Shown here: one piece after another, positions 1-64,000 of the stretch
How positions within the stretch are numbered: position 1 is the first letter of the stretch
How the letters are laid out: every line of letters begins with the position of its first letter
Source of the DNA: Candidatus Moraniibacteriota bacterium
GTDB taxonomy: Bacteria; Patescibacteriota; Minisyncoccia; Moranbacterales; UBA1568
Direction of reading: 5' to 3'
DNA: 64,000 bases
Assembly (NCBI GenBank): GCA_018499985.2
Contig: JAHBAT020000003.1
Coordinates: forward strand, 1-64,000
Translations under genes and position numbers: made by a program
The notes under the pieces: model-generated
The model's database searches: none
The model's input: only the letters and a program-made list of their open reading frames with translations
What the model was told of the DNA's origin: nothing

Positions 1-560
1 CTTTGATAATCCGTATAGACGTTGGCCACTATTTCTTCAAAATAGCTCCCTATTTGCAAGCGATAAGCTTCTTCATCAAGAAAAGCATTCTTGGCTCTAG
101 AAATAGCTTCCATCAAGGAGCGTGGTCGCACCTGATCCGTATCTACCTCCAAGCGTTTCATGACCTGCTTGATAAGCGCCTGCTGATCTTGATCATCAAA
201 AATCTGAAAATTTTGGTCGTACCCCAAAACACTGATTTCTTTACGAAGAATACGTGCACAAAGCGTGTGAAAGGTCCCCATATGCGGACGAGCACCTCCC
301 TGAAAAGATCCTTCTCCAGCTTCAGACAAAAGGCGCTCTATACGCTCCCTCATTTCTTGAGCGGCTTTATTGGTAAAAGTAACCGCCAAAATATTGTGAG
401 CTGGCACTTTTTTAACCGCCATCAGATACGCGATACGATGCGTAAGGGTTTTTGTCTTACCCGAGCCCGCTCCTGCCAATATCAAAACAGCTCCTTCGGT
501 TTGTTTTACTGCTCTCTCTTGTTCACTATTCAATCCTTTTTGCCAAAACGGTTTTTCCAT
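1..560 (-). CDS. uvrD: UvrD/PcrA-type DNA helicase, N-terminal part (runs off window)
   Basis: Reverse-strand translation MEKPFWQKGLNSEQERAVKQTEGAVLILAGAGSGKTKTLTHRIAYL contains the Q-motif and Walker A of SF1 helicases; ATG at 560. Confidence 0.93.
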   Translation of the reverse strand, partial: MEKPFWQKGLNSEQERAVKQTEGAVLILAGAGSGKTKTLTHRIAYLMAVKKVPAHNILAVTFTNKAAQEMRERIERLLSEAGEGSFQGGARPHMGTFHTLCARILRKEISVLGYDQNFQIFDDQDQQALIKQVMKRLEVDTDQVRPRSLMEAISRAKNAFLDEEAYRLQIGSYFEEIVANVYTDYQ

Positions 561-649
561 ATTTTTGCATTTTACAACTTTGCCAGTCTAGCATATTCTC
601 TGTGCTTTCTAATACCTTCCTTTATTCATGGTATTATTAGAAGTGTCCT

Positions 650-2293
650 ATGTGGAAAAAATTTCTTCTTTTCTTACAAAATATTGAAAATACTCCTCAA
701 AGCTTACTCTCCTATGGGGGCGCTTTTTTATGCATCATTGTTTTACGCCTTAGCATTGAGTCTGGTCTTGGACATTTCAGCAAAAAATCCTTTAGCTTCA
801 TCTTTTTTGAATTCACACACACCTTTCTTTTCTTTCTTTTCTCCCTTCTATTGTTTATTTTTCTTTTTCGCTTCCTTATCAAAGAATCACTTCTACGAGT
901 AGGAAACATCCTCCTTTTTGGTTTTTTTATTATTTTGCTACCGCCTATCATTGATACCTGGATATTTCGAGGACAGGGCTTTTGGAGCTTCTATGAATTT
1001 GACGGTCTACGAGGTCTTTTTTGGCGCTATCTAACCCTCTTTGGTGACAGTCCTCGTATCGGAATCACCTATGGAGTACGTCTAGAGGTTGTCCTTATGA
1101 CCCTTGGAAGTGCGTTTTATACCTACTACAAAACTCAATCCAAGAAACGTTCTCTCTTAGCCCTCTGGCTTACCTACTGCCTCTTTTTTGTACTGGGCAC
1201 CTTTCCCTCATGGCTCACCCTTGTTCTCAATACCTTTTCTATCGGACTTTTCACTGTTTCTGATATTCATGTGGCCAAGCTTTTTCTTACTCCAGAAACC
1301 ATCCTCAGCTCCGCTATGACTGATGTGCGCAGTGTCCTCAATATCAAAATGAGTCTTTTTTATGCCTTTCTTTCAACTTTTTTCCTTAGCCTACTCTTTT
1401 GGAAAGAACGCTCTGCTCATTTCTTAGCCCTCTTCAAAAACGCCCGCTTTCCGCAAATTTTTCATCACGGTGGACTCCTCCTCCTTGGCTCTCTTCTTGC
1501 TTGGCATTTTGAAGAGCTCTCACTCTCGCTCTCACTCTTTTCTTTCCTTGCTTACAGCCTTCTTATTGTAAGCGTCATCTTTGCATGGATTACTTCAGTC
1601 ATCATTAACGATATTTATGACACACCCATTGATGAACTTACTAATCCAGATAGGCCTTTAATCCAAAAAAATATTCCTCACAAAACCTACCTCACCTATG
1701 GTCTTTATTTTTTCTTTTTCTCACTTCTTTTTGCTGGACTTGTAAGTCCTACTGCTCTTTTTCTTATTTTTCTCTATCAAGTCTTTGCCTACATGTATTC
1801 TGTACCGCCCCTACGCATCAAACGTTTTCCTGTCATCGCCACTCTTCTTGCTGCCTTTGCAAATATTCTAATTTTTTCCCTTGGCTACATAACCCTCAGT
1901 CAAGAAAGTTCTCTCTCTAGCCTTCCCGCAAGTATTCTTCTTTATCTTCTTCTAGCCTTGACGGTAGGCCTTACCCTAAAGGACTTCAAAGATATCTCTG
2001 GCGATTTTAAAGATACTGTTTTTACTATCCCAGTTCTCTTGGGAGAGGCTCTTGCAAAACAAGTTATCGGTAGCCTTATTTTTTGCATCTTTGCTCTGAG
2101 CCCAATCATTCTTAATCAACCGAGTCTTTTTCCGCTCAGCTTCCTTATGGCTAGTCTTGCTTTTTATACTATTCAAAAAGGAACCTCTCAAAAGAAGTCC
2201 CTTTTCTCCTATCATCGTTTTTCTCTCCTCTTCTTCTTACTCCTTTTTTGTTACGGTAGCTTACTTGCTCTTTTCTTTTTTCTCAAGCGCTAA
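650..2293 (+). CDS. UbiA-type prenyltransferase-like integral membrane protein with a long extra N-terminal membrane region
   Basis: NDIYDTPIDELTNPDRPL and KDFKDISGDFKD resemble the two Asp-rich UbiA motifs; about 300 aa of hydrophobic sequence precedes them. Confidence 0.75.
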   Translation: MWKKFLLFLQNIENTPQSLLSYGGAFLCIIVLRLSIESGLGHFSKKSFSFIFFEFTHTFLFFLFSLLLFIFLFRFLIKESLLRVGNILLFGFFIILLPPIIDTWIFRGQGFWSFYEFDGLRGLFWRYLTLFGDSPRIGITYGVRLEVVLMTLGSAFYTYYKTQSKKRSLLALWLTYCLFFVLGTFPSWLTLVLNTFSIGLFTVSDIHVAKLFLTPETILSSAMTDVRSVLNIKMSLFYAFLSTFFLSLLFWKERSAHFLALFKNARFPQIFHHGGLLLLGSLLAWHFEELSLSLSLFSFLAYSLLIVSVIFAWITSVIINDIYDTPIDELTNPDRPLIQKNIPHKTYLTYGLYFFFFSLLFAGLVSPTALFLIFLYQVFAYMYSVPPLRIKRFPVIATLLAAFANILIFSLGYITLSQESSLSSLPASILLYLLLALTVGLTLKDFKDISGDFKDTVFTIPVLLGEALAKQVIGSLIFCIFALSPIILNQPSLFPLSFLMASLAFYTIQKGTSQKKSLFSYHRFSLLFFLLLFCYGSLLALFFFLKR

Positions 2294-3085
2294 AATCTCC
2301 GCTGAAAGCCACTCCCAATCTTCCAAACTCATAGCTTGAGCACGAATATCAAGCGACAGCCCTCTTCTTGCCAAGAGACTCTCTACATCTTCTCTCGTCA
2401 AACCAAAAGCGCCCTTCAGATTGTTCGCTAGAGTCTTTCTTTTGGCTTGAAAGGCTACTTTGACTACCCGAAAAAGACGCCTGTCTACTTCTTTATCAAA
2501 TGCCTTATAAGGAATAAGACGGATAATAGCGCTATCTACCTTGGGCACTGGCGAGAAAGCCTCCTTAGGAACAAAAAAAAGTTTTTCTGTTTCTGCATAG
2601 TACTGCGCCATAATACCAAGCAAACTGAGTCCGCCGGGCTTAGCAGAAAGACGCTCAGCTACTTCATCTTGTACCATAAGAATAATTTGTTTTGGCTGGT
2701 GTGACAAAGAAAGAAGGAGTCTGACAATAGGTGCGGTAATATAGTACGGGATATTCGCTATCACGTGATACTCTTCACCTTTCACTTCTGCTTCAAGAAT
2801 ACGCTCAATACCAATATCCAATATATTCCCCTGATACAATGATAAATTGGTGTGTTTTTTCTGATTAAAAAGCTCTATAAAACGCTCATCTGCTTCAACC
2901 GCTACTACTTTTTTTACTTTTTCCAAAAGCGGAAAAGTAAGTGCCCCCATGCCCGGACCAATTTCTAAAACCGTATCTGCTTCACCTACTCCAGAAACCT
3001 CTATTATGCGCTCAATCAAAGAACCTTCCTCAAGAAAATTTTGCCCTAATGATTTTTTTGCTCTCATTTTTTCCATAGTAAGCAC
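2261..3085 (-). CDS. rsmA: 16S rRNA dimethyladenosine transferase
   Basis: KKSLGQNFLEEGSLIERI, VLEIGPGMGALTFPL, NIPYYIT motifs. Confidence 0.95.
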   Translation of the reverse strand: MLTMEKMRAKKSLGQNFLEEGSLIERIIEVSGVGEADTVLEIGPGMGALTFPLLEKVKKVVAVEADERFIELFNQKKHTNLSLYQGNILDIGIERILEAEVKGEEYHVIANIPYYITAPIVRLLLSLSHQPKQIILMVQDEVAERLSAKPGGLSLLGIMAQYYAETEKLFFVPKEAFSPVPKVDSAIIRLIPYKAFDKEVDRRLFRVVKVAFQAKRKTLANNLKGAFGLTREDVESLLARRGLSLDIRAQAMSLEDWEWLSAEILALEKKEKSK

Positions 3086-4017
3086 TAATTAGTAATTTCC
3101 TCCATTTTGACATCTACCACACCCTGCCCGAGAGAGGCGATCTCCTGAAAGGCCACCTTATCAAGATCAATAATTCTTCCTCCGCCAAAGGGCCCTCGGT
3201 CATTTATTTTGACAATAACACTTTTTCCATTAGCTGTATTGGTCACCTTAACATAAGAACCCATTGGAAGCCATGGATTTGCAGCAGCCAGAGTGCCTGT
3301 ATGCGCATACCAAGAGGCGCCTCCCCTGTGACTTTTTCCTACTTTTACAAGAGTGCCCTGACGCACTATTTCTGTTACTGGCTCTTTGGTTACTTTTTTT
3401 TCAAGAATTTTTCTCGCTACCTCCTTACCGTCATGCCGAGCCACTCGTATAACCGTCTCTAAAACTCCAGCCTCTCCTTTTTGTTCAATCTCTTTTTTAC
3501 GCCAAGAAAGATTTTCATCTTCTTTTGTTTCCGTTTTGTAGGCAATAGGCTTTTCTTCAGTCTCTTCTGAAATAACTACCCTGATAATCTCGACACGCAT
3601 ACCCGAAGCAAGGGCTGTCTCTGGTACTGGTTCAATAAGATCATCTTCATCAAGAAGTACTCTTTTTTCTTCCAAAAAAGCTGCCACTGTTTTTGCCCGA
3701 GTAGACAATTGTTCGTTTTTTTGATCTGCCTCCAGAGTGACATTCTTCTGACGATCAATACGAATAATCATACCTGAAGCAAGCGGACTTTCTCGTCCCG
3801 GAAAAACACTATCTTCTGAGGAAAGCTCTACTTTTTGCTCTAAAAAAAAGTCTTCGATAGTTGCTGTTTTTGACTGAGCAAACCAGACTTCTTGATTTTC
3901 ATCAATAAGCCGAATGTTTGACTTGCTTTCAAAGGACCTCTCCACTTTTTCTGGATAGTATCTGTATGCAAAAATCAAAAGAAAAATAGCGCTGATAAAA
4001 AAAATCCATTTTCTCAT
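3085..4017 (-). CDS. Secreted G5/DUF348-like protein with C-terminal RlpA-like double-psi beta-barrel
   Basis: N-terminal TM, repeated LASGMxIxI / TVAAFLEE segments, GGASWYAHTGTLAAANPWLPMGSYVKVTNTANGKSVIVKINDRGPFGGGRIIDL. Confidence 0.8.
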   Translation of the reverse strand: MRKWIFFISAIFLLIFAYRYYPEKVERSFESKSNIRLIDENQEVWFAQSKTATIEDFFLEQKVELSSEDSVFPGRESPLASGMIIRIDRQKNVTLEADQKNEQLSTRAKTVAAFLEEKRVLLDEDDLIEPVPETALASGMRVEIIRVVISEETEEKPIAYKTETKEDENLSWRKKEIEQKGEAGVLETVIRVARHDGKEVARKILEKKVTKEPVTEIVRQGTLVKVGKSHRGGASWYAHTGTLAAANPWLPMGSYVKVTNTANGKSVIVKINDRGPFGGGRIIDLDKVAFQEIASLGQGVVDVKMEEITN

Positions 4018-4042
4018 AGGAGATACCCTCTTCTATTTATCG

Positions 4043-5557
4043 CTAATCATTAAAACGGTATTGTAGAGCCTCTCCTAGGTGCTCTAATTGAATATACTCA
4101 CTCTCTTCAAGGTCAGCAATTGTCCTTGCGACCTTTAAAATACGCATGTAGCCTCTGGCTGAAAGACGGAGCTTTTCTACGGCTAAACGAAGCATCTCCT
4201 TGCCCTCAGTAGTCAATGTACAGTACTGCCTAACCTGCTCACTCGACATCTCAGCATTCATATGTACAGATTCTAGCGCGAAACGCTCTTCTTGTCTTTT
4301 CCGTGCCTTTTCTACACGTTCCTGAATTATACTACTTGCCTCGCTTTTTTGTTCATCTTGCAGTTTTTCAATTTTTTGTCGGGGCACTTCTATATGTAGA
4401 TCAATACGGTCAAGAAGTGGTCCAGATACCTTCTGGCGATAGCGCTCTACCTGAAAAGGCGAGCAAGCACAAGCTCTTTCAGGATCACCCGAAAAACCAC
4501 ATGGGCAGGGATTCATAGCAGCAAGAAGCATGAAACGAGCTGGAAACTCGATAGAGCCTTTTGCTCGAGAAACACTGACTACACCTTCCTCTAAAGGCTG
4601 TCGTAGGCTTTCGAGAACTGACCTAGGAAACTCGGCAAATTCGTCCAGAAAAAGAACGCCTCTATGTGCTAAGCTGATTTCCCCTGGCTTAGGATAACTC
4701 CCTCCTCCAATAAGAGAAACTGCGCTTGCTGAATGGTGTGGTGAACGAAAAGGTCTTTTAAACTGAGAGAAGTCTTTTTGAATTTTACCAGCCACAGAAA
4801 ATATTTTCATAACCTCTAGACGCTCCTCAAAACGAAGTGCTGGTAAAATACTCGGGAGCGTTTTTGCAAGAAGCGTTTTTCCTGATCCGGGCGGTCCAAC
4901 AAAAAGGATATTGTGTCCACCGGCAGCAGCCACCTCTAAGGCTCGTTTTGCCTGCTCCTGACCACGAACATGCTCCATGTCATGGGTATAGACCTTTGTC
5001 TCCTGTACGGCTAATTCTGGAACTATAGGCGTAAGCAAGACCTCTTCTCGTAAGTGACGAGTGATACTTACAAGAGTGGCTACTGGAAAAATTTTTATTC
5101 CCTGGAGCATAGCCACCTCATTGGCATTTTCTTCTGGTATATAAAGCTCTTCATAGCCAGCTTTTTCGGCAAAAAGAGCCACTGCTAGCACACCATTTAC
5201 TTTTCGTATTTTACCATCAAGAGCAAGCTCACCGACAAAAAGCTTTTTTTCAGAACCAAAAGAAAGCTGTTCTGTAGCCAAAAGGATACCAAGAGCAATT
5301 GGCACATCGTAAATAGGAGAGTTCTTTGGTAAATCAGCGGGCGCTAGATTAATGGTAATTCTTCCTTGCTGGTGAGGCGGTCGAAAACCGCTATTTTTAA
5401 GAGCGGCGCTCACTCTTTCGCGCGATTCCTTATTTGCCTGGTCAGGTAGGCCTACTAAGGTAAAATTATGCAGCCCCTGAGCAAGGACATCTACCTCCAC
5501 TTCTACGCTGACTGCTTCGATGCCCAAAACGGCAGCGGAATAAAGCCTGGCTGACAT
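4043..5557 (-). CDS. YifB/ComM family Mg-chelatase-like AAA ATPase
   Basis: GLPDQANKESRERVSAALKNSGF, GPPGSGKTLLAKTLPSILP, AAMNPCPCGF. Confidence 0.95.
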   Translation of the reverse strand: MSARLYSAAVLGIEAVSVEVEVDVLAQGLHNFTLVGLPDQANKESRERVSAALKNSGFRPPHQQGRITINLAPADLPKNSPIYDVPIALGILLATEQLSFGSEKKLFVGELALDGKIRKVNGVLAVALFAEKAGYEELYIPEENANEVAMLQGIKIFPVATLVSITRHLREEVLLTPIVPELAVQETKVYTHDMEHVRGQEQAKRALEVAAAGGHNILFVGPPGSGKTLLAKTLPSILPALRFEERLEVMKIFSVAGKIQKDFSQFKRPFRSPHHSASAVSLIGGGSYPKPGEISLAHRGVLFLDEFAEFPRSVLESLRQPLEEGVVSVSRAKGSIEFPARFMLLAAMNPCPCGFSGDPERACACSPFQVERYRQKVSGPLLDRIDLHIEVPRQKIEKLQDEQKSEASSIIQERVEKARKRQEERFALESVHMNAEMSSEQVRQYCTLTTEGKEMLRLAVEKLRLSARGYMRILKVARTIADLEESEYIQLEHLGEALQYRFND

Positions 5558-5566
5558 ACATTTGTA

Positions 5567-5968
5567 TTACTTTTTGAAATCTTTTGTTTCAGTAAAGAAA
5601 AGAAGATATCCCAATGCTCCTGTAATCAAAATATCTGCCATATTAATATGACTCCTGATAAACGGTAGAGTGATATAGTCCAAAACACATCCAAAGGTTA
5701 TTCTTTCAAAAATGTTCGCTACACCAGCTACCAAAAGTATACTAAAGATGACTCGTAGGGAGAAATGTTGACTTTTAAAAAGAAAAAAGCCAATCAACAC
5801 AAAGAGGAATAATCCTAAAAATAAGAATCCTTTTGAATACTCAAAGAAACCAAAGCCTATTTTGGTATTACAGAAAAACTCACCCTGCAAGAAAATACGG
5901 ATACCGATAAGAAAACAAAAAAGGAAAAAGGACCCTATAAATAGAAGCCCTTTTTGATACAAACTCAT
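5567..5968 (-). CDS. lspA: Signal peptidase II-like protein
   Basis: ANIFERITFGCVLDYI and INMADILI match the family motifs carrying the catalytic Asp pair; 4 TM. Confidence 0.8.
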   Translation of the reverse strand: MSLYQKGLLFIGSFFLFCFLIGIRIFLQGEFFCNTKIGFGFFEYSKGFLFLGLFLFVLIGFFLFKSQHFSLRVIFSILLVAGVANIFERITFGCVLDYITLPFIRSHINMADILITGALGYLLFFTETKDFKK

Positions 5969-5971
5969 AAC

Positions 5972-6364
5972 TTAGGCAGCCTTTACAACAGTTCTTGCCT
6001 GAGGGTAAATACGCAATCTTTCTTCACTAATCATTTCACCGGTCTCTTCACAAACTCCGTAGCTTCCTGTCTCTAGTTTTTCGAGAGCATCCAGTACATC
6101 CTTGAGTTGAGACTCTAGATTTGCCTCCAAAGCAATATCATCTACATACTGCTCTACTTCAGACGCCTGCTCATCTTCATCAGATCCCATGTCTTGAAAC
6201 TGGGTTGTGTAACTTCCTTCTGTATCATTGGCTTTCGTAAATCTGAGCAGCTCCTGAGAGAGTCTTTGTTTTTCTTCTAAGAGTTTTTCTTTTACTTCTC
6301 CCAAAAATTCATTGCTATATGTCATAGTATTATTATCAATTACCTCTAGTATAGGATAAATCAA
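5972..6364 (-). CDS. DksA/TraR-family protein lacking most zinc-finger Cys
   Basis: LEKLETGSYGVCEETGEMISEERLRIYPQART matches the DksA C-terminal signature but only one Cys is kept; the true start may be an internal Met. Confidence 0.75.
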   Translation of the reverse strand: MIYPILEVIDNNTMTYSNEFLGEVKEKLLEEKQRLSQELLRFTKANDTEGSYTTQFQDMGSDEDEQASEVEQYVDDIALEANLESQLKDVLDALEKLETGSYGVCEETGEMISEERLRIYPQARTVVKAA

Positions 6365-6373
6365 GACTTTTGT

Positions 6374-6766
6374 CTAAATAAAGATGCTTTCAATGTGCTT
6401 AACAAAAGCTTTTTTTTCAGTTTCATTATAGAGAACACTGACAGCATCAAACTGATACGGTTTATTTTCCAGTCTTTTTTGTTTTAAATATACTTGCGCT
6501 ATTTTACTGAGTTTATGCAGTTTTTGCTTATTGATATTCGCCTCAGGCAAAACTGTCATATCCCCTAAAAATCTTCTTGTTTTCACTTCTACAAATATAA
6601 TTCTTTCTCTAAAACAAGCTACTATATCAATCTCGCCCAAACGCACCCCTCGTGTATTTGAGAAGTTTCTTTCCAAGATTTTATAGCCCTTCTTTTGTAA
6701 GAAGCGACAGGCAATTTCTTCACCGTAGACACCTATTTTTAAGTTTTTTGGCTTATTTTGAGCCAT
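6374..6766 (-). CDS. YraN family (UPF0102) endonuclease-like protein
   Basis: GVYGEEIACRFLQKKGYKILERNF, GEIDIVACFRERIIFVEVKTRR; ATG at 6766 preferred over the upstream ORF start. Confidence 0.88.
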   Translation of the reverse strand: MAQNKPKNLKIGVYGEEIACRFLQKKGYKILERNFSNTRGVRLGEIDIVACFRERIIFVEVKTRRFLGDMTVLPEANINKQKLHKLSKIAQVYLKQKRLENKPYQFDAVSVLYNETEKKAFVKHIESIFI

Positions 6767-6779
6767 AAAAAGGAATTTT

Positions 6780-7302
6780 GGTATAAAAAAAACCCTTACG
6801 GGGAGATGTTGGTGCCGGGCGCACACGAGGCCCGATATAAATAATATTGGCTGTGGCGCCCAGCTTGCATGTGCCAACAGATCTGGCGGTTATTGTACTC
6901 CGGGTGAGAGAGCGCAAGATAACACATACCATGTCTGTATTTTGTGCAAATGCGTATTCATAGTTGTCCTAACTTTTCAACTACTTTTTTCCTTTTCACC
7001 ATTCTCTGGGACGAACCCTTTAGAGATTTTTTTGAAAGAACAATTTTTTGATTTTTTTATTTGTTTTTCTCCTCATTTTTATTATGTTACAAGGAGTGGA
7101 TATCACTTTGTGATTCCTTTTTTTATTTTTGTTTTAGGTCTCCGTGTTAGGACGGAGCGGCTCCATACATTGATGTAGCGCTTGAACAGTGAAAGGCAGC
7201 CTCCTTACAATCCTTTGATGTGATTCTAAAGGATTGCCTTTCACCATTCACTCTAAACTGAGAAATGGTTGGGAAATTTTTAAGGTTCAACACTCACTTA
7301 CA
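6780..7302 (-). ncRNA. Putative structured non-coding or leader RNA upstream of yraN
   Basis: Reverse-strand TTGACT-N16-TATAAT (7309-7336); stems 7189-7198/7235-7244 (10 bp) and 7209-7216/7228-7235; second long hairpin at about 6800-6885; CCCC-GTAA-GGG-T8 end at about 6783-6802. Confidence 0.45.
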
Positions 7303-7308
7303 AATCAA

Positions 7309-7336
7309 TTATAGCAGAAAAAATAGCTCGAGTCAA
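7309..7336 (-). promoter_or_regulatory. Sigma70-like promoter TTGACT-N16-TATAAT
   Basis: Read directly on the reverse strand. Confidence 0.65.
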
Positions 7337-7472
7337 TCCATATCCTTCTCTTTTCTTTTTACTAAAGCTTTTTTTATTTTTTGCATGCACATATATACTT
7401 TTTCTCTATAAGAGACAAAAAAAGAAAGTAAATTACTTTCTTTTTTTCTTTATTTTTGTTTTAAATAAGGCT

Positions 7473-8573
7473 TTATTTTACACCTGCATCAAATGTTTTA
7501 CGTGCCACTTCTTTGCTATTGCCAATATAAAGTAATTTATTTTGAATAATATAATCAAATGAATACATTTTTTCTGGAGCAACATTTGCATAACGCACAG
7601 GAAAATTATTGTAGGTACCTGTACCAAAAGTAACTGCTACCGGCAACGTCGTATCCGCTGAATACAGAAGCGGCGCAAATATCTGAGGCAAGGTGCTCTC
7701 TATTGTGGCGATTACTTCATTTGGTTTTTCTATCTCTTCTTTAAACTTAAGGGCGAGACCCATACGCATTTGTCCATTGTCATTATAAAGGACAATATTG
7801 AAGTCTTCATCAAGAGATGAGAGGAAGGCTTCTGGTACTTTAAGATCTACCAAAAACACAAAACGGCTAAATGCTAGCGGTATATTATTTTCATCAGTCA
7901 CCTGAAAAGAGATTGGCTCCGCTACACTTGCCTCTTGTATTTTTAGGGCACTCTCCTGTATTTGGGCCGTTACACTCTCTTTTGTGGCTGTTTCTGTGCT
8001 CAGAGAAAGGTAGTTTGCACGATCAACAGAAAACGGATTAGTGGCTAAAGGTGGCACTACTGGCACTTCTGTTTGTTTTTCTTCCACTGGTACTTCTAAC
8101 GCCTCTTTTTCAGCAATAGCTGTATCTTTTACCTTTTCTAAATAGAAATATACTCCCATGATGAGGGCGAGTGCGACTCCTATAATCGAGCCTATAATTA
8201 CTACTTTTGAAGAGTGCTCTTTCTTTTCATATGAGTTGCCATCGGCCTCTCTTGGGGCTAGAGGAGGCATTGGGGCTGGTTCAAGTGAATTCTGTGCTGA
8301 AGCAAAGTCAGGACTTACAGCATTCGGAACAGCTACCGTGTCCATTTCCCCTGTTTCTAAGGGTAAATTTGATGGTACCGTACTATTGCTCTGCACAAAA
8401 GGGTTTGATACTGGATTTTCTTGGTGAGGCAATTCTTTTCCTTGTGATGCCTGAGCGGTACTTTGACCCAAAGCTGATGGGGCCTTTTCTCCCATGATTC
8501 TTACTTGTGAAAGAATATCTGGGGTAATAGTTCCGCTTGAAGGTGTTTCTTTTTGTTTATCAAAAAATGACAT
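7473..8573 (-). CDS. Hypothetical single-TM protein
   Basis: 366-aa ORF, low-complexity N-terminus, TM VVIIGSIIGVALALIMGVYFYL. Confidence 0.75.
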   Translation of the reverse strand: MSFFDKQKETPSSGTITPDILSQVRIMGEKAPSALGQSTAQASQGKELPHQENPVSNPFVQSNSTVPSNLPLETGEMDTVAVPNAVSPDFASAQNSLEPAPMPPLAPREADGNSYEKKEHSSKVVIIGSIIGVALALIMGVYFYLEKVKDTAIAEKEALEVPVEEKQTEVPVVPPLATNPFSVDRANYLSLSTETATKESVTAQIQESALKIQEASVAEPISFQVTDENNIPLAFSRFVFLVDLKVPEAFLSSLDEDFNIVLYNDNGQMRMGLALKFKEEIEKPNEVIATIESTLPQIFAPLLYSADTTLPVAVTFGTGTYNNFPVRYANVAPEKMYSFDYIIQNKLLYIGNSKEVARKTFDAGVK

Positions 8574-8597
8574 ATTTGTTTCGCTCTATTCTAAGTA

Positions 8598-8626
8598 AAA
8601 AGGGAGCTCATGCTCCCTTTTAGTAT
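8598..8626 (-). terminator. Intrinsic terminator downstream of pnp
   Basis: aaaaagggagctcatgctccctttt hairpin between pnp and the 7473-8573 gene. Confidence 0.65.
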
Positions 8627-8649
8627 ACTCTATTTTGAAGAAGAAACAA

Positions 8650-10767
8650 TTACGCTTTTTCTTTTAGTGCTTTCATAGAAAGATTAATTCTTCCCTGTGA
8701 GTCAATCTCTTTCACGAGCACCCTTACTCGATCACCTACCGCTACAATATCCTCTACCTTTTCCACTCTTTCATGGGCAAGCTCAGAAATATGAATCAAA
8801 CCCTCTTGATTTGGTAGCACCTCAGCAAAAGCTCCGAAAGCCATAATTTTTGTGATACGAGCATCAAAAATTTCACCTGCTTTGGCTTCTCTTGTGATAC
8901 CTTCAATCCAAGCCACTGCCTTGGCTCCGCCCTCACCGTCTGGAGCAGTAATAAAGACTGATCCATCGTCCTCGATATCAATAGCGACACCGGTTTCGTC
9001 AATAATTTGGTTGATCATCTTGCCACCAGGCCCAATCACATCACGAATCTTTTCTGGATTAATGTGAAGAGTGATAATTCGTGGAGCAAATGGTGACAAG
9101 TCTTTACGTGGAGCCTCTATTGCCTCCATCATTTTGCCCATGATAAACATTCTCCCTTCTTTTGCCTGACGAATAGCCTCCTTGAGCATACTTGGAGTTA
9201 GTCCATCAATTTTCACATCCATCTGCATAGCAGTAATACCCTCTGTTGTTCCAGCTACCTTGAAGTCCATATCACCATAGTGATCCTCAAGTCCCTGAAT
9301 ATCAGAAAGCACTTTAAATTCACCAGCTTCTCCAGTAATAACACCCATGGCAATACCTGCTACTGGACGCTTAATTGGTACACCGGCATCCATAAGAGAC
9401 AGGGTAGAGCCACATGTAGAAGCCATCGAGGAAGATCCATTTGACTCCAAAACCTCAGATACTAAGAGGATAGTGTATGGGAAATCCTCTTTACTTGGCA
9501 AAACTGGCACCAAAGCCTTTTCCGCTAACGCTCCGTGGCCTATTTCACGACGACCTGGTCCTCGCATTGGACGCACTTCTCCCACAGAATACGGGGGAAA
9601 ATTATAGAAGTGCATATAGCGCTTCTTCATATCTACTTCCATAGTATCAACTACCATTTCATCACCAGGCGCACCGAGAGTAGTAACCGTCAAAGCCTGT
9701 GTTTCTCCGCGGGTAAAGAGTCCCGTCCCATGTGTTCTCGGAAGGAGTCCTACCTTTGTAGTAATAGTACGAATTTCATGCAAACCTCTACCGTCAGGGC
9801 GAGCATCATGCTTCAAAATCTTCTCATGCACCACTTCGTCAGCAAATTCATCGCTTACCAAAGCCAAGATTTCATTAAGATTCTTTTCTTCCGCAAACTG
9901 TTCGCTCGCACGCTTACGAAGCTCTTCATTGATTTCGGAAACCTTTGATTCCATGGCCTTTTTTGGAAGAAGATACAGCGCCTCACCCAATCCAAGCTCT
10001 TCACACCAAGTACGGATAGCTGTTTCAAATTCATGACTCCCTACCAAAAGAGCTGCCTCACGCTTTGGCTTACCTACTTCTTTTTGGATACCGCTGATAA
10101 AGTCTGTGATTTTCTGGATAGCTTCAAAAGCAAACTCAAAAGCCTCCCCCATTTGCTCTTCTGTTATTTCTTGCGCTCCTGCTTCAATCATGTTGATTTT
10201 ATCGTGCGTACCAGAAACCAAAAGATCAAGTTTACTTCCTCCACGCTCGGCTTTCTTCGGGTTAAGGATAAAGCCTTCTTCGGTCAATCCTACACGTACT
10301 GCAGCAATTGGACCGGCCCAAGGTATATCAGAGAGAGTCAGTGCGGCTGAAGCAGCAATCATAGCTACTAAGTCAGTATCATTTTCACCATCAAAAGAAA
10401 GTACCGTGGTAATCACTTGCACCTCATTGCGCATACGACTATTAAACAGCGGCCGCACCGTACGATCTACTGCACGACCAGAAAGGACTGAGTCATCTGA
10501 TGGACGACCTTCACGTTTGATAAAACGTGAGCCCTTAATTTTTCCAGCGGCATAGTAGCGTTCTTCGAAATCAACCATCAAAGGGAAATAGCCTGTGATA
10601 CGAGACATTTCCTTACTCATGACAGCTGTAGCCAAAACTACGGTGTCACCATAACGCACCGTCACTGAGCCATTGGCTTGTTTAGCCAAAGTACCTGTTT
10701 CGATAGTGAGCTCCCGCCCGCCTAAAGAAAGGGTAAAACTTTTCTCTTGCATACTTTTTCTACTCAA
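8650..10767 (-). CDS. pnp: Polyribonucleotide nucleotidyltransferase
   Basis: FTLSLGGRELTIETGTLAKQANGSVTVRYGDTVVLATAVMS, two RNase PH cores, C-terminal KH (IGPGGKMINQI) and S1; start may be 10752. Confidence 0.97.
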   Translation of the reverse strand: MSRKSMQEKSFTLSLGGRELTIETGTLAKQANGSVTVRYGDTVVLATAVMSKEMSRITGYFPLMVDFEERYYAAGKIKGSRFIKREGRPSDDSVLSGRAVDRTVRPLFNSRMRNEVQVITTVLSFDGENDTDLVAMIAASAALTLSDIPWAGPIAAVRVGLTEEGFILNPKKAERGGSKLDLLVSGTHDKINMIEAGAQEITEEQMGEAFEFAFEAIQKITDFISGIQKEVGKPKREAALLVGSHEFETAIRTWCEELGLGEALYLLPKKAMESKVSEINEELRKRASEQFAEEKNLNEILALVSDEFADEVVHEKILKHDARPDGRGLHEIRTITTKVGLLPRTHGTGLFTRGETQALTVTTLGAPGDEMVVDTMEVDMKKRYMHFYNFPPYSVGEVRPMRGPGRREIGHGALAEKALVPVLPSKEDFPYTILLVSEVLESNGSSSMASTCGSTLSLMDAGVPIKRPVAGIAMGVITGEAGEFKVLSDIQGLEDHYGDMDFKVAGTTEGITAMQMDVKIDGLTPSMLKEAIRQAKEGRMFIMGKMMEAIEAPRKDLSPFAPRIITLHINPEKIRDVIGPGGKMINQIIDETGVAIDIEDDGSVFITAPDGEGGAKAVAWIEGITREAKAGEIFDARITKIMAFGAFAEVLPNQEGLIHISELAHERVEKVEDIVAVGDRVRVLVKEIDSQGRINLSMKALKEKA

Positions 10768-10784
10768 ATGAGCAGTCTATACAC

Positions 10785-10824
10785 ACACGTCTTAACCTAT
10801 TGATAAGCATAGGATGAGACGTGT
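10785..10824 (-). other. Hairpin in the region upstream of pnp
   Basis: acacgtct...agacgtgt plus inner cctat...atagg. Confidence 0.55.
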
Positions 10825-10914
10825 AGTTACAAACTGTCCACTGAGCTTATAATGAATTACTCTTCTACTCTGTCAAATATACTCTCAACTGTCAAAAGTC
10901 TCTCATTTTATACA

Positions 10915-11412
10915 CTAAATGAGAAACTTTCTTTTATCACTTGATAAATTGAAAAAATCATCTGCTACTTCTAGAAGCTTTTGGCTTGATGACTCAGCAA
11001 AAGCCACTACTTCTACACGGCAAGCAAAGGTATTTTGAATGTATTCAGCCAAAGATACGTAATCTCCGTCACCAGAGACAAGTACAATAACATCTACCTT
11101 TTGAGCCATTTTGATAGCATCTACTGCTATTCCGACATCCCAATCACCCTTCTTAGAGCCGTCTGGAAAAATCTGAAGATCTTTGGTCTTCACTTCATAA
11201 CCTGCTTTTTCTAAGGCCTCAAAAAATTTATCTTCTGTTGCTTCTGCCGTACTAATACCATAAGCAATTGCTCGAATAAGCTTACGTTCAGCCACGCTTG
11301 CACTGAGTACGTTCTTGAAATTCACTCGCTTATTATAGAGTACTCGAGCGCTATAGTAGAGATTAGAAATATCCACAAGCACTCCTACTCTTTGATCTAA
11401 AAATTTTGCCAT
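10915..11412 (-). CDS. NYN/PIN-like (LabA/DUF88 family) protein
   Basis: GVLVDISNLYYSA, GDWDVGIAVDAIKMAQKVDVIVLVSGDGDYVSLAEYI. Confidence 0.88.
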   Translation of the reverse strand: MAKFLDQRVGVLVDISNLYYSARVLYNKRVNFKNVLSASVAERKLIRAIAYGISTAEATEDKFFEALEKAGYEVKTKDLQIFPDGSKKGDWDVGIAVDAIKMAQKVDVIVLVSGDGDYVSLAEYIQNTFACRVEVVAFAESSSQKLLEVADDFFNLSSDKRKFLI

Positions 11413-11460
11413 AGTATAAAAAATTATTGCCCTATAAAATACCTCCGTTTAAAAAAGATA

Positions 11461-11487
11461 AGCCCGGAATAAAGCTCCGGGCTTACA
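11461..11487 (-). terminator. Hairpin terminator after rpsO
   Basis: agcccggaataaagctccgggct. Confidence 0.6.
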
Positions 11488-11493
11488 ACTAAC

Positions 11494-11760
11494 CTATTTG
11501 AGTCCAAGTTTTTTGGTAATTTCTTTGTACGCTTTTTCGTTGGTAGACTTGAGGTATGTCAACAACTTCTTGCGCTTAGCTACCATCTTTAGAAGCCCTC
11601 GACGTGAATGAAAATCCTTACTGTTCTTTTTCAAATGAATGGTCAACTTGCGAATTTGCTCAGTAAAAAGAGCAATTTGATAGGCTGATGAGCCAGTATC
11701 TTTATCGTGAAGCTTAACTTCTTTAGTAACCTTTTCCTTTTGTTTGTTGGTCAGCGCCAT
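11494..11760 (-). CDS. rpsO: 30S ribosomal protein S15
   Basis: DTGSSAYQIALFTEQIRKLTIHLKKNSKDFHSRRGLLKMVAKRKKLLTYL. Confidence 0.97.
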   Translation of the reverse strand: MALTNKQKEKVTKEVKLHDKDTGSSAYQIALFTEQIRKLTIHLKKNSKDFHSRRGLLKMVAKRKKLLTYLKSTNEKAYKEITKKLGLK

Positions 11761-11898
11761 ATAACATGTGTCAGCAAGCTATTCGTTACTCAAAAGAGGA
11801 ACCAGTAGCTGCTCAATATAAAAATTAACAAAACTTACTATAGCACATTTTTGATTTTTAGCAAATCTTGGTCTGAAGTAAGGGATGTGTTTTATCCC

Positions 11899-12348
11899 CT
11901 ACTCCAGATGTCCAAGCCAGAAATGCCATACCCTGAGAAGATCTTCTGTACCATGACGACCTTTTTCCAAGAGCTCTCCCTCGGAAATAAACCCGTACGG
12001 ATTATACTCCTCTCCACCATGAGAGCCCACAAAAGGTACTCTTGGTAATTCCAGAAGGGTGGCCTGGTAAAGAAAAACTGATGTTATTTGATGCCTTTCA
12101 GCAAAAACATACTTACCTATATAGAGAGGTGCTGTCGTCACTATAACCCCGTGAGCATCCACCTCCTCCACATACAAACGCCTTATCGCATCTTCATGAC
12201 GCTCTCCGGCATTCATGGTTTCCAAAGGAATGGAAAGGTCTCCGGCATTTTTACTGACCACCCCCCTCTTCATCACCAGCTCTTCTATTGCATAGAACTC
12301 CCTCTCTTTATTCAGGAGGAAGAGGCCTACGCCATTTATCTTCCGCAT
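11899..12348 (-). CDS. NUDIX-fold-like protein with degenerate Nudix box
   Basis: LSIPLETMNAGERHEDAIRRLYVEEVDA resembles GX5EX7REUXEEXGU imperfectly. Confidence 0.55.
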   Translation of the reverse strand: MRKINGVGLFLLNKEREFYAIEELVMKRGVVSKNAGDLSIPLETMNAGERHEDAIRRLYVEEVDAHGVIVTTAPLYIGKYVFAERHQITSVFLYQATLLELPRVPFVGSHGGEEYNPYGFISEGELLEKGRHGTEDLLRVWHFWLGHLE

Positions 12349-12410
12349 CTCATCCTCCTCTGATTTGGACCAGATAACTCTAGCTGTTCTTTTTCAAACT
12401 GTCAAAAAGG

Positions 12411-14867
12411 CTAAGATTGAAGAAAAGTAAAGTCCGCTACACTGTCACCTGCTTGAGGTTTCATCACTCGAACACCTTGGGTTACTCGCCCAAGAAGCGG
12501 TACGCTTTTCATCGGAATGCGGATAATAGTACCCTTGTGAGAAGTCATGATCAAATCTCCTTCAAGACTTTCTCCGTGAGTTACCAAGGCACCTACCAAA
12601 TCACCGGTCTTTGGAGTCACCTTCATTGTTTTCATACCACTGCCGCCACGCTTCTGAACCTTAAACTGCTTAAGTCCAGTGCGTTTACCGTATCCATTCT
12701 GTGAAAGTACGAGTAACTCCTGATCTTTGGCGTCTTTAGAAATAATATCCATGGCCACCACGCAATCCTTAGCATCTTTGAGTTTAATACCCCTGACACC
12801 GAGAGCACTTCTTCCCATCGGACGCACATCACTTTCCTTAAAACGAATAGCTTGTCCGTCTGCTGTCGTCATTACCACATCGTCCGTACCTGTGGTTGGA
12901 CTTACCCAAGAAAGCACGTCTCCTTTATCAAGATTAATAGCTATAAGCCCGCTACGGCGCACATTGTCAAAATCTTCAATTTTTGTTTTTTTGATGGTGC
13001 CGTTTTTTGTCGCCATGAAGAGGAATTTGTAGTCTCCATTTACAGCGTAAGAAATTACTGCTGTAATTTTTTCTTCCTGTGACATCTGAAGGAAGTTCAC
13101 AATAGCCTGACCCCTTGCGGTGCGTGAAGACTCGGGGATTTCGTAAGCCTTTGTCTGAAATACTTTTCCGCTATCCGTAAAGAACATGAGATTATCGTGC
13201 GTATTAATAGAAAGCACCTTAGCAATACGATCTTCTTCCTTAGTAGTAGCGCCAATGACACCCTTACCACCACGCTTCTGGACACGATAGACATCAGGAT
13301 TCATACGCTTGATATATCCATCGACTGTCAAAGTAATGATAGCGTCTTCATTTGGAATAAGGTCTTCTTGCTTAAACTCTCCAATAGCACCTTTTACTAC
13401 TTTTGTACGACGCTCATCTCCAAAGCGCTCGCCGAGTTCTTGAAGTTCACTTTTTACCAAACCAAGAATCTTACTGCGATGCTTCAAAAGATCTTCCAAG
13501 TAAGCAATCAATTTAAGCTTTTCAGCCAATTCATCTTCAATTTTTTTACGCTCAAGACCAGAAAGGGTCTGCAAACGCATTTCCAAAATAGCGGTTGTTT
13601 GTCTGTCAGAAAGCTTAAACTTCTTCATCAAGTTTGTATGTGCTTCTTCTTTGTTGGCAGACTTCTTGATAGTGGCAATAATCTCGTCAATATGATCAAG
13701 AGCAATCTTCAAGCCTTCGAGTATATGAGCTCTGTCTTTAGCTTTTCGTAATTCATACTCACTTCGACGAATCACCACCTTCTCTCGATGCACAATATAG
13801 TGCTCAAAAATACTCTTTAGCGTCAGGATTTGCGGTTCGCGTCCATCCACCAATGCCAAGGCGTTCATATTAAAATTCTTCTGTAAATCAGTCATCTGGT
13901 ACAGTTTATTCAGCACTTTCTGAGGAAAAGCTTCTTTTTTAAGCTCAATCACAATGCGGACACCGTCTTTATCAGACTCATCACGAAGGTCCTTGATACC
14001 CTGAATTTTTTCTTCTTTTACGAGATCAGCAATTTTGACAATCAGACTCGCCTTGTTCGTAGCGTAGGTCATTTCTGTTACCACAATCTGAAACTGACCT
14101 GCTTTTGCTTCTACAATATCCACTTTGGCACGTGCTGTGATTGGCCCTCGTCCAGTAGCGTATGCCTCGCGAATGTCTTTTTGGTTATAGATAATTCCTC
14201 CTGTTGGATAGTCGGGACCTTTTACAAACTGCATCAGATCATCCACCGTAGCATCTGGGTTATCAATCAAATGACAGATTCCATCCACCAGCTCATTTAA
14301 GTTGTGCGGTGGAATATTTGTTGCCATACCCACAGCAATTCCCACCGTACCGTTCAAGAGGAGTTGTGGCAGCTTGGCAGGCAAAACAACTGGCTCTTCG
14401 TGCTCACCATCAAAGTTTGGGATAAAGTCTACCGTATCCTTATCGATATCTACGAGCATCTCTTCGGCAATAGCCTTAAGCTTGGCTTCTGTATAACGGT
14501 AAGCAGCTGCACCATCACCATCCATTGAGCCAAAGTTTCCTTGACCCCAAATAAGTGGATAACGCAAAGAAAAGTCTTGCGCCATACGTACCATTGTATC
14601 GTATACAGCTATATCACCGTGCGGGTGATACTTACCAAGTACTTCACCAACTACCGTAGCAGACTTACGGAAACGTGAGGTGGAACGTAGGCCTGTAGAC
14701 CACATGGAGTAAAGAATTCTTCTATGTACTGGTTTTAGACCATCACGGACATCAGGCAGTGCTCGAGAAACGATAACGCTCATGGCATAGTCTAAATACG
14801 ACTGCCTCATCTCTTCGGTCAAAGAGCGTGCCTCAATTTTTCCTCCGTTGTATATTTCTTCAGACAT
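12411..14867 (-). CDS. gyrA: DNA gyrase subunit A
   Basis: EEMRQSYLDYAMSVIVSRALPDVRDGLKPVHRRILYSM, IWGQGNFGSMDGDGAAAYRYTEAKL, QKRGGKGV box. Confidence 0.98.
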   Translation of the reverse strand: MSEEIYNGGKIEARSLTEEMRQSYLDYAMSVIVSRALPDVRDGLKPVHRRILYSMWSTGLRSTSRFRKSATVVGEVLGKYHPHGDIAVYDTMVRMAQDFSLRYPLIWGQGNFGSMDGDGAAAYRYTEAKLKAIAEEMLVDIDKDTVDFIPNFDGEHEEPVVLPAKLPQLLLNGTVGIAVGMATNIPPHNLNELVDGICHLIDNPDATVDDLMQFVKGPDYPTGGIIYNQKDIREAYATGRGPITARAKVDIVEAKAGQFQIVVTEMTYATNKASLIVKIADLVKEEKIQGIKDLRDESDKDGVRIVIELKKEAFPQKVLNKLYQMTDLQKNFNMNALALVDGREPQILTLKSIFEHYIVHREKVVIRRSEYELRKAKDRAHILEGLKIALDHIDEIIATIKKSANKEEAHTNLMKKFKLSDRQTTAILEMRLQTLSGLERKKIEDELAEKLKLIAYLEDLLKHRSKILGLVKSELQELGERFGDERRTKVVKGAIGEFKQEDLIPNEDAIITLTVDGYIKRMNPDVYRVQKRGGKGVIGATTKEEDRIAKVLSINTHDNLMFFTDSGKVFQTKAYEIPESSRTARGQAIVNFLQMSQEEKITAVISYAVNGDYKFLFMATKNGTIKKTKIEDFDNVRRSGLIAINLDKGDVLSWVSPTTGTDDVVMTTADGQAIRFKESDVRPMGRSALGVRGIKLKDAKDCVVAMDIISKDAKDQELLVLSQNGYGKRTGLKQFKVQKRGGSGMKTMKVTPKTGDLVGALVTHGESLEGDLIMTSHKGTIIRIPMKSVPLLGRVTQGVRVMKPQAGDSVADFTFLQS

Positions 14868-14900
14868 AGTGTATGGGTAACTTACATTTCTTACTTGTTT

Positions 14901-15209
14901 TTATTGTTGAGATTCTGTTTCTTTTTTGAGAACCTCTTTGAGAGGATCTCCTTCGCCATTTTGATTCTGAATACGGAGCGGAATATCTTTATTCAGAAGT
15001 GACTCTAAAGATTGACCTTCTTCCATCTTGTTTTCGGGTAAAACAATTTTTGTTTTTGTTATTTCAGAAACGCTTTCTTTAAGAGAGAAAAGCCATATGA
15101 CCAAAATAAAAAACATTGAGGCGAACAGGCAGATAAAAAGATAGCGCATGCGAACAGATTCTGGTTGCTCACGAATAAACTGAATTTTTTTCTCTAGCCT
15201 AGTCAACAT
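14901..15209 (-). CDS. Hypothetical single-TM protein
   Basis: 102-aa ORF with one TM between gyrA and an MBL-fold gene. Confidence 0.6.
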   Translation of the reverse strand: MLTRLEKKIQFIREQPESVRMRYLFICLFASMFFILVIWLFSLKESVSEITKTKIVLPENKMEEGQSLESLLNKDIPLRIQNQNGEGDPLKEVLKKETESQQ

Positions 15210-15212
15210 AGC

Positions 15213-15869
15213 TTATGCTCCTCTTTCAAGGAAAATTACCTCTGCTTTTTTGTCCTCTAAATCCTTCTTCTTAAACGTAAGCTTAGCTTGGGTGACGTCT
15301 CCACTGATACCCATAGCTTCACAGAAGGCTTTTTTTGTACCAATTTTTGGTAGCGTCAAGCCATTCATAGCATAGTGCATAGGTATGACAATTTTTGGCT
15401 CTATTTTATGAATCAAATCCACCGCCTCTTCTACTGAAAGAGTATCTTCTCCTCCAATAGGAAGGAAGAGTACGTCTATCTGAGAGAGCTTATCAAACAT
15501 TTCTGGAGAGGGGCTATGACCAAGCGCTCCCAAGAAAACTACATGGATATCTTCTGTGTCAAAGGTAAAAAAAGTATTTTGGCCTCTTTCTGCGCCCAAA
15601 ACACTATCTCTATAGCTCAAAAATCCCTGAAAAGGAATATTCAGAGCCGAGTACTCGCCTGGAATATCAAGACAAACCGTACTATTTTTAAAATCTTCTA
15701 AGATAGCTCTCTGATGGCTCAATAAAAGCACATTTGGAACACCTTGTGGTGAACGAAGACCTGCTCCTTTGGGCAATGGGTCCGTCCAAAGGACAACGTC
15801 TTCTGTGGCTCGGCCACCTGGTTTTGTCGTTATTTTAAAGCAAAAATCTCCGTAATACTGAATGATCAT
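15213..15869 (-). CDS. Metallo-beta-lactamase-fold (UlaG-like) protein
   Basis: MIIQYYGDFCFKI start, LLLSHQRA, DVLFLPIGGEDTLSVEEAVDLIHKIEPKIVIPMHY. Confidence 0.82.
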   Translation of the reverse strand: MIIQYYGDFCFKITTKPGGRATEDVVLWTDPLPKGAGLRSPQGVPNVLLLSHQRAILEDFKNSTVCLDIPGEYSALNIPFQGFLSYRDSVLGAERGQNTFFTFDTEDIHVVFLGALGHSPSPEMFDKLSQIDVLFLPIGGEDTLSVEEAVDLIHKIEPKIVIPMHYAMNGLTLPKIGTKKAFCEAMGISGDVTQAKLTFKKKDLEDKKAEVIFLERGA

Positions 15870-15987
15870 ACCGTAAAAAAAGTTGTTTACTGGGGTAGTT
15901 TAGCATAAAAATAGGCTCAATGTCTACGCAAAAAAACCCTCTTTTCCTTTAAAAAGGCTTTTTGTTGAACAAAAACACTCTTCACCC

Positions 15988-16016
15988 TTGCCAAAAAAGA
16001 GAATTTGGGCTATTCT
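15988..16016 (+). promoter_or_regulatory. Sigma70-like promoter TTGCCA-N17-TATTCT
   Basis: Read directly. Confidence 0.55.
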
Positions 16017-16022
16017 ATGAGG

Positions 16023-16170
16023 GCTTTATATTTTACTTTGCGTAAAGGTATAAAGATGTCTCATGTAATTTCAGTTTAATTACAACTGAATAAAGAAATG
16101 CTTTAATTTCTTTTTTAGACCTTTACTGGCCTAGTTTACCTGAGTCTCCCTTTTTGTGGAGCTTTTTTTA
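16023..16170 (+). ncRNA. Structured leader or attenuator-like RNA upstream of the S1 gene
   Basis: GTAAAGGT (16042-16049) pairs with ACCTTTAC (16119-16126); internal TTCAGTT/AACTGAA hairpin; CTCC-N8-GGAG then a U7 tract before rpsA. Confidence 0.5.
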
Positions 16171-16204
16171 TAAATTATTTAATTATTAATCATCACAAAT
16201 TATT

Positions 16205-17347
16205 ATGACTACTCCTGATATTCTCTCTCCTATGGGAGCTCTTCTTGAAAAGCACCTTTTAGAAATTCCTGAGATTGGTGACGTTGTGCCGGGAACAGTT
16301 ATTCATGTTGCCTCATCTTTTGCTCTTATTGATCTTGGAGGTCTTGGTACCGGTATTGTTCTTGGTAAAGAAATGCGCGATGGACTCGGCATGGAAGGCA
16401 AACTAAAAGTAGGTAGCCAAGTAAGTGCTACTTTGATGAACTTCGAAAACGAAGATGGCTACATAGAGCTCTCTATTCGCGAAGCTTCTTATGAGAAGTC
16501 TTGGGAAGATATCGAAAACAAGCTTACCTCTCGAGAATCAGTTACCACAAAAATTACTGATGCTAACAAGGGTGGTCTTATGGTAGAAATCAATGGTATT
16601 GCAGGATTCTTGCCTGTTTCACAGCTAGCAAGCGAGCACTATCCTCGCGTTGAAGATGGTGACAAAAACAAGATTCTTGATCTTCTCAAAAAACTTACCG
16701 GCCAAGAGGTAGTTGTGCGTATTCTTGATGCTGATCGTGAAAGCGAAAAACTTATCGTGAGTGAAAAGGCTGCTCAAAGTGAAAAAGAGCGTGAACTTAT
16801 CAACCTTTTCCAAATTGGAGACATCGTGGAAGGTGAAGTAAGTGGCGTTGTAGATTTTGGAGCTTTCGTAAAATTTGCACCAAAGACAGATGCCCAAGGC
16901 AAGACTTCTCACGAAAAACTCGAGGGACTTGTTCATATCTCTGAGCTTGCCTGGCAACTCATTGATGATCCTCGTGAAATGATTAAAACTGGGGATACCG
17001 TTCAGGCTAAAATTATCGGCATTGAAGAAACTCGTATTTCACTTTCTATGAAGGCTCTCAAGGAAGATCCTTGGACAACTGTTGATCAGAAGTATAAGAC
17101 TGGTGATATCGTAGAAGGAAAAGTTGATAAAATTAATCATTTTGGAGCTTTTGTTTATCTTGATGAAGATATTCACGGACTTGCTCACGTCAGCGAATTT
17201 CAAGAGGTCTACCCTGGTCGCAAGATCGAAGAAGTTTTCCAGGAGGGTCAATCCTACAGCTGGAAAATTCTTTCTATCGAAGCCAAGACTCATCGCATGG
17301 GACTTCTCCCGGTAAAAGACGGTGCAGCAAAAGAAATCACTGCTTAA
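16205..17347 (+). CDS. rpsA: 30S ribosomal protein S1-like protein (about four S1 domains)
   Basis: Repeated G-x-V-x-G-V-V-x-x-x-x-x-F-G-A-F-V S1 motifs; ISLSMKALKEDPW. Confidence 0.9.
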   Translation: MTTPDILSPMGALLEKHLLEIPEIGDVVPGTVIHVASSFALIDLGGLGTGIVLGKEMRDGLGMEGKLKVGSQVSATLMNFENEDGYIELSIREASYEKSWEDIENKLTSRESVTTKITDANKGGLMVEINGIAGFLPVSQLASEHYPRVEDGDKNKILDLLKKLTGQEVVVRILDADRESEKLIVSEKAAQSEKERELINLFQIGDIVEGEVSGVVDFGAFVKFAPKTDAQGKTSHEKLEGLVHISELAWQLIDDPREMIKTGDTVQAKIIGIEETRISLSMKALKEDPWTTVDQKYKTGDIVEGKVDKINHFGAFVYLDEDIHGLAHVSEFQEVYPGRKIEEVFQEGQSYSWKILSIEAKTHRMGLLPVKDGAAKEITA

Positions 17348-17353
17348 ATCAAA

Positions 17354-17385
17354 AAACATCCTGAGTCTTCTCAGGATGTTTTCTT
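17354..17385 (+). terminator. Intrinsic terminator after rpsA
   Basis: aacatcctgagtcttctcaggatgttttctt. Confidence 0.75.
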
Positions 17386-17403
17386 AAACAAGTTCAGTCC
17401 TTT

Positions 17404-17961
17404 ATGAAAAATGTTTTTATTATTTCTGGCCCTTCTGGATCCGGCCAAGATAGCATCATTGAAAATCTAGCCCTAGAACTCCCTCTCAAGCGAGTCATCA
17501 CTACTACCACTCGACCAAAAAGATCTACTGAATCAGAAGGCAATCCCTATCACTTCGTTTCTCTTGAAACATTTGACGCCATGCGTCAGGAAAATCTTTT
17601 TTTGGAATGCGCTCAAACCTACAATGGTGAATGGTACGGTGTAACCAAGAAAGAGCTCTTAGAAACAACCTCTAACCATAAAATAGTCATCTGGAAAGTG
17701 GATCATAAAGGCGTTGCCAAGATAAAAAGTCTTTTTCCTGAAATCATCGCCTTTTTCATAGAGGTTCCTCCGGAAATACTCCGAAAAAGACTCGAAGCAA
17801 GAGATAATCCATCTTCAGCATACCTTGAAGACCGTATGCGCTACACAGAAGATTGGCAAGTAAATAGACACCTCTATGACTACTGCATCAAAAATGAAAA
17901 CGGCAAACTCAAAGAAGCCGTCCATCAAATTAAAGAAATTATCCAAAAAAATCTTTCCTAA
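17404..17961 (+). CDS. gmk: Guanylate kinase-like protein with non-canonical P-loop
   Basis: IISGPSGSGQDSIIENL, TTTTRPKRSTESEGNPYHFVS, YGVTKKEL. Confidence 0.82.
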   Translation: MKNVFIISGPSGSGQDSIIENLALELPLKRVITTTTRPKRSTESEGNPYHFVSLETFDAMRQENLFLECAQTYNGEWYGVTKKELLETTSNHKIVIWKVDHKGVAKIKSLFPEIIAFFIEVPPEILRKRLEARDNPSSAYLEDRMRYTEDWQVNRHLYDYCIKNENGKLKEAVHQIKEIIQKNLS

Positions 17962-18931
17962 AAGGGAGCGCCTACACTCTTTTGAGAAAAAAATTCTGGA
18001 TTTTTCTCACAAAGAAAAACTGTGGCAGCCGAAAGAATCTCTTTTGTTGGCCGTTTCTGGTGGCCCAGATAGTATTGGCCTTCTCTTTGTTATGCTTACC
18101 TTAGCCAAAAAAGAAGATCTTATTCTTTCTCTTGCGCATATTGATCACAATATACGAGAAAAAGAGTCCCTCAAAGACGCTCTTTTTGTGGAGAATCTAG
18201 CCAAAAAATACTCTCTCCCTTTCTACAAAACTACTCTTCCGAAGAAAAAATCTCCTTCCGAAGAAAATCTTCGCACTCTTCGCTATGCCTTTTTAGAAAA
18301 ACTTCAGTCTCTCCACTCCTTTGACCATATTGTCCTTGGACACCATGCCGATGATCAGGCTGAAACATTTTTACTTCGTCTTCTTAGGGGATCTGGCTTA
18401 GATGGGCTCAAAAGCATGCAGCCTCGTAATGGTCTCTATATTCGCCCCCTTCTCTCTGTTTGGAAAAAGGATATCCTTACATATCTTAAGGAAAAGAGCA
18501 TTCCGTACAGAGTCGATAAAACCAATAAAGAAAATCTCTACTTTAGAAATAAAGTCCGCAATCAACTCATCCCGTATCTTGAAAAAAACTATCAACCCAA
18601 TATAAAGACCCTTCTTGTTCAAACCACTGAACTTCTAAGGGAGAGTACCGCTCCTCAAATCACTATTCCGTCCGTAGGCATCCTTTGTACCAAGGATGGC
18701 CTTACTTTTTCTCTTGCTTCATTCCAAGCGCTGGCCCAAGAAGAGAAATCTCTTTTCCTGCGAAAAATACTTGCCACATTTCTTCCTCAGCCCGTTTCTC
18801 GAAAACTCTTACTCGAAATACTAAAAACGCTTGAAAGCACTAAAAACAAAACTCAACTGATGACATTTCATGGCTTGAAACTAAGCAAAAAAGGTGTTAC
18901 AGTGACCCTACAGAAAAATCTTTCTGATTAA
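17876..18931 (+). CDS. tilS: tRNA(Ile)-lysidine synthase
   Basis: LLLAVSGGPDSIGLL PP-loop, HIDHNIRE, LGHHADDQAETFLLRLLRGSGLDGL; true start probably downstream of the ORF start because of overlap with gmk. Confidence 0.93.
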   Translation: MTTASKMKTANSKKPSIKLKKLSKKIFPKRERLHSFEKKILDFSHKEKLWQPKESLLLAVSGGPDSIGLLFVMLTLAKKEDLILSLAHIDHNIREKESLKDALFVENLAKKYSLPFYKTTLPKKKSPSEENLRTLRYAFLEKLQSLHSFDHIVLGHHADDQAETFLLRLLRGSGLDGLKSMQPRNGLYIRPLLSVWKKDILTYLKEKSIPYRVDKTNKENLYFRNKVRNQLIPYLEKNYQPNIKTLLVQTTELLRESTAPQITIPSVGILCTKDGLTFSLASFQALAQEEKSLFLRKILATFLPQPVSRKLLLEILKTLESTKNKTQLMTFHGLKLSKKGVTVTLQKNLSD

Positions 18932-18946
18932 TTTTTTACACTCTCT

Positions 18947-20770
18947 ATGGATAAATACATCAAAAATCTCACCCCTTATTTTTTCCTTTTTCTGCTCCTT
19001 TTTGGGATTATCGTTCTTTATCAAGGACCATCAACAAAAGTAAAAGATGTCTCTTTAAATGAGCTTGTCGGTCAGATTAATGAAGGCAAGGTAGCCTCAA
19101 TAACCGTAGAACAAAATGTCTTAGATATCACCCTTCAAGACAAAACCAAACAAAAAGCCTCTAAAGAAAGTGAGGCCTCTCTTTCTGAAACTCTCACAAA
19201 CTACGGTGTCGTCACAGAAAAACTCAACGCCGTAAATGTCACCGTCAAAGAACCTTCTGGATTTTCATTTTGGGCAGCCACTCTCCTTCCTTTTCTTTTG
19301 CCTTTTTTTCTGATCGCTCTTTTTCTTTGGTTTATGCTCAAGCAGGCAGGCAAAGGCAATTCCCAAGCCCTCTCTTTTGGTATGAGCAAGGCTCGCCTTC
19401 TTGACCCCGAAGACAAAAAGAAGCGTATTACTTTTAAGGATATTGCTGGTTCAATGGAAGCCAAGAAGGAGCTTGAGGAAGTCGTTGATTTTCTCAAGCA
19501 ACCAAAGAAGTTTCTTGATATGGGAGCAAAAATTCCTAAGGGTGTACTTCTTCTTGGATCTCCAGGAACCGGTAAAACTCTTATGGCAAAAGCTGTAGCT
19601 GGTGAAGCGGGAGTTCCCTTTTTCAATATCAGTGGTTCAGAATTTGTGGAAATGTTTGTAGGTGTTGGAGCAAGTCGTGTGCGTGATCTTTTTAAACAGG
19701 CCAAGAAAAGTGCTCCAGCTATTGTTTTTATCGATGAAATTGATGCTGTTGGCCGTCATCGTGGAGCTGGTCTTGGCGGAGGACACGATGAAAGAGAGCA
19801 GACACTCAATCAAATCCTCGTAGAAATGGATGGTTTTGAAACAGAAACAAGCGTGATTGTCATTGCAGCTACTAATCGTCCAGATGTTCTTGATCCTGCC
19901 CTTCTTCGTCCAGGCCGCTTCGATAGACGTGTTACTATGGATCTGCCTGATATCAACGACCGAGAACAAATTCTTATTATTCACAGTAAGAACAAGCCCC
20001 TCGAAGAAAATATCAATCTTCGCACCATTGCTGAAAGAACTCCAGGATTTTCAGGTGCCGATCTAGCCAACCTCTTGAATGAAGCAGCTATCCTTGCTAC
20101 CCGAAGAGAAAAAACTATTATTGGCATAGATGAGCTCACTGAATCTATTGAAAAAGTAATTCTTGGACCAGAGCGTCGTAGCCGTGTAATTAATCCAGAA
20201 GAGAAGAAAATCGTAGCCTACCATGAAGCTGGGCATGCTCTTGTCGGAGCGAGTCTTCCTCTTGCTGATCCTGTTCAAAAGGTTTCTATTATCTCTCGTG
20301 GAAGTGCTGGTGGCTACACTCTAGCTGTGCCAGCAGAAGACAAAACACTTCATTCAAGAGAATATTATTACGATGAGCTCGCTATGCTTCTTGGGGGATA
20401 CGCTAGTGAAAAACTTATATTTTCCGATATCACCACTGGTCCATCTAACGACCTTGAACGCGCCACGCAAATGGCTCGCAATATGGTTACTCGTTATGGT
20501 ATGAGCCGTCTTGGTGCCCGTACATTTGGCAAAAAAGAGGAGCTCGTCTTTCTTGGACGTGAAATGCATGAAGAAAAAAACTACTCCGAAAAAACAGCTG
20601 AGGCAATCGATAACGAAGTTTCACGACTTATTGATGAAGCTTTCAAACGAGCTACCGACATCCTTATCCAAAGAAAGTCTACCCTTACCCTTCTTGCTGA
20701 AACTCTCTTAGAAAAAGAAACTATTGAAAAGGCCGAATTTGATAAGCTTGTCAGTATACAAACTGTTTAG
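18947..20770 (+). CDS. ftsH: ATP-dependent zinc metalloprotease FtsH
   Basis: [26 protein letters not shown] region, HEAGH zinc site. Confidence 0.98.
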
Positions 20771-20936
20771 CACTGCTTGATTCTTGATTTAAAGGACGTC
20801 CTTTGGTATGCTAGTTCATGAACTCTTTGTTCAAATATTTAGCTCCAAAGGATTTCCTTTATAAACAAAGGCTCTGGCTCAAATAATAAGAGCGCTACAT
20901 TGATCCGGCACCACACTGAATTCTATGCATGACTAA

Positions 20937-21010
20937 GAGTCTGTAGCTCAGCTGGTTAGAGCGCTACATTGACATTGTAGAGGTCCCCAGTTCGAATCTG
21001 GGCAGACTCA
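20937..21010 (+). tRNA. tRNA-Val(GAC)
   Basis: Acceptor GAGTCTG/CAGACTC, anticodon loop TTGACAT, T-arm CCCAG-TTCGAAT-CTGGG. Confidence 0.93.
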
Positions 21011-21122
21011 CAAATGTTTTCAGTGTGGTGCTGGATAGAAGTCTCCTCTTTTTGATTAGAAACTTACTCAGTTTTACTCAGCGGATAGATAAAAAGACTC
21101 CCTTTTGGGAGTCTTTTACATT

Positions 21123-22193
21123 TTAAGTTGGGGGAAGTGAATATTTATATGGAGGTGGTGAAGGCGTACCGCCTGTAGTCGTATTAACCTGGTTTAGTCT
21201 ATCATTTACTATTCCTGCAGCTGGACCCACTACAGACTGCACCTTATTGATTTCACCGCTGATTTGACGATCAACATTGATAATCTCTCTTCGGATTTTA
21301 TTTTGAATATCTCCTACACCCTTTTGTACCAAGTTTGATACCGTACGATTAACCACTGATACCACGACTCCGGAAAGGAACTCTCCTGGATTATCAGCGC
21401 CCACAATTATCTTATTACCCAAAGTAGTAACATCATTCACAAGACTCTCGATAGAGCCTGCTGGAGTAATGATATTACCATCCTTATCAGTGCCCGGTAA
21501 GAATCCAGAAGACTGTGCTTTAATCTCTTGTTCTCTGAGCGTCCTTTCGTATTCTGCATTATATGTACCCTCTGCAAGCAAAGCTATACCTATAGGATTA
21601 TTGGCGCTGTTATTAAAAAGACATCCGATTGCCTTTGTGCCAGCATTACCGGCTTGAATAGCTAGCCTTGGATCATTACCACCAGTACTACACTCTGCAA
21701 AATTATTTGCTTGAACATTTTTACGAGCAGCGACAGTATCTCGAACAATTTTCTCTAAGTAAGCATCATAACTCCCTCCTTTGTTTAGACCACTCACTTC
21801 ACCATTGGCAACGTAGTTAGCACTTGCCCCCTTTCCGCGGAGTGTTTGTGTCAAAAGATCCCCCACTACTGCCTGCTCTGCATTTTGCTCTGCTGTTTTA
21901 GTGAGGAGCTCACGAAAATCTGTAATAATTTTTGGCTGAGAACCATCCCCTCCTACAAATTGCATCACCTGAGTATTGAGAAGTTGCACAGCGGCTACTT
22001 TTAAAGTTCCAAGCAATGCACCTTCAATGGTACGTGAGATATTTTCCATAGTCTGCTTCATAATAGAAGCAGCGATAGCTTCACCCCAAGCTCCAGCATG
22101 AACAGGTGTAGCCGGAAGAGCAAAGAGCCCTAAAGCTAAAACTAGTACTACCTGTGTTCGTAAAAATTTTTCTTTTACTTTTTTCAGTATCAT
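21123..22193 (-). CDS. Hypothetical secreted protein
   Basis: Signal peptide LVLALGLFALPATPVHAGA; 356-aa ORF; no confident family. Confidence 0.7.
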   Translation of the reverse strand: MILKKVKEKFLRTQVVLVLALGLFALPATPVHAGAWGEAIAASIMKQTMENISRTIEGALLGTLKVAAVQLLNTQVMQFVGGDGSQPKIITDFRELLTKTAEQNAEQAVVGDLLTQTLRGKGASANYVANGEVSGLNKGGSYDAYLEKIVRDTVAARKNVQANNFAECSTGGNDPRLAIQAGNAGTKAIGCLFNNSANNPIGIALLAEGTYNAEYERTLREQEIKAQSSGFLPGTDKDGNIITPAGSIESLVNDVTTLGNKIIVGADNPGEFLSGVVVSVVNRTVSNLVQKGVGDIQNKIRREIINVDRQISGEINKVQSVVGPAAGIVNDRLNQVNTTTGGTPSPPPYKYSLPPT

Positions 22194-22196
22194 AGA

Positions 22197-23282
22197 CTAA
22201 AGTTCAAGAGGAATAGTATCTATTTCATATTTTTTGAGAGCGCCTTGTACATCATCCACAAACTGAGCCGTAACACCCAAAAGAGCCTGCATACGAGAAA
22301 GCGCCGCTATCTGCCCAATCGGATCATCTCCATCTGTTTTGATATCTTTCTTAAGCGAAGCTGCGTACAATCCCATCTTGAGTGCTTTTACATGAATATC
22401 AAGCATGGCCTCTGGCACTTCTACTTTTTTACTTTCATCCAGTATTTTTTGCCCTCTTTCTGCCAAAGCATTTGTAGCTTCCACATTACCATTTGCGAGT
22501 CCAAGGATCGCCTGACTTGAAAGACTATTCATTACTCCCCCAAACTGATCCTCTGTATTAAATTGTGAAGGAGAGTTATTAGCTACAATATATGACATCA
22601 CTGTAAGGTACTCCAAAACATCTTTTTTTTCTTGAGACTTTCTTTCTTTTTCTTTCAAGTTTTTTGAAGGTGCTTTTTTAATTTTAATCTCCTTCATATC
22701 AACCTCTGGAAGAATAACCTCTGTATTGTTACCACTCATAGCCTGTTCAACAGCACTATTGATTTGATCAAAAGTTACCTCTTTATTGTCATCTGTAACA
22801 CCAGAAAGAACTCCTGCTATTTGAACAGAGACTTTGTTTGTAAGATTATCTTCCGGTGCACTTGATACACTCTCTTTCGCCTTATCTTCAATCTTTACTA
22901 TTCTATCTCCAGGAGCCGGAACCAAAGGATTGTAACCACTTTCGATTTCTACACCATCTGAATATCCGTCTCCATCTGTATCTGCCTTGTTGGCATCAGT
23001 ACCGTAGAGCTTTTCTTCCTGAAGAGAAAGATTATCCTGATCAGCATCTACAAAAATATTTTTACCACTTGTTTGAGATTCTCCACGGACAGCATAAAAA
23101 GTACACCCGAAAAAGAGAACTAGAAACAAAAGAAAAGTTTTTCGCTCTTTAAATAAAGAAAATATAAATGACATATTTTTTGTTTTTTCTATTATATCAC
23201 TCGTAGCTACATCTTTCAAAATATTTTCTCTACCCGCAATATTACCAATATTTATTATGCAATATAAATTATTTATTGTCAA
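22197..23282 (-). CDS. Secreted protein with thrombospondin type-3-like/EF-hand-like calcium-binding repeat
   Basis: DADQDNLSLQEEKLYGTDANKADTDGDGYSDGVEIESGYNPLVP. Confidence 0.75.
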   Translation of the reverse strand: MTINNLYCIINIGNIAGRENILKDVATSDIIEKTKNMSFIFSLFKERKTFLLFLVLFFGCTFYAVRGESQTSGKNIFVDADQDNLSLQEEKLYGTDANKADTDGDGYSDGVEIESGYNPLVPAPGDRIVKIEDKAKESVSSAPEDNLTNKVSVQIAGVLSGVTDDNKEVTFDQINSAVEQAMSGNNTEVILPEVDMKEIKIKKAPSKNLKEKERKSQEKKDVLEYLTVMSYIVANNSPSQFNTEDQFGGVMNSLSSQAILGLANGNVEATNALAERGQKILDESKKVEVPEAMLDIHVKALKMGLYAASLKKDIKTDGDDPIGQIAALSRMQALLGVTAQFVDDVQGALKKYEIDTIPLEL

Positions 23283-24618
23283 GTACTAATGTATTCACAC
23301 TTCCCAAGGCTAAGAAGATCCAAAAAAGGAAAATTCCCTGCGGAAGAGTAAAGAAATAATGATCTCCTAAAGCCAGGATTAGGATAAATACTATCATCAA
23401 CTGTGATCCACATCTCTGTTTCACGTGAAACATTTTTTTTGAAGAGGAGAAGAGTACACCTAAAAAAAGATACGTGTAGACAAGAAGCCCAAAAATACCC
23501 AACTCCCCCAAAACTATCAGAAGGCCGCTATGGACAGGTTGCATGACCCATGGATTCATTGAGGCTTTTAAAGATAGCTCTTGGTAGAAATAACTTGTTC
23601 CGATACCATTTCCAAAAAATGTCACTGCGTTTGTCTTGGCATATTCAATAAGGGAAAATTCTCTTTCATTAAAACTTTTTTGATTCAAAAAAATAATTAT
23701 TCCAAAAATAACTATGGCCAGAATCAGATGTTTCACGTGAAACATATTTCTGTATTTCTCTTTTGTTTCACGTGAAACACTAAGTAAATAAAGGATTCCC
23801 CCTAAAATTAGGGCCACTTTTGAAAATGTTAGAAATAAAGCGATGCTTATGAAAAAGATTCCTAATTGTTTCACGTGAAACATACTAGTAAGTCTACTCC
23901 ATTTTGTTTCACGTGAAACAAAAAAGTCTCTGAAAAGAAATGCCATTGTTAAAGTAAGCAATAGAAAAGCCGCCAAAACATTTGGATGAGGAAAAAGACC
24001 ATAAGCTCGCAGTATTTTATCACCAAAAAAGTTTATTGTAGCAATATTTTGAGATCCAATCTGCAAATGACTTTCACCCAAAAAATATAAATACACATCT
24101 CTCTGGGCAAAAAATTGCAAAATCGCAATAAAAGCATTAAATAGGGCCGAAATATACAGACTCTCTAAAAATAACTGGAAATAATTAGTAAATTTCCATG
24201 TTTCACGTGAAACAATCTTATTTTCTTGTTTCACGTGAAACAAGAAAAGAGTGATTATTCCATAATAAAGAATAATTGCTTCAAAATAAAAAAGAGTATG
24301 CCTAAGAGAAAGGGTTTTATCAGGAGAAAAAATAATTGAGAGTAGACTCAAAATCAAAACAGTTAGGGGAGCAAGTATCTGTATTCTGTTTTGTTTCACG
24401 TGAAACATTTCCCGTATACTTGACAATAGTATACTTTCATTGTATATTATTATGAAAAGTATGACGAGGAATGCTATATCGAATGCGTAGATCGATATAT
24501 CTAAATATTCACTATAAAAAAGGCTTCCGAGAACATTCGGGATCAAAACATACTGCACATTCAAGAGAAAGCTTATCCCTAAGAAAATCAGGCTGATTTT
24601 TTTGAAAAAAATACTCAC
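23269..24618 (-). CDS. O-antigen ligase/polymerase-like multi-TM protein carrying eight embedded parS-type sites
   Basis: Multi-TM ORF; late segment LRAYGLFPHPNVLAAFLLLTLTM and FFGNGIGTSYFYQELSLK...QPVHSGLLIVLGELGIFGLLVY is typical of Wzy/O-antigen ligases. Confidence 0.82.
   Translation of the reverse strand: MSIFFKKISLIFLGISFLLNVQYVLIPNVLGSLFYSEYLDISIYAFDIAFLVILFIIIYNESILLSSIREMFHVKQNRIQILAPLTVLILSLLSIIFSPDKTLSLRHTLFYFEAIILYYGIITLFLFHVKQENKIVSRETWKFTNYFQLFLESLYISALFNAFIAILQFFAQRDVYLYFLGESHLQIGSQNIATINFFGDKILRAYGLFPHPNVLAAFLLLTLTMAFLFRDFFVSRETKWSRLTSMFHVKQLGIFFISIALFLTFSKVALILGGILYLLSVSRETKEKYRNMFHVKHLILAIVIFGIIIFLNQKSFNEREFSLIEYAKTNAVTFFGNGIGTSYFYQELSLKASMNPWVMQPVHSGLLIVLGELGIFGLLVYTYLFLGVLFSSSKKMFHVKQRCGSQLMIVFILILALGDHYFFTLPQGIFLFWIFLALGSVNTLVLDNK
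23417..23432. promoter_or_regulatory. parS-type site TGTTTCACGTGAAACA (1)
   Basis: Exact 16-bp palindrome. Confidence 0.9.
23729..23744. promoter_or_regulatory. parS-type site TGTTTCACGTGAAACA (2)
   Basis: Exact 16-bp palindrome. Confidence 0.9.
23764..23779. promoter_or_regulatory. parS-type site TGTTTCACGTGAAACA (3)
   Basis: Exact 16-bp palindrome. Confidence 0.9.
23867..23882. promoter_or_regulatory. parS-type site TGTTTCACGTGAAACA (4)
   Basis: Exact 16-bp palindrome. Confidence 0.9.
23905..23920. promoter_or_regulatory. parS-type site TGTTTCACGTGAAACA (5)
   Basis: Exact 16-bp palindrome. Confidence 0.9.
24199..24214. promoter_or_regulatory. parS-type site TGTTTCACGTGAAACA (6)
   Basis: Exact 16-bp palindrome. 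Confidence 0.9.
24227..24242. promoter_or_regulatory. parS-type site TGTTTCACGTGAAACA (7)
   Basis: Exact 16-bp palindrome. Confidence 0.9.
24392..24407. promoter_or_regulatory. parS-type site TGTTTCACGTGAAACA (8)
   Basis: Exact 16-bp palindrome. Confidence 0.9.
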
Positions 24619-24723
24619 AGGTGTATAGTTATTAGCTTAATCTTACGCTTATCAAAGGCCAAAAACAAGCATTGACTAAAAAAGTATATTACCGGATAAT
24701 AAGGTGTACCAAATTATAGAAGA

Positions 24724-24796
24724 GGGCCTTTAGCTCATCTGGTAGAGCGCTCCCATGGCATGGGAGAGGTGAGCGGTTCGAGTCCGCTAAGGTCCA
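24724..24796 (+). tRNA. tRNA-Ala(GGC)
   Basis: Acceptor GGGCCTT/AAGGTCC, anticodon loop ATGGCAT. Confidence 0.93.
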
Positions 24797-24853
24797 CACT
24801 GATTGTGTATACGTCTGTATAAGTATATATTTTTCTTTATTAGAGCCATAAAT

Positions 24854-24925
24854 GCCTCCATAGCTCAATGGATAGAGCTGCTCCGTCCTAAGGAGAAAAT
24901 CTGGGTTCGATTCCTGGTGGGGGCA
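24854..24925 (+). tRNA. tRNA-Arg(CCT)
   Basis: Acceptor GCCTCCA/TGGGGGC, anticodon stem CTCC/GGAG with loop GTCCTAA. Confidence 0.87.
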
Positions 24926-24996
24926 CACCAAACATCCCTTGGCATCTTGTACAAAAGGTGCTAGACTGCTTCGTTACTCTCTAGCATACAACTCCC

Positions 24997-25329
24997 ATGT
25001 CACTTCGTATTACCAAAGTCAATGATCTCTTGCGAGATTTGATTTCTGAAGCCCTTGTATCAGAGGTTTCCTTTAAGCAGGGTGTTTTTGCGACTGTTAC
25101 AAAGATTCGTACTTCCAAAGATCTTCGTCAGGCCTTTTTTTCTGTCAGCATATTTCCTGAATCAGAGACTCACTATGTCGAAGAAACTCTTAAAAAAGAA
25201 CTTTCCCAAATAGAGAAGTTTGTTCATGGTCGTCTCTATATGAAACCTCTTCCCCGTTTGAAATTTGAAGTAGACAGTACAGCACTTAATGCTGATGCTG
25301 TAGAAAAAATACTCTTCTCTCTTTCCTAA
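24997..25329 (+). CDS. rbfA: Ribosome-binding factor A
   Basis: RITKVNDLLRDLISEAL...VTKIRTSKDLRQAFFSVS...LPRLKFEVD. Confidence 0.9.
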   Translation: MSLRITKVNDLLRDLISEALVSEVSFKQGVFATVTKIRTSKDLRQAFFSVSIFPESETHYVEETLKKELSQIEKFVHGRLYMKPLPRLKFEVDSTALNADAVEKILFSLS

Positions 25330-25332
25330 GCT

Positions 25333-26292
25333 ATGCAGAAGTTTGATTCTCAGTTTAAAACGCTTGAGTACATTGTCGCTAAAGCTGAAAATATCCTCCT
25401 GGTAGCTCACACCCGGCCCGATCCTGACACAGTCGGTTCAAACAGTGCTTTTCATGAGCACTTAGTTGCTCTGGGAAAAAACGTTACTATCGCTTGCTAC
25501 GATGAATTTCCGCAAGTTCTCTTGCCACTTGGTGAAAAAAAATTTGTTCATCCAGAAACCCTGGACCTCAAACCTTTTGACGCTGTTTTTGCTCTAGACA
25601 GTGTTGACAGGGGATTCCATCTTTTTCGAGAGAAGCTTAGCGATGATCAAGTTGTTGTGCTCATGGACCATCATCCAGACATAGAACTTCTCGGGGATGT
25701 GGTCATTATTGATGCAGATTACTCATCTACAAGTGAGCTCCTCTATCTTTATTTCAAGCAAACTGGAGCAAGAATCACCAAGCGTATGGCTACATACTTA
25801 CTTGCGGGTCTCGTTTTTGATACCGGGGGATTTAAGCACTCTAAAGTGACTCCCGCAGTGATGGAAATGGCCTCTACTCTGATGCAAAAGGGCGCCCCTC
25901 TCGATAAAGTCTCTCAGATAATTTTTGCTCATCGCAATATCGCTGCTCTTCGTCTATGGGGAAAGGCTATAGAAAAAGCTCGTCTTTATCCAGAAAATGG
26001 CATGCTTGTAACTGCTGTCACCCAAGAAGAGATTCTCGAGTGCGAAGCTTCAGCTGAAGACATCTATCAAGTCACATCTATTCTCAGTACCGTCCCTGAT
26101 GCCAAATTTGCCCTTGTGCTCTCTGAAAGAGACGCTTCTACTGTACGTGGTAGCTTACGCTCCATGGATCACCATGGAGTCGATGTTTCTCAAATTGCCC
26201 ATGCCTTTGGTGGGGGAGGCCACGTGCTTGCGAGTGGCTTTGAAATACCTGGTAAAATAGTTGATACTGGTGAAGGCTTCCTTATTATGTAA
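25333..26292 (+). CDS. DHH-family phosphoesterase (NrnA-like)
   Basis: VAHTRPDPDTVGSNSAF, MDHHPDIE, C-terminal AFGGGGHVLASGF. Confidence 0.93.
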   Translation: MQKFDSQFKTLEYIVAKAENILLVAHTRPDPDTVGSNSAFHEHLVALGKNVTIACYDEFPQVLLPLGEKKFVHPETLDLKPFDAVFALDSVDRGFHLFREKLSDDQVVVLMDHHPDIELLGDVVIIDADYSSTSELLYLYFKQTGARITKRMATYLLAGLVFDTGGFKHSKVTPAVMEMASTLMQKGAPLDKVSQIIFAHRNIAALRLWGKAIEKARLYPENGMLVTAVTQEEILECEASAEDIYQVTSILSTVPDAKFALVLSERDASTVRGSLRSMDHHGVDVSQIAHAFGGGGHVLASGFEIPGKIVDTGEGFLIM

Positions 26293-26297
26293 TCGCT

Positions 26298-26864
26298 ATG
26301 CAACAAGAAAAACTTGCTGCTCTTCATAAAAAATTTGATCAAATAAATACCTCTGGCCTCAAAAAAACAGCCACTCAGGCTGTTTTTGGTCATGGCAATG
26401 CTTTGTCTGATATTATTTTCATCGGAGAAGCTCCTGGTAAAAGTGAGGATATTTCCGGCAAACCTTTTGTAGGAGCCTCTGGAAAGTTTCTTGATGAAAT
26501 GCTTACAAGCATCAAACTTTCACGAGAGGATGTGTATATTACCAATATCGTGAAATACCGTCCTCCTGAAAACAGAGACCCCTCCAAAGATGAAATAGCC
26601 GCTTGCAAAGCCTGGCTTCATGCTGAGCTACAATTAATCCAGCCAAAACTCGTCATCACTCTCGGACGCTATGCTCTCAATCACTTTATTCCAGATGTCA
26701 AAATAGGGGAAGTTCATGGAAAATCTTTTACAAAAAATATTCCTGGTCTTGGAGAACAAACTTTTTTTGCCCTCTATCACCCAGCAGCCGCACTCTACAA
26801 TGGCAATATGCGAGAAACTTTACTCAAAGATTTCAAAAAAATAACAAGACTTCTGAAAAAATAA
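26298..26864 (+). CDS. Uracil-DNA glycosylase (family 4-like)
   Basis: IFIGEAPGKSEDISGKPFVGASGKFLDEML, NIVKYRPPENRDP, YHPAAALYN. Confidence 0.93.
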   Translation: MQQEKLAALHKKFDQINTSGLKKTATQAVFGHGNALSDIIFIGEAPGKSEDISGKPFVGASGKFLDEMLTSIKLSREDVYITNIVKYRPPENRDPSKDEIAACKAWLHAELQLIQPKLVITLGRYALNHFIPDVKIGEVHGKSFTKNIPGLGEQTFFALYHPAAALYNGNMRETLLKDFKKITRLLKK

Positions 26865-26866
26865 CA

Positions 26867-26896
26867 AAACTCCCTCTTTATCTAGGGAGTTTCTTT
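26867..26896. terminator. Intrinsic terminator
   Basis: aaactccctctttatctagggagttt. Confidence 0.7.
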
Positions 26897-26897
26897 G

Positions 26898-26978
26898 TAC
26901 CGAGGGTGGGACTCGAACCCACACGGCTTGCGCCTGGGGATTTTAAGTCCCCTATGTCTACCATTCCATCACCCCGGC
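26898..26978 (-). tRNA. tRNA-Leu(TAA)
   Basis: Reverse strand GCCGGGG...GGGGA-CTTAAAA-TCCCC...GGGTTCGAGTCCC. Confidence 0.93.
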
Positions 26979-27003
26979 ATATTTCTATTATACATCTTTA
27001 CTG

Positions 27004-27074
27004 AGGTCGCGTCCGGACTTGAACCGGAGTAAAGGGTTTTGCAGACCCGTGCCTAACCGCTCGGCCACGCGACC
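27004..27074 (-). tRNA. tRNA-Cys(GCA)
   Basis: GGTCGCG/CGCGACC acceptor; GGTCTGCAAAACCC anticodon arm. Confidence 0.94.
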
Positions 27075-27090
27075 ATCTAACGCTGTTATT

Positions 27091-27164
27091 TTGCAGATTT
27101 ACCAGCCTCTGGCTGGCCTCTGCCACCGCCAGAGGCGGTCAAGTAACCACTCGGCCATCGGACC
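27091..27164 (-). pseudogene. tRNA remnant interrupted by nested palindromes
   Basis: Reverse strand GGTCCGATGGCCGAGTGGTTA (acceptor + D-arm) followed by CCGCCTCTGGCGG / CCAGCCAGAGGCTGG palindromes, then TCTGCAAAA as in an anticodon loop; no T-arm. Confidence 0.6.
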
Positions 27165-27209
27165 AAACTTCACTATCACTTAAAAAGGGTACCAAATAGG
27201 GGGGTGCGA

Positions 27210-27256
27210 GTCAATAAACAAAACTCCACTCAAGATAGAGTGGAGTTCTTTTTTTA
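27210..27256 (-). terminator. Intrinsic terminator
   Basis: aaactccactcaagatagagtggagttcttttttt. Confidence 0.65.
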
Positions 27257-27805
27257 TTATTGTATTACCTTAGCACTCAGATTCTGACGTCCAAAAGCAA
27301 AGGCCTGACTTTTTGTTTTTACATAAATATCAAAGTGATTACCCTTGATAGCTCCACCACGGTCCTCACAACGATACTCTCCCATTCCTTCGATACTAAT
27401 CTTGGTACCAAAAGGAAATTCTCTCGGACAAGCAAGGGTACGCTTTTCGGTCACCATAAGACCTGAAGCGGTCATCCCATCGCTTTTACCACATTCATCA
27501 GCCGCTGCAGTATAAGCAGAAGCATTGATAGTAAAAGATTCGGTAGGAAGACTTGCCCAAAGGCTTGCCTGCTTAGTTTTCCATTTGAGAAGGATCTTAT
27601 CTTCAATTGATAGCTCTTTTTGTTCAATCTGAGTATCAATTTGTTTATTCTTGAGGCTCCACTCGAGAAGATATGGGTCCTGAGAATAGTTATAACTCTG
27701 TATAAGTGGTAATTCTACGTTTTCAGCAGCCACTGTACCGATATTGGTAACAAATAGGCCGATTCCGAGTACTGCTACGAAAAGAAGCTCTTTTCGATAA
27801 GACAT
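27257..27805 (-). CDS. Secreted 3D-domain protein
   Basis: INASAYTAAADECGKSDGMTASGLMVTEKRTLACPREFPFGTKISI...CEDRGGAIKGNHFDIYV. Confidence 0.85.
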   Translation of the reverse strand: MSYRKELLFVAVLGIGLFVTNIGTVAAENVELPLIQSYNYSQDPYLLEWSLKNKQIDTQIEQKELSIEDKILLKWKTKQASLWASLPTESFTINASAYTAAADECGKSDGMTASGLMVTEKRTLACPREFPFGTKISIEGMGEYRCEDRGGAIKGNHFDIYVKTKSQAFAFGRQNLSAKVIQ

Positions 27806-27881
27806 AAATTGCTCTTACTGGTAATCCGCACATCCCTTGGGACTGACGGGCTGAGTAGGTCTGTACTTATCTCAACCCGGT

Positions 27882-27910
27882 ATACTAGCATATTTCACAA
27901 TTTTTGTCAA
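27882..27910 (-). promoter_or_regulatory. Sigma70-like promoter TTGACA-N17-TAGTAT for the 3D-domain gene
   Basis: Read directly on the reverse strand. Confidence 0.65.
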
Positions 27911-27946
27911 TAGAAAATAGGGAATAATTAGCTTATATAAAGCAAA

Positions 27947-27973
27947 AAGTACCTTATAAAAAGGTACTTTTTA
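27947..27973. terminator. Perfect hairpin terminator
   Basis: aaaaagtaccttataaaaaggtacttttt. Confidence 0.7.
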
Positions 27974-27981
27974 GTGCTTTT

Positions 27982-28167
27982 GAGCGGATAAGGGGACGAA
28001 CTGCTCCCATTCGACAAGCTCATGGTCCGCTCTATAGGGTTTCCACCCTCTAGCCCCTTTGGATTACCCCAATCTGGGAAACAAGTGTTTTTCCTGTCTC
28101 GCTCTGGCTTGCCAAGGCGGGCCGACCCTTTTCCCGTTCGATTCCCTCTACTTACCCAGAAAAAGCA
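27982..28167 (-). pseudogene. Degenerate tRNA-Gly-like remnant region
   Basis: GAGCGGATAAGGGGA (27982-27996) duplicates the 3' end of the adjacent tRNA-Gly (28204-28218); no complete cloverleaf. Confidence 0.45.
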
Positions 28168-28197
28168 AAAGACCCGGAGAATTCCGAGTCTTTTGGT
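28168..28197 (-). terminator. Hairpin terminator
   Basis: aaaagacccggagaattccgagtctttt. Confidence 0.6.
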
Positions 28198-28204
28198 TTA
28201 TGTG

Positions 28205-28276
28205 AGCGGATAAGGGGAATCGAACCCCTATCTCATCCTTGGCAAGGACGTGTAATAACCATTATACGATATCCGC
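28205..28276 (-). tRNA. tRNA-Gly(GCC)
   Basis: GCGGATA/TATCCGC acceptor, CGTCC-TTGCCAA-GGATG. Confidence 0.93.
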
Positions 28277-28349
28277 TTATCTCTCTTTTCTAAATAACGA
28301 CTTTCCTAGAATAAATATTTCTGTTTTACCTGTCAATCTAGCCTTATTG

Positions 28350-28423
28350 TGGGACTGGCTGGACTTGAACCAGCGACCAAGCGGTTATGAGCCGCCTGCT
28401 CTAACCAACTGAGCTACAGTCCC
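28350..28423 (-). tRNA. tRNA with CAT anticodon, probably tRNA-Ile2(CAT), TilS substrate
   Basis: GTTAGAGCAGGCGGCTCATAACCGCTTGGTCGCTGGTTCAAGTCCAGC closely resembles bacterial ileX; elongator Met not excluded. Confidence 0.88.
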
Positions 28424-28493
28424 TAATTTTTGCTTATAAACAGTGTATAACTTTCTATAAGCACACTTATACAGCCTTTATCCACCTCTACTG

Positions 28494-28565
<72 letters not shown>

Positions 28566-28583
28566 TGAACTATCACACTTCTG

Positions 28584-28657
28584 TGCACGCTCAAGGACTC
28601 GAACCTTGGACCCCCTCGGTGTAAACGAGGTGCTCTAACCAACTGAGCTAAGCGTGC
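28584..28657 (-). tRNA. tRNA-Val(TAC)
   Basis: CCTCG-TTTACAC-CGAGG, GCACGCT/AGCGTGC. Confidence 0.93.
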
Positions 28658-28675
28658 TTATTGTATTCAATTGTG

Positions 28676-28759
28676 TGCCCAAGAGAGGACTTGAACCTCC
28701 ACTCCCTTGCGAGAACATGCACCTCAAGCATGCGCGTATACCAATTCCGCCACCTGGGC
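28676..28759 (-). tRNA. tRNA-Leu(GAG)
   Basis: CATGC-TTGAGGT-GCATG, long variable arm, GCCCAGG/CTTGGGC. Confidence 0.93.
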
Positions 28760-28793
28760 CTACGAGAAGAGAGGGGCTCTTCTCATGCAAAAC

Positions 28794-29243
28794 CTATTCT
28801 ACTATTTTTTCCTCTTCGTTGGCAACTACTGGAGCTTCTGGAGCCACTTCAGCTACTACTGGCTTTGGCTTACGAGAGTCCTTAAGAGCTACCTCCTTCA
28901 ACTTACGACTCAGTACCTTCACTGACTTATCACGCACGAAGTACAACTTAGCACGACGGGCAGTGGTACGCTTCACAAACTCAATTTTCTCAATCTGAGG
29001 CGAGTTTAAAGGGAGAACAAGCTCTACGCCAACACCAAAAGAAACCTTACGGACCGTAATGGTACGAGAAGCACTCTGGCCACCACGAAGGGCAATTACC
29101 ATACCCTGAAACATCTGGGTACGCTCTTTAGCACCTTCTTTGATTTTACGGTAAACCTTGATCACATCACCAGCCTGAAGCTCTGGGAGCTCAGCAAAGG
29201 TGCGACGCTGTTTTTTGTTGAATTCGACAAGTTTCTGATTCAT
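28794..29243 (-). CDS. rplS: 50S ribosomal protein L19
   Basis: LQAGDVIKVYRKIKEGAKERTQMFQGMVIALRGG...VELVLPLNSPQIEKIEFVKRTTARRAKLYFVRD. Confidence 0.96.
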   Translation of the reverse strand: MNQKLVEFNKKQRRTFAELPELQAGDVIKVYRKIKEGAKERTQMFQGMVIALRGGQSASRTITVRKVSFGVGVELVLPLNSPQIEKIEFVKRTTARRAKLYFVRDKSVKVLSRKLKEVALKDSRKPKPVVAEVAPEAPVVANEEEKIVE

Positions 29244-29361
29244 AGTGTTAGGTATAACTGGGATTTTATAGAGAAAAGGCTTTATTACTGCGTATTAAAC
29301 AGAAAATATCAGGTCTAAACCTGATATTACTCCCGCAAATTTGCCGATAAAGAGATGAACC

Positions 29362-30426
29362 TTATGCGACACCTTTGTTTGGTAATAGGCCTTCTAAAGC
29401 CTCATAATCATAGCCACTTTCCGCGAATCCGTCAAGGCTTTTTAGGGCTTCTACAAAATCTTCCGGCAAGTGTGCTTGAAAAAGATATTTTGTACCAAAA
29501 AGATCAAAATCCAGTCGAGAAGCATGGAGCATCTGTCTCTTAATATGAGGATAATCTAAATGGATCTTCTTTGTTCCATAAAGCTGGTCTCCTAAGATAG
29601 GGTGACCCAAAGCCTTAAGATGAACGCGAATCTGGTGCATACGGCCGGTTTTTGGGTGAAGACTTACCAGAGAAGACTCTTTAAATCTCACTACCTCTTG
29701 GTATTCGGTCAGAGCATCTTTTACGAGAGGGTTTTCTTCGTCATCGTCTTTTTTCTTCACAGGCACTCTTTTGAGGCTATTTTTAGAACGTTTCAAAGAA
29801 AAATTGATTGCCCCTGAAGACTCTCTCAGATGACCTTCTACCAAGGCTAAGTACTCTTTTTGAATCATCCTTTCCGTAAAGAGGTACTTGAGTTCATCGT
29901 ATGCGTCATTGGCTCGCGCTACCAATACGATGCCCGAGGTATCCTTATCGAGCCTATGGACAATACCTGGACGAGTCTCATCCTCTCCCACATCACGCAA
30001 ATAAGGATATTTCTGGAGAAGGTAGTCAGCGAAGGTGTATTCCGTCTCTCGGACACCGCCACCTCCATGCATAGCCAGACCAGCTGGTTTATTGAAAACA
30101 AAGAAATACTCATTCTCAAAAAGAATTTCCGGTAGGGCTGTTTTGCAGACTTTTCTTTCACTCTTCTTTTTTATGGGCTCTGGCAAAAAGGTGAGGATAT
30201 TGCCGGCACTTAATCTTCGAGAAGCCTCTACTGGCTGACCATCAAAAAGCACCAGCTTTTGATCAAAAAGATTGAGGAGTTTCTGACGACTTGGATAGAC
30301 CTCGGCACCTTCCTTCTTACCCTTTAGGGCGAGCGCCTTTCTCACTATTATGTCTGCGCGCTCTCCTGAGAGTATTTTAGGTACGCGATAGGTATTTTTT
30401 GGGGCCATGCTTTTATAGGGGCTCAA
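29362..30426 (-). CDS. RluA-family pseudouridine synthase with S4-like N-terminus
   Basis: GIVHRLDKDTSGIVLVARN-type motif (RPGIVHRLDKDTSGIVLVARANDAYDEL), HPKTGRMHQIRVHLKALGHPILGD; start may be 30408. Confidence 0.94.
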   Translation of the reverse strand: MSPYKSMAPKNTYRVPKILSGERADIIVRKALALKGKKEGAEVYPSRQKLLNLFDQKLVLFDGQPVEASRRLSAGNILTFLPEPIKKKSERKVCKTALPEILFENEYFFVFNKPAGLAMHGGGGVRETEYTFADYLLQKYPYLRDVGEDETRPGIVHRLDKDTSGIVLVARANDAYDELKYLFTERMIQKEYLALVEGHLRESSGAINFSLKRSKNSLKRVPVKKKDDDEENPLVKDALTEYQEVVRFKESSLVSLHPKTGRMHQIRVHLKALGHPILGDQLYGTKKIHLDYPHIKRQMLHASRLDFDLFGTKYLFQAHLPEDFVEALKSLDGFAESGYDYEALEGLLPNKGVA

Positions 30427-30694
30427 AAGAGTTTATTGGTATCTTTCACTTGTGTCACGTTTTCAGGTTTTACGCAAGTTTTTTGGAGGAGAAAAAATTT
30501 CTTCTTGTGTAGTCATCTATCAAAAATACACTATATATTGTTGTTTTTAATAAAAATTACCAAAAAATAGCTCTAAATTATCTTTTAAATAGGCGTTAGT
30601 TGACACACTTTTTTTTGACTCGTATTATGGAAAAACGGTCTCTTTTTTGGGAGGAAATAGATGCCAAAAATTACCCATAAAATCATACAAAAAT

Positions 30695-31285
30695 ATGTTT
30701 GAGTATCCTGTACAAAATTTTGAGCATCTTCTCGGCCTCCCAGGCATGAGTGACGCCCTTTTGACCAATCATTTTGCACTCTACCAGGGGTATGTGGCCA
30801 ATACCAATACCCTCCGCAAGCTCTTGAGCGAAGCTGAGGCTGGCACACCGGCTTTTAATGAGCTTACTCGTCGCTTTGGTTGGGAATGGAATGGCATGCG
30901 CCTTCACGAGCTCTACTTTGCAAATCTTAGTAAAGTTGCCACTACCCTCAGTGAAGGAGCCCTCAAGGAAAAAATTGTCGCTCAGTTTGGTAGCGTAGAA
31001 AACTGGCAAAAGGCCTTTCTTGCTACTGGTGCTATGCGCGGTATTGGATGGGTAATTCTCTGTCTCGATGATGCTAGCGGTGAACTTATGAATGTCTGGA
31101 TCAATGAACACGATCTTGGTCACCTTGCTGGCACTACTCCTCTTGTAGTTATGGATGTTTTTGAACACGCGTTTATGCTCGACTACGGTATCAAACGTGC
31201 AGACTACCTAAATGTCTTTATGAATGCTCTTAACTGGCCAGTCGCAGAACAACGCTTTCTAGACAGTCAAAACAGAAACGCTTAA
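30695..31285 (+). CDS. Fe/Mn superoxide dismutase
   Basis: NHFALYQGYV, LHELYFANL, MDVFEHAFMLDYGIKRADYLNVFMNALNW carry the metal ligands; ATG at 30695 chosen for the family N-terminus. Confidence 0.88.
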   Translation: MFEYPVQNFEHLLGLPGMSDALLTNHFALYQGYVANTNTLRKLLSEAEAGTPAFNELTRRFGWEWNGMRLHELYFANLSKVATTLSEGALKEKIVAQFGSVENWQKAFLATGAMRGIGWVILCLDDASGELMNVWINEHDLGHLAGTTPLVVMDVFEHAFMLDYGIKRADYLNVFMNALNWPVAEQRFLDSQNRNA

Positions 31286-31324
31286 TTACTAATTCTCTGC
31301 CACACCGGCTTCAAAACTAAAACT

Positions 31325-33940
31325 ATGGCTATCGAAAAAATTCTTCGTCGTGATGGTGAAATTATGCCTTTTAACAGGGCTCGCATTGAGCATGCTATCA
31401 CCCTTGCTTGTGATGCTATCGGAGAAACTGACAAGGCTTTCATACCTGAACTAACCGATCAAATTATTGCTGACCTTGAGCACGTCTACGGTGAAATTTT
31501 TGTCAATCGCACACCGAGTGTAGAAGATGTCCAAGATATCGTAGAGCAAAACCTGGTTAAGACAAACCGCTTTGAACTTGCTAAGTCTTATATTATCTAT
31601 CGTCAAGAGCGCAAAAAAGAACGCGAAGAGAAAATAGAGAAACTGGTAGATGAATTTGAAAAAAATACCCTTCAGGTAACTAAGGCTGACGGCTCTAAAG
31701 AGCGCTTTGATATCAAAAAGCTTCGAGCAGTCTTCAATCGTGCTTCTAAAGAGTACGAAGAAGAGTGTCGCTTTGAAGATCTCATGGAAGCCTTTAAGAA
31801 GAATCTTATCGAAGAAATCAAGACTTCTGATCTTGAAAAATTGCTTGTCAAAACCTGTATTGATCTTGTCACTGTAGAAAATATTGCCTGGCAAAATATT
31901 GCTGCTCGCATTCTCCTTGGCGGTCTCTACAAGCAAGCCATCAAGAATCGCAATCTCAAGCAAGAAGACGTCTACTCTCCGAGCTCTTACAAAGCTCTCT
32001 TTGATGAGTATATTGAGCAAGGTCTTTACTACAAAGACTTCTACACCTACTACACACCTGAAGATATTCTCGAAGCAGGAAAACATCTCTCTAAGAGCAC
32101 TGACGAGAGCTACGAATACACCACTATTGTTTCTTTGATTAAGCGATATCTCCTCAACCCTAACAAGGTAACCAAAGAGCTTCCTCAAGAAATGTATATG
32201 TCTATCGCGCTCTTTTTGGCTATTCCAGAGACCAAGGAGACTCGGCTAGCGACTGCTCTCAAGATTTACAAACACTGTTCAGAGCAACGCATTTCCTTGC
32301 CAACACCAACACTCCTAAACTCTCGCACCAACTATCATCAGCTTTCTAGCTGCTTCAAGATTAACGTAGATGATGATTTGCGCGGTATCTATCATGCCGT
32401 GGAAAATATGGCTCAGATTTCTAAGTTTGGCGGTGGAGTAGGCGTCTACCTTGGCAATATCCGTGCTCGTGGCAGCATGATACGCGGTGTACGTGGCATG
32501 TCTGGCGGAGTCAATCCTTGGGTAAAAGTCATCAATGATACTGCTGTAGCAGTCAATCAGCTTGGTGCTCGACTTGGAGCTATCTCTATTACTCTCGACT
32601 TTTGGCACCTCGACATCTATGACTTCCTTGATCTTCAGACTGAGACAGGGGATATTCGCGCTAAGGCCTTTGATGTTTTCCCAGCTGTTTCTATCCCAGA
32701 TCTTTTTATGAAACGCTTAGAAGAAGATGGTGATTGGACCCTCTTTGATCCGTATGAAATCAACCATGTTTATGGCAAGAAGCTTCAGGATCATTTCAAT
32801 GCGGACTTTGAGACACTCTATCTTGAGCTCGAAAAGGATGAGCGCATGACTATGAAGAAAACAGTGAAGGCCAAAGAGCTTTTCAAAAAGTTCTTGAAGA
32901 CTACTGTAGAAACCGGTATGCCTTATGTTTTCTACCGCGATACTGTCAATCGTCTCAATCCAAATAAGCATGCTGGTAATATCTACTCTACACAGCTTTG
33001 TACAGAGATTTGTCAGAATACCTCTTCTTCCAAATTCGTAGAAGAAACTATTGAAGATGGTAAGATTCTTATCAAGTATGAACCAGGTGATCTCGTCGTG
33101 TGTAACCTCGCCTCTATTAATATCGCTGCTGTAAACGACGAACCTACCATCAAAGATGTTTTCCCAACACTGCTTCGTGTTCTTGATAACGTCATCACCC
33201 TAAACTACTACCCGATTAAAGAAGCTGAGCGCACGGCTATGCGTTATCGTAGCATCGGTATTGGCTATCTTGGGCTGGCTGAATATCTCGCGGTCAACAA
33301 AATCGCCTATGATACCGAGGCAGCTCGTACAGAAGTTGATCGTCTCTTTGAGCGCTATGCCTTCCATACATACCGAGCCTCTGTAGACCTAGCTAAAGAG
33401 CGTGGTCACTACGAGCTCTTCCCGGGCAGCGAATATTCACAGGGCATTATCCTTGGACGCACAGAAGATTGGTATACCTCAAACACCTCTTTTGGAGCTG
33501 ACTGGAGTAAACTCTTTGCTGATATGAAGACCCATGGTACTCGCTTTGGCTATCACACTGCGCCAGCACCAAACACTTCGACTGCTGGTGTCGTAGGCAC
33601 CACTGCTGCGCTTCTTCCTATCTACAAACGCTACTTCGTAGAAACTAATCTTTCAGCTCCTACACTCCGCGTTGCTCCAAAGCTCTCTAAAGAGAACTTT
33701 TGGTTCTACAAAGAGTACATCCACATGGATATGAACGATGTTATTAGCCTTATCGGGGTAGTCTACAAGTGGGTTGATCAGTCTATCAGTTTTGAATGGA
33801 TGATTGATCCTTCAAAAGTTAGTCCAGCCCAACTCTACCAGTACTACGTAAAAGCCTGGGGGGATGGCATCAAGACGGTCTACTATGTCCGTAGCTTGTC
33901 AGGAGAAATCAAAGAAGACTGCGTTAGCTGTAGTGGTTAA
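31325..33940 (+). CDS. nrdA: Ribonucleoside-diphosphate reductase alpha subunit
   Basis: ATP-cone, LPTPTLLNSRTNYHQLSSCF, C-terminal CVSCSG. Confidence 0.95.
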   Translation: MAIEKILRRDGEIMPFNRARIEHAITLACDAIGETDKAFIPELTDQIIADLEHVYGEIFVNRTPSVEDVQDIVEQNLVKTNRFELAKSYIIYRQERKKEREEKIEKLVDEFEKNTLQVTKADGSKERFDIKKLRAVFNRASKEYEEECRFEDLMEAFKKNLIEEIKTSDLEKLLVKTCIDLVTVENIAWQNIAARILLGGLYKQAIKNRNLKQEDVYSPSSYKALFDEYIEQGLYYKDFYTYYTPEDILEAGKHLSKSTDESYEYTTIVSLIKRYLLNPNKVTKELPQEMYMSIALFLAIPETKETRLATALKIYKHCSEQRISLPTPTLLNSRTNYHQLSSCFKINVDDDLRGIYHAVENMAQISKFGGGVGVYLGNIRARGSMIRGVRGMSGGVNPWVKVINDTAVAVNQLGARLGAISITLDFWHLDIYDFLDLQTETGDIRAKAFDVFPAVSIPDLFMKRLEEDGDWTLFDPYEINHVYGKKLQDHFNADFETLYLELEKDERMTMKKTVKAKELFKKFLKTTVETGMPYVFYRDTVNRLNPNKHAGNIYSTQLCTEICQNTSSSKFVEETIEDGKILIKYEPGDLVVCNLASINIAAVNDEPTIKDVFPTLLRVLDNVITLNYYPIKEAERTAMRYRSIGIGYLGLAEYLAVNKIAYDTEAARTEVDRLFERYAFHTYRASVDLAKERGHYELFPGSEYSQGIILGRTEDWYTSNTSFGADWSKLFADMKTHGTRFGYHTAPAPNTSTAGVVGTTAALLPIYKRYFVETNLSAPTLRVAPKLSKENFWFYKEYIHMDMNDVISLIGVVYKWVDQSISFEWMIDPSKVSPAQLYQYYVKAWGDGIKTVYYVRSLSGEIKEDCVSCSG

Positions 33941-33954
33941 AAAAATACAAACTT

Positions 33955-34995
33955 ATGTCAACAATCAGTAAAAATCCGCTCTTTAATCCCAATGGTAATG
34001 ACGCTGTAGAGGCTCGTACTATTATTAAGGGTTCTACTACCGGGCTCTTCAACCTCAATGCTACCAAATACAGCTGGGCCAAAAGTCTCTACCAAGTCAT
34101 GGTAGGTAACTTCTGGGTACCAGAAAAAGTTTCTGGACTCAAAGATGATGCTAGAGCCTTCCATAGCGATCTCTCTCCAGAGGAGCAGCGCGCGTATAAG
34201 GGGAGTCTCTCATTTCTCATCTTCCTCGACTCTATCCAGACCGTAAATCTTCCCCACTTTGCTGACTACATCACCTCTCCAGAAGTAAACCTTATTCTCT
34301 CAATCCAGGCTTATCAGGAAGCTATTCACTCTCAATCTTACGCCACTATCCTTGAGTCTGTGGTAGAGAGCAAAGAGCGCGAAGAAATCTACTATTTCTG
34401 GCAAAATGATAAGACTCTTCTTGAAAGAAACAAGTACATTGGACAAATCTATCAAGATTTTATCGATGATCCAAATGACAAAACCTTTTTCCGTGGTATT
34501 GTCGCCAACTTTCTCCTAGAGTCAATCTACTTCTACAATGGCTTTGCTTTCTTTGACACTCTTGTGGATCGCATGAAGATGCTCGCTACTGGCCGTATGA
34601 TTGCCTATATTCGCCGCGATGAAGTCACTCATATCACCATCTTTGCCAATATTATTCGTGAAATCAAAAATGAGTTTCCGGAAATATTTGATGAAGCCCT
34701 TATTCGCGAGATGACCTCTGAGGCAGTGCGTCAAGAAATTGAATGGAGTACCCACATCCTCGGCAACCGTATTCCAGGCATCAATGGTGAGACTACCGAG
34801 GGGTACACCAAGTGGCTGGCCAATAAGCGCCTTGCTATGCTTGGTCTCGATCCGCTTTATCCAGAAGCTATCGAAAATCCCTACAAGCATCTCGACAGAC
34901 TCCAAGATGTCAACAGTGATAAAGGGAACTTTTTTGAGACTACTGTCGTCAACTACACCCAATCAACAAGCCTCAATGGCAGCTGGGAATTCTAA
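33955..34995 (+). CDS. nrdB: Ribonucleoside-diphosphate reductase beta subunit
   Basis: FLIFLDSIQTVNLPHFADYITSPEVNLILSIQAYQEAIHSQSYATIL; adjacent to nrdA. Confidence 0.95.
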   Translation: MSTISKNPLFNPNGNDAVEARTIIKGSTTGLFNLNATKYSWAKSLYQVMVGNFWVPEKVSGLKDDARAFHSDLSPEEQRAYKGSLSFLIFLDSIQTVNLPHFADYITSPEVNLILSIQAYQEAIHSQSYATILESVVESKEREEIYYFWQNDKTLLERNKYIGQIYQDFIDDPNDKTFFRGIVANFLLESIYFYNGFAFFDTLVDRMKMLATGRMIAYIRRDEVTHITIFANIIREIKNEFPEIFDEALIREMTSEAVRQEIEWSTHILGNRIPGINGETTEGYTKWLANKRLAMLGLDPLYPEAIENPYKHLDRLQDVNSDKGNFFETTVVNYTQSTSLNGSWEF

Positions 34996-35018
34996 AAAAT
35001 TTCCACTAAAGCCCTCAT

Positions 35019-35056
35019 CTAAAAAGCCTCTTCTTTTTTCAAAGCAAGAGGCTTTT
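35019..35056 (+). terminator. Intrinsic terminator after nrdB
   Basis: aaaaagcctcttcttttttcaaagcaagaggcttttt. Confidence 0.75.
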
Positions 35057-35087
35057 TGTGATATACTACAAATACTGATACAAAAAT

Positions 35088-36464
35088 ATGTCTATAAAAA
35101 AATCTCTTCTTCTCGCTGCCCTTCTTTTTCAATTTGGTGCATCTTCTGCTTTAGCTGAAACCTTTCTTATTATTGAGCATGGTGAGTGCGCCAAAGCTAC
35201 TACAGAAGGCGGCTGGGGAGGATCTTGTGAAGCGCTTTTTCTTGATGGCGATGTAACAAGTATTAGTGAATTTTTTGGTGGTTCAAATGGCTGCGACAAT
35301 GACGCGGAGAAGCCTGTGGGGCTCTGTGGTAATTCAGGAAGTGTCGACGGTGGTTTACGAGAAGCCTGCTGTGTTCCAAAATCCTCTACCGCCAAAGGGA
35401 AAGTTGTTGGTCAATTTATGGAAGAGGCTGCTACCTGTACCTTGCCAATAGCCTCTGGAGGAGGTGTCGGGGGCACCTGTCAGTCAAGCAATTGTGACTC
35501 AAATACCCAAGACTACATAGGTATTTGTGAAGGTAGTGTAACTGATGACTACTGTTGTGCACCAAAGGGACAAGTCGTACCCCCCTCTGTTTCCGGAACA
35601 GTGGTAGGCGATACTGATGGAGTCGGAAATCATGGTGGTGATTCAGCTGGCATTGGAAATGTTGGCAACATCAATGTTGGCACAAACTATACTCCTCTGG
35701 AAAATGTACCTTTTATTCAAGGGACAACTCTTTCTGAGTACTTGCGTGGAGTTTATATTCTCGGACTTGTCTTAGTTGTTATTGGAGCTGTTTTTATGCT
35801 TGTTATTGGCGGCTTTCAATACCTCACGAGCGCTGGTAACACCTCTGCCCTTAGCTCAGCCAAACACACTATCGAAGGGGCTCTCTTTGGGCTTTTCCTG
35901 GCTCTTGTAGCCTATCTTATCCTCTATGTGATCAATCCCGACCTCGTAAACCTAAAAATATCCAGCTTTCAACCTCTCGCTCTACAAGCAAATCCTGCTA
36001 GTGGTGGTGGAAGCGGAGGAGGAGCTGGGGGTGGGGGAGCCACTGGTAGTACAAGGCCTTGTGCGGGAGGGCTCATAGCTATTCCCTCCGCTCTTGGACA
36101 AAGACTTACATCAAGTTCTACCAACCAAATATGTAAAGATATTGCCGACCGCCTTGTACAACTCAAGCAACGCACTGGTATAAATATCTATGTCACCTCA
36201 TCTGTACGATCAGGAGGAGCGCTCAGCGGATGTCATGTGTCAGGCAATGCTGACTCTGGAAACTGTGCTGATATTGGCATCAATACTTCTTTGCCTTTGC
36301 ATGATCCTCGCTGGGATGCTCTCTGTACAGCTGTAGGTAGTACGCCTGGACTACAGCTTGTAAATGAAGCCTCAAACAGTGCTGCCTGTACTCGAGTGTC
36401 TCCTTTCAGACAATATTCAACCAGCAATGGCGCTCATTTTCATGTAAAGTTTATTGGGCCTTAA
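35088..36464 (+). CDS. Secreted protein: Cys-rich N-terminus, VirB2/TrbC-like two-TM segment, M15-peptidase-like C-terminus
   Basis: YILGLVLVVIGAVFMLVIGGFQYLTSAGN...GALFGLFLALVAYLILYVINPDL, Gly-rich linker, SSVRSGG...CHVSGNADSGNCADIGI...HFHVKF. Confidence 0.72.
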   Translation: MSIKKSLLLAALLFQFGASSALAETFLIIEHGECAKATTEGGWGGSCEALFLDGDVTSISEFFGGSNGCDNDAEKPVGLCGNSGSVDGGLREACCVPKSSTAKGKVVGQFMEEAATCTLPIASGGGVGGTCQSSNCDSNTQDYIGICEGSVTDDYCCAPKGQVVPPSVSGTVVGDTDGVGNHGGDSAGIGNVGNINVGTNYTPLENVPFIQGTTLSEYLRGVYILGLVLVVIGAVFMLVIGGFQYLTSAGNTSALSSAKHTIEGALFGLFLALVAYLILYVINPDLVNLKISSFQPLALQANPASGGGSGGGAGGGGATGSTRPCAGGLIAIPSALGQRLTSSSTNQICKDIADRLVQLKQRTGINIYVTSSVRSGGALSGCHVSGNADSGNCADIGINTSLPLHDPRWDALCTAVGSTPGLQLVNEASNSAACTRVSPFRQYSTSNGAHFHVKFIGP

Positions 36465-36476
36465 TAAATCTGTGTC

Positions 36477-37619
36477 ATGAAAAAGCTTTTTTACTCTTCT
36501 CTCGCACTTTTTCTTTTGGTCATTATTTTTCTTTTGGCCTACAACTTTGCATTTAAAACAAATATCAATGATGCTACTTCACCCGAGGTCAAAAAAGAAG
36601 ACCCTGATACAAGCTCTTCTGGCTTCGGAAAAGAAACACCTATCAATCCGGCTAGTTCCGTAGAAAATCCTATCAATGAAAACCTTCTTACCGCCACGAT
36701 TGCCAATGACGGGAATATCTACTATTACTCCCTTGATGATAAAGCCTTCAAGAAGGCAAATCTCGAAGGAAAGGACAAGGTCACTCTCTTAAGTAACCTT
36801 CCTGCCAAGGTACTCCGCGTTGTCTGGTCACCCAAAAATGATTCTGCCCTTGTTCTCCTAGAAAACTCACCCTATCCGCGCTGGCACCTGGCAGTATTCT
36901 CAACCAAAACACTCTCGCCTCTCAAGCCAGAGATTACTCGGGCGACCTGGAACAATCTTGGTGACAAAATCTACTATCTTTTCAAAAATGCTTCTGGCGA
37001 CTCTTCTCTCAATAAATCCAATCCAGACGGTAGCGACTGGAAAGAGATAGCCGGGGTCGACAAAAAAGAATATTTCCTTGAAGCTGTCCCTCAGTCTAAT
37101 ACCGTTTCTCTCTGGAATAAGCCAAATGCTCTAGAAGAATCTCTTTTTACTACCTTTGACTCTGAAACAAAAAAGAGCACCCCTATATTCAAAGGGCGCT
37201 TTGGCGGGGACTACCTCTGGTCACCTAATGGTGAAAAAGTACTCGTAAGCTCAAGCGCTCAAAAAGGCACTCCTCTCACACTTGGCATCATCAATAAATC
37301 TGGTGGTCAATTTCAGGCTCTCACCATCCCTACCTTCATATCAAAAGTGGTCTGGTCAAAGGATAATAACCGCTTATTTTATGCTCTTCCTGGAGGGCTC
37401 GATAACGCCACACTGCCAAATGACTACTATGCCAAAAATCTCGCTTCTCAAGATACTTTTTGGCAGATTGATCTTACTACAGGCAAAAGTACCCGCATTC
37501 TTGAACTTTCAGATATCAATCAGTCTTTTGATAGCACCGATCTTAGACTTTCACCAAAAGAAGATATTCTTTTCTTCACTGACCGCCAAACAGGACGTCT
37601 TTACAAAATAGACCTTTAG
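36477..37619 (+). CDS. Membrane-anchored beta-propeller (TolB-like) protein
   Basis: N-terminal TM, repeated W-S-P-(N/K)/D-x-x blade motifs. Confidence 0.65.
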   Translation: MKKLFYSSLALFLLVIIFLLAYNFAFKTNINDATSPEVKKEDPDTSSSGFGKETPINPASSVENPINENLLTATIANDGNIYYYSLDDKAFKKANLEGKDKVTLLSNLPAKVLRVVWSPKNDSALVLLENSPYPRWHLAVFSTKTLSPLKPEITRATWNNLGDKIYYLFKNASGDSSLNKSNPDGSDWKEIAGVDKKEYFLEAVPQSNTVSLWNKPNALEESLFTTFDSETKKSTPIFKGRFGGDYLWSPNGEKVLVSSSAQKGTPLTLGIINKSGGQFQALTIPTFISKVVWSKDNNRLFYALPGGLDNATLPNDYYAKNLASQDTFWQIDLTTGKSTRILELSDINQSFDSTDLRLSPKEDILFFTDRQTGRLYKIDL

Positions 37620-37620
37620 A

Positions 37621-38838
37621 CTAAGCCCCCTCCCCCTGTCTCATACTATAGGCATACGTCAGGTACGCCTGTGTCCAAAACAAAAAAGCAAGATCATTCC
37701 TAAAATAGGGTGTATCAAATAGCCCGTACAAGAAAAAACTCACCCAAAGTGCCACAAGCACAAGGGCTTCTTTGTTTTTATCAAGATTATCTCGCCTCAT
37801 TCTCTGCCAAAAAATAAAACCTAATCTACCAAAGATAGTACCTATACCCAAAAGCCCAAGCAATCCTGCCTGAAGCCAAACAGCAAGTATAAAATTATGT
37901 GGCTGTGGCACAGCCCATTCAAGGTACGGAGGAAACTTTTCTTGATATTTTAAATATACCTCTTGAAAATTTCCTATACCAACTCCATTTATTGGATGGT
38001 CCTTAGCTATAGTCAGAGCTGATTGCCAAATCATAAGACGAGAATGTACAGAAGACCGTCCATTTTGACTGAAAATATCCTTCCATTTTGGCTCATCCTT
38101 TTCCGAAAACACAAAAAGACTTATAGCCACAGCAATTAGGGCAATGATACTTAAAAATCTTTTTAAGGAAAGCTGTTTTTTTCGTAGAAAAGTGCTGAGA
38201 AAAAAAGTCATGCTCACAGCACCTGCTCCTAAAAGAGCAATCCAAGCATTGTACGAATGTGTTTGATAGAGTACGAAAGCGCTTATACCTACTAGAAAAA
38301 GAACTCCTTTTCTTTGCCATCCAGATCCTTTGTATAGCAAGAAGGAGCCAATGAAGATAGCTGGCGTTACCAAATAGGCCAGAAAATTTGGCGACGTATA
38401 CGGAAAGGCGAGACGCTCGTCATAGGTAAGATACCCTCGGAAATAGCCGAGGAGAGCTATCAGCGAAATCAGAGAGCTCCCCAAAAACCAACCTCTCCAC
38501 ATGGCCACCCTCTTATCAAAAGAAAAAAGACTTAGTGCCAAAAAGAAATAGAGCACTGGAAAGAAAAACCATGATTTTAGCATGCCTAATTCAGTATATC
38601 CCCATGAATTAAGCAGTGTAGAAAAAAGAGCGCCTGCCAAAAAAATAAAACTGCCAAAAAGAATACCCTTATCTATTTTCTTCATTTCTGACTTCACTTT
38701 TTCTTTCAAAAGAATTCCAAGGGTCAGCAAAAAGATAATTTCCAACCCATACAGGGGCATTCCTCCAATCACAATTTTTTCTAGAGCCAAGAATTGAAAA
38801 AAAATAATACACGGAAAGATTTTATCGAAAGTAATCAT
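37621..38838 (-). CDS. O-antigen ligase family protein
   Basis: Multi-TM; ALTIAKDHPINGVGIGNFQEVY...PQPHNFILAVWLQAGLLGLLG. Confidence 0.85.
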   Translation of the reverse strand: MITFDKIFPCIIFFQFLALEKIVIGGMPLYGLEIIFLLTLGILLKEKVKSEMKKIDKGILFGSFIFLAGALFSTLLNSWGYTELGMLKSWFFFPVLYFFLALSLFSFDKRVAMWRGWFLGSSLISLIALLGYFRGYLTYDERLAFPYTSPNFLAYLVTPAIFIGSFLLYKGSGWQRKGVLFLVGISAFVLYQTHSYNAWIALLGAGAVSMTFFLSTFLRKKQLSLKRFLSIIALIAVAISLFVFSEKDEPKWKDIFSQNGRSSVHSRLMIWQSALTIAKDHPINGVGIGNFQEVYLKYQEKFPPYLEWAVPQPHNFILAVWLQAGLLGLLGIGTIFGRLGFIFWQRMRRDNLDKNKEALVLVALWVSFFLYGLFDTPYFRNDLAFLFWTQAYLTYAYSMRQGEGA

Positions 38839-38842
38839 ACTT

Positions 38843-40099
38843 TTACGTTTTTATGTCACTTTTCACAAAACAGGCAGCTATTATCAAAAGAAAAACTGGT
38901 AAAACGTGCACAGAGAAAATTGGCGCCTCAAAAAATCCATGCACAAGGAAATACACCAAGGCTATATGTAGAGCCAAATAAAATGGGTCTTTACTCAATT
39001 TCCATTTTTGAAAACTTTCGAAGAGGGCTCCAAATACAGCTATCAGGAAAAGACTTAGTCCGACAAGTCCAAGCTCTGCCGCTATATCGAGATACAGGTT
39101 GTGCGCATAGATTGGCTCCCTCGATAGAGCTTCAGGCTTTACCCAAAGTGGGTAATTACCTACACCGACACCCAAAAATGGTCGCTCTCTGATAGCTTCC
39201 AGAGCTGTATAAGCCAACTGTACCCTCTCGCTACGGGAGCCATCACCTGAAGTAAAACTTGAAATAAAACGATTGCCTACAGGAGAAACAAGAGCAAAAA
39301 GGGAGATACTGCTTGCTGCTATTATCCATAAAGCTATTTTTTGTTTTTTCTCAAAAAAGAATATGAGTAGCAAAAACCATAAAAAGCTCGCTGCAATTGC
39401 CACATAACCACCTCGGGAAAATGAAAGAAGTAAACCTAAAAATAAAAGCAACGATACCAAACGAGACCAACCAAAAAAATTCTTTTTCCAATAAAGACAT
39501 GTAAAAGGGATAGCCATGGCAACATAATAGCTGAAAATATGCGGGTCTGGAAAAAAACCAGTGGCACGAAAATACGTTTTTCCTAAAATATTCACCAATA
39601 AGCTCGGGTATGTCGCTACTGAAGCAGCAAAATTACTTCCAAGAAAAAATGGCAGCAGCTTCTCTGTCCAAAAAAGTAGCACCACTCCAGGATCTACTAC
39701 TAACTGTAAAAGACTCTGTAAAATAGCAACCGAAGAAATACCGACCGCCCCACCAACATACCAGCGAAAAATCCTTTTAAAAGTAGTTTCCTTTTGTCCA
39801 ATGAGAACAATGAATAAAAGGAGAAAATTTATTAAGAAAAAGATTTTTCTATATGACCAGCCTGGATCAATAGCCCAAACAAAAGAAAGGGTACTCCAAA
39901 AAAACCAGCCAAGAAAGGCAAATGTCGACAAAGATAAACTTATAAAGAAACTCTTTTTCAACAAAACCTGTCCCATAAAAAAGAAAAAAAGGGCTATTAT
40001 AACAATTCGTATAATAGGCAAGTCTACAGATGCTATTGGATTTAAAGCAAAGTTAAGAGGAAGGAGGAGATAGAAATAGCTAAGCAAAGCAAGTATCAT
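38843..40099 (-). CDS. O-antigen ligase family protein
   Basis: Multi-TM; ALEAIRERPFLGVGVGNYPLW...YAHNLYLDIAAELGLVGL. Confidence 0.87.
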   Translation of the reverse strand: MILALLSYFYLLLPLNFALNPIASVDLPIIRIVIIALFFFFMGQVLLKKSFFISLSLSTFAFLGWFFWSTLSFVWAIDPGWSYRKIFFLINFLLLFIVLIGQKETTFKRIFRWYVGGAVGISSVAILQSLLQLVVDPGVVLLFWTEKLLPFFLGSNFAASVATYPSLLVNILGKTYFRATGFFPDPHIFSYYVAMAIPFTCLYWKKNFFGWSRLVSLLLFLGLLLSFSRGGYVAIAASFLWFLLLIFFFEKKQKIALWIIAASSISLFALVSPVGNRFISSFTSGDGSRSERVQLAYTALEAIRERPFLGVGVGNYPLWVKPEALSREPIYAHNLYLDIAAELGLVGLSLFLIAVFGALFESFQKWKLSKDPFYLALHIALVYFLVHGFFEAPIFSVHVLPVFLLIIAACFVKSDIKT

Positions 40100-40101
40100 A
40101 C

Positions 40102-40881
40102 CTATGAGAGAAATAAATGAAGTAATTTCAGTATTTTTTGTTCATACCATGGACGAAACTTTTCAAAATAGTATATCTGAGACTCTCTATAGTGTTTTTT
40201 TTGCTGTTTCTTGGAGGAATGACTCTTGCCTCCAAAGTGCACAATTGAAAACAGGGGTTCCTGCTCTATATTTCTTCCTGCCAGACGAGCTCTTTCGCAA
40301 AAATCAACATCCTCGTAATAAAGAAAATATTTTTCATCAAATCCCTTAAGTTCTGCCCAAAGAGCCTTTTGAAAAAAAAGAGCTCCTCCGCTTAACCATC
40401 CTACCGGCTTTCTTCCAAGGGAAAGTATGGGGGGGAGGTGATTGAAAAAAAGCTGTAGTAAGGTGATTTTTCGTCCACATCCAAAACGCTCTTCTTGACC
40501 ATCCTTATCCAAAAGACGGAGTCCAATAACTGCATTTTTTTCTTTTATTTTTCCTTGAAGTACCTGAAGCTGACTCTTTGGCCAAAGGGTATCCGGATTT
40601 ATAAGGCCTATCCACTTGCCAGAAGCCGCTTGAACACCCTGATTTACTCCAGATCCAAAACCCTTATTACTCGTATTTTGCAGGGTGATACAAGAAAACT
40701 CTTGGCCGAGTTTTTCGATTAAATCTCTCTCTTCTTTATCATTATTAACAATAATTATCTCAAATATCTCTTTTTCTTCCTGAGAAATCAAGCTTTTTAA
40801 AGCACTTTCTAAATAATGAGCACTCTTATAGTTTACGTAGATGATTGAGAAAAAGGGGTGATTTTTTGGCATAAAATTCAC
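40102..40881 (-). CDS. Glycosyltransferase family 2
   Basis: FFSIIYVNYKSAHYLESALKSL...GLINPDTLW...YEDVDFCERARLAG. Confidence 0.92.
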   Translation of the reverse strand: MNFMPKNHPFFSIIYVNYKSAHYLESALKSLISQEEKEIFEIIIVNNDKEERDLIEKLGQEFSCITLQNTSNKGFGSGVNQGVQAASGKWIGLINPDTLWPKSQLQVLQGKIKEKNAVIGLRLLDKDGQEERFGCGRKITLLQLFFNHLPPILSLGRKPVGWLSGGALFFQKALWAELKGFDEKYFLYYEDVDFCERARLAGRNIEQEPLFSIVHFGGKSHSSKKQQKKHYRESQIYYFEKFRPWYEQKILKLLHLFLS

Positions 40882-41710
40882 TGTGCGCTCGAGAAACCTC
40901 TTCTGCCAGGGGCTTACCCATAAATAAATCTAGTCGGTTCTTTTGTCTTCGTAGTATACCATAAATGGCTTGATAAAAAGAAAATATGCCTTTTGGATGC
41001 TTAGAAAAAAAGAGGAGGCCAGAAAAAACCAAGTGGTACACTTTTTGTGGATTATGGACACTCTCTTCGCTATGTAGCACCTTTGCCTCTGGAACAACAT
41101 AAAGATCAAAGCCTTTATTTAAGGCGCGTTTGCTATAGTCAGCATCTTCATAGTACAAAAAAAAGTCCTCATCTAGAAAACCAATCTCTTTAATAGCTCG
41201 TATCGGAAGAAATAGGGCGCAGCCTGTCAAAAATTGTGTTTTAAATGCTTTTTCTTGATCTCTTTTTTGTCTCAAGTGTTCTACTCGCATCTTCCAGTAG
41301 TTTATTCTTCCCCCTTCAAACCAAATCTTTTTGTTATTAAAAATAGTTGGACTGAACAAAGCTCGATCTCCTAAAGTTTCAGCATTTCTTACCAGAATCC
41401 TAAGACTTTCTCTTGAGGCAAGTGCATCATAGTTAAACAGCCAGATAAAGTCAGCTTTTTGTTCTAGAGCAAAACGCATACCAGCGTTCATTCCATAGGC
41501 GAATCCTCCATTTTTCGGAAGGCTGATAAAATGAAACTGGGGGAAGTTTTTCTTGGCTAAATCAAAAGAATGGTCTTGTGAAGCATTGTCTACTACTACC
41601 ACTTCTTTTTCTCTATAATCAAGACTTTGGAGTGATTCTAGTGTTTGATGAAGGCATTTTTCGCCATTATAATTCAAAACCACTATCACTACCTTTGGTT
41701 CCGTGCTCAT
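40826..41710 (-). CDS. Glycosyltransferase family 2
   Basis: VVIVVLNYNGEKCLHQTLESL...VVVDNASQDHS...YYEDADYSKRALNKGF. Confidence 0.93.
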   Translation of the reverse strand: MSTEPKVVIVVLNYNGEKCLHQTLESLQSLDYREKEVVVVDNASQDHSFDLAKKNFPQFHFISLPKNGGFAYGMNAGMRFALEQKADFIWLFNYDALASRESLRILVRNAETLGDRALFSPTIFNNKKIWFEGGRINYWKMRVEHLRQKRDQEKAFKTQFLTGCALFLPIRAIKEIGFLDEDFFLYYEDADYSKRALNKGFDLYVVPEAKVLHSEESVHNPQKVYHLVFSGLLFFSKHPKGIFSFYQAIYGILRRQKNRLDLFMGKPLAEEVSRAHSEFYAKKSPLFLNHLRKL

Positions 41711-41713
41711 ATT

Positions 41714-43168
41714 TTATGATATTGGACCATCTGTAAGGACAGGATCCGTATCTTTGTTAGAAAAGATCATACGAATTTCTCGATATGTCACCACCCTTGT
41801 AAGCCAAAGTCCTATTAGATAAGCTACAACACCTGCTACGCCTGCCACCACAAAAGAGAAATGATCAAAAATATACATTGCACCGCCCATCAAAAGCGTA
41901 GCGATAGAAATCGGTACAATCGGCCTAAATGATGGCCTAAAATGCACCTCTCGAAAAGCGAGCAGACTCAAAAGTACTACCACTAAAAATTCCGTCGCCA
42001 AAGAAACAAGGGCTGCTCCTATATATGAGTACCTTGGGATAAAAATAAAGTTGATACCAATATTAAAAACAGCTGCTACCATAAGAGCTTTCATAAGCTT
42101 TTTTTGAGCATTACTCACTATGAGAAGCATGGTAAAGTAGTGACCAAAAAAGATACATCCTAGAGCAAAAGCCAGGATACGAAGTACTCGAGCTGACTCT
42201 TCAAAGCCATTGCCGCTGATAATGGTAATAATTTCTGGAGCAAGTACCCACGTACCTACCACCAGAGGAAATACGATAAGTAAGAAAACTTTAAATGTTT
42301 TGTCTACAATGTCTTCAAATAGGGGTCTGTCTGTAAAAAGTGTCCGTGAAAGAAGAGGGAGAATAAGTCCAGCCAGCATAGCTGGAAAAAATATGAGGTT
42401 TTCCATAATCTTGTAGGCAACATTATAGATACCTACATCAGCACTTGTTTTTAGGACAGAAAGGATGATTGTATCGAGTTTAAAATAAGCAAATGTAATC
42501 ATGGCCGTTGCTGCCAAAGGAGCTGACTCCCGAAGAAAACCCTTCCAGTAAGCTGGGTCCCAATCCAGTCTAAATCGCACAAAGGCACGACTAAGAAAAA
42601 AGACAATAATGGCATTAAAGGAGAGCGAGGCCAAAAGAGTACTAGCAATCGCCAAAAAGCCTAAATTATTTTTAACAATAAGCGTCACAAGAACTACTTG
42701 TAAGAACTTTCCGAAAAACTCAACCATGGCAACCCGGTCCATGGCAAGATTTTTTTGAAATATTCCATTTAAAAGAAGTGAAGCCGAAGAAAAAAAGACA
42801 GCTACGGCAGCAAAAAGAATTCCTATTTTTAAATCATTCTCATAATTAAAAAAGAAGAGTGCTAATGGCGCCAAAACAATAATTGCTGAGGAAGAGAGGA
42901 GGCGAAGTGTAAATATTTTACCAAAAATACTCTTTTCGTCAGCGCCTTCTCGAGAAATTTCACGTACAGTAACTTGAGCCAGACCTAGATCAACAAGAGC
43001 AGAAAAAAAGGCAAAAAAGGCTAGGATGGTCGCATACTTTCCGAAGCCGTCCGGCCCAAGATACTCAGTAATAAGGCGAATTGAGTACAGCGAAAGAACT
43101 ACTGTTGAAAAAACCTTAAAAAGAGAGTTGAAAACAACATTGTAAGCAATCTTGCGTGCTACTGGCAT
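41714..43168 (-). CDS. Polysaccharide flippase (Wzx-like, MOP superfamily)
   Basis: 12-14 TM; LYSIRLITEYLGPDGFGKYATILAFFAFFSALVDLGLAQVTVREISR. Confidence 0.92.
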   Translation of the reverse strand: MPVARKIAYNVVFNSLFKVFSTVVLSLYSIRLITEYLGPDGFGKYATILAFFAFFSALVDLGLAQVTVREISREGADEKSIFGKIFTLRLLSSSAIIVLAPLALFFFNYENDLKIGILFAAVAVFFSSASLLLNGIFQKNLAMDRVAMVEFFGKFLQVVLVTLIVKNNLGFLAIASTLLASLSFNAIIVFFLSRAFVRFRLDWDPAYWKGFLRESAPLAATAMITFAYFKLDTIILSVLKTSADVGIYNVAYKIMENLIFFPAMLAGLILPLLSRTLFTDRPLFEDIVDKTFKVFLLIVFPLVVGTWVLAPEIITIISGNGFEESARVLRILAFALGCIFFGHYFTMLLIVSNAQKKLMKALMVAAVFNIGINFIFIPRYSYIGAALVSLATEFLVVVLLSLLAFREVHFRPSFRPIVPISIATLLMGGAMYIFDHFSFVVAGVAGVVAYLIGLWLTRVVTYREIRMIFSNKDTDPVLTDGPIS

Positions 43169-43197
43169 ATTCTTTTAGTTTAACTTGAAAAAGGGCC

Positions 43198-43650
43198 TTA
43201 GTTAGCCCTCTTAACAACGATTCTTCTGTCTGTACCAAACCCAGTACTTTCTGTAGTGACAGCTTCTTTTGCAAGAGTGTCATGTACAATCTTTCGCTCA
43301 TGGGCATTCATAGCTCTCAGTACTACAGACTCGCCGCCCTCCATGACCTTTTTTGCTGCCTCCAAAGCCTCCTGCTCAAGGATTTTTTCCTTTTCTTTCC
43401 AGTAACCATTGACATCAACGTAGATATTTACTCCCTCTTCATCTTTAGCTTCCTTTCTCAAGCAAAGACGGATAAGGTGCTGCAAGGCTAGTATATGTGT
43501 CCCTCCCTGACCTATAAGCAATCCGCCATCATCAGTAGTTATAGACACTTGATAGCGATTTTCATCCTTTTCTACTGTCACTGACCCAGAAAAAGAGGCT
43601 TTTTCTAGAAAATTTTCTACTAACTTTTGGATATATTCTTCGTTCATCAT
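43198..43650 (-). CDS. jag: Jag/KhpB-like KH-R3H RNA-binding protein
   Basis: LLIGQGGTHILALQHLIR, ALRAMNAHERKIVHDTLAKEAVTTESTGFGTDRRIVVKR-type R3H (VLRAMNAHERKIVHDTLA); next to yidC. Confidence 0.92.
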   Translation of the reverse strand: MMNEEYIQKLVENFLEKASFSGSVTVEKDENRYQVSITTDDGGLLIGQGGTHILALQHLIRLCLRKEAKDEEGVNIYVDVNGYWKEKEKILEQEALEAAKKVMEGGESVVLRAMNAHERKIVHDTLAKEAVTTESTGFGTDRRIVVKRAN

Positions 43651-44387
43651 ACTTTTTTATCTTTTTCAGACTTTGAGAGGACTACTCTTTGCTGGACAAA
43701 GGCAAATACTGTAGAAACAAACCAATAAAGCGATAGTGCTGCTGGAAAGGTAAAGCCAATAAAAAGCGTCATACCTGGACCAACATAAAGCATCTGCCTA
43801 CTCATTATAGCAGTAAAATCAGGTTCTTTGGCGGACCAATCAATCTTTTTATCCATTCCTTGAGTAGACATCATTTCCTTCATTTGGAAATAAAGTACTA
43901 CAGCAGAAAGAATAGCAAGCACATAGCTTGGCTTTGAAAGATCAACTAGTGAGAAAAAGAGGTGATTTACTACACCTGGATTGGCCACAAAACTATAAAG
44001 ATCGGCACCATGAAGAGTAAAGTGTGACTTTGAAATATTGATAATCACCTGGTAAAAAGCCAGCAAAAAAACAAGCGGTAAAAGCATTGGGAGACATCCC
44101 GCAAATGGGTTTACCTTTTCTGTTTTGTATAGTTCCAAAAGAGCCTTTGTTTGCTCCTCTTTTTTATCCTTGTATTTAGCTTGTAATTCCTTTATTTTTG
44201 GCTGAATCAGCTGCATTTTTCGTTGAGACTCTATCTGTTTCTGAGAGAGGGGGATCATCAGAAACTTCAAGAGAAGCGTTGTTACTATAATAGCTAAGCC
44301 AAAATCAGCTCCTGGAAGGGTATTGTAGAAAAAAATGAGTGAATTATAGATAGGCTGATAAATAACAACGTGAAAAATTTCTAACAT
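43647..44387 (-). CDS. yidC: YidC/Oxa1 membrane insertase
   Basis: DFGLAIIVTTLLLKFLMIPLSQKQIESQRKMQLIQPKIKELQAKYKDKKEEQ. Confidence 0.95.
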   Translation of the reverse strand: MLEIFHVVIYQPIYNSLIFFYNTLPGADFGLAIIVTTLLLKFLMIPLSQKQIESQRKMQLIQPKIKELQAKYKDKKEEQTKALLELYKTEKVNPFAGCLPMLLPLVFLLAFYQVIINISKSHFTLHGADLYSFVANPGVVNHLFFSLVDLSKPSYVLAILSAVVLYFQMKEMMSTQGMDKKIDWSAKEPDFTAIMSRQMLYVGPGMTLFIGFTFPAALSLYWFVSTVFAFVQQRVVLSKSEKDKKV

Positions 44388-44393
44388 AGTTTT

Positions 44394-44723
44394 TTAGCTA
44401 ACAGAATCATTTATTTTTTTAAGAAAGGCCTCTAGCGTGCTTTTTTCAATCTTCTGAACCGCTTCAGTCGTAAAAAAAACAATATCCTTACCCTTAAAAT
44501 TATACTCCTCTTTTAAATAAAGAGCACTTATTCTTCGACGTAAACGATTGCGCATAACAGCCCTTTTAACGTGCTTTTTACTAAAAGAGAAGGCTAGACG
44601 ATCATTCAACTGATCATTTTGTACCAATTTACAGCCAAATGGTTTAAAAAAAAGAGGTTTTCCGGAACGAAAAACCCTTGTAAAATCTTCTTTTTTCCTT
44701 AATCTAAAGGATTTTTTGAGCAT
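44394..44723 (-). CDS. rnpA: Ribonuclease P protein component
   Basis: RKKEDFTRVFRSGK...AFSFSKKHVKRAVMRNRLRRRI. Confidence 0.94.
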   Translation of the reverse strand: MLKKSFRLRKKEDFTRVFRSGKPLFFKPFGCKLVQNDQLNDRLAFSFSKKHVKRAVMRNRLRRRISALYLKEEYNFKGKDIVFFTTEAVQKIEKSTLEAFLKKINDSVS

Positions 44724-44731
44724 AAATTCTC

Positions 44732-44869
44732 CTAGACAGCAGTAAGCTTTGCGCGTCCTTTGCGGCGACGAGAAAGCAAGACATTACGTCCTCCTGGAGT
44801 GCTTGCGCGCTTTAGAAAGCCGTGACGACGAGCTCTCTTGCGAGTTTTTGGCTGGTATGTTCTTTTCAT
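44732..44869 (-). CDS. rpmH: 50S ribosomal protein L34
   Basis: Reverse translation [45 protein letters not shown]; absent from the ORF track because of length. Confidence 0.97.
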
Positions 44870-44953
44870 ATATGAATATGGTTGCTAGTGCAAAATGTCT
44901 CTAGATTGTAGCAGAAAAGCCAGAAAAGTCAACTACCCTGAGACTTTTTTTAC

Positions 44954-44962
44954 TTATCCACA
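44954..44962 (+). promoter_or_regulatory. DnaA box TTATCCACA
   Basis: Exact match upstream of dnaA. Confidence 0.8.
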
Positions 44963-45004
44963 GGTTGTGCACCAAACATTGCTTTAAAAAGGCTCGTATT
45001 TCAG

Positions 45005-45013
45005 TTATCCACA
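45005..45013 (+). promoter_or_regulatory. DnaA box TTATCCACA just upstream of TATAAT (45017-45022)
   Basis: Exact match immediately before a -10 hexamer. Confidence 0.8.
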
Positions 45014-45049
45014 TGCTATAATTTTAGTCACCTGATACGAAAATACCCT

Positions 45050-46492
45050 ATGACTCACGATGACCTCTGGAAGGCTGTCCTTGGCCAAATTGAACTTTCC
45101 CTTTCGAAAGCCAACTTTATTACCTGGTTTAAAAACACCAACCTTTTAGAGGTCAGTGATGGCAAGGCCCTTATTGGTGTGCCGAATGGTTTTGCTAAAG
45201 AATGGCTAGAAAACAAGTATAATACCCATATTTTAAAAGCCCTTCGGACCCTTGATCCTTCAATTCAAAGCATCCGTTGCACTATTTCTCTCTCTGATCC
45301 ACACACAAACCAGCAGCCCAAACCTATTAGCCGTTCTATTGACGCTGCCATTCCTCGGAACGAAAACACTGAGACGGCCAATAGTTTTGTACGAAAAAAG
45401 CTCATAGAAAAACCTTCATTTTCATCTGAAGGTACTTCTGTCTCTCTTCAAAAAGAGGTTTTTCATGAGAGCAGCCTTAATTCTCGCTATACTTTTGAAA
45501 ATTACATTGTTGCGGAGAACAATGAACTTGCTCACGCCGCCTGCCACGCCGTCTCTCAAAACCTTGGTATGCTTTACAACCCTCTCTTTATTTATGGTGG
45601 CGTAGGCTTAGGAAAAACCCATCTTTTACAGTCTATTGGCAATGAAGTAATGCGCAATCATCCCGAAAAACGCATTAAATACATTACCTCTGAGCGTTTT
45701 ACCACAGAACTTGTTGATTCTATTAAAAATCAAAAAATTGACATCTTTAAAGAATATTATCAGCAAATGGACCTCCTTATTATAGATGATGTTCAATTTC
45801 TTTCTGGGAGAGAAAAAACTCAAAATGAGTTTTTTCATATTTTTAACGCTCTCTACCAAATAAACAAGCAGATTGTTATCTCTAGCGATCGTCCACCTAA
45901 AGCTATTGGTACTCTTGAAGAACGTCTCCGTTCTCGCTTTGAGGGTGGAATGATTACAGATATCAGTCAACCAAGCCTTGAAACTCGTATTGCTATTCTT
46001 AGTTCAAAAGTTCAAGAAAAAGGTCTTTCTATCGATGAGGACGCCCTTCGTTTTATAGCTCAAAATATCAACCAAAATGTTCGCGAACTTGAAGGTGCTC
46101 TCAATCGCGTAATTGCTTATTGTGATTTTCGTAAAATACCTGCCAACTTAGCTAATACAGAAAAAATTCTTGTTGAACTCCTTGAAAAAAACCGTAAAAA
46201 TATCAGTACTGAGAGTGTTTTTAGCACTATTTGTGAGTATTACTCTGTAGAACATGAAGATTTAATTAAAAAAGGGCGTAAAAAGGAAATTTCTCATCCT
46301 CGTCAGGTTCTTATGTACATCTTAAGACAAGAACTCTCTACCCCATTTTCTACTATTGGCGACATGCTTGGAGGAAGAGATCATACCACTGTACTTCATG
46401 CTTTTGAAAAAATAAACAAAGAAAAAGAAACTTCTCCTAAGATAAAAGAGGAATTAAACCAAATCAAAGAGCGCCTTTATTATATTTCTTAG
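45050..46492 (+). CDS. dnaA: Chromosomal replication initiator DnaA
   Basis: NPLFIYGGVGLGKTHLLQSIGNEV, LLIIDDVQFLSGREKTQNEFFHIFNAL, GGRDHTTVLHAFEKI. Confidence 0.99.
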   Translation: MTHDDLWKAVLGQIELSLSKANFITWFKNTNLLEVSDGKALIGVPNGFAKEWLENKYNTHILKALRTLDPSIQSIRCTISLSDPHTNQQPKPISRSIDAAIPRNENTETANSFVRKKLIEKPSFSSEGTSVSLQKEVFHESSLNSRYTFENYIVAENNELAHAACHAVSQNLGMLYNPLFIYGGVGLGKTHLLQSIGNEVMRNHPEKRIKYITSERFTTELVDSIKNQKIDIFKEYYQQMDLLIIDDVQFLSGREKTQNEFFHIFNALYQINKQIVISSDRPPKAIGTLEERLRSRFEGGMITDISQPSLETRIAILSSKVQEKGLSIDEDALRFIAQNINQNVRELEGALNRVIAYCDFRKIPANLANTEKILVELLEKNRKNISTESVFSTICEYYSVEHEDLIKKGRKKEISHPRQVLMYILRQELSTPFSTIGDMLGGRDHTTVLHAFEKINKEKETSPKIKEELNQIKERLYYIS

Positions 46493-46676
46493 TGTATAAG
46501 TCTGTATAAAGTTCAAAATAGAGAGGATAACCTCTGGAAAAGATGCGGATAAAAATAAACACAAACAAACCTTCTCATTGTCTAATATATTTTTAATCCT
46601 TTATCCGTATATTAGCCACCCTATAAAAAGAGTTCTTGCTTCACTTTAAATCCTTTTATTAAGCTATAAAATTGAC

Positions 46677-46693
46677 TTATCCAGTTATCCACA
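46677..46693 (+). promoter_or_regulatory. DnaA box cluster (TTATCCAGTTATCCACA)
   Basis: One near-match and one exact box in the dnaA-dnaN spacer. Confidence 0.75.
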
Positions 46694-46732
46694 GCCCTAA
46701 TATATAATAACTATTCTTTTTAAAAAATATAT

Positions 46733-47887
46733 ATGAAACTCATTTGCACACAAGAAAATCTCACCCAAGCCCTCAATGCTCTTGATCGAGTAGTGGGAAA
46801 ACAAAGCTCTTTGCCAATACTCAGTAACTTTCTTTTTGAGTCAGAAAATGGAAGGTTAAAAATATCTGCTACAAATCTAGAGATAGGTATTATAGTTTTT
46901 GTAGGAGCAAAAATTGAAAAAGAAGGTAAGTTTGCCGTGCCAGCACGTATACTCTCTCAGTTTGTACAGAATTTACCCCAAGGAGAGGTTTTGGAGCTTG
47001 AACTAAAGGATGGGCAGCTTTTACTAAAGAGTGGTAGTTCAGATATGAAAATAAAGGTTTTGGATGGTAAGGATTTTCCTATTATCCCTACATTTAAAAA
47101 AGAATACCCAGTTATTTTATTAGCTCAACCAATTAAACAGGCGCTTTCGAGACTTCTTTTTTGTGCAAGTAATAATGAATCCCGTATAGAGCTAACAGGC
47201 GCTCAGTTCCTTTTTGAAGAAAAGCAGCTTTCTATCGCAGCAACAGATAGTTTTCGTCTTGCTGAAGAGGTTTTGAAATACAATCAAGCTAAAGAGAGTA
47301 TTTTAAATGGAGAAGAAAGTAAGAGTCTTATTATTCCAATTAACACACTACAAGAAATATCAAGATCCATAACACCTGAAGTAGAAGAGCTGAAAGTAGC
47401 AATTGAAGAACATCAGCTTTTTTTTGAAATTGATAATGTGCAAATTGTTTCACGTATTATTAACGGGCGTTTCCCTGATTATAAACAAATTATCCCAAAA
47501 GAGTTTCTTTTAAGGGTAGCTTTAGAGAAAGAGGCTCTTATTCGCTCACTAAAGATAGCAAGTACTCTTTCAGCTTATAATACTGGTGAAATTGCTCTTA
47601 TCTTCAATCCAGAAGAAGAAAACTGTACAGTAATCTCTAAATCACAAGAAATTGGAGAAAATAGCAGTGTCTTAATGGGAGATTTTTTGAAAGGAGCAGG
47701 CCCACTGACACTTATTTTTAATCCGCGGTATCTTTTAGAGGGATTGAGCGCCTTTTCTTCAAAGAAGATAGTTTTTTCTGCTAATACCTCATCAAGCCCA
47801 GCTACTTTTGAGGCGTTAGAGGAAAATGAAGAAAACAAAGCGGAATACGTCTATGTGATGATGCCTATTCGTAAGGAGTATGCGTAA
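46733..47887 (+). CDS. dnaN: DNA polymerase III beta subunit (sliding clamp)
   Basis: LDRVVGKQSSLPILSNFLFE, NGRFPDYKQIIP, C-terminal YVMMPIR. Confidence 0.97.
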   Translation: MKLICTQENLTQALNALDRVVGKQSSLPILSNFLFESENGRLKISATNLEIGIIVFVGAKIEKEGKFAVPARILSQFVQNLPQGEVLELELKDGQLLLKSGSSDMKIKVLDGKDFPIIPTFKKEYPVILLAQPIKQALSRLLFCASNNESRIELTGAQFLFEEKQLSIAATDSFRLAEEVLKYNQAKESILNGEESKSLIIPINTLQEISRSITPEVEELKVAIEEHQLFFEIDNVQIVSRIINGRFPDYKQIIPKEFLLRVALEKEALIRSLKIASTLSAYNTGEIALIFNPEEENCTVISKSQEIGENSSVLMGDFLKGAGPLTLIFNPRYLLEGLSAFSSKKIVFSANTSSSPATFEALEENEENKAEYVYVMMPIRKEYA

Positions 47888-48185
47888 TCTAGAAGATCTT
47901 CTTGCTCAAAAGAAAAAACCACAAAAAAAGAAAGAACTTGATGAAAAAACAATTTTTTTTGTTTTTTTAAAGGTGATTCAAGAGCTTTACGGCACAAGAG
48001 GAGAAGAAAGCTTGAGACCACTAAGAGTTTTTGAAAAAAAGATCTATGTACGACCAGAATCTTCATTGTGGGCAAATGAGATTTTTCTACAGAAAGAAAA
48101 GTTACTAAAAAATACAAACCTTCTTTTGGAAGGAGAGTATCTAGAGGATATTATTCTGACACAAAGAGACTTTGAGAAGTCTTAA
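47880..48185 (+). CDS. DUF721/DciA-like protein
   Basis: KKIYVRPESSLWANEIFLQKEKLLKNTNLLLEGEYLEDIIL resembles the DUF721 core; overlaps the dnaN 3' end. Confidence 0.55.
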   Translation: MRNLEDLLAQKKKPQKKKELDEKTIFFVFLKVIQELYGTRGEESLRPLRVFEKKIYVRPESSLWANEIFLQKEKLLKNTNLLLEGEYLEDIILTQRDFEKS

Positions 48186-50764
48186 AAACTCACACTAACA
48201 TCTTTACTGTCAGTAGTGGTGTTGCCGTTATCATCTTCAAGCTCGGCCTTAATGGTGATAGTGCGGTTATTTTTTGAGTTTGGAATATCGTAATCTGTAG
48301 AGTAGGGCTTACTAGTGACACTTTTGATAGTGTCCCCATCCACTGAATAGGTGACTTTTTTAATACCGTACGGAGCATCAGTTTTGACACTCAGTTTGAG
48401 GGTAGAAGAGTTTGTAGAAGAAGGAATATCAAGCTTTAAGTCGGGTTCAAAATTGTCAAAATCACCCTTCTCACATTCTTTGGTAGGTACATTTCCTGAA
48501 GAGGATTTATCTTTATTATCTGATTTTTCGTACCATTTCTTAACACTTTCCTCCCAGTTTTTGTATTGCCCATCACTCTCGGGCTTATCTGGAATTGGTC
48601 CACGTGGATCGCGACGGTCAATGTAGTGGAGGATATCATGAACACTAACAAAGTCTTTCTTTTTTACTTTATCGTCAGGGCAGTATTTATTCGCTAAACA
48701 ATAAGTATCTTTTCCTGGAATTTCACAAACTTTGAGGTCTTTTTCTTCATCAAGCTTTCCAGAAAGCATCGGCTTATCTGTTTTGTTTTCACCTTCTCCG
48801 ATCTCATCTTCTGGTTTATATTCAGGAAACTTCTCAATAGAATAATTTGAAAGAGCCTTATCCATGAATTTTCTCCAAATAGGCGCTGCTACATTGACAC
48901 CATCAGCGCCTTCCTTCATGGGACTATTGTCGTTATTACCAGCCCAGACACCAACAGCAAGATTTGGAGTATAGCCCATAGTCCAGCCATCACGAAACTC
49001 ATTGGTGGTGCCGGTTTTGGCTGCTACCTGACGATTAGAGAAGGCTAGGGGAGAATTCTCTCCAAATACCCATGCACGATTCTCGTTATTAGAAAGGATA
49101 GAATCGAGCATAGCAACGTATTTCTCCTCCACAACTCTCTCACCAGGCTTTTCTTGATATTCTTCAAGGATATTACCGCTCGCATCTTCAATTTTTAGGA
49201 TAGAGGTTTTTTCATGACGCACTCCACCAGTAGCAAGGGTGCTGTAGGCATTTACATGATCAAGGAGCTGTACTTCGCCTCCTCCCAAAACAAGGGAAAG
49301 GCCGACTCTGTCAGGATCATTTAGACCTTGAATACCAAGATCTTTAGCAAGCTTGATAGAATCTTTAACACCCACGAGGTACAGTGTTTTAACAGCGGGG
49401 ATGTTTAATGAGCCACCAAGGGCTTTTTTCATACTGATAGGCCCATTAAACTCACCATTGTAGTTGAGTGGCTTGTAGACCTTGCCATCATTGGTATCAA
49501 ACTCTGTCTCGGTGTCATAGAGCATGGTTTCTGGGAGGTAACCTTTGGTAAAGGCGGTGAGATAGACATACGGCTTAAAGGATGAGCCCGGCTGTCTATT
49601 TCTTATGGCTACATTGACCTGACCATCAATAGAGGTATCAAAGTAATCTTTTGAGCCAACCATAGCCAAAATCTGTCCATTTTTTGGATCCATAGCTACA
49701 AGTGCGGCATTGGAAGCTTTCCATGTGCCGTTGTTTTTTGAGCCCTCTCGCACTGCTTCCTCAGCTGCTTGTTGTTTATCCCAATCAAGAGTGGTAATCA
49801 CTTTGTACCCCCCTTGTTCTATAGACTGATCGCCGTACTTCTCTTGGAGATAATCCTTGATATACATGACAAAGTGAGGGGCTGCAATAATGTCTTTTTG
49901 AGGGAGAATTTTTTTTAAGGTATCGGTCTCTATAGCTTGCTTGGCTTGCTCATCGGTAATATAGCCAAGTTTGGCCATTTGTTTTAAGGCGTACTCTTTG
50001 CGAGCAGTGAGGCGTTCTGGACGGCTTCCGTAGGGTGAATAGTAGGCGGTACCCCGTGGTAATGAAGCAAGAAGAGCGGCTTCATCAAGAGTGAGTTCTT
50101 TGGCTGACTTACCAAAGTAGGTGCGACTCGCCGCTTCGATACCATAGGCATTTTGACCATAAGGGATCTCATTTAAGTACATGGCGAGTATCTCATCCTT
50201 AGTGAAAAGAGTTTCTATTTCAATAGAAAGAATAGCTTCTTTTATCTTACGAGTAACAGTACGTTCATTGGAAAGGAGGGAGTTTTTGACAAACTGTTGA
50301 GTGATAGTAGAGCCGCCCTGGGCTGCATCAAGGGTGATGATGTCTTTGAGGGCAGCCCGAAGAATAGCTGTGGGCTTAAGGCCAAAATGGTGATAAAAAT
50401 CCTGATCTTCGAGAGAGATTGTGGCAAAGCGCACAATTTCAGGTATTTGATCAAAAGGAATAACGGTACGCTTTTCTTCGCCGTGCAATTCATAAAGAAG
50501 GTGATTGCCGGTACGATCGTAAATTTTGGTTGATTCCGCAACAAATCGTTTATTGATATTACCTGCCTCTGGAAGGTCTTTGGCAAAGTAGAGAAACGTC
50601 CCAATTAAAATAAGGGTAAACGTAGCAAAAAGGCCAATAAAAATACGTAAAAGAAGCTTCTTGTGTCTCTCTATCCAAGAAGGAAGCTTAAAGGAAAATG
50701 TTTTTTTGGATGAGACGGATTCTTCGCTAAAATGAACCCGACGTTTTCTTTTAAATAGAGCCAT
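48182..50764 (-). CDS. Class A penicillin-binding protein with C-terminal Ig-like extension
   Basis: EDQDFYHHFGLKPTAILRA, GGSTITQQFVKN, QPGSSFKPYVYLTAF, AAKTGTTNEFRDGWTMGYTP. Confidence 0.96.
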   Translation of the reverse strand: MALFKRKRRVHFSEESVSSKKTFSFKLPSWIERHKKLLLRIFIGLFATFTLILIGTFLYFAKDLPEAGNINKRFVAESTKIYDRTGNHLLYELHGEEKRTVIPFDQIPEIVRFATISLEDQDFYHHFGLKPTAILRAALKDIITLDAAQGGSTITQQFVKNSLLSNERTVTRKIKEAILSIEIETLFTKDEILAMYLNEIPYGQNAYGIEAASRTYFGKSAKELTLDEAALLASLPRGTAYYSPYGSRPERLTARKEYALKQMAKLGYITDEQAKQAIETDTLKKILPQKDIIAAPHFVMYIKDYLQEKYGDQSIEQGGYKVITTLDWDKQQAAEEAVREGSKNNGTWKASNAALVAMDPKNGQILAMVGSKDYFDTSIDGQVNVAIRNRQPGSSFKPYVYLTAFTKGYLPETMLYDTETEFDTNDGKVYKPLNYNGEFNGPISMKKALGGSLNIPAVKTLYLVGVKDSIKLAKDLGIQGLNDPDRVGLSLVLGGGEVQLLDHVNAYSTLATGGVRHEKTSILKIEDASGNILEEYQEKPGERVVEEKYVAMLDSILSNNENRAWVFGENSPLAFSNRQVAAKTGTTNEFRDGWTMGYTPNLAVGVWAGNNDNSPMKEGADGVNVAAPIWRKFMDKALSNYSIEKFPEYKPEDEIGEGENKTDKPMLSGKLDEEKDLKVCEIPGKDTYCLANKYCPDDKVKKKDFVSVHDILHYIDRRDPRGPIPDKPESDGQYKNWEESVKKWYEKSDNKDKSSSGNVPTKECEKGDFDNFEPDLKLDIPSSTNSSTLKLSVKTDAPYGIKKVTYSVDGDTIKSVTSKPYSTDYDIPNSKNNRTITIKAELEDDNGNTTTDSKDVSVSF

Positions 50765-50826
50765 AAAAGGGTGTTTTATACCCTGTATTATAGCATAAAA
50801 ATAACAAGTTGTTTCTTGGGAATTTC

Positions 50827-51810
50827 CTACAATAAAGGAAAGAGGTGCTTAAGGAGAATCAAAGAGACATCGATGCCGTCGCCCTCAACAAGTGGTTTTT
50901 CGTGCATATTGTAGTAGGGGTTGGGATTGACCTCAAGAATAACATAGGGAGTGTTTGGAGAGGCAAGATCATTGGTAATAAGGTCTAGCCCACCATAGGT
51001 AAGCCCAAGGGATTCAACAGCTTTGACGCAGGTCTTTTTGAGCTCGTTACTCATACTTGCGGTGCGTTCAATACAACGCCCACCATCAGACATATTGAGG
51101 TTGTTACGTAATTTAAAGAAAAAGTCTTTTGGCAGAACTGTCTTTAGGGTGTATCCAGCTTTGGCAAGGGTTTCTTTTGCTACAGCGTCAAGTTTTATTT
51201 CAAAACCATGGCGCCGAGTCTTATTGAAAGAGTGAATAAGGTCTTGAATAGTGTGTAGACCATCGCCCACAATGCCAGCAGGTATTTTTTCTACACAAGA
51301 AAGTACCTCGCCATTAAAAACAAGGACTCGGTATTCATTCCCGATAAACATTTCTTCAACAAGAATTTTGATATCTTCCCGGTACCCGTAGGCGCCAAGA
51401 GCGTGATTAATGGCTTCTTCTAAACCATCCTCAGAGAGGATGTTCCAGGTTACTCCTTTAGCAAGAGATCCATCGACAGGCTTGCTAATAAGCGGATAAG
51501 TGAGTTTTTTTTCTCTTACTTCGCGAAGACCATCTTCAAAAGAATGTGTGACCACGCCTTTTGGGGTGCGAATACCAACAGATTCAAGAACAAATTTGGT
51601 AATAGATTTATTTTTAGTAAGATTGCACATGCTTCGAAAAAGAGGTACCTTTCCATAGCAAAAAATAGTTTTGCCTTTATGGGTTATTTTTACGATAGGC
51701 ACTTTTTCGTGCTGGATAAGTTCGGCATGAAGTCCAAGAGAGAGGGTTTTTTTGAGAAAAGACTTATAAGCACCATGTTTTACTTTATCGATATACTGTT
51801 CAATATTCAT
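50827..51810 (-). CDS. ATP-grasp ligase (cyanophycin-synthetase/glutathione-synthase-like)
   Basis: LISKPVDGSLAKGVTWNI, ILVEEMFIGNEYRVLVFNGEVL, VILEVNPNPYYNMHEKP; ATG at 51810 preferred. Confidence 0.88.
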   Translation of the reverse strand: MNIEQYIDKVKHGAYKSFLKKTLSLGLHAELIQHEKVPIVKITHKGKTIFCYGKVPLFRSMCNLTKNKSITKFVLESVGIRTPKGVVTHSFEDGLREVREKKLTYPLISKPVDGSLAKGVTWNILSEDGLEEAINHALGAYGYREDIKILVEEMFIGNEYRVLVFNGEVLSCVEKIPAGIVGDGLHTIQDLIHSFNKTRRHGFEIKLDAVAKETLAKAGYTLKTVLPKDFFFKLRNNLNMSDGGRCIERTASMSNELKKTCVKAVESLGLTYGGLDLITNDLASPNTPYVILEVNPNPYYNMHEKPLVEGDGIDVSLILLKHLFPLL

Positions 51811-51856
51811 TATGATTTTTTGAAAAAAAGAAAAAGGGCAATTTTTTGAGAGAGAT

Positions 51857-53251
51857 CTATTTTGAAACGTCAACAAGGAATTTGAGAAGATTTTTTCTCC
51901 CAATAATAGATTTATAATCAAGACGAGAGCGATCAATAAGGGTCGGCCGAATAGGGGTGCGAGTACCATCAAGGAGCATTTCTAGCTGAATCTTTACTCG
52001 GTATGTGGTGCCGTGTGAAGAATGGATTGGTACAGTACTGACAGCATCAGGAATGTTCTCAAAGAGCTCCCAGCGCTCTTCTTTAGTAAGGTTTTTGAGT
52101 TTCTCCCAGTCAGCTTGAAGGGCTCGATATGCGCGTACCGTCTCTCCGAAACCAAGTGCTTCAGCTACCTCAAAATCAATAGATGATGAATCGGCCCCAG
52201 TATCTATCTTGGCTTCAAGAGTAATTTCTTTGTTATCTTTACCAAAAAAAGTTACCTTTTCAATTACACCAATCATTTTTTTACCAGAGATTTCTTCAAT
52301 TTCATCTTCAATTTCTCCTCCAAAAAGATTCATGCCAACACGAATACCGCGATCGGTTGTTTTGATTTTGATACCTTTGACACGATCAAGTCGCTCACGA
52401 AGACCCGAGAGATTGGCGAGCTGGATAGAGAGTCCTGGTCGAGCATTGAGTTCAATAATGACTGGACCACGCTCACGATCAAGGGCGATGTCTGCTCCAA
52501 GAAAACCGAGACCAGAAATTTTCTGGGCCTCGACAGCAATACGAAGAGTCTCCTTCCAGTAGGGAAGCTTGATACCAGAAAGCACAAGGTTGGTATCTGG
52601 TACGTATTCGATAATATTACCTTTGCCCATAATAGCGCTTGTGGTAGTGCCAGTAGCGAGGTCGATACCTACCCCGATAGCACCTTGCTGGAGATTGGCC
52701 TTGCCATCAGATGCACGCGTAGGGAGGCGTAGCATGGCCATTACAGGCACTGAGTTAAAGACAATAACGCGAATATCAGGGATACCTTTGTAGCTGTAGG
52801 GCTTAAAAAGTTTCAGAAGGGTAAGACGCTCTTCAAAAAAGGCGGTATCAGGAAGATTACTCAATGAAAAAGAGCCATCGAGAATATTTTTAATATGAAT
52901 TTTGAGATCTTCTATAGTAATGAGTGAACCATCGGCCTTTACCCAGGCATCATCGCGGCCTCGCTTGCGTGCATAGACAACAAGGATACCGCCTCCACCA
53001 AATCCACGATTAGGTTTGAGGGCAAATCCGCCAGGGAGCGTTGACCAATCAAAGGCGTCTAGTTCCTCATAGTTTTTTATTTTACCAAGCAATTTTGGTA
53101 CGGAGAGATTTTGTTTGCGAAGAATGCGCTTGCAAAGGAGTTTGTCATCCGCAATACGCATGGCCTTTTTACGGTTGAGTGGACGCACGTAATCAAGGTT
53201 ACGCGCATTCATACCAAGAAGCTTTTGACTTTTGAGAAAGAGTTCAAACAT
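51857..53251 (-). CDS. ATP-grasp (alpha-L-glutamate ligase-like) fused to retropepsin-like (RimB / Zn_protease family) domain
   Basis: GGFALKPNRGFGGGGILVV...GFLGADIALDRERGPVIIELNARPGLSIQLAN; C-terminal LEAKIDTGADSSSIDFE and SIIGRKNLL. Confidence 0.88.
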   Translation of the reverse strand: MFELFLKSQKLLGMNARNLDYVRPLNRKKAMRIADDKLLCKRILRKQNLSVPKLLGKIKNYEELDAFDWSTLPGGFALKPNRGFGGGGILVVYARKRGRDDAWVKADGSLITIEDLKIHIKNILDGSFSLSNLPDTAFFEERLTLLKLFKPYSYKGIPDIRVIVFNSVPVMAMLRLPTRASDGKANLQQGAIGVGIDLATGTTTSAIMGKGNIIEYVPDTNLVLSGIKLPYWKETLRIAVEAQKISGLGFLGADIALDRERGPVIIELNARPGLSIQLANLSGLRERLDRVKGIKIKTTDRGIRVGMNLFGGEIEDEIEEISGKKMIGVIEKVTFFGKDNKEITLEAKIDTGADSSSIDFEVAEALGFGETVRAYRALQADWEKLKNLTKEERWELFENIPDAVSTVPIHSSHGTTYRVKIQLEMLLDGTRTPIRPTLIDRSRLDYKSIIGRKNLLKFLVDVSK

Positions 53252-53263
53252 ATATGGACAGAA

Positions 53264-53920
53264 CTACAGGTGGGCAATAACCTTGCGGAAACGGATGTAT
53301 TCCGTAATGCGGAGACCAGACCATTTACCAAGAGTAAAGTTGATAATAAAGGTCAAAAGAATCAGCCATGGATGATTGAGAATAAGAATCATAAAGCCAT
53401 CCCAGCGGATAAGGGAGTATCCAATGAGAGAAATCAGGAGGGTTTCGCCGGCAAGAAAAGTAGCTGCGCGACTACCTTTTTCAATTTGGGTGGCCACAAA
53501 CTTTTCAGCCAAGGTAATCATGATAAGAAGAGGAAAGATAGAGACAGAAGCAAGGCCAGTACGCTTAAAGTGTGCTCCAATGACAAGAATAAGAAGAATG
53601 GCCAGAGCGACAATGGAAATAGTGATAGCCACGCGTGGAAGATAGAGAAGGCGGAAGCGACGAAGCATGTAGCGAGAAGCCATTCCGACAAGAATAATAC
53701 TTATAAAAATAGCAATACCATACTTCAAGCCATTTGGATCGAAAGCTAAAAGAGCAAAGGTAATAATAGAGGGCGTGTAAATACCAAAGGCTTTAATTCC
53801 AACAACCTGACGAAAAAAAGCAACAAGCGTGGCTACGACCGGAATCATCAAAAGAAGAGCAAGTGTCTGAAGTGGCACGCCCTGCTCTACTATGTACATA
53901 ACGAGAGGATGGTAGTTCAT
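53264..53920 (-). CDS. 7TM protein of the family often linked to inactive-transglutaminase/ATP-grasp loci
   Basis: Seven TM segments; QVVGIKAFGIYTPSIITFALL...LPRVAITISIV...LAGETLLISLIGY. Confidence 0.78.
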   Translation of the reverse strand: MNYHPLVMYIVEQGVPLQTLALLLMIPVVATLVAFFRQVVGIKAFGIYTPSIITFALLAFDPNGLKYGIAIFISIILVGMASRYMLRRFRLLYLPRVAITISIVALAILLILVIGAHFKRTGLASVSIFPLLIMITLAEKFVATQIEKGSRAATFLAGETLLISLIGYSLIRWDGFMILILNHPWLILLTFIINFTLGKWSGLRITEYIRFRKVIAHL

Positions 53921-53942
53921 AGGTCAAAATAGGTTTAAAAAC

Positions 53943-54437
53943 TTAATTGATATTTTCAATAATTTCCCGTCGTCGTCTTTGGGCGTGACAAAGCGCGATA
54001 GCAAGTGCATCTGCTGTATCGTCTGGTTTGGGGATTTCTTTGAGTTTCAGAAGCGCTTTTACCATTTGCTGTACCTGAGTCTTGTCCGCGCGGCCATAGT
54101 TAGTGAGGGCCTGTTTCACTTGAAGCGGCGTGTAACCGAATATACTAACACTATTTTCCTCAAGTGTCAAGAGTATAGCTCCTCTTGCCTGTGCTACAGA
54201 AATGACCGTTTTTTGGTTCTTGAAAAAGAAGAGTTCTTCTACGCCAGCTTCACTCGGTCTGTAGGTTTCAAGAATTTCCTTGATATCGCGAGAAATCTCT
54301 AAGAGGCGCTGACTCAAGGGCATTTCTTTGGGTGTACTTATGTGCCCGGAAGCAACGATAGTGGGCGCGCCCGTTTTTATATCAATGACTCCCCAGCCCA
54401 CCGTAGCGGTGCCGGGATCTATACCAAGGATACGCAT
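53943..54437 (-). CDS. ruvC: Holliday junction resolvase RuvC
   Basis: MRILGIDPGTATVGWGVID, GVEELFFFKNQKTVISVAQARG, DDTADALAIALCH. Confidence 0.97.
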   Translation of the reverse strand: MRILGIDPGTATVGWGVIDIKTGAPTIVASGHISTPKEMPLSQRLLEISRDIKEILETYRPSEAGVEELFFFKNQKTVISVAQARGAILLTLEENSVSIFGYTPLQVKQALTNYGRADKTQVQQMVKALLKLKEIPKPDDTADALAIALCHAQRRRREIIENIN

Positions 54438-54457
54438 AATGCTGACAAAACCAATAA

Positions 54458-54979
54458 TTACAGACCCAGACGATCTCTTTTAGCTAGGCGCATAATTTCA
54501 TCTTTCAGGCCATTGGGGTCACCTACCTGGCGGAAACTAATACGTTCGTTTTCAGAAGCAGTCTGTAGCAAGAGATCGCCAAAGTTGAGAACGGTCGGTA
54601 TAATGCCGTTGACACTGGTGCTAATATCTTGGATACGTGAATAGTGAACTTCACTAATGGTGCGAATAAAAAGACCCTTTTGTTCAATATTAAGAATTCT
54701 TTCATCGGTGATAATCCAAACATCAAAGTAGTAGTCAATCCAAAGCATAAAGCTATAGAGCCACATGAAAAGAAAGAAAGAGTTTTGGATAAATACCAGT
54801 ACTTTTTTACCCCCAGCATCAGTGGCTTCTGGAAAAAGAATAAGGAAAAAAGAGATACCTCCAAAAATAATAACAAAAATAACTAAAAGGAGAAAAAAAT
54901 GTGACGCCAGATTGAACCAGTGACGATGAACGACATGGAGCACTTGTTCGTTTTCTTTTTGTCCAGGAAAAGTAAGCAT
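54458..54979 (-). CDS. Membrane protein with bacterial PH-like (YdbT/bPH2) domain
   Basis: 2 TM followed by ITDERILNIEQKGLFIRTISEVHYSRIQDIS. Confidence 0.82.
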   Translation of the reverse strand: MLTFPGQKENEQVLHVVHRHWFNLASHFFLLLVIFVIIFGGISFFLILFPEATDAGGKKVLVFIQNSFFLFMWLYSFMLWIDYYFDVWIITDERILNIEQKGLFIRTISEVHYSRIQDISTSVNGIIPTVLNFGDLLLQTASENERISFRQVGDPNGLKDEIMRLAKRDRLGL

Positions 54980-54984
54980 ATTTT

Positions 54985-55239
54985 TTAGAAAGAAGTAGGA
55001 ATACCGAGTTCAGAAAATGGGAGACTAAAGAAGAGGATAGCATTAATAAAAAGGAGAATAGCTGCTACAGAGAGAAAGAAAGTTACTCCAAACAAAGCTT
55101 TTTTGCGATCGAGTGAATAGCGAAGGATATGAAAAACAACAAAAAGCGCTGCAAAAATATAGCAGAGAAAAAGAAGTGTATAGAAAAGTCCAAAAAGTGA
55201 TTGCATAGATGAATAGATATCATCTATAGTGTAGCGCAT
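54985..55239 (-). CDS. Hypothetical two-TM protein
   Basis: 84-aa ORF between ruvC-side genes and ruvB. Confidence 0.6.
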   Translation of the reverse strand: MRYTIDDIYSSMQSLFGLFYTLLFLCYIFAALFVVFHILRYSLDRKKALFGVTFFLSVAAILLFINAILFFSLPFSELGIPTSF

Positions 55240-55245
55240 TTTTGT

Positions 55246-56259
55246 CTAGCCAAGAAGTTTTTCTGCCTGCTCATCTGGCATAGGAATACCGAGGTGATCG
55301 TAGCCTTCTTTGGTCACTATACGGCCACGCGGAGTACGTGTAAGAAATCCTATTTGAATAAGATACGGTTCGTAGACATCTTCAATGGTTTGGAGCTCTT
55401 CTCCGGTTACCGCTGCTAAAGATTGAATACCAGCGGGTCCACCTTTGAATTTTTTGATAAGAGTCTCAAGCATCAATCTGTCAGTGGGCTCAAGACCAAG
55501 ATGATCAATTTCGTAGAGCGCAAGAGCCTCTTTGGCAAGATCAGCTGTAATAATCTCATTGTCATGAATCTGGGCAAAATCACGCACACGTTTTAGGATA
55601 CGATTGGCAACACGAGGAGTCTGTCTACTAGAAAGCGCAATTACTCGCGCACCGCCTTCGTCGGTCTCTATACCAAGGATACGGGCTGAGCGACTGACAA
55701 TTTTTTCGATATCTTGGCTATTGTAAAATTCGAGACGATGGGTAGAGCCAAAGCGGTTGCGTAGAGGGTTCGAAAGTGAGCCAAGGCGAGTAGTAGCTCC
55801 AATAAGAGTAAAGTGCGGAAGATCAAGTTGGATGGTGCGAGCAGCAGGCCCTTTGCCGATGATGATATCAAGCTTGTAGTCTTCCATCGCCGGATAGAGA
55901 ACTTCCTCGATGAGTTTGTTGAGACGATGAATTTCATCGATAAAGAGGACGTCGCCATCTTCAAGGTTGGTGAGAATCGAACCTAGATCACCGACTTTTT
56001 CGATGGCTGGCCCAGAAGTTACTTTGATATTCACACCCATTTCTTTGGCAATGATATGAGCGAGGGTAGTTTTACCAAGACCAGCGGACCCATAGAGGAG
56101 AACGTGGTCAATATTTTCACCGCGCTTCTTGGCTGCCTGGATAAAGATACCTAGATTTTTTTTGATTTTATCTTGACCAATATATTCAGAAAAACTCTGA
56201 GGACGAAGGGTATTATCGAGACTTTGCTCTTCAAATTCTTGAGGCGCGGTGGTGAGCAT
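55246..56259 (-). CDS. ruvB: Holliday junction helicase RuvB
   Basis: [44 protein letters not shown] at 56259 preferred because the upstream ORF extension overlaps promoter sequence. Confidence 0.97.
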
Positions 56260-56324
56260 AGGGGTATTTGGAGGCTTAAATAAAAGAAAAATATACAAAA
56301 TCAGTAAATATAGTATATCAGGAC

Positions 56325-56353
56325 TTGACAGGAATTCCAAACTCTGCTAATAT
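56325..56353 (+). promoter_or_regulatory. Consensus promoter TTGACA-N17-TAATAT
   Basis: Read directly; faces the 56360-56592 intergenic RNA. Confidence 0.75.
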
Positions 56354-56359
56354 ACTCCT

Positions 56360-56592
56360 TCAACTTGAAAAAGGTTGAAGATATTCAAAAACGTTCCTTT
56401 TTATCTGTAGGCAATTTGGGAACTTCTATCTTTTGTTCTCAAAATCGGGACTTGTTGCCAAGATCTGGGTAGGGGGGTTTCGGCTCTGCTATTCCTCGAC
56501 ACCTGTCCTTTCTTCGGGCTCCTATGCTTGAGGATTTGTCTGCAGTTTAAAATGAAGGTTACAAAAACTCCTCTTACGAGGAGTTTTTATTT
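56360..56592 (+). ncRNA. Stand-alone structured non-coding RNA, family unknown
   Basis: Own consensus promoter, closing helix (ccttttta-tctgtag with ctgcagtttaaaatgaagg), GGCAA-TTTGGGAAC...GTTCTCAAA...TTGCC arm, strong terminator, no convincing ORF. Confidence 0.65.
56564..56592 (+). terminator. Intrinsic terminator (probably bidirectional)
   Basis: aaaactcctc-ttac-gaggagtttttatttt. Confidence 0.8.
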
Positions 56593-58343
56593 TATTCTTT
56601 AGAGGACGCTTCCTTAAAAGAAGGATCACTGAGGATGTCTTCGTAGAGATCTTCTAGAGCTTCATCTCTACCGGTAGTGCGCCAGACCTCTTGGAACGTA
56701 GTAATACCTTCAACTACTTTGAGGATACCATCCTGATTCATAGTGAGCATGCCTTCTTTGATGGCTGCTTCACGAATTTCATTCTCAGTAGCAAAGTTGT
56801 CAATAATTTTGGCAATACCATCTGTCACAGGAAAGATCTCGAAGATTCCTTGGCGACCACGATACCCAGAAAAGTGACATTCAGCACAACCGACTGGCTT
56901 GTAGAGGGTTTCTATAGTTTTTGGTACATGAATACCTGTATTAAGAGGAATAGTAGCAAGAATTTTTTGAAGGGCGGCTATGGTTTTTGGCGCAGGAGTG
57001 TAAGCCTCACGACATTTTTTACAAAGAACACGAACAAGACGTTGGCCAATAAAAATATTGACAGCACTTCCAATAAGAGAACCTTTGATACCAAGCTCAC
57101 CGAGACGTACGATGGAGGCTGGAGCATCATTGGTGTGAAGGGTAGTGAACACGAGGTGTCCTGTAAGTGCTGCGTTTACTGCTACTTCAGCCGTTTCTTC
57201 ATCTCGTATTTCTCCCACAAGAATAACATCAGGATCCTGACGGACAATAGCGCGTAGGGCTTGGCCAAAACCATATGAGTCGTCATTGTTTACAGCGGTC
57301 TGCACAACCCCAGGAAGAATGTATTCGATAGGATCTTCCACGGTAATAATTTTGACTGAAGACTCATTAATCTCACGAATCAAGCTGTAGAGCGTGGTAG
57401 TTTTACCGGAGCCTGTTGGCCCGGTATTCACAATCATACCGTGAGGTTTTTTGATTTGACGCTTAATTTCGAGAAGAGCTTCGCCTCGAAGACCCAGCGT
57501 TTCAAGTGGTACATCTGCTTCAGAACTATTAAGAAGACGCATGTTGATGGTCTCACCCTGGTTGGTAGGGATGATGCTGACACGGATATCGATACGCTCA
57601 TCATCTTTCATAATAAAAAAGCTACCATCTTGAGCCCTGGCAGTGGCATTGAGCTTCATCTTGGCAAGCATTTTTACACGAGAAAGAGTAAGGTGATAGA
57701 CATCTGATGGGATATGAGCGATGTCTTCTAAGAGTCCATCGATACGGTAACGTAGGCGGACTTCGCCAGCCTCCGGTTCGATATGTATATCACTGGTATG
57801 AAGATGGTTGGCTCCAGCCAAAATAATCTCGAGCACCTTGGTAGTCGGAAGATTAGCAAGATTATTTTTAAGCGAAAGAAGGTCATCAAACTCTTTACCA
57901 AAAGTGGCAAGGTCTTCCTTTGAAAGACTCACCTTCATTTGATCAAGGTGTTCGATGAAGGGTTTTTTAGTATACTCTTCCCAAGCGCGTTCTAGAGAAG
58001 CGCTTGATATAAGATAGAATTTTATTTCTTGCTCACGCTCTTTGGCATAGGTGAGGAGTTTTTCTTTGATGGAGGCATCGGTTTGAGTTAGTCCGATACG
58101 GTAGATGCCGCGCTCTTTTTGAAAAAGGACAGAGAGGGTTTCTCTGGCAAGGTCTTCCGGAAACGAGCGGACATGATCTCCATCAACCGGAAAAAGAGAG
58201 AGGTCGATATAAGGGAGGCCTTGAGAGTGAGCGAGACGCTCGACCTCGCTTTCGCGAGAAGAAATATCGATTTTTTGCAAAAAATCACCGACACCTTCTT
58301 TTGTGCTATCAGCGGATTCTGATTGTCTAACTACTTTGACCAT
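56592..58343 (-). CDS. pilB: Type IV pilus assembly / type II secretion ATPase (PilB/GspE)
   Basis: NTGPTGSGKTTTLYSLIREIN, IITVEDPIEY, AIVRQDPDVILVGEIRDEETAEVAVNAALTGHLVFTTLHTNDA. Confidence 0.95.
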   Translation of the reverse strand: MVKVVRQSESADSTKEGVGDFLQKIDISSRESEVERLAHSQGLPYIDLSLFPVDGDHVRSFPEDLARETLSVLFQKERGIYRIGLTQTDASIKEKLLTYAKEREQEIKFYLISSASLERAWEEYTKKPFIEHLDQMKVSLSKEDLATFGKEFDDLLSLKNNLANLPTTKVLEIILAGANHLHTSDIHIEPEAGEVRLRYRIDGLLEDIAHIPSDVYHLTLSRVKMLAKMKLNATARAQDGSFFIMKDDERIDIRVSIIPTNQGETINMRLLNSSEADVPLETLGLRGEALLEIKRQIKKPHGMIVNTGPTGSGKTTTLYSLIREINESSVKIITVEDPIEYILPGVVQTAVNNDDSYGFGQALRAIVRQDPDVILVGEIRDEETAEVAVNAALTGHLVFTTLHTNDAPASIVRLGELGIKGSLIGSAVNIFIGQRLVRVLCKKCREAYTPAPKTIAALQKILATIPLNTGIHVPKTIETLYKPVGCAECHFSGYRGRQGIFEIFPVTDGIAKIIDNFATENEIREAAIKEGMLTMNQDGILKVVEGITTFQEVWRTTGRDEALEDLYEDILSDPSFKEASSKE

Positions 58344-58525
58344 ACCCGGTAGTACTACTTCAACATTTTTTGCAAAATATTTTTAGGAGTAGGGTTATTT
58401 TTATTTATTTTAAAATCAATTCAATACAACAAACCTAAATCCTTAGTTGAAGTTGTCCCACCGGGCATAGGTTTGTTTTCTTTCATTGTAGCGCGGGACT
58501 ACAGAGAGGACAAACCAAAGAAGAT

Positions 58526-59665
58526 TTAGAGTAATGCGACTTCAAGTTTTTCGAAAAGAATTTGCTCAGCTTCTTCAAGACTACCTGCAGGCAAAAGAAG
58601 AAGAATGGTATCTCCTAGGAGGGTATGATTAGGTAAGCGTTCTAGTAAAACCTCAAAAGCCTCTCGGGAAGCACTCTTGATGAGAACTCTCACGGTAGAA
58701 GTATTCTCCGGAGAAAGGAGGGCAAAGAATTTTGCCTGAGAAGAATTAGCTTTAATTTTTTCAAGGATAAGCGGCAAGTCATCTATCTCTGCACGAGCAT
58801 GGACGATATCTTCTGTAGTTACCAAAGACCACACCAGGTCAAGTTTAGGAGCTGATTTGATTTGAGCCATCGCTTTGCCCCAAAGTTTGATAAGGTGAAG
58901 GGGCTGGGTTTTGTAGAGTGAGCGAATGATGCGTTGTTGATCAGCACCCATTTGCATCAAGACAGAGGCGAGCTGAAGAGACTTGGGAGTAGTATTTTTT
59001 CTTTGAAAACTGTCTGTAGCAGCTATGATGCCTGTTAGGAGAGGGAGTGCCATCACGTCTGGCAGAGCTCCGGTTTTAGAAGCCAGGAAGAGATCGGCTA
59101 CTATTTCAGCTAATGAAGAAGCTTTGAGATCAATAGCATTGAACTGTCCAAAATTTTCATTAGCGGGTTGATTATCTATATTGACCACTGGCATTTCATA
59201 AAAAATATCGGGGTCATTTTCATAGATTTTGCCACAGCGCTCTTTGTCAGATGCGCCGAGGACAATAGCAAGGTCAAAAATGAATTGAGCTGGGATAAAA
59301 GAAAAATCACGAGGATCAATAGTGCCTTTTTCTGGAGTAAGATAGATGCGAAATTCTTTCGGTAGTCGTTCCGAAGTGATATTGACGATGTTATTGTACT
59401 CAGTATTGAAAGCTAGTACGAAATCACGCGAAGCAGTAATAGACTCCCTGATATTGGTAGGTCTCTCAAGAATAGAAAGACTTTCTAAGTCTCTTAAGAG
59501 GGTGTCTCCAGCGAGAGTGGCCTTCTTGCCAATTTTTTCAAAGAAAAGAGCCAAAGCCACAGCTGTAGATACAGCATCAAGTGAGGCATGCGGCGTGACG
59601 ATAATAAGGGGATGAGAGGCTTTTTGGAGGAGCTCTTCAAATTGTTGGGCAAGATTTAGGGACAT
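58526..59665 (-). CDS. DHH-phosphoesterase-fold protein with degenerate catalytic motifs
   Basis: HASLDAVSTAVALALFF, VVNIDNQPANENFGQFNAID in place of canonical DHH. Confidence 0.75.
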   Translation of the reverse strand: MSLNLAQQFEELLQKASHPLIIVTPHASLDAVSTAVALALFFEKIGKKATLAGDTLLRDLESLSILERPTNIRESITASRDFVLAFNTEYNNIVNITSERLPKEFRIYLTPEKGTIDPRDFSFIPAQFIFDLAIVLGASDKERCGKIYENDPDIFYEMPVVNIDNQPANENFGQFNAIDLKASSLAEIVADLFLASKTGALPDVMALPLLTGIIAATDSFQRKNTTPKSLQLASVLMQMGADQQRIIRSLYKTQPLHLIKLWGKAMAQIKSAPKLDLVWSLVTTEDIVHARAEIDDLPLILEKIKANSSQAKFFALLSPENTSTVRVLIKSASREAFEVLLERLPNHTLLGDTILLLLPAGSLEEAEQILFEKLEVALL

Positions 59666-59778
59666 GGCAGAAATAATGGAATAAGATGAATAATCAAAAA
59701 TAGCAAGGAAAAAGCCTTACGTCAAGGGAAAAAATGTAAACCCTCGCCAAATCCCATGACACAGGCTAGGATAAAAAT

Positions 59779-60219
59779 ATGGAAAATCTACAGACTACAT
59801 ATAATAACGACGAAACAAAAGATTTTGGCCGAAAATTAGCCAAAACTCTTCACCCGAGCATAGCCCTGTGTCTCTCGGGAGATCTCGGTGCTGGGAAGAC
59901 TACCCTCTCACAGGGGATTCTTGAAGGCTTGGGTGCACTTCCTCCTTACACGAGTCCAACATTTGTCATTATGAAGGAATATGTACTTAGAGAAGCTACA
60001 GAGACAGGTATTAAGCGCATCTACCATGTAGATGCTTATCGAATAGAATCTAAAGATATTGAGCACCTTGGTTTTGAAGAATGGTGCAGCGATCCGAGCG
60101 GGCTTGTAATTTTGGAGTGGCCAGAGCGGATAGCTGAGCTGCTGCCACAAAAAAGAATAGACATTACTTTGACGCAAAAGGGGGAAATGGAAAGAGAAAT
60201 AGTAGTCACAAAGAAATAG
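59779..60219 (+). CDS. tsaE: tRNA threonylcarbamoyladenosine biosynthesis protein TsaE
   Basis: CLSGDLGAGKTTLSQGI, YTSPTFVIMKEY, YHVDAYRIE. Confidence 0.95.
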   Translation: MENLQTTYNNDETKDFGRKLAKTLHPSIALCLSGDLGAGKTTLSQGILEGLGALPPYTSPTFVIMKEYVLREATETGIKRIYHVDAYRIESKDIEHLGFEEWCSDPSGLVILEWPERIAELLPQKRIDITLTQKGEMEREIVVTKK

Positions 60220-60231
60220 ACTTAACTATAA

Positions 60232-60274
60232 AAAGAGCCGCCCGAATCGTAGTTACGATGGGCGGCTTTTTTGT
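60232..60274 (+). terminator. Intrinsic terminator after tsaE
   Basis: agccgcccgaatcgtagttacgatgggcggcttttttg. Confidence 0.8.
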
Positions 60275-60291
60275 GGGCACGTTGGCCCGGA

Positions 60292-60495
60292 TTATTTCTT
60301 CTTGCTTTTCTTCGGGATGAGGCTCCGAAACATATGCCGGATGGCATAGAGGCAGACCCCAATCATGACGAGAGAAACAGCAACGGAGCTGTTGATCTTC
60401 ATCACAATGAAGAAAGTGATGGCGATCTTGACCCAGAGGGGAAATCCCCAGAAGGTCTTCCAAAGCCATGTAAGAAATTTTTTAAAGGACTGCAT
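60292..60495 (-). CDS. Small membrane protein, uncharacterised
   Basis: AAGGGGGAATATC-ATG, own TTGACT-N17-TATAAT promoter, about two TM, basic tail KKSKKK. Confidence 0.65.
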   Translation of the reverse strand: MQSFKKFLTWLWKTFWGFPLWVKIAITFFIVMKINSSVAVSLVMIGVCLYAIRHMFRSLIPKKSKKK

Positions 60496-60680
60496 GATAT
60501 TCCCCCTTGGAATTTTGTGACGATGATAGGATTACCACCTTGACTTTATATTATACACCTTTTTACTATAAAAGTCAATATTAAAAAGGCTTATCTAAAG
60601 CGTCCACATGCAAATAAACGCTTTAGATAAAACTTTTAATGCTCTATGAAAATCCGAAAAAAATCAGAGTCTCAATTGAG

Positions 60681-60712
60681 GGCAGAAGCGAATATAATAA
60701 AACGCTTCTGCC
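60681..60712 (-). repeat. Hairpin repeat copy 1
   Basis: ggcagaagcg-N12-cgcttctgcc. Confidence 0.7.
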
Positions 60713-60725
60713 AAGGTGCGTGGAA

Positions 60726-60824
60726 TTAGCTTTCCCGCGGCTTCTTGGGAGGTTTTTTCTTTTCCTCCTCCTTTACCGTAAACGGTTTGCCGCGACCTAC
60801 GGATCCACTGTTGGATGCTGCCAT
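60726..60824 (-). CDS. Small basic ORF (32 aa) MAASNSGSVGRGKPFTVKEEEKKKPPKKPRES
   Basis: AGAGGGAG Shine-Dalgarno-like 6-7 nt before ATG; too short for the ORF track. Confidence 0.5.
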   Translation of the reverse strand: MAASNSGSVGRGKPFTVKEEEKKKPPKKPRES

Positions 60825-60877
60825 ATTTCTTACTCCCTCTTAAGAATCCACTACATGGTGTAATGAATTCAGTTGAG

Positions 60878-60904
60878 GGGAGAAGCATACAGAGATGCTT
60901 TCCC
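60878..60904 (-). repeat. Hairpin repeat copy 2
   Basis: gggagaagcat...atgctttccc with one-base bulge. Confidence 0.6.
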
Positions 60905-60987
60905 GGAAGTGACTATTGGTTCGGGTTGTCACGTTCCCCGGAGCTTCTATTCTGTTGCCAGGTCGAAACTCAAACACCCCGCCCATA

Positions 60988-61095
60988 CTAGAGAAGATCT
61001 CGTAGTATGATCCACAGTCCGAGGACTGTGGATGCTACCTTTATCGCACCATAGGCGCGACACAGATAGCGACAGATACGACGAAGGCGCATCAT
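60988..61095 (-). CDS. Small ORF (35 aa) MMRLRRICRYLCRAYGAIKVASTVLGLWIILRDLL
   Basis: TATACT -10-like hexamer upstream; hydrophobic C-terminus; no clear Shine-Dalgarno. Confidence 0.35.
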   Translation of the reverse strand: MMRLRRICRYLCRAYGAIKVASTVLGLWIILRDLL

Positions 61096-61215
61096 TTTTT
61101 TCTAAGCGGTACAGTATACCACTAGATAGACACTGACTTTTTATGTGGAATAGGCCTCCTTTTCTAAAGAACAAATCCTCTATAAGCCTTCAATCAATTT
61201 GAAAACTTAATAGAG

Positions 61216-61247
61216 GGCAGAAGTGAATACGATGAGACGTTTCTGCC
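61216..61247 (-). repeat. Hairpin repeat copy 3
   Basis: ggcagaagtg-N12-cgtttctgcc; pairing kept through G-U wobbles relative to copy 1. Confidence 0.7.
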
Positions 61248-61258
61248 AAGTTTAGGAG

Positions 61259-61516
61259 CTAGGGCTCTATGCCCTGGTCCCAGATATCCTCGGGATCCTT
61301 TTCGATACTTTCGATTTGGACCTCCGAAAATATTTTGTAGGTGGTGAATGACTGGAACATCGGGTAGTCACTCGTGAGCCTTACCTGAGCATCTCGAGTG
61401 ATACGCTCTCTCGTCCAAGTCAGCGCTTCTTCGGGAGAAGCAAACTCTTTATCAAAGAGTCCGTACTCGAATCCACCAAAGAATACGTCTGCCTTTTTTG
61501 AAATAACTAGATACAT
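61259..61516 (-). CDS. Uncharacterised small protein (MYLVISKKADVFFGGFEYGLFDKE...)
   Basis: GGGGGTTACC-ATG at 61516, TTGACT-N17-TATACT upstream. Confidence 0.6.
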   Translation of the reverse strand: MYLVISKKADVFFGGFEYGLFDKEFASPEEALTWTRERITRDAQVRLTSDYPMFQSFTTYKIFSEVQIESIEKDPEDIWDQGIEP

Positions 61517-61691
61517 GGTAACCCCCTGTTTGTGGAAAGAATTTTTGTGAGTCATTTCGTAACTCAACAGCACAGTATACCCTTTCTGTGACAAAGAGTC
61601 AATAATAGTGTCTAGTATATATTTAAAATATATCTATAAAAAACTTTAAATAAAGCATAAATATTATAATATATAATATTCATCAAAAATA

Positions 61692-61720
61692 TTGACTAAA
61701 TATAGAAAAGAGAATATAAT
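61692..61720 (+). promoter_or_regulatory. TTGACT-N17-TATAAT promoter of the trmB-like gene
   Basis: Exact positions read; -10 ends 7 nt before ATG. Confidence 0.8.
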
Positions 61721-61727
61721 AAAGCTT

Positions 61728-62462
61728 ATGAACACAGAAGAAGCACTCAAAACTCTCGGGCTTAATGATAAACAAGTAGCTGTCTATCTTGCTCTTTTAC
61801 AGCTAGGTCAATCTACTGCTTATCGAGTAGCTACGAAGAGTGGTCTCAAAAAACCTACTACGTACGTGATACTTGATGAGTTAATAGAAAAGGGTTTAGT
61901 GTTCAGGGTGCCTCAGATGAAGACACAGCACTATGTTGCTAGGACCCCTGAAGAAGCCTTTGCTCGAGCTTCGCATGAACTTTCTCAAGCAAGGGCTCTT
62001 CTGCCTGAGATTTTGGCTATGGCCAAAGGCAAGAAAAATAAAGTCAGCGCCTTATATTTTGAAGGCGTAGAAGGCATGAAACAGATGCTTGAATATAGAT
62101 TTAAGGAACATGCAGGCGAGGAAATGCTTGGTTTTTGGGCTACGGATAAGAATGCTTCACCAGAACTGACAGAATATTTTAAGGAAGAATATCCCAAAAA
62201 AATGCAGCGTCACAGTATTCGGATGAGAGGCTTGGCTCCGGCCGATGAACAGCTGGAGATTTATCGAAAGACCGACCAAGCCTATGGGAGAAATATCAAA
62301 CAAATTTCTACGAAAGATTACTCATCAGAAGTAGCTATTACAGTGACGGGTGATTTAGTTCGAATCGAGGATTATAAAAATCTACAGGGAATGGCTATAG
62401 AAAATGAGGATGTAGCCAGAGCACTTCGACAGATATTTGAAATGGTGTGGCGTAAGTACTAG
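61728..62462 (+). CDS. TrmB-family transcriptional regulator
   Basis: ALKTLGLNDKQVAVYLALLQLGQSTAYRVATKSGLKKPTTYVILDELIEKGLV winged helix. Confidence 0.9.
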   Translation: MNTEEALKTLGLNDKQVAVYLALLQLGQSTAYRVATKSGLKKPTTYVILDELIEKGLVFRVPQMKTQHYVARTPEEAFARASHELSQARALLPEILAMAKGKKNKVSALYFEGVEGMKQMLEYRFKEHAGEEMLGFWATDKNASPELTEYFKEEYPKKMQRHSIRMRGLAPADEQLEIYRKTDQAYGRNIKQISTKDYSSEVAITVTGDLVRIEDYKNLQGMAIENEDVARALRQIFEMVWRKY

Positions 62463-62499
62463 TTTTGTTTTATTAAAGCCAAAAGAGTATAATACAGGT

Positions 62500-64000
62500 A
62501 TGAAAAACAAGCCAAAAACAGTTATATTGCTTGATGGAAACGCTATTCTTCATCGTGCTTATCATGGCTTACCACCACTTACAACCAAGACGGGCGAAAC
62601 CGTACATGCGGTCTATGGCTTCGCTTTGACGTTATTTTCTGTCATTGAAAAATTTAATCCAGAAAACATCATAGCTACCTTTGATCTTCCGGGCGGAACT
62701 TTTCGTGATGAGCTTTATGAAGAATATAAGTCTCATCGTGAAGCAGCTCCGGATGACCTCTATTCTCAGATTCCAATTATCAAGGAAATGGTAGAGGCTT
62801 TTGGTATCCCTATTTATGAAAAGGAAGGTTTTGAGGCAGATGATTTGGTAGGCACGCTTTCAGTTCAGGCTAAGAGTAAGGGCTATGATGTGATTATTGT
62901 GACTGGAGATACCGATACTCTACAGCTCGTAGATGAACAGGTGAAGGTATTTACGATGCGAAAGAGCATCAAAGATACTGTGCTTTATGGCCCAGCTGAG
63001 GTAGAGGCTAAGTATGGTTTTCTTCCATCGCAACTGATTGAGTACAAGGGTTTGGCTGGAGACAGTTCGGATAATATTCCAGGCGTAAAGGGGGTGGGTG
63101 CCAAGACGGCTACAGCGATGATTCAAAAGTACGGCAATATCGAAAGTATCTATAGTCACCTTGGCGATTTTAAGGGGAAGCTTTTGGAAAACCTTGAGCG
63201 AGACAAGGAGCAAGCTTTCCTTTCTCGCATTCTTGGAACTATCAAAACAGATGTGGATATAAAGCTTGATGAAGAGGCGATGAAAATTCATGACTATGAC
63301 CGTCCTCGTGCAGAGACCTTCCTTCGTGAGTATGAGTTCTATAGTCTCCTTAAGCGTCTTCCAGGAGAAATCGCTATCAGTCATGAGGAAGAGGTAAAAA
63401 AAGTGACCAAAAAAAGAAAAGTCAAAAATATCAAGACAGCCGACGAGGCTTTGATACTCGAAGATTTTTCTGGAACCAAAATTGCTTGTGAGATTGAGAC
63501 AAGCGAAGACTCTTTGTTTGGTCCAAGTTTAGTGGCACTAGAAATGTGCACCGAAAAAAAGGAGGTGTATCGAATAGAGATAAATACTGAGACAAAATCT
63601 TCTCTCCAAAAATTCTTTGCCGATACTACTATCCAAACAGGCTGGTATGATCTCAAGCGCGCTCTGCATGCTTTAGGGAAAGAAGAGATAGTGATTACTA
63701 ACGGAGTCTTCGATATTACTCTTGCCCTCTATATGGTGGAGGTCTCTACAGATGGCACTCTCGTAGGAGCTGGCGAAGCGGTACTACATGAAACAAAAGA
63801 AAGTAAGAGTGAGCTTGTAGCAGAGCTTTGGAAAAACCTGGAGAGTAAACTTGATGAAGTGAGCAGTAATCAAGATAAGACAAAAAGCATCCGCACGGTT
63901 TTTGATGGTATAGAAATGCCGCTTATCAAGGTGCTTTATGTCATGGAAAAGCGCGGAATTATTCTTAATCAGAAAAGCTTTGCGAGTATGTCTGCTCGTC
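62500..64000 (+). CDS. polA: DNA polymerase I, N-terminal part (runs off window)
   Basis: VILLDGNAILHRAYHGLPPLTTKTGETVHAVYGF, FEADDLVGTLS, GDSSDNIPGVKGVGAKTA; 3'-5' exonuclease-like region follows. Confidence 0.97.
   Translation, partial: MKNKPKTVILLDGNAILHRAYHGLPPLTTKTGETVHAVYGFALTLFSVIEKFNPENIIATFDLPGGTFRDELYEEYKSHREAAPDDLYSQIPIIKEMVEAFGIPIYEKEGFEADDLVGTLSVQAKSKGYDVIIVTGDTDTLQLVDEQVKVFTMRKSIKDTVLYGPAEVEAKYGFLPSQLIEYKGLAGDSSDNIPGVKGVGAKTATAMIQKYGNIESIYSHLGDFKGKLLENLERDKEQAFLSRILGTIKTDVDIKLDEEAMKIHDYDRPRAETFLREYEFYSLLKRLPGEIAISHEEEVKKVTKKRKVKNIKTADEALILEDFSGTKIACEIETSEDSLFGPSLVALEMCTEKKEVYRIEINTETKSSLQKFFADTTIQTGWYDLKRALHALGKEEIVITNGVFDITLALYMVEVSTDGTLVGAGEAVLHETKESKSELVAELWKNLESKLDEVSSNQDKTKSIRTVFDGIEMPLIKVLYVMEKRGIILNQKSFASMSAR

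Follow-up and report, generated by a model that had tools for sequence, protein, structure and literature searches.

The window analysed here is a stretch of 64,000 nucleotides (contig 16 in our numbering) from the 891,858-bp genome of a small uncultured bacterium of the Moranbacteria kind, a member of the Patescibacteria, whose assembly comprises 24 contigs and is 98.6% complete. The feature of interest is an open reading frame at 23269-24618 on the minus strand, which begins with a GTG start codon and encodes a 449-aa O-antigen ligase-like (Wzy_C/WaaL-like) membrane protein. On one side lies a TSP3-repeat protein (22197-23282, minus strand; PF18884), a conserved neighbour that serves as a marker of chromosomal position. 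On the other side are tRNA-Ala(ggc) and tRNA-Arg(cct) (24724-24926, plus strand; ARAGORN), followed by conserved RbfA-, DHH- and uracil-DNA-glycosylase (UDG)-like genes (24997-26864, plus strand), whose names were read from the sequence and not scanned against a library. The dnaA and dnaN genes (45050-47887, plus strand), together with a cumulative GC-skew minimum at 46-47 kb, mark the likely replication origin about 21 kb away. Two further Wzy/ligase-like genes between the membrane-protein gene and dnaA (37621-38838 and 38843-40099, both minus strand) carry no parS site.

The open reading frame contains eight exact copies of the 16-bp palindrome TGTTTCACGTGAAACA, the consensus of chromosomal parS sites. 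In shuffled sequence the mean number of matches with up to three mismatches is 0.28, and no shuffle reached the observed 10. Nothing else in the genome matches the 14-bp core with 0 or 1 mismatch. On the coding strand five sites read FHVK and three read VSRET; the third frame would read TGA and stop the gene. The FHVK sites lie at 23417-23432 (residues 396-401, loop 10), 23729-23744 (residues 292-297, loop 8), 23867-23882 (residues 246-251, loop 6), 24227-24242 (residues 126-131, loop 4), and 24392-24407 (residues 71-76, loop 2). The VSRET sites lie at 23764-23779 (residues 281-285, loop 8), 23905-23920 (residues 234-238, loop 6), and 24199-24214 (residues 136-140, loop 4). A sequence-only reading had claimed that parS palindromes dictate repeated FHVKQ and VSRET peptides in short charged segments between the hydrophobic helices of this protein; that observation is confirmed, and the peptides it quoted are all present.

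The host protein matches PF04932 (O-antigen ligase) with E=7.7e-4, but its 19.7 bits fall below the curated cut-off of 31.7; 12 of 16 orthologues match the profile at E<=1e-3. A sequence search of the PDB returned nothing. An AlphaFold2 model (m618b78153a79; mean pLDDT 70.7) can be read as 12 membrane helices, and its only significant match among solved structures is the WaaL ligase 7tpg (prob 1.00, TM 0.52/0.57). Ligase activity was not assayed. According to this model, the eight sites occupy exactly the five even-numbered loops, after helices 2, 4, 6, 8, and 10, all on the N-terminal face. Across 16 orthologues, 121 of 126 sites are in even loops, and the five exceptions are all in loop 9. 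That the even face is cytoplasmic follows from the topology of WaaL and is inferred, and the helix assignment is our own reading of the model. The large loops 5 and 9, which carry conserved motifs (SYG..HPN and QPVHN), are on the opposite face. The site-bearing loops are short and polar or charged: flanking hydropathy averages -0.11 against 0.93 for the rest of the protein (p=0.0045). Low-confidence stretches of the model coincide with the site peptides, covering 26 of 45 site residues against 12% of the protein.

Whether the peptides are insertions relative to homologues without parS had been proposed in advance as a check. Across homologues, segments with sites are longer by about 10-15 aa per site, and net insertion is seen in the siblings. 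In the window protein, however, the site-bearing segments are about as long as the site-free baseline, so the peptides are not net insertions here. Modules with several sites are copied between loops in relatives, including a 172-nt block at 98% identity in G006 and a 112-nt block at 95% identity in G010 (G numbers denote the genomes searched, L numbers individual loci, f numbers families, and g numbers genera). Within loops of two congeners (L110 8870-10855 and L089 9799-11748) site spacings are nearly all 1 modulo 3, so that the reading frame rotates through FHVE, VPRGT, and CSTWN; module copying may explain this pattern.

The pattern GTTYCACGTGRAAC is found in 45 of 57 genomes searched, this one included, and occurs as clusters in most of those inspected. 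In many relatives the array sits at the same chromosomal place, between RbfA-DHH-UDG and TSP3-PilX?-FtsH. In 16 of the genomes, sites lie inside a Wzy-like open reading frame: 8 sites here; 14, 17, 18, and 13 in congeners; and 1 to 9 in others. In other genomes (e.g., G001, G007, G015, and G017) the same place holds the array without the gene. The position is not universal, as families f4 and f10 carry arrays elsewhere, several of them next to dnaA. Some genomes of the genus and family that had no or almost no sites lack the neighbouring DHH orthologue altogether, which suggests assembly gaps. Contigs of several relatives (L113, L114, L111, L115, L118, and L119) begin or end inside or close to the array, as if the repeats break assemblies.

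A search for decayed Wzy remnants in the intergenic arrays, with the sites masked, found none, so the direction of change (gene loss versus gene gain) rests on the tree. In the tree of flanking genes, G001, G003, G005, and G007 form a starred clade nested inside gene-bearing congeners. No gene was seen at the locus in G001, G007, and, across a contig break, G005; the G003 contig ends inside the array. The gene was thus probably lost in this clade and the array kept. A separate Wzy tree places the window copy outside its genus on a long branch, and an AU test does not reject the expected place (AU p 0.18 and 0.12), leaving the position of the window protein unresolved. Beyond the Moranbacteria, Wzy-like genes host sites in Doudnabacteria and a few other Patescibacteria, and lie beside intergenic sites in others. 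In a tree of 90 homologues, the 31 site-bearing genes need 5 changes against 26 for shuffled labels. Single parS sites are also read as VSRET inside valyl-tRNA-synthetase-like genes of other Patescibacteria (L285 202-2361 and L287 1776-3014; the gene names are our reading of the sequences), and five intergenic T-type sites spaced exactly 48 bp apart are present in G174 (L300 1501-1706).

The letters of the sites differ between relatives, and it is the DNA, not the peptide, that is kept. In many relatives every site is GTTCCACGTGGAAC (C-type) rather than GTTTCACGTGAAAC (T-type), and the amino acids change with the palindrome (K to E, S to P, E to G). T-type sites occur in only two frames (14 and 10), whereas C-type sites occur in all three (28, 38, and 23), reading FHVE, VPRGT, and CSTWN. 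Of 198 occurrences of these peptides in 31 genes, 193 are encoded by exact sites. The sequence-only reading had named in advance the pattern that would count against it, a conserved peptide with a synonymous change that destroys the palindrome; this pattern, in each case a single synonymous change, accounts for four of the other five occurrences (2% of 198), whereas peptide-only conservation would predict it in most of the 198. Site codons are strongly biased: His is CAC in 73/73 site codons (38% elsewhere), Val is GTG in 73/73 in that frame (19%), Arg is CGT in 85/85 (12%), and Thr is ACG in 37/37 (9%). It is therefore very unlikely that FHVK and VSRET are themselves useful in the protein and the palindrome a by-product. 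The confinement of the peptides to specific loops of one membrane face and their recurrence in orthologues would fit that view, yet orthologues carry other peptides in all three frames while the palindrome is kept, and intergenic arrays of the same sites persist without any protein.

Rates of divergence were compared between pairs of relatives, not with the window gene itself. Site codons have pS 0.00-0.04 in the four best-sampled Moranbacteria pairs (G041/L210, G009/G010, G009/G012, and G010/G012); L196/L227 share few sites and give 0.10, and the single Doudnabacteria pair gives 0.25. The protein core evolves at dN/dS 0.10-0.28 where it can be computed, and linkers next to sites at 0.34-0.65. 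This looks like three regimes side by side: DNA constraint, protein constraint, and relaxed linkers. Several of the pairs are near saturation at synonymous positions, so the ratios are rough, and gene conversion among sites could also lower site pS. None of the 24 alignment columns that are invariant over 16 divergent orthologues, the window included, lies in a parS peptide.

The sequence-only reading had suggested either dual selection or that the gene is now mainly a parS scaffold, and its interpretation is supported in the first of these alternatives. The scaffold alternative is not supported where the reading frame survives, given the core dN/dS in relatives, the invariant columns, and an open reading frame with up to 18 sites in relatives. 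A degenerate gene no longer under selection as a protein is therefore an unlikely explanation, although linkers next to sites evolve fast, and the window branch is long, so that relaxed selection in this one species cannot be excluded. The scaffold idea is half true in another sense, in that several relatives keep the array at the same locus without the gene.

ParB_N was found in 50 of 57 genomes searched. Where the motif was read, ParB carries R173 and G201 (Caulobacter numbering is used for residue 204 below), the parS-type residues of PMC7383237. The residue at Caulobacter position 204, which contacts parS and is conserved in ParB and Noc, is R in the three genomes with pure T-type arrays (3/3) and K in all those with pure C-type arrays (19/19); mixed arrays have K in ten and R in one. 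The ParB loci include L040, L017, L042, L019, and L251-L282. Contrasts fall in the window's genus (G006 against G007 and G012) and in family f10 (G036 and G048 against G042), with a third in genus g4 if the degenerate T-type sites of G027 are counted. This association, a candidate specificity switch, was noticed in the data and then tabulated, and it has not been tested independently. Four genomes of family f11 (G037, G043, G049, and G055) have an R204 ParB but no GTTYCACGTGRAAC site; their parS may differ.

No ParB is found in the assembly of the window's own genome, nor are ParA, FolD, UppP, and a further neighbouring gene (compared with L040 1-12000). G009 also lacks them all, G001 shows only weak matches to the last neighbour, and in G002 parA lies at a contig end. 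The joint absence of the whole neighbourhood points to a gap and makes loss of ParB unlikely, but it is not proof, and the assembly leaves undecided whether a cognate ParB accompanies these sites. The prediction is that this species has an R204 ParB.

Two further readings of the palindromes are very unlikely. The first is a selfish or mutational repeat that happens to look like parS, for which the copying of site-bearing modules between loops in relatives could be cited. However, the copies here are confined to one gene, match the parS consensus exactly, keep one chromosomal place, and co-vary with ParB residue 204. The second is regulation at the RNA level, in which neighbouring sites 28-38 bp apart would pair as inverted repeats to form hairpins in the mRNA; the RNA was not folded here. 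The same arrays persist where no gene is present, and an RNA stem would tolerate other paired sequences, but only the parS letters are seen, and they co-vary with ParB.

The explanation we favour, with high confidence, is that the eight palindromes are the chromosomal centromere (parS array) of a ParABS system, written into the coding sequence of a living O-antigen-ligase-like membrane enzyme. In the inferred mechanism, ParB-CTP loads at the palindromes about 21 kb from oriC, spreads, and lets ParA (and SMC) separate the origins. In this view, the gene stays translatable because the T-type site is open in two of three frames and the C-type site in all three, and the encoded peptides are tolerated because they sit in loops on the N-terminal, presumably cytoplasmic, face, away from the two large loops with the conserved ligase motifs. 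What the comparisons show is that selection acts on the DNA at the sites and on the protein in the core, that linkers are relaxed, that the array can persist without the gene, and that the site sequence co-varies with a DNA-contacting residue of ParB. Segregation itself is inferred: neither ParB binding, whether to TGTTTCACGTGAAACA or to TGTTCCACGTGGAACA, nor any role of the protein in segregation has been shown, and no binding data exist. A bolder, unlikely possibility is that the pairing of centromere and membrane-enzyme gene is functional. Transcription, translation, and membrane insertion of the ligase at the array would then tether the origin region to the membrane, or ParB loading would silence the gene and couple envelope synthesis to segregation. 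This would explain why a Wzy-like gene is the recurring host or neighbour in several Patescibacteria lineages. Why this kind of gene recurs is open; an old neighbourship near the origin is enough, and a functional link is not excluded.

The array shares with other chromosomal parS arrays of ParABS systems the same 16-bp palindrome, clustered near the origin, and relatives with ParB carrying the parS-type residues; it differs in that the whole detected array sits in one membrane-protein gene and that relatives switch to GTTCCACGTGGAAC together with ParB residue 204. Sites within coding sequences are already known. In Pseudomonas aeruginosa nine of ten parS sites are said to be most likely within coding sequences (PMC4368675), but there the ten are reported as separate loci, only four of them close to oriC, whereas here eight lie in the loops of one gene and relatives carry up to 18 in the orthologue. 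Selection for parS even inside coding sequences was proposed for repABC replicons (PMC9040568); replicon type, site sequence, and host genes differ, and no array confined to one gene was described in the parts consulted. Rickettsia palindromic elements are likewise palindromic DNA carried in frame in proteins, but they are longer, dispersed over many genes, and thought selfish, whereas the sites described here are confined to one gene. The host protein resembles the WaaL/Wzy_C family through its only significant fold match, 7tpg, and the PF04932 matches of its orthologues; it differs in that the loops on one face carry parS-encoded peptides and that the window member is below the Pfam cut-off. 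As far as the literature searched shows, a complete array in the loops of one membrane enzyme, its conservation over an order, loop growth in the siblings, and the co-variation with ParB residue 204 are new, and this is a first description of parS arrays in Patescibacteria.

For annotators and motif finders, these findings are a warning that FHVK/E, VSRET, VPRGT, and CSTWN repeats can be parS read through. For the biology of the group, the locus is a clean case of two selection layers in one stretch of DNA, a centromere dictating codons inside a living membrane enzyme. When ParB specificity drifts (R to K at residue 204, T to C in the palindrome), the sites in the array change, and with them amino acids in an unrelated protein. 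This suggests a specificity residue pair for ParB-parS and makes concerted centromere evolution directly testable.

Follow-up and report, generated by a model that had tools for sequence, protein, structure and literature searches.

Chromosomal ParABS (Spo0J/ParB-parS) systems, such as those of B. subtilis and Caulobacter, act through a 16-bp palindromic site, parS, located near the origin. In Myxococcus xanthus, 22 sites are clustered in about 3 kb near the origin (PMC3899335), while the ten sites of Pseudomonas aeruginosa lie in different places, four of them near oriC (PMC4368675). Nine of the ten P. aeruginosa sites are predicted to lie within coding sequences, and a single site seems to suffice for segregation (PMC4368675). 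Partition sites within coding sequence are also known from the Streptomyces plasmid SCP2, where the site is inside its own parT gene (PMC12260392), and from archaeal SegB, where the sites are scattered over many genes (PMC12284271).

In a genome of Candidatus Moranbacteria, eight parS-type sites lie inside one gene for an O-antigen-ligase-like membrane protein, and none were found elsewhere in the assembly. The palindrome and the origin-proximal location are those of the B. subtilis and Caulobacter systems, and canonical ParB and ParA are present in relatives. In contrast with those systems, all sites of the chromosome lie inside one coding sequence and parAB is not beside the cluster, being about 132 kb away in the near-closed genome of one relative (G017). 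The M. xanthus cluster is similarly dense but is not described, in the text consulted, as lying within one conserved gene, whereas here the cluster is inside one orthologous ORF across most of an order. The P. aeruginosa sites are likewise mostly predicted to be intragenic but are not concentrated in one gene. Neither the SCP2 site nor the SegB sites form a ParB-parS multi-site cluster in an unrelated gene. No report of a whole chromosomal cluster inside one conserved gene, nor any paper on parS with ParB in Patescibacteria, was found among the open-access papers searched.

The parS-type cluster and its host gene

The window analyzed is the stretch of 64,000 nucleotides formed by bases 1-64000 of a 78,999-bp contig (C16) in an assembly of 891,858 bp, 24 contigs and 98.6% completeness. 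The following features of the window are relevant to the cluster.

21123..22193, minus strand: conserved uncharacterised gene with no Pfam hit, next left neighbour
22197..23282, minus strand: TSP3-repeat protein gene (Pfam TSP3_bac), conserved left neighbour
23269..24618, minus strand: O-antigen-ligase-like (Wzy_C/WaaL-fold, predicted) membrane protein gene, 449 aa, GTG start, host of all eight sites
23417..23432, no strand assigned: parS-type site read as MFHVKQ (residues 396-401), in pLDDT<50 segment 392-405
23729..23744, no strand assigned: parS-type site read as MFHVKH (292-297), bordering pLDDT<50 segment 288-292
23764..23779, no strand assigned: parS-type site read as VSRET (281-285), in or near a loop between predicted helices
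23867..23882, no strand assigned: parS-type site read as MFHVKQ (246-251), overlapping pLDDT<50 segment 243-247
23905..23920, no strand assigned: parS-type site read as VSRET (234-238), in low-confidence block 231-250
24199..24214, no strand assigned: parS-type site read as VSRET (136-140), in pLDDT<50 segment 130-141
24227..24242, no strand assigned: parS-type site read as LFHVKQ (126-131), overlapping the edge of pLDDT<50 segment 130-141
24392..24407, no strand assigned: parS-type site read as MFHVKQ (71-76), at the break between predicted helices 61-73 and 75-97
24997..25329, plus strand: rbfA-like gene (named from reading of the sequence), conserved right neighbour
25333..26292, plus strand: DHH-family phosphoesterase-like gene (named from reading of the sequence), conserved right neighbour
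45050..46492, plus strand: dnaA
46733..47887, plus strand: dnaN

An earlier note had reported eight perfect parS-type sites in this ORF, with no full copy elsewhere in the window, and had proposed that they may be the centromere of the chromosome. The observation is exact. All eight TGTTTCACGTGAAACA sites are perfect, and the only other matches in the window at up to 3 mismatches are two 3-mismatch sites; dinucleotide shuffles give a mean of 0.28 matches at that tolerance, with a maximum of 2. A scan of the whole assembly detected exactly these eight TGTTNCACGTGAAACA sites and no others. About 0.0003 copies are expected in the genome from base composition, and eight uniformly placed sites would all share one 1,350-bp gene with a probability of about 2e-20; chance and a genome-wide repeat were rejected as explanations. 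The cluster is 20.6 kb from dnaA, and cumulative GC skew turns at 44-50 kb, consistent with oriC at dnaA/dnaN. The centromere proposal is supported, although the note also treated the clustering as unusual, and clustered chromosomal parS is known from M. xanthus. What is unusual is that the whole cluster lies in one coding sequence, conserved as such across most of an order.

The host protein scores 19.6 bits against Pfam Wzy_C (PF04932), below the cut-off of 31.7 bits, while six of seven orthologs tested are above the cut-off and the seventh is at it. An AlphaFold model of medium confidence (pLDDT 69) gives the O-antigen ligase WaaL (7tpg_B) as the best and only significant PDB match (E 6e-4, TM 0.50), and an enzymatic role is inferred from family and fold only. 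Two further adjacent genes in a glycosyltransferase neighbourhood of the window (37621-40099) appear O-antigen-ligase-like and contain no parS sites, providing a natural contrast within the genome. In two relatives, G100 (L038:9238-10893) and G131 (L039:3275-5083), the conserved DHYLWDIWQGQ segment that is C-terminal in other orthologs lies in the middle of the protein. Here and below, G, L and f numbers denote genomes, loci and families, and genus, family and order follow the taxonomy of the genome collection used. Contigs of the relatives G006, G013 and G072 match JACPGV010000004.1, JAQTRS010000003.1 and JAPLXD010000040.1 by length and position of the gene, and all three are titled Ca. Moraniibacteriota.

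ParB and the inferred assembly gap

Searches with TIGR00180, PF02195 and a genus ParB query detected no ParB in this assembly, and parA is also missing. In contrast, 129 of 143 relatives have a PF02195 protein. In genus mates the gene order is leuS-ntp-glmS-exo-uppP-folD-parA-parB, with small variations. The present genome lacks glmS, exo, uppP, folD, parA and parB together, and one of its contigs (C6) ends in a truncated HAD-like gene right after leuS and the NTP-transferase gene (ntp). The absence of parAB is thus attributed to an assembly gap, inferred from colinearity with relatives. Genomes G002, G005 and G010 show parA or parB broken at contig ends, and a run of N lies beside parA in G006 (L046:5647-9015), suggesting that the region is hard to assemble.

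The missing genes and the long branch of the host protein would also fit a lineage that has lost ParABS and retains decaying palindromes. This is very unlikely, as all eight copies are perfect, whereas decay would leave 1- and 2-mismatch copies and none were found in the window. The missing block also holds folD, uppP and glmS, and the contig ends exactly there.

The genus ParB is a canonical Spo0J-type protein. Its motif GKSRSTIANTLRLLH...SEGHAR gives R, T, H and G at Caulobacter positions 173, 179, 184 and 201. ParB that binds parS has R and G at 173 and 201, whereas Noc has Q/K/K/R (PMC7383237). The palindromes could instead be operators of a local regulator or of a Noc-like protein, since they lie within one gene and the genus ParB also scores against the Noc model, albeit below its cut-off. 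This alternative is considered improbable. The sequence is the parS consensus and not the Noc site, the R..G specificity residues match ParB, the sites are spread over 1-1.6 kb of coding sequence instead of lying at a promoter, and the array remains when the gene is gone.

Distribution across the order

In relatives the sites are often GTTCCACGTGGAAC. Using the pattern GTTYCACGTGRAAC, 112 of 143 relatives have at least one site, while a reversed-pattern control gave one match in all 143 genomes. The best hit per genome was identified with a profile of the host protein. In the 58 genomes with a hit of at least 270 bits, a cut-off chosen after the scores were seen, 371 of 386 genome-wide sites are inside that single ORF, and 8 more are next to it where the frame is interrupted. 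In contrast, only 5 of 175 sites are inside the ORF in the 35 genomes examined with weaker hits. The host genes form one clade apart from the site-free homologs, with the sister family f11 mostly site-poor.

The pattern is not universal. Some ParB-bearing relatives, including most of f11 and genomes G004, G022 and G027, have few or no exact sites, so the consensus or the system must vary. The Wzy genes of f11, such as that of G072 (L074), keep 0-1 intact sites and show degenerate or variant palindromes such as GTTTCATATGAAAC, read as VSYET, possibly reflecting a shifted ParB specificity. A separate Doudnabacteria Wzy clade (L105, L113, L127, L150, L175) carries 1-3 parS-type sites inside the gene and none in the flanks examined; hence the arrangement may be older than this order or may have arisen more than once. 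In a sparse tree the window protein is misplaced, probably by its long branch, whereas with genus mates it groups with them.

Frame use and constraint on the shared sequence

The palindrome is read in all three frames. Sites of the GG type are distributed 127/89/93 across the frames, and sites of the AA type 19/0/16, the missing frame being the one that holds TGA. The probability of this avoidance is about 7e-7, from (2/3)^35, if sites are treated as independent, which those of related genomes are not. Of 385 occurrences of the resulting peptides, 376 are encoded by the parS sequence, although in the same genes CAC is 36% of His, GTG 18% of Val and CGT 12% of Arg codons. This count is partly conditioned, as the hosts were chosen because they carry sites.

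In the 14 closest pairs of genes, dN/dS outside the sites is 0.22-0.36, indicating purifying selection on the protein. Of these pairs, 12 have aligned sites, and 9 of the 12 show no synonymous change there against a pS of 0.23-0.49 outside the sites in the same nine pairs. Individual sites turn over, and one pair at 77% identity shares no aligned site. In G006, a 172-nt cassette carrying three sites is duplicated in frame within the Wzy gene (L034:10091-10262 and L034:10835-11006, 98% identical), suggesting how sites multiply.

The flanks of sites are less hydrophobic than other positions (p=1e-25, although positions are not independent), and four of the five lowest-confidence segments of the predicted structure overlap or border site peptides. 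The sites lie mostly in loops between predicted membrane helices, where inserted peptides (VSRET/VPRGT, FHVK/FHVE, CSTWN) are tolerated. The recurrence of these peptides in orthologs of a gene under purifying selection raises the possibility that they are functional motifs of the protein, with the DNA repeat as a by-product. This reading is contradicted by the data and is highly improbable. Three unrelated peptides come from the same DNA in three frames, the frame with TGA is avoided only by the form that contains it, nearly all of the peptides use parS codons, the sites fall in 54 different alignment columns, and arrays persist at the same address without the gene.

The most likely explanation, held with high confidence, is that the eight palindromes are the parS centromere of a chromosomal ParABS system, with ParB binding, clamp loading and a role in segregation inferred. 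In this model, ParB encoded elsewhere on the chromosome, in an operon with parA next to folD/uppP in relatives, would bind the sites, load as a CTP clamp and spread, and allow ParA to move the newly copied origin region. However, the eight sites exceed what segregation seems to need in P. aeruginosa. Selection thus appears to act twice on one stretch, on the protein outside the sites and on the DNA palindrome within them, illustrating how a binding-site array can be carried within a coding sequence in any open frame. The positions also predict where ParB should load in cells that are known mostly from metagenomes. A more speculative and rather unlikely possibility is that the overlap is itself functional, with ParB loading and spreading over the gene controlling expression of the surface-polysaccharide enzyme, thereby coupling envelope assembly to chromosome segregation and keeping the centromere inside this gene.

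The same address without the gene

In family f1, genomes G001, G002, G015-G018, G020, G021, G024 and G026 carry a non-coding parS array between the TSP3 gene and rbfA, where the window has the Wzy gene. No remnant of the Wzy gene was detected in the non-coding arrays once site sequences were masked; short hits near three arrays of family f7 (L268-L270) look like an upstream tRNA read in antisense. The inferred centromere is therefore the constant and the gene the variable, occupying the address in most lineages. An ancestral state with both the gene and parS followed by repeated gene loss would fit this distribution. In the family f10 genomes whose loci reach dnaA, the array lies next to it. 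In G104, a regular non-coding array of nine sites at 59-63 bp spacing lies beside an rbfA-like gene (L274:6521-7023).
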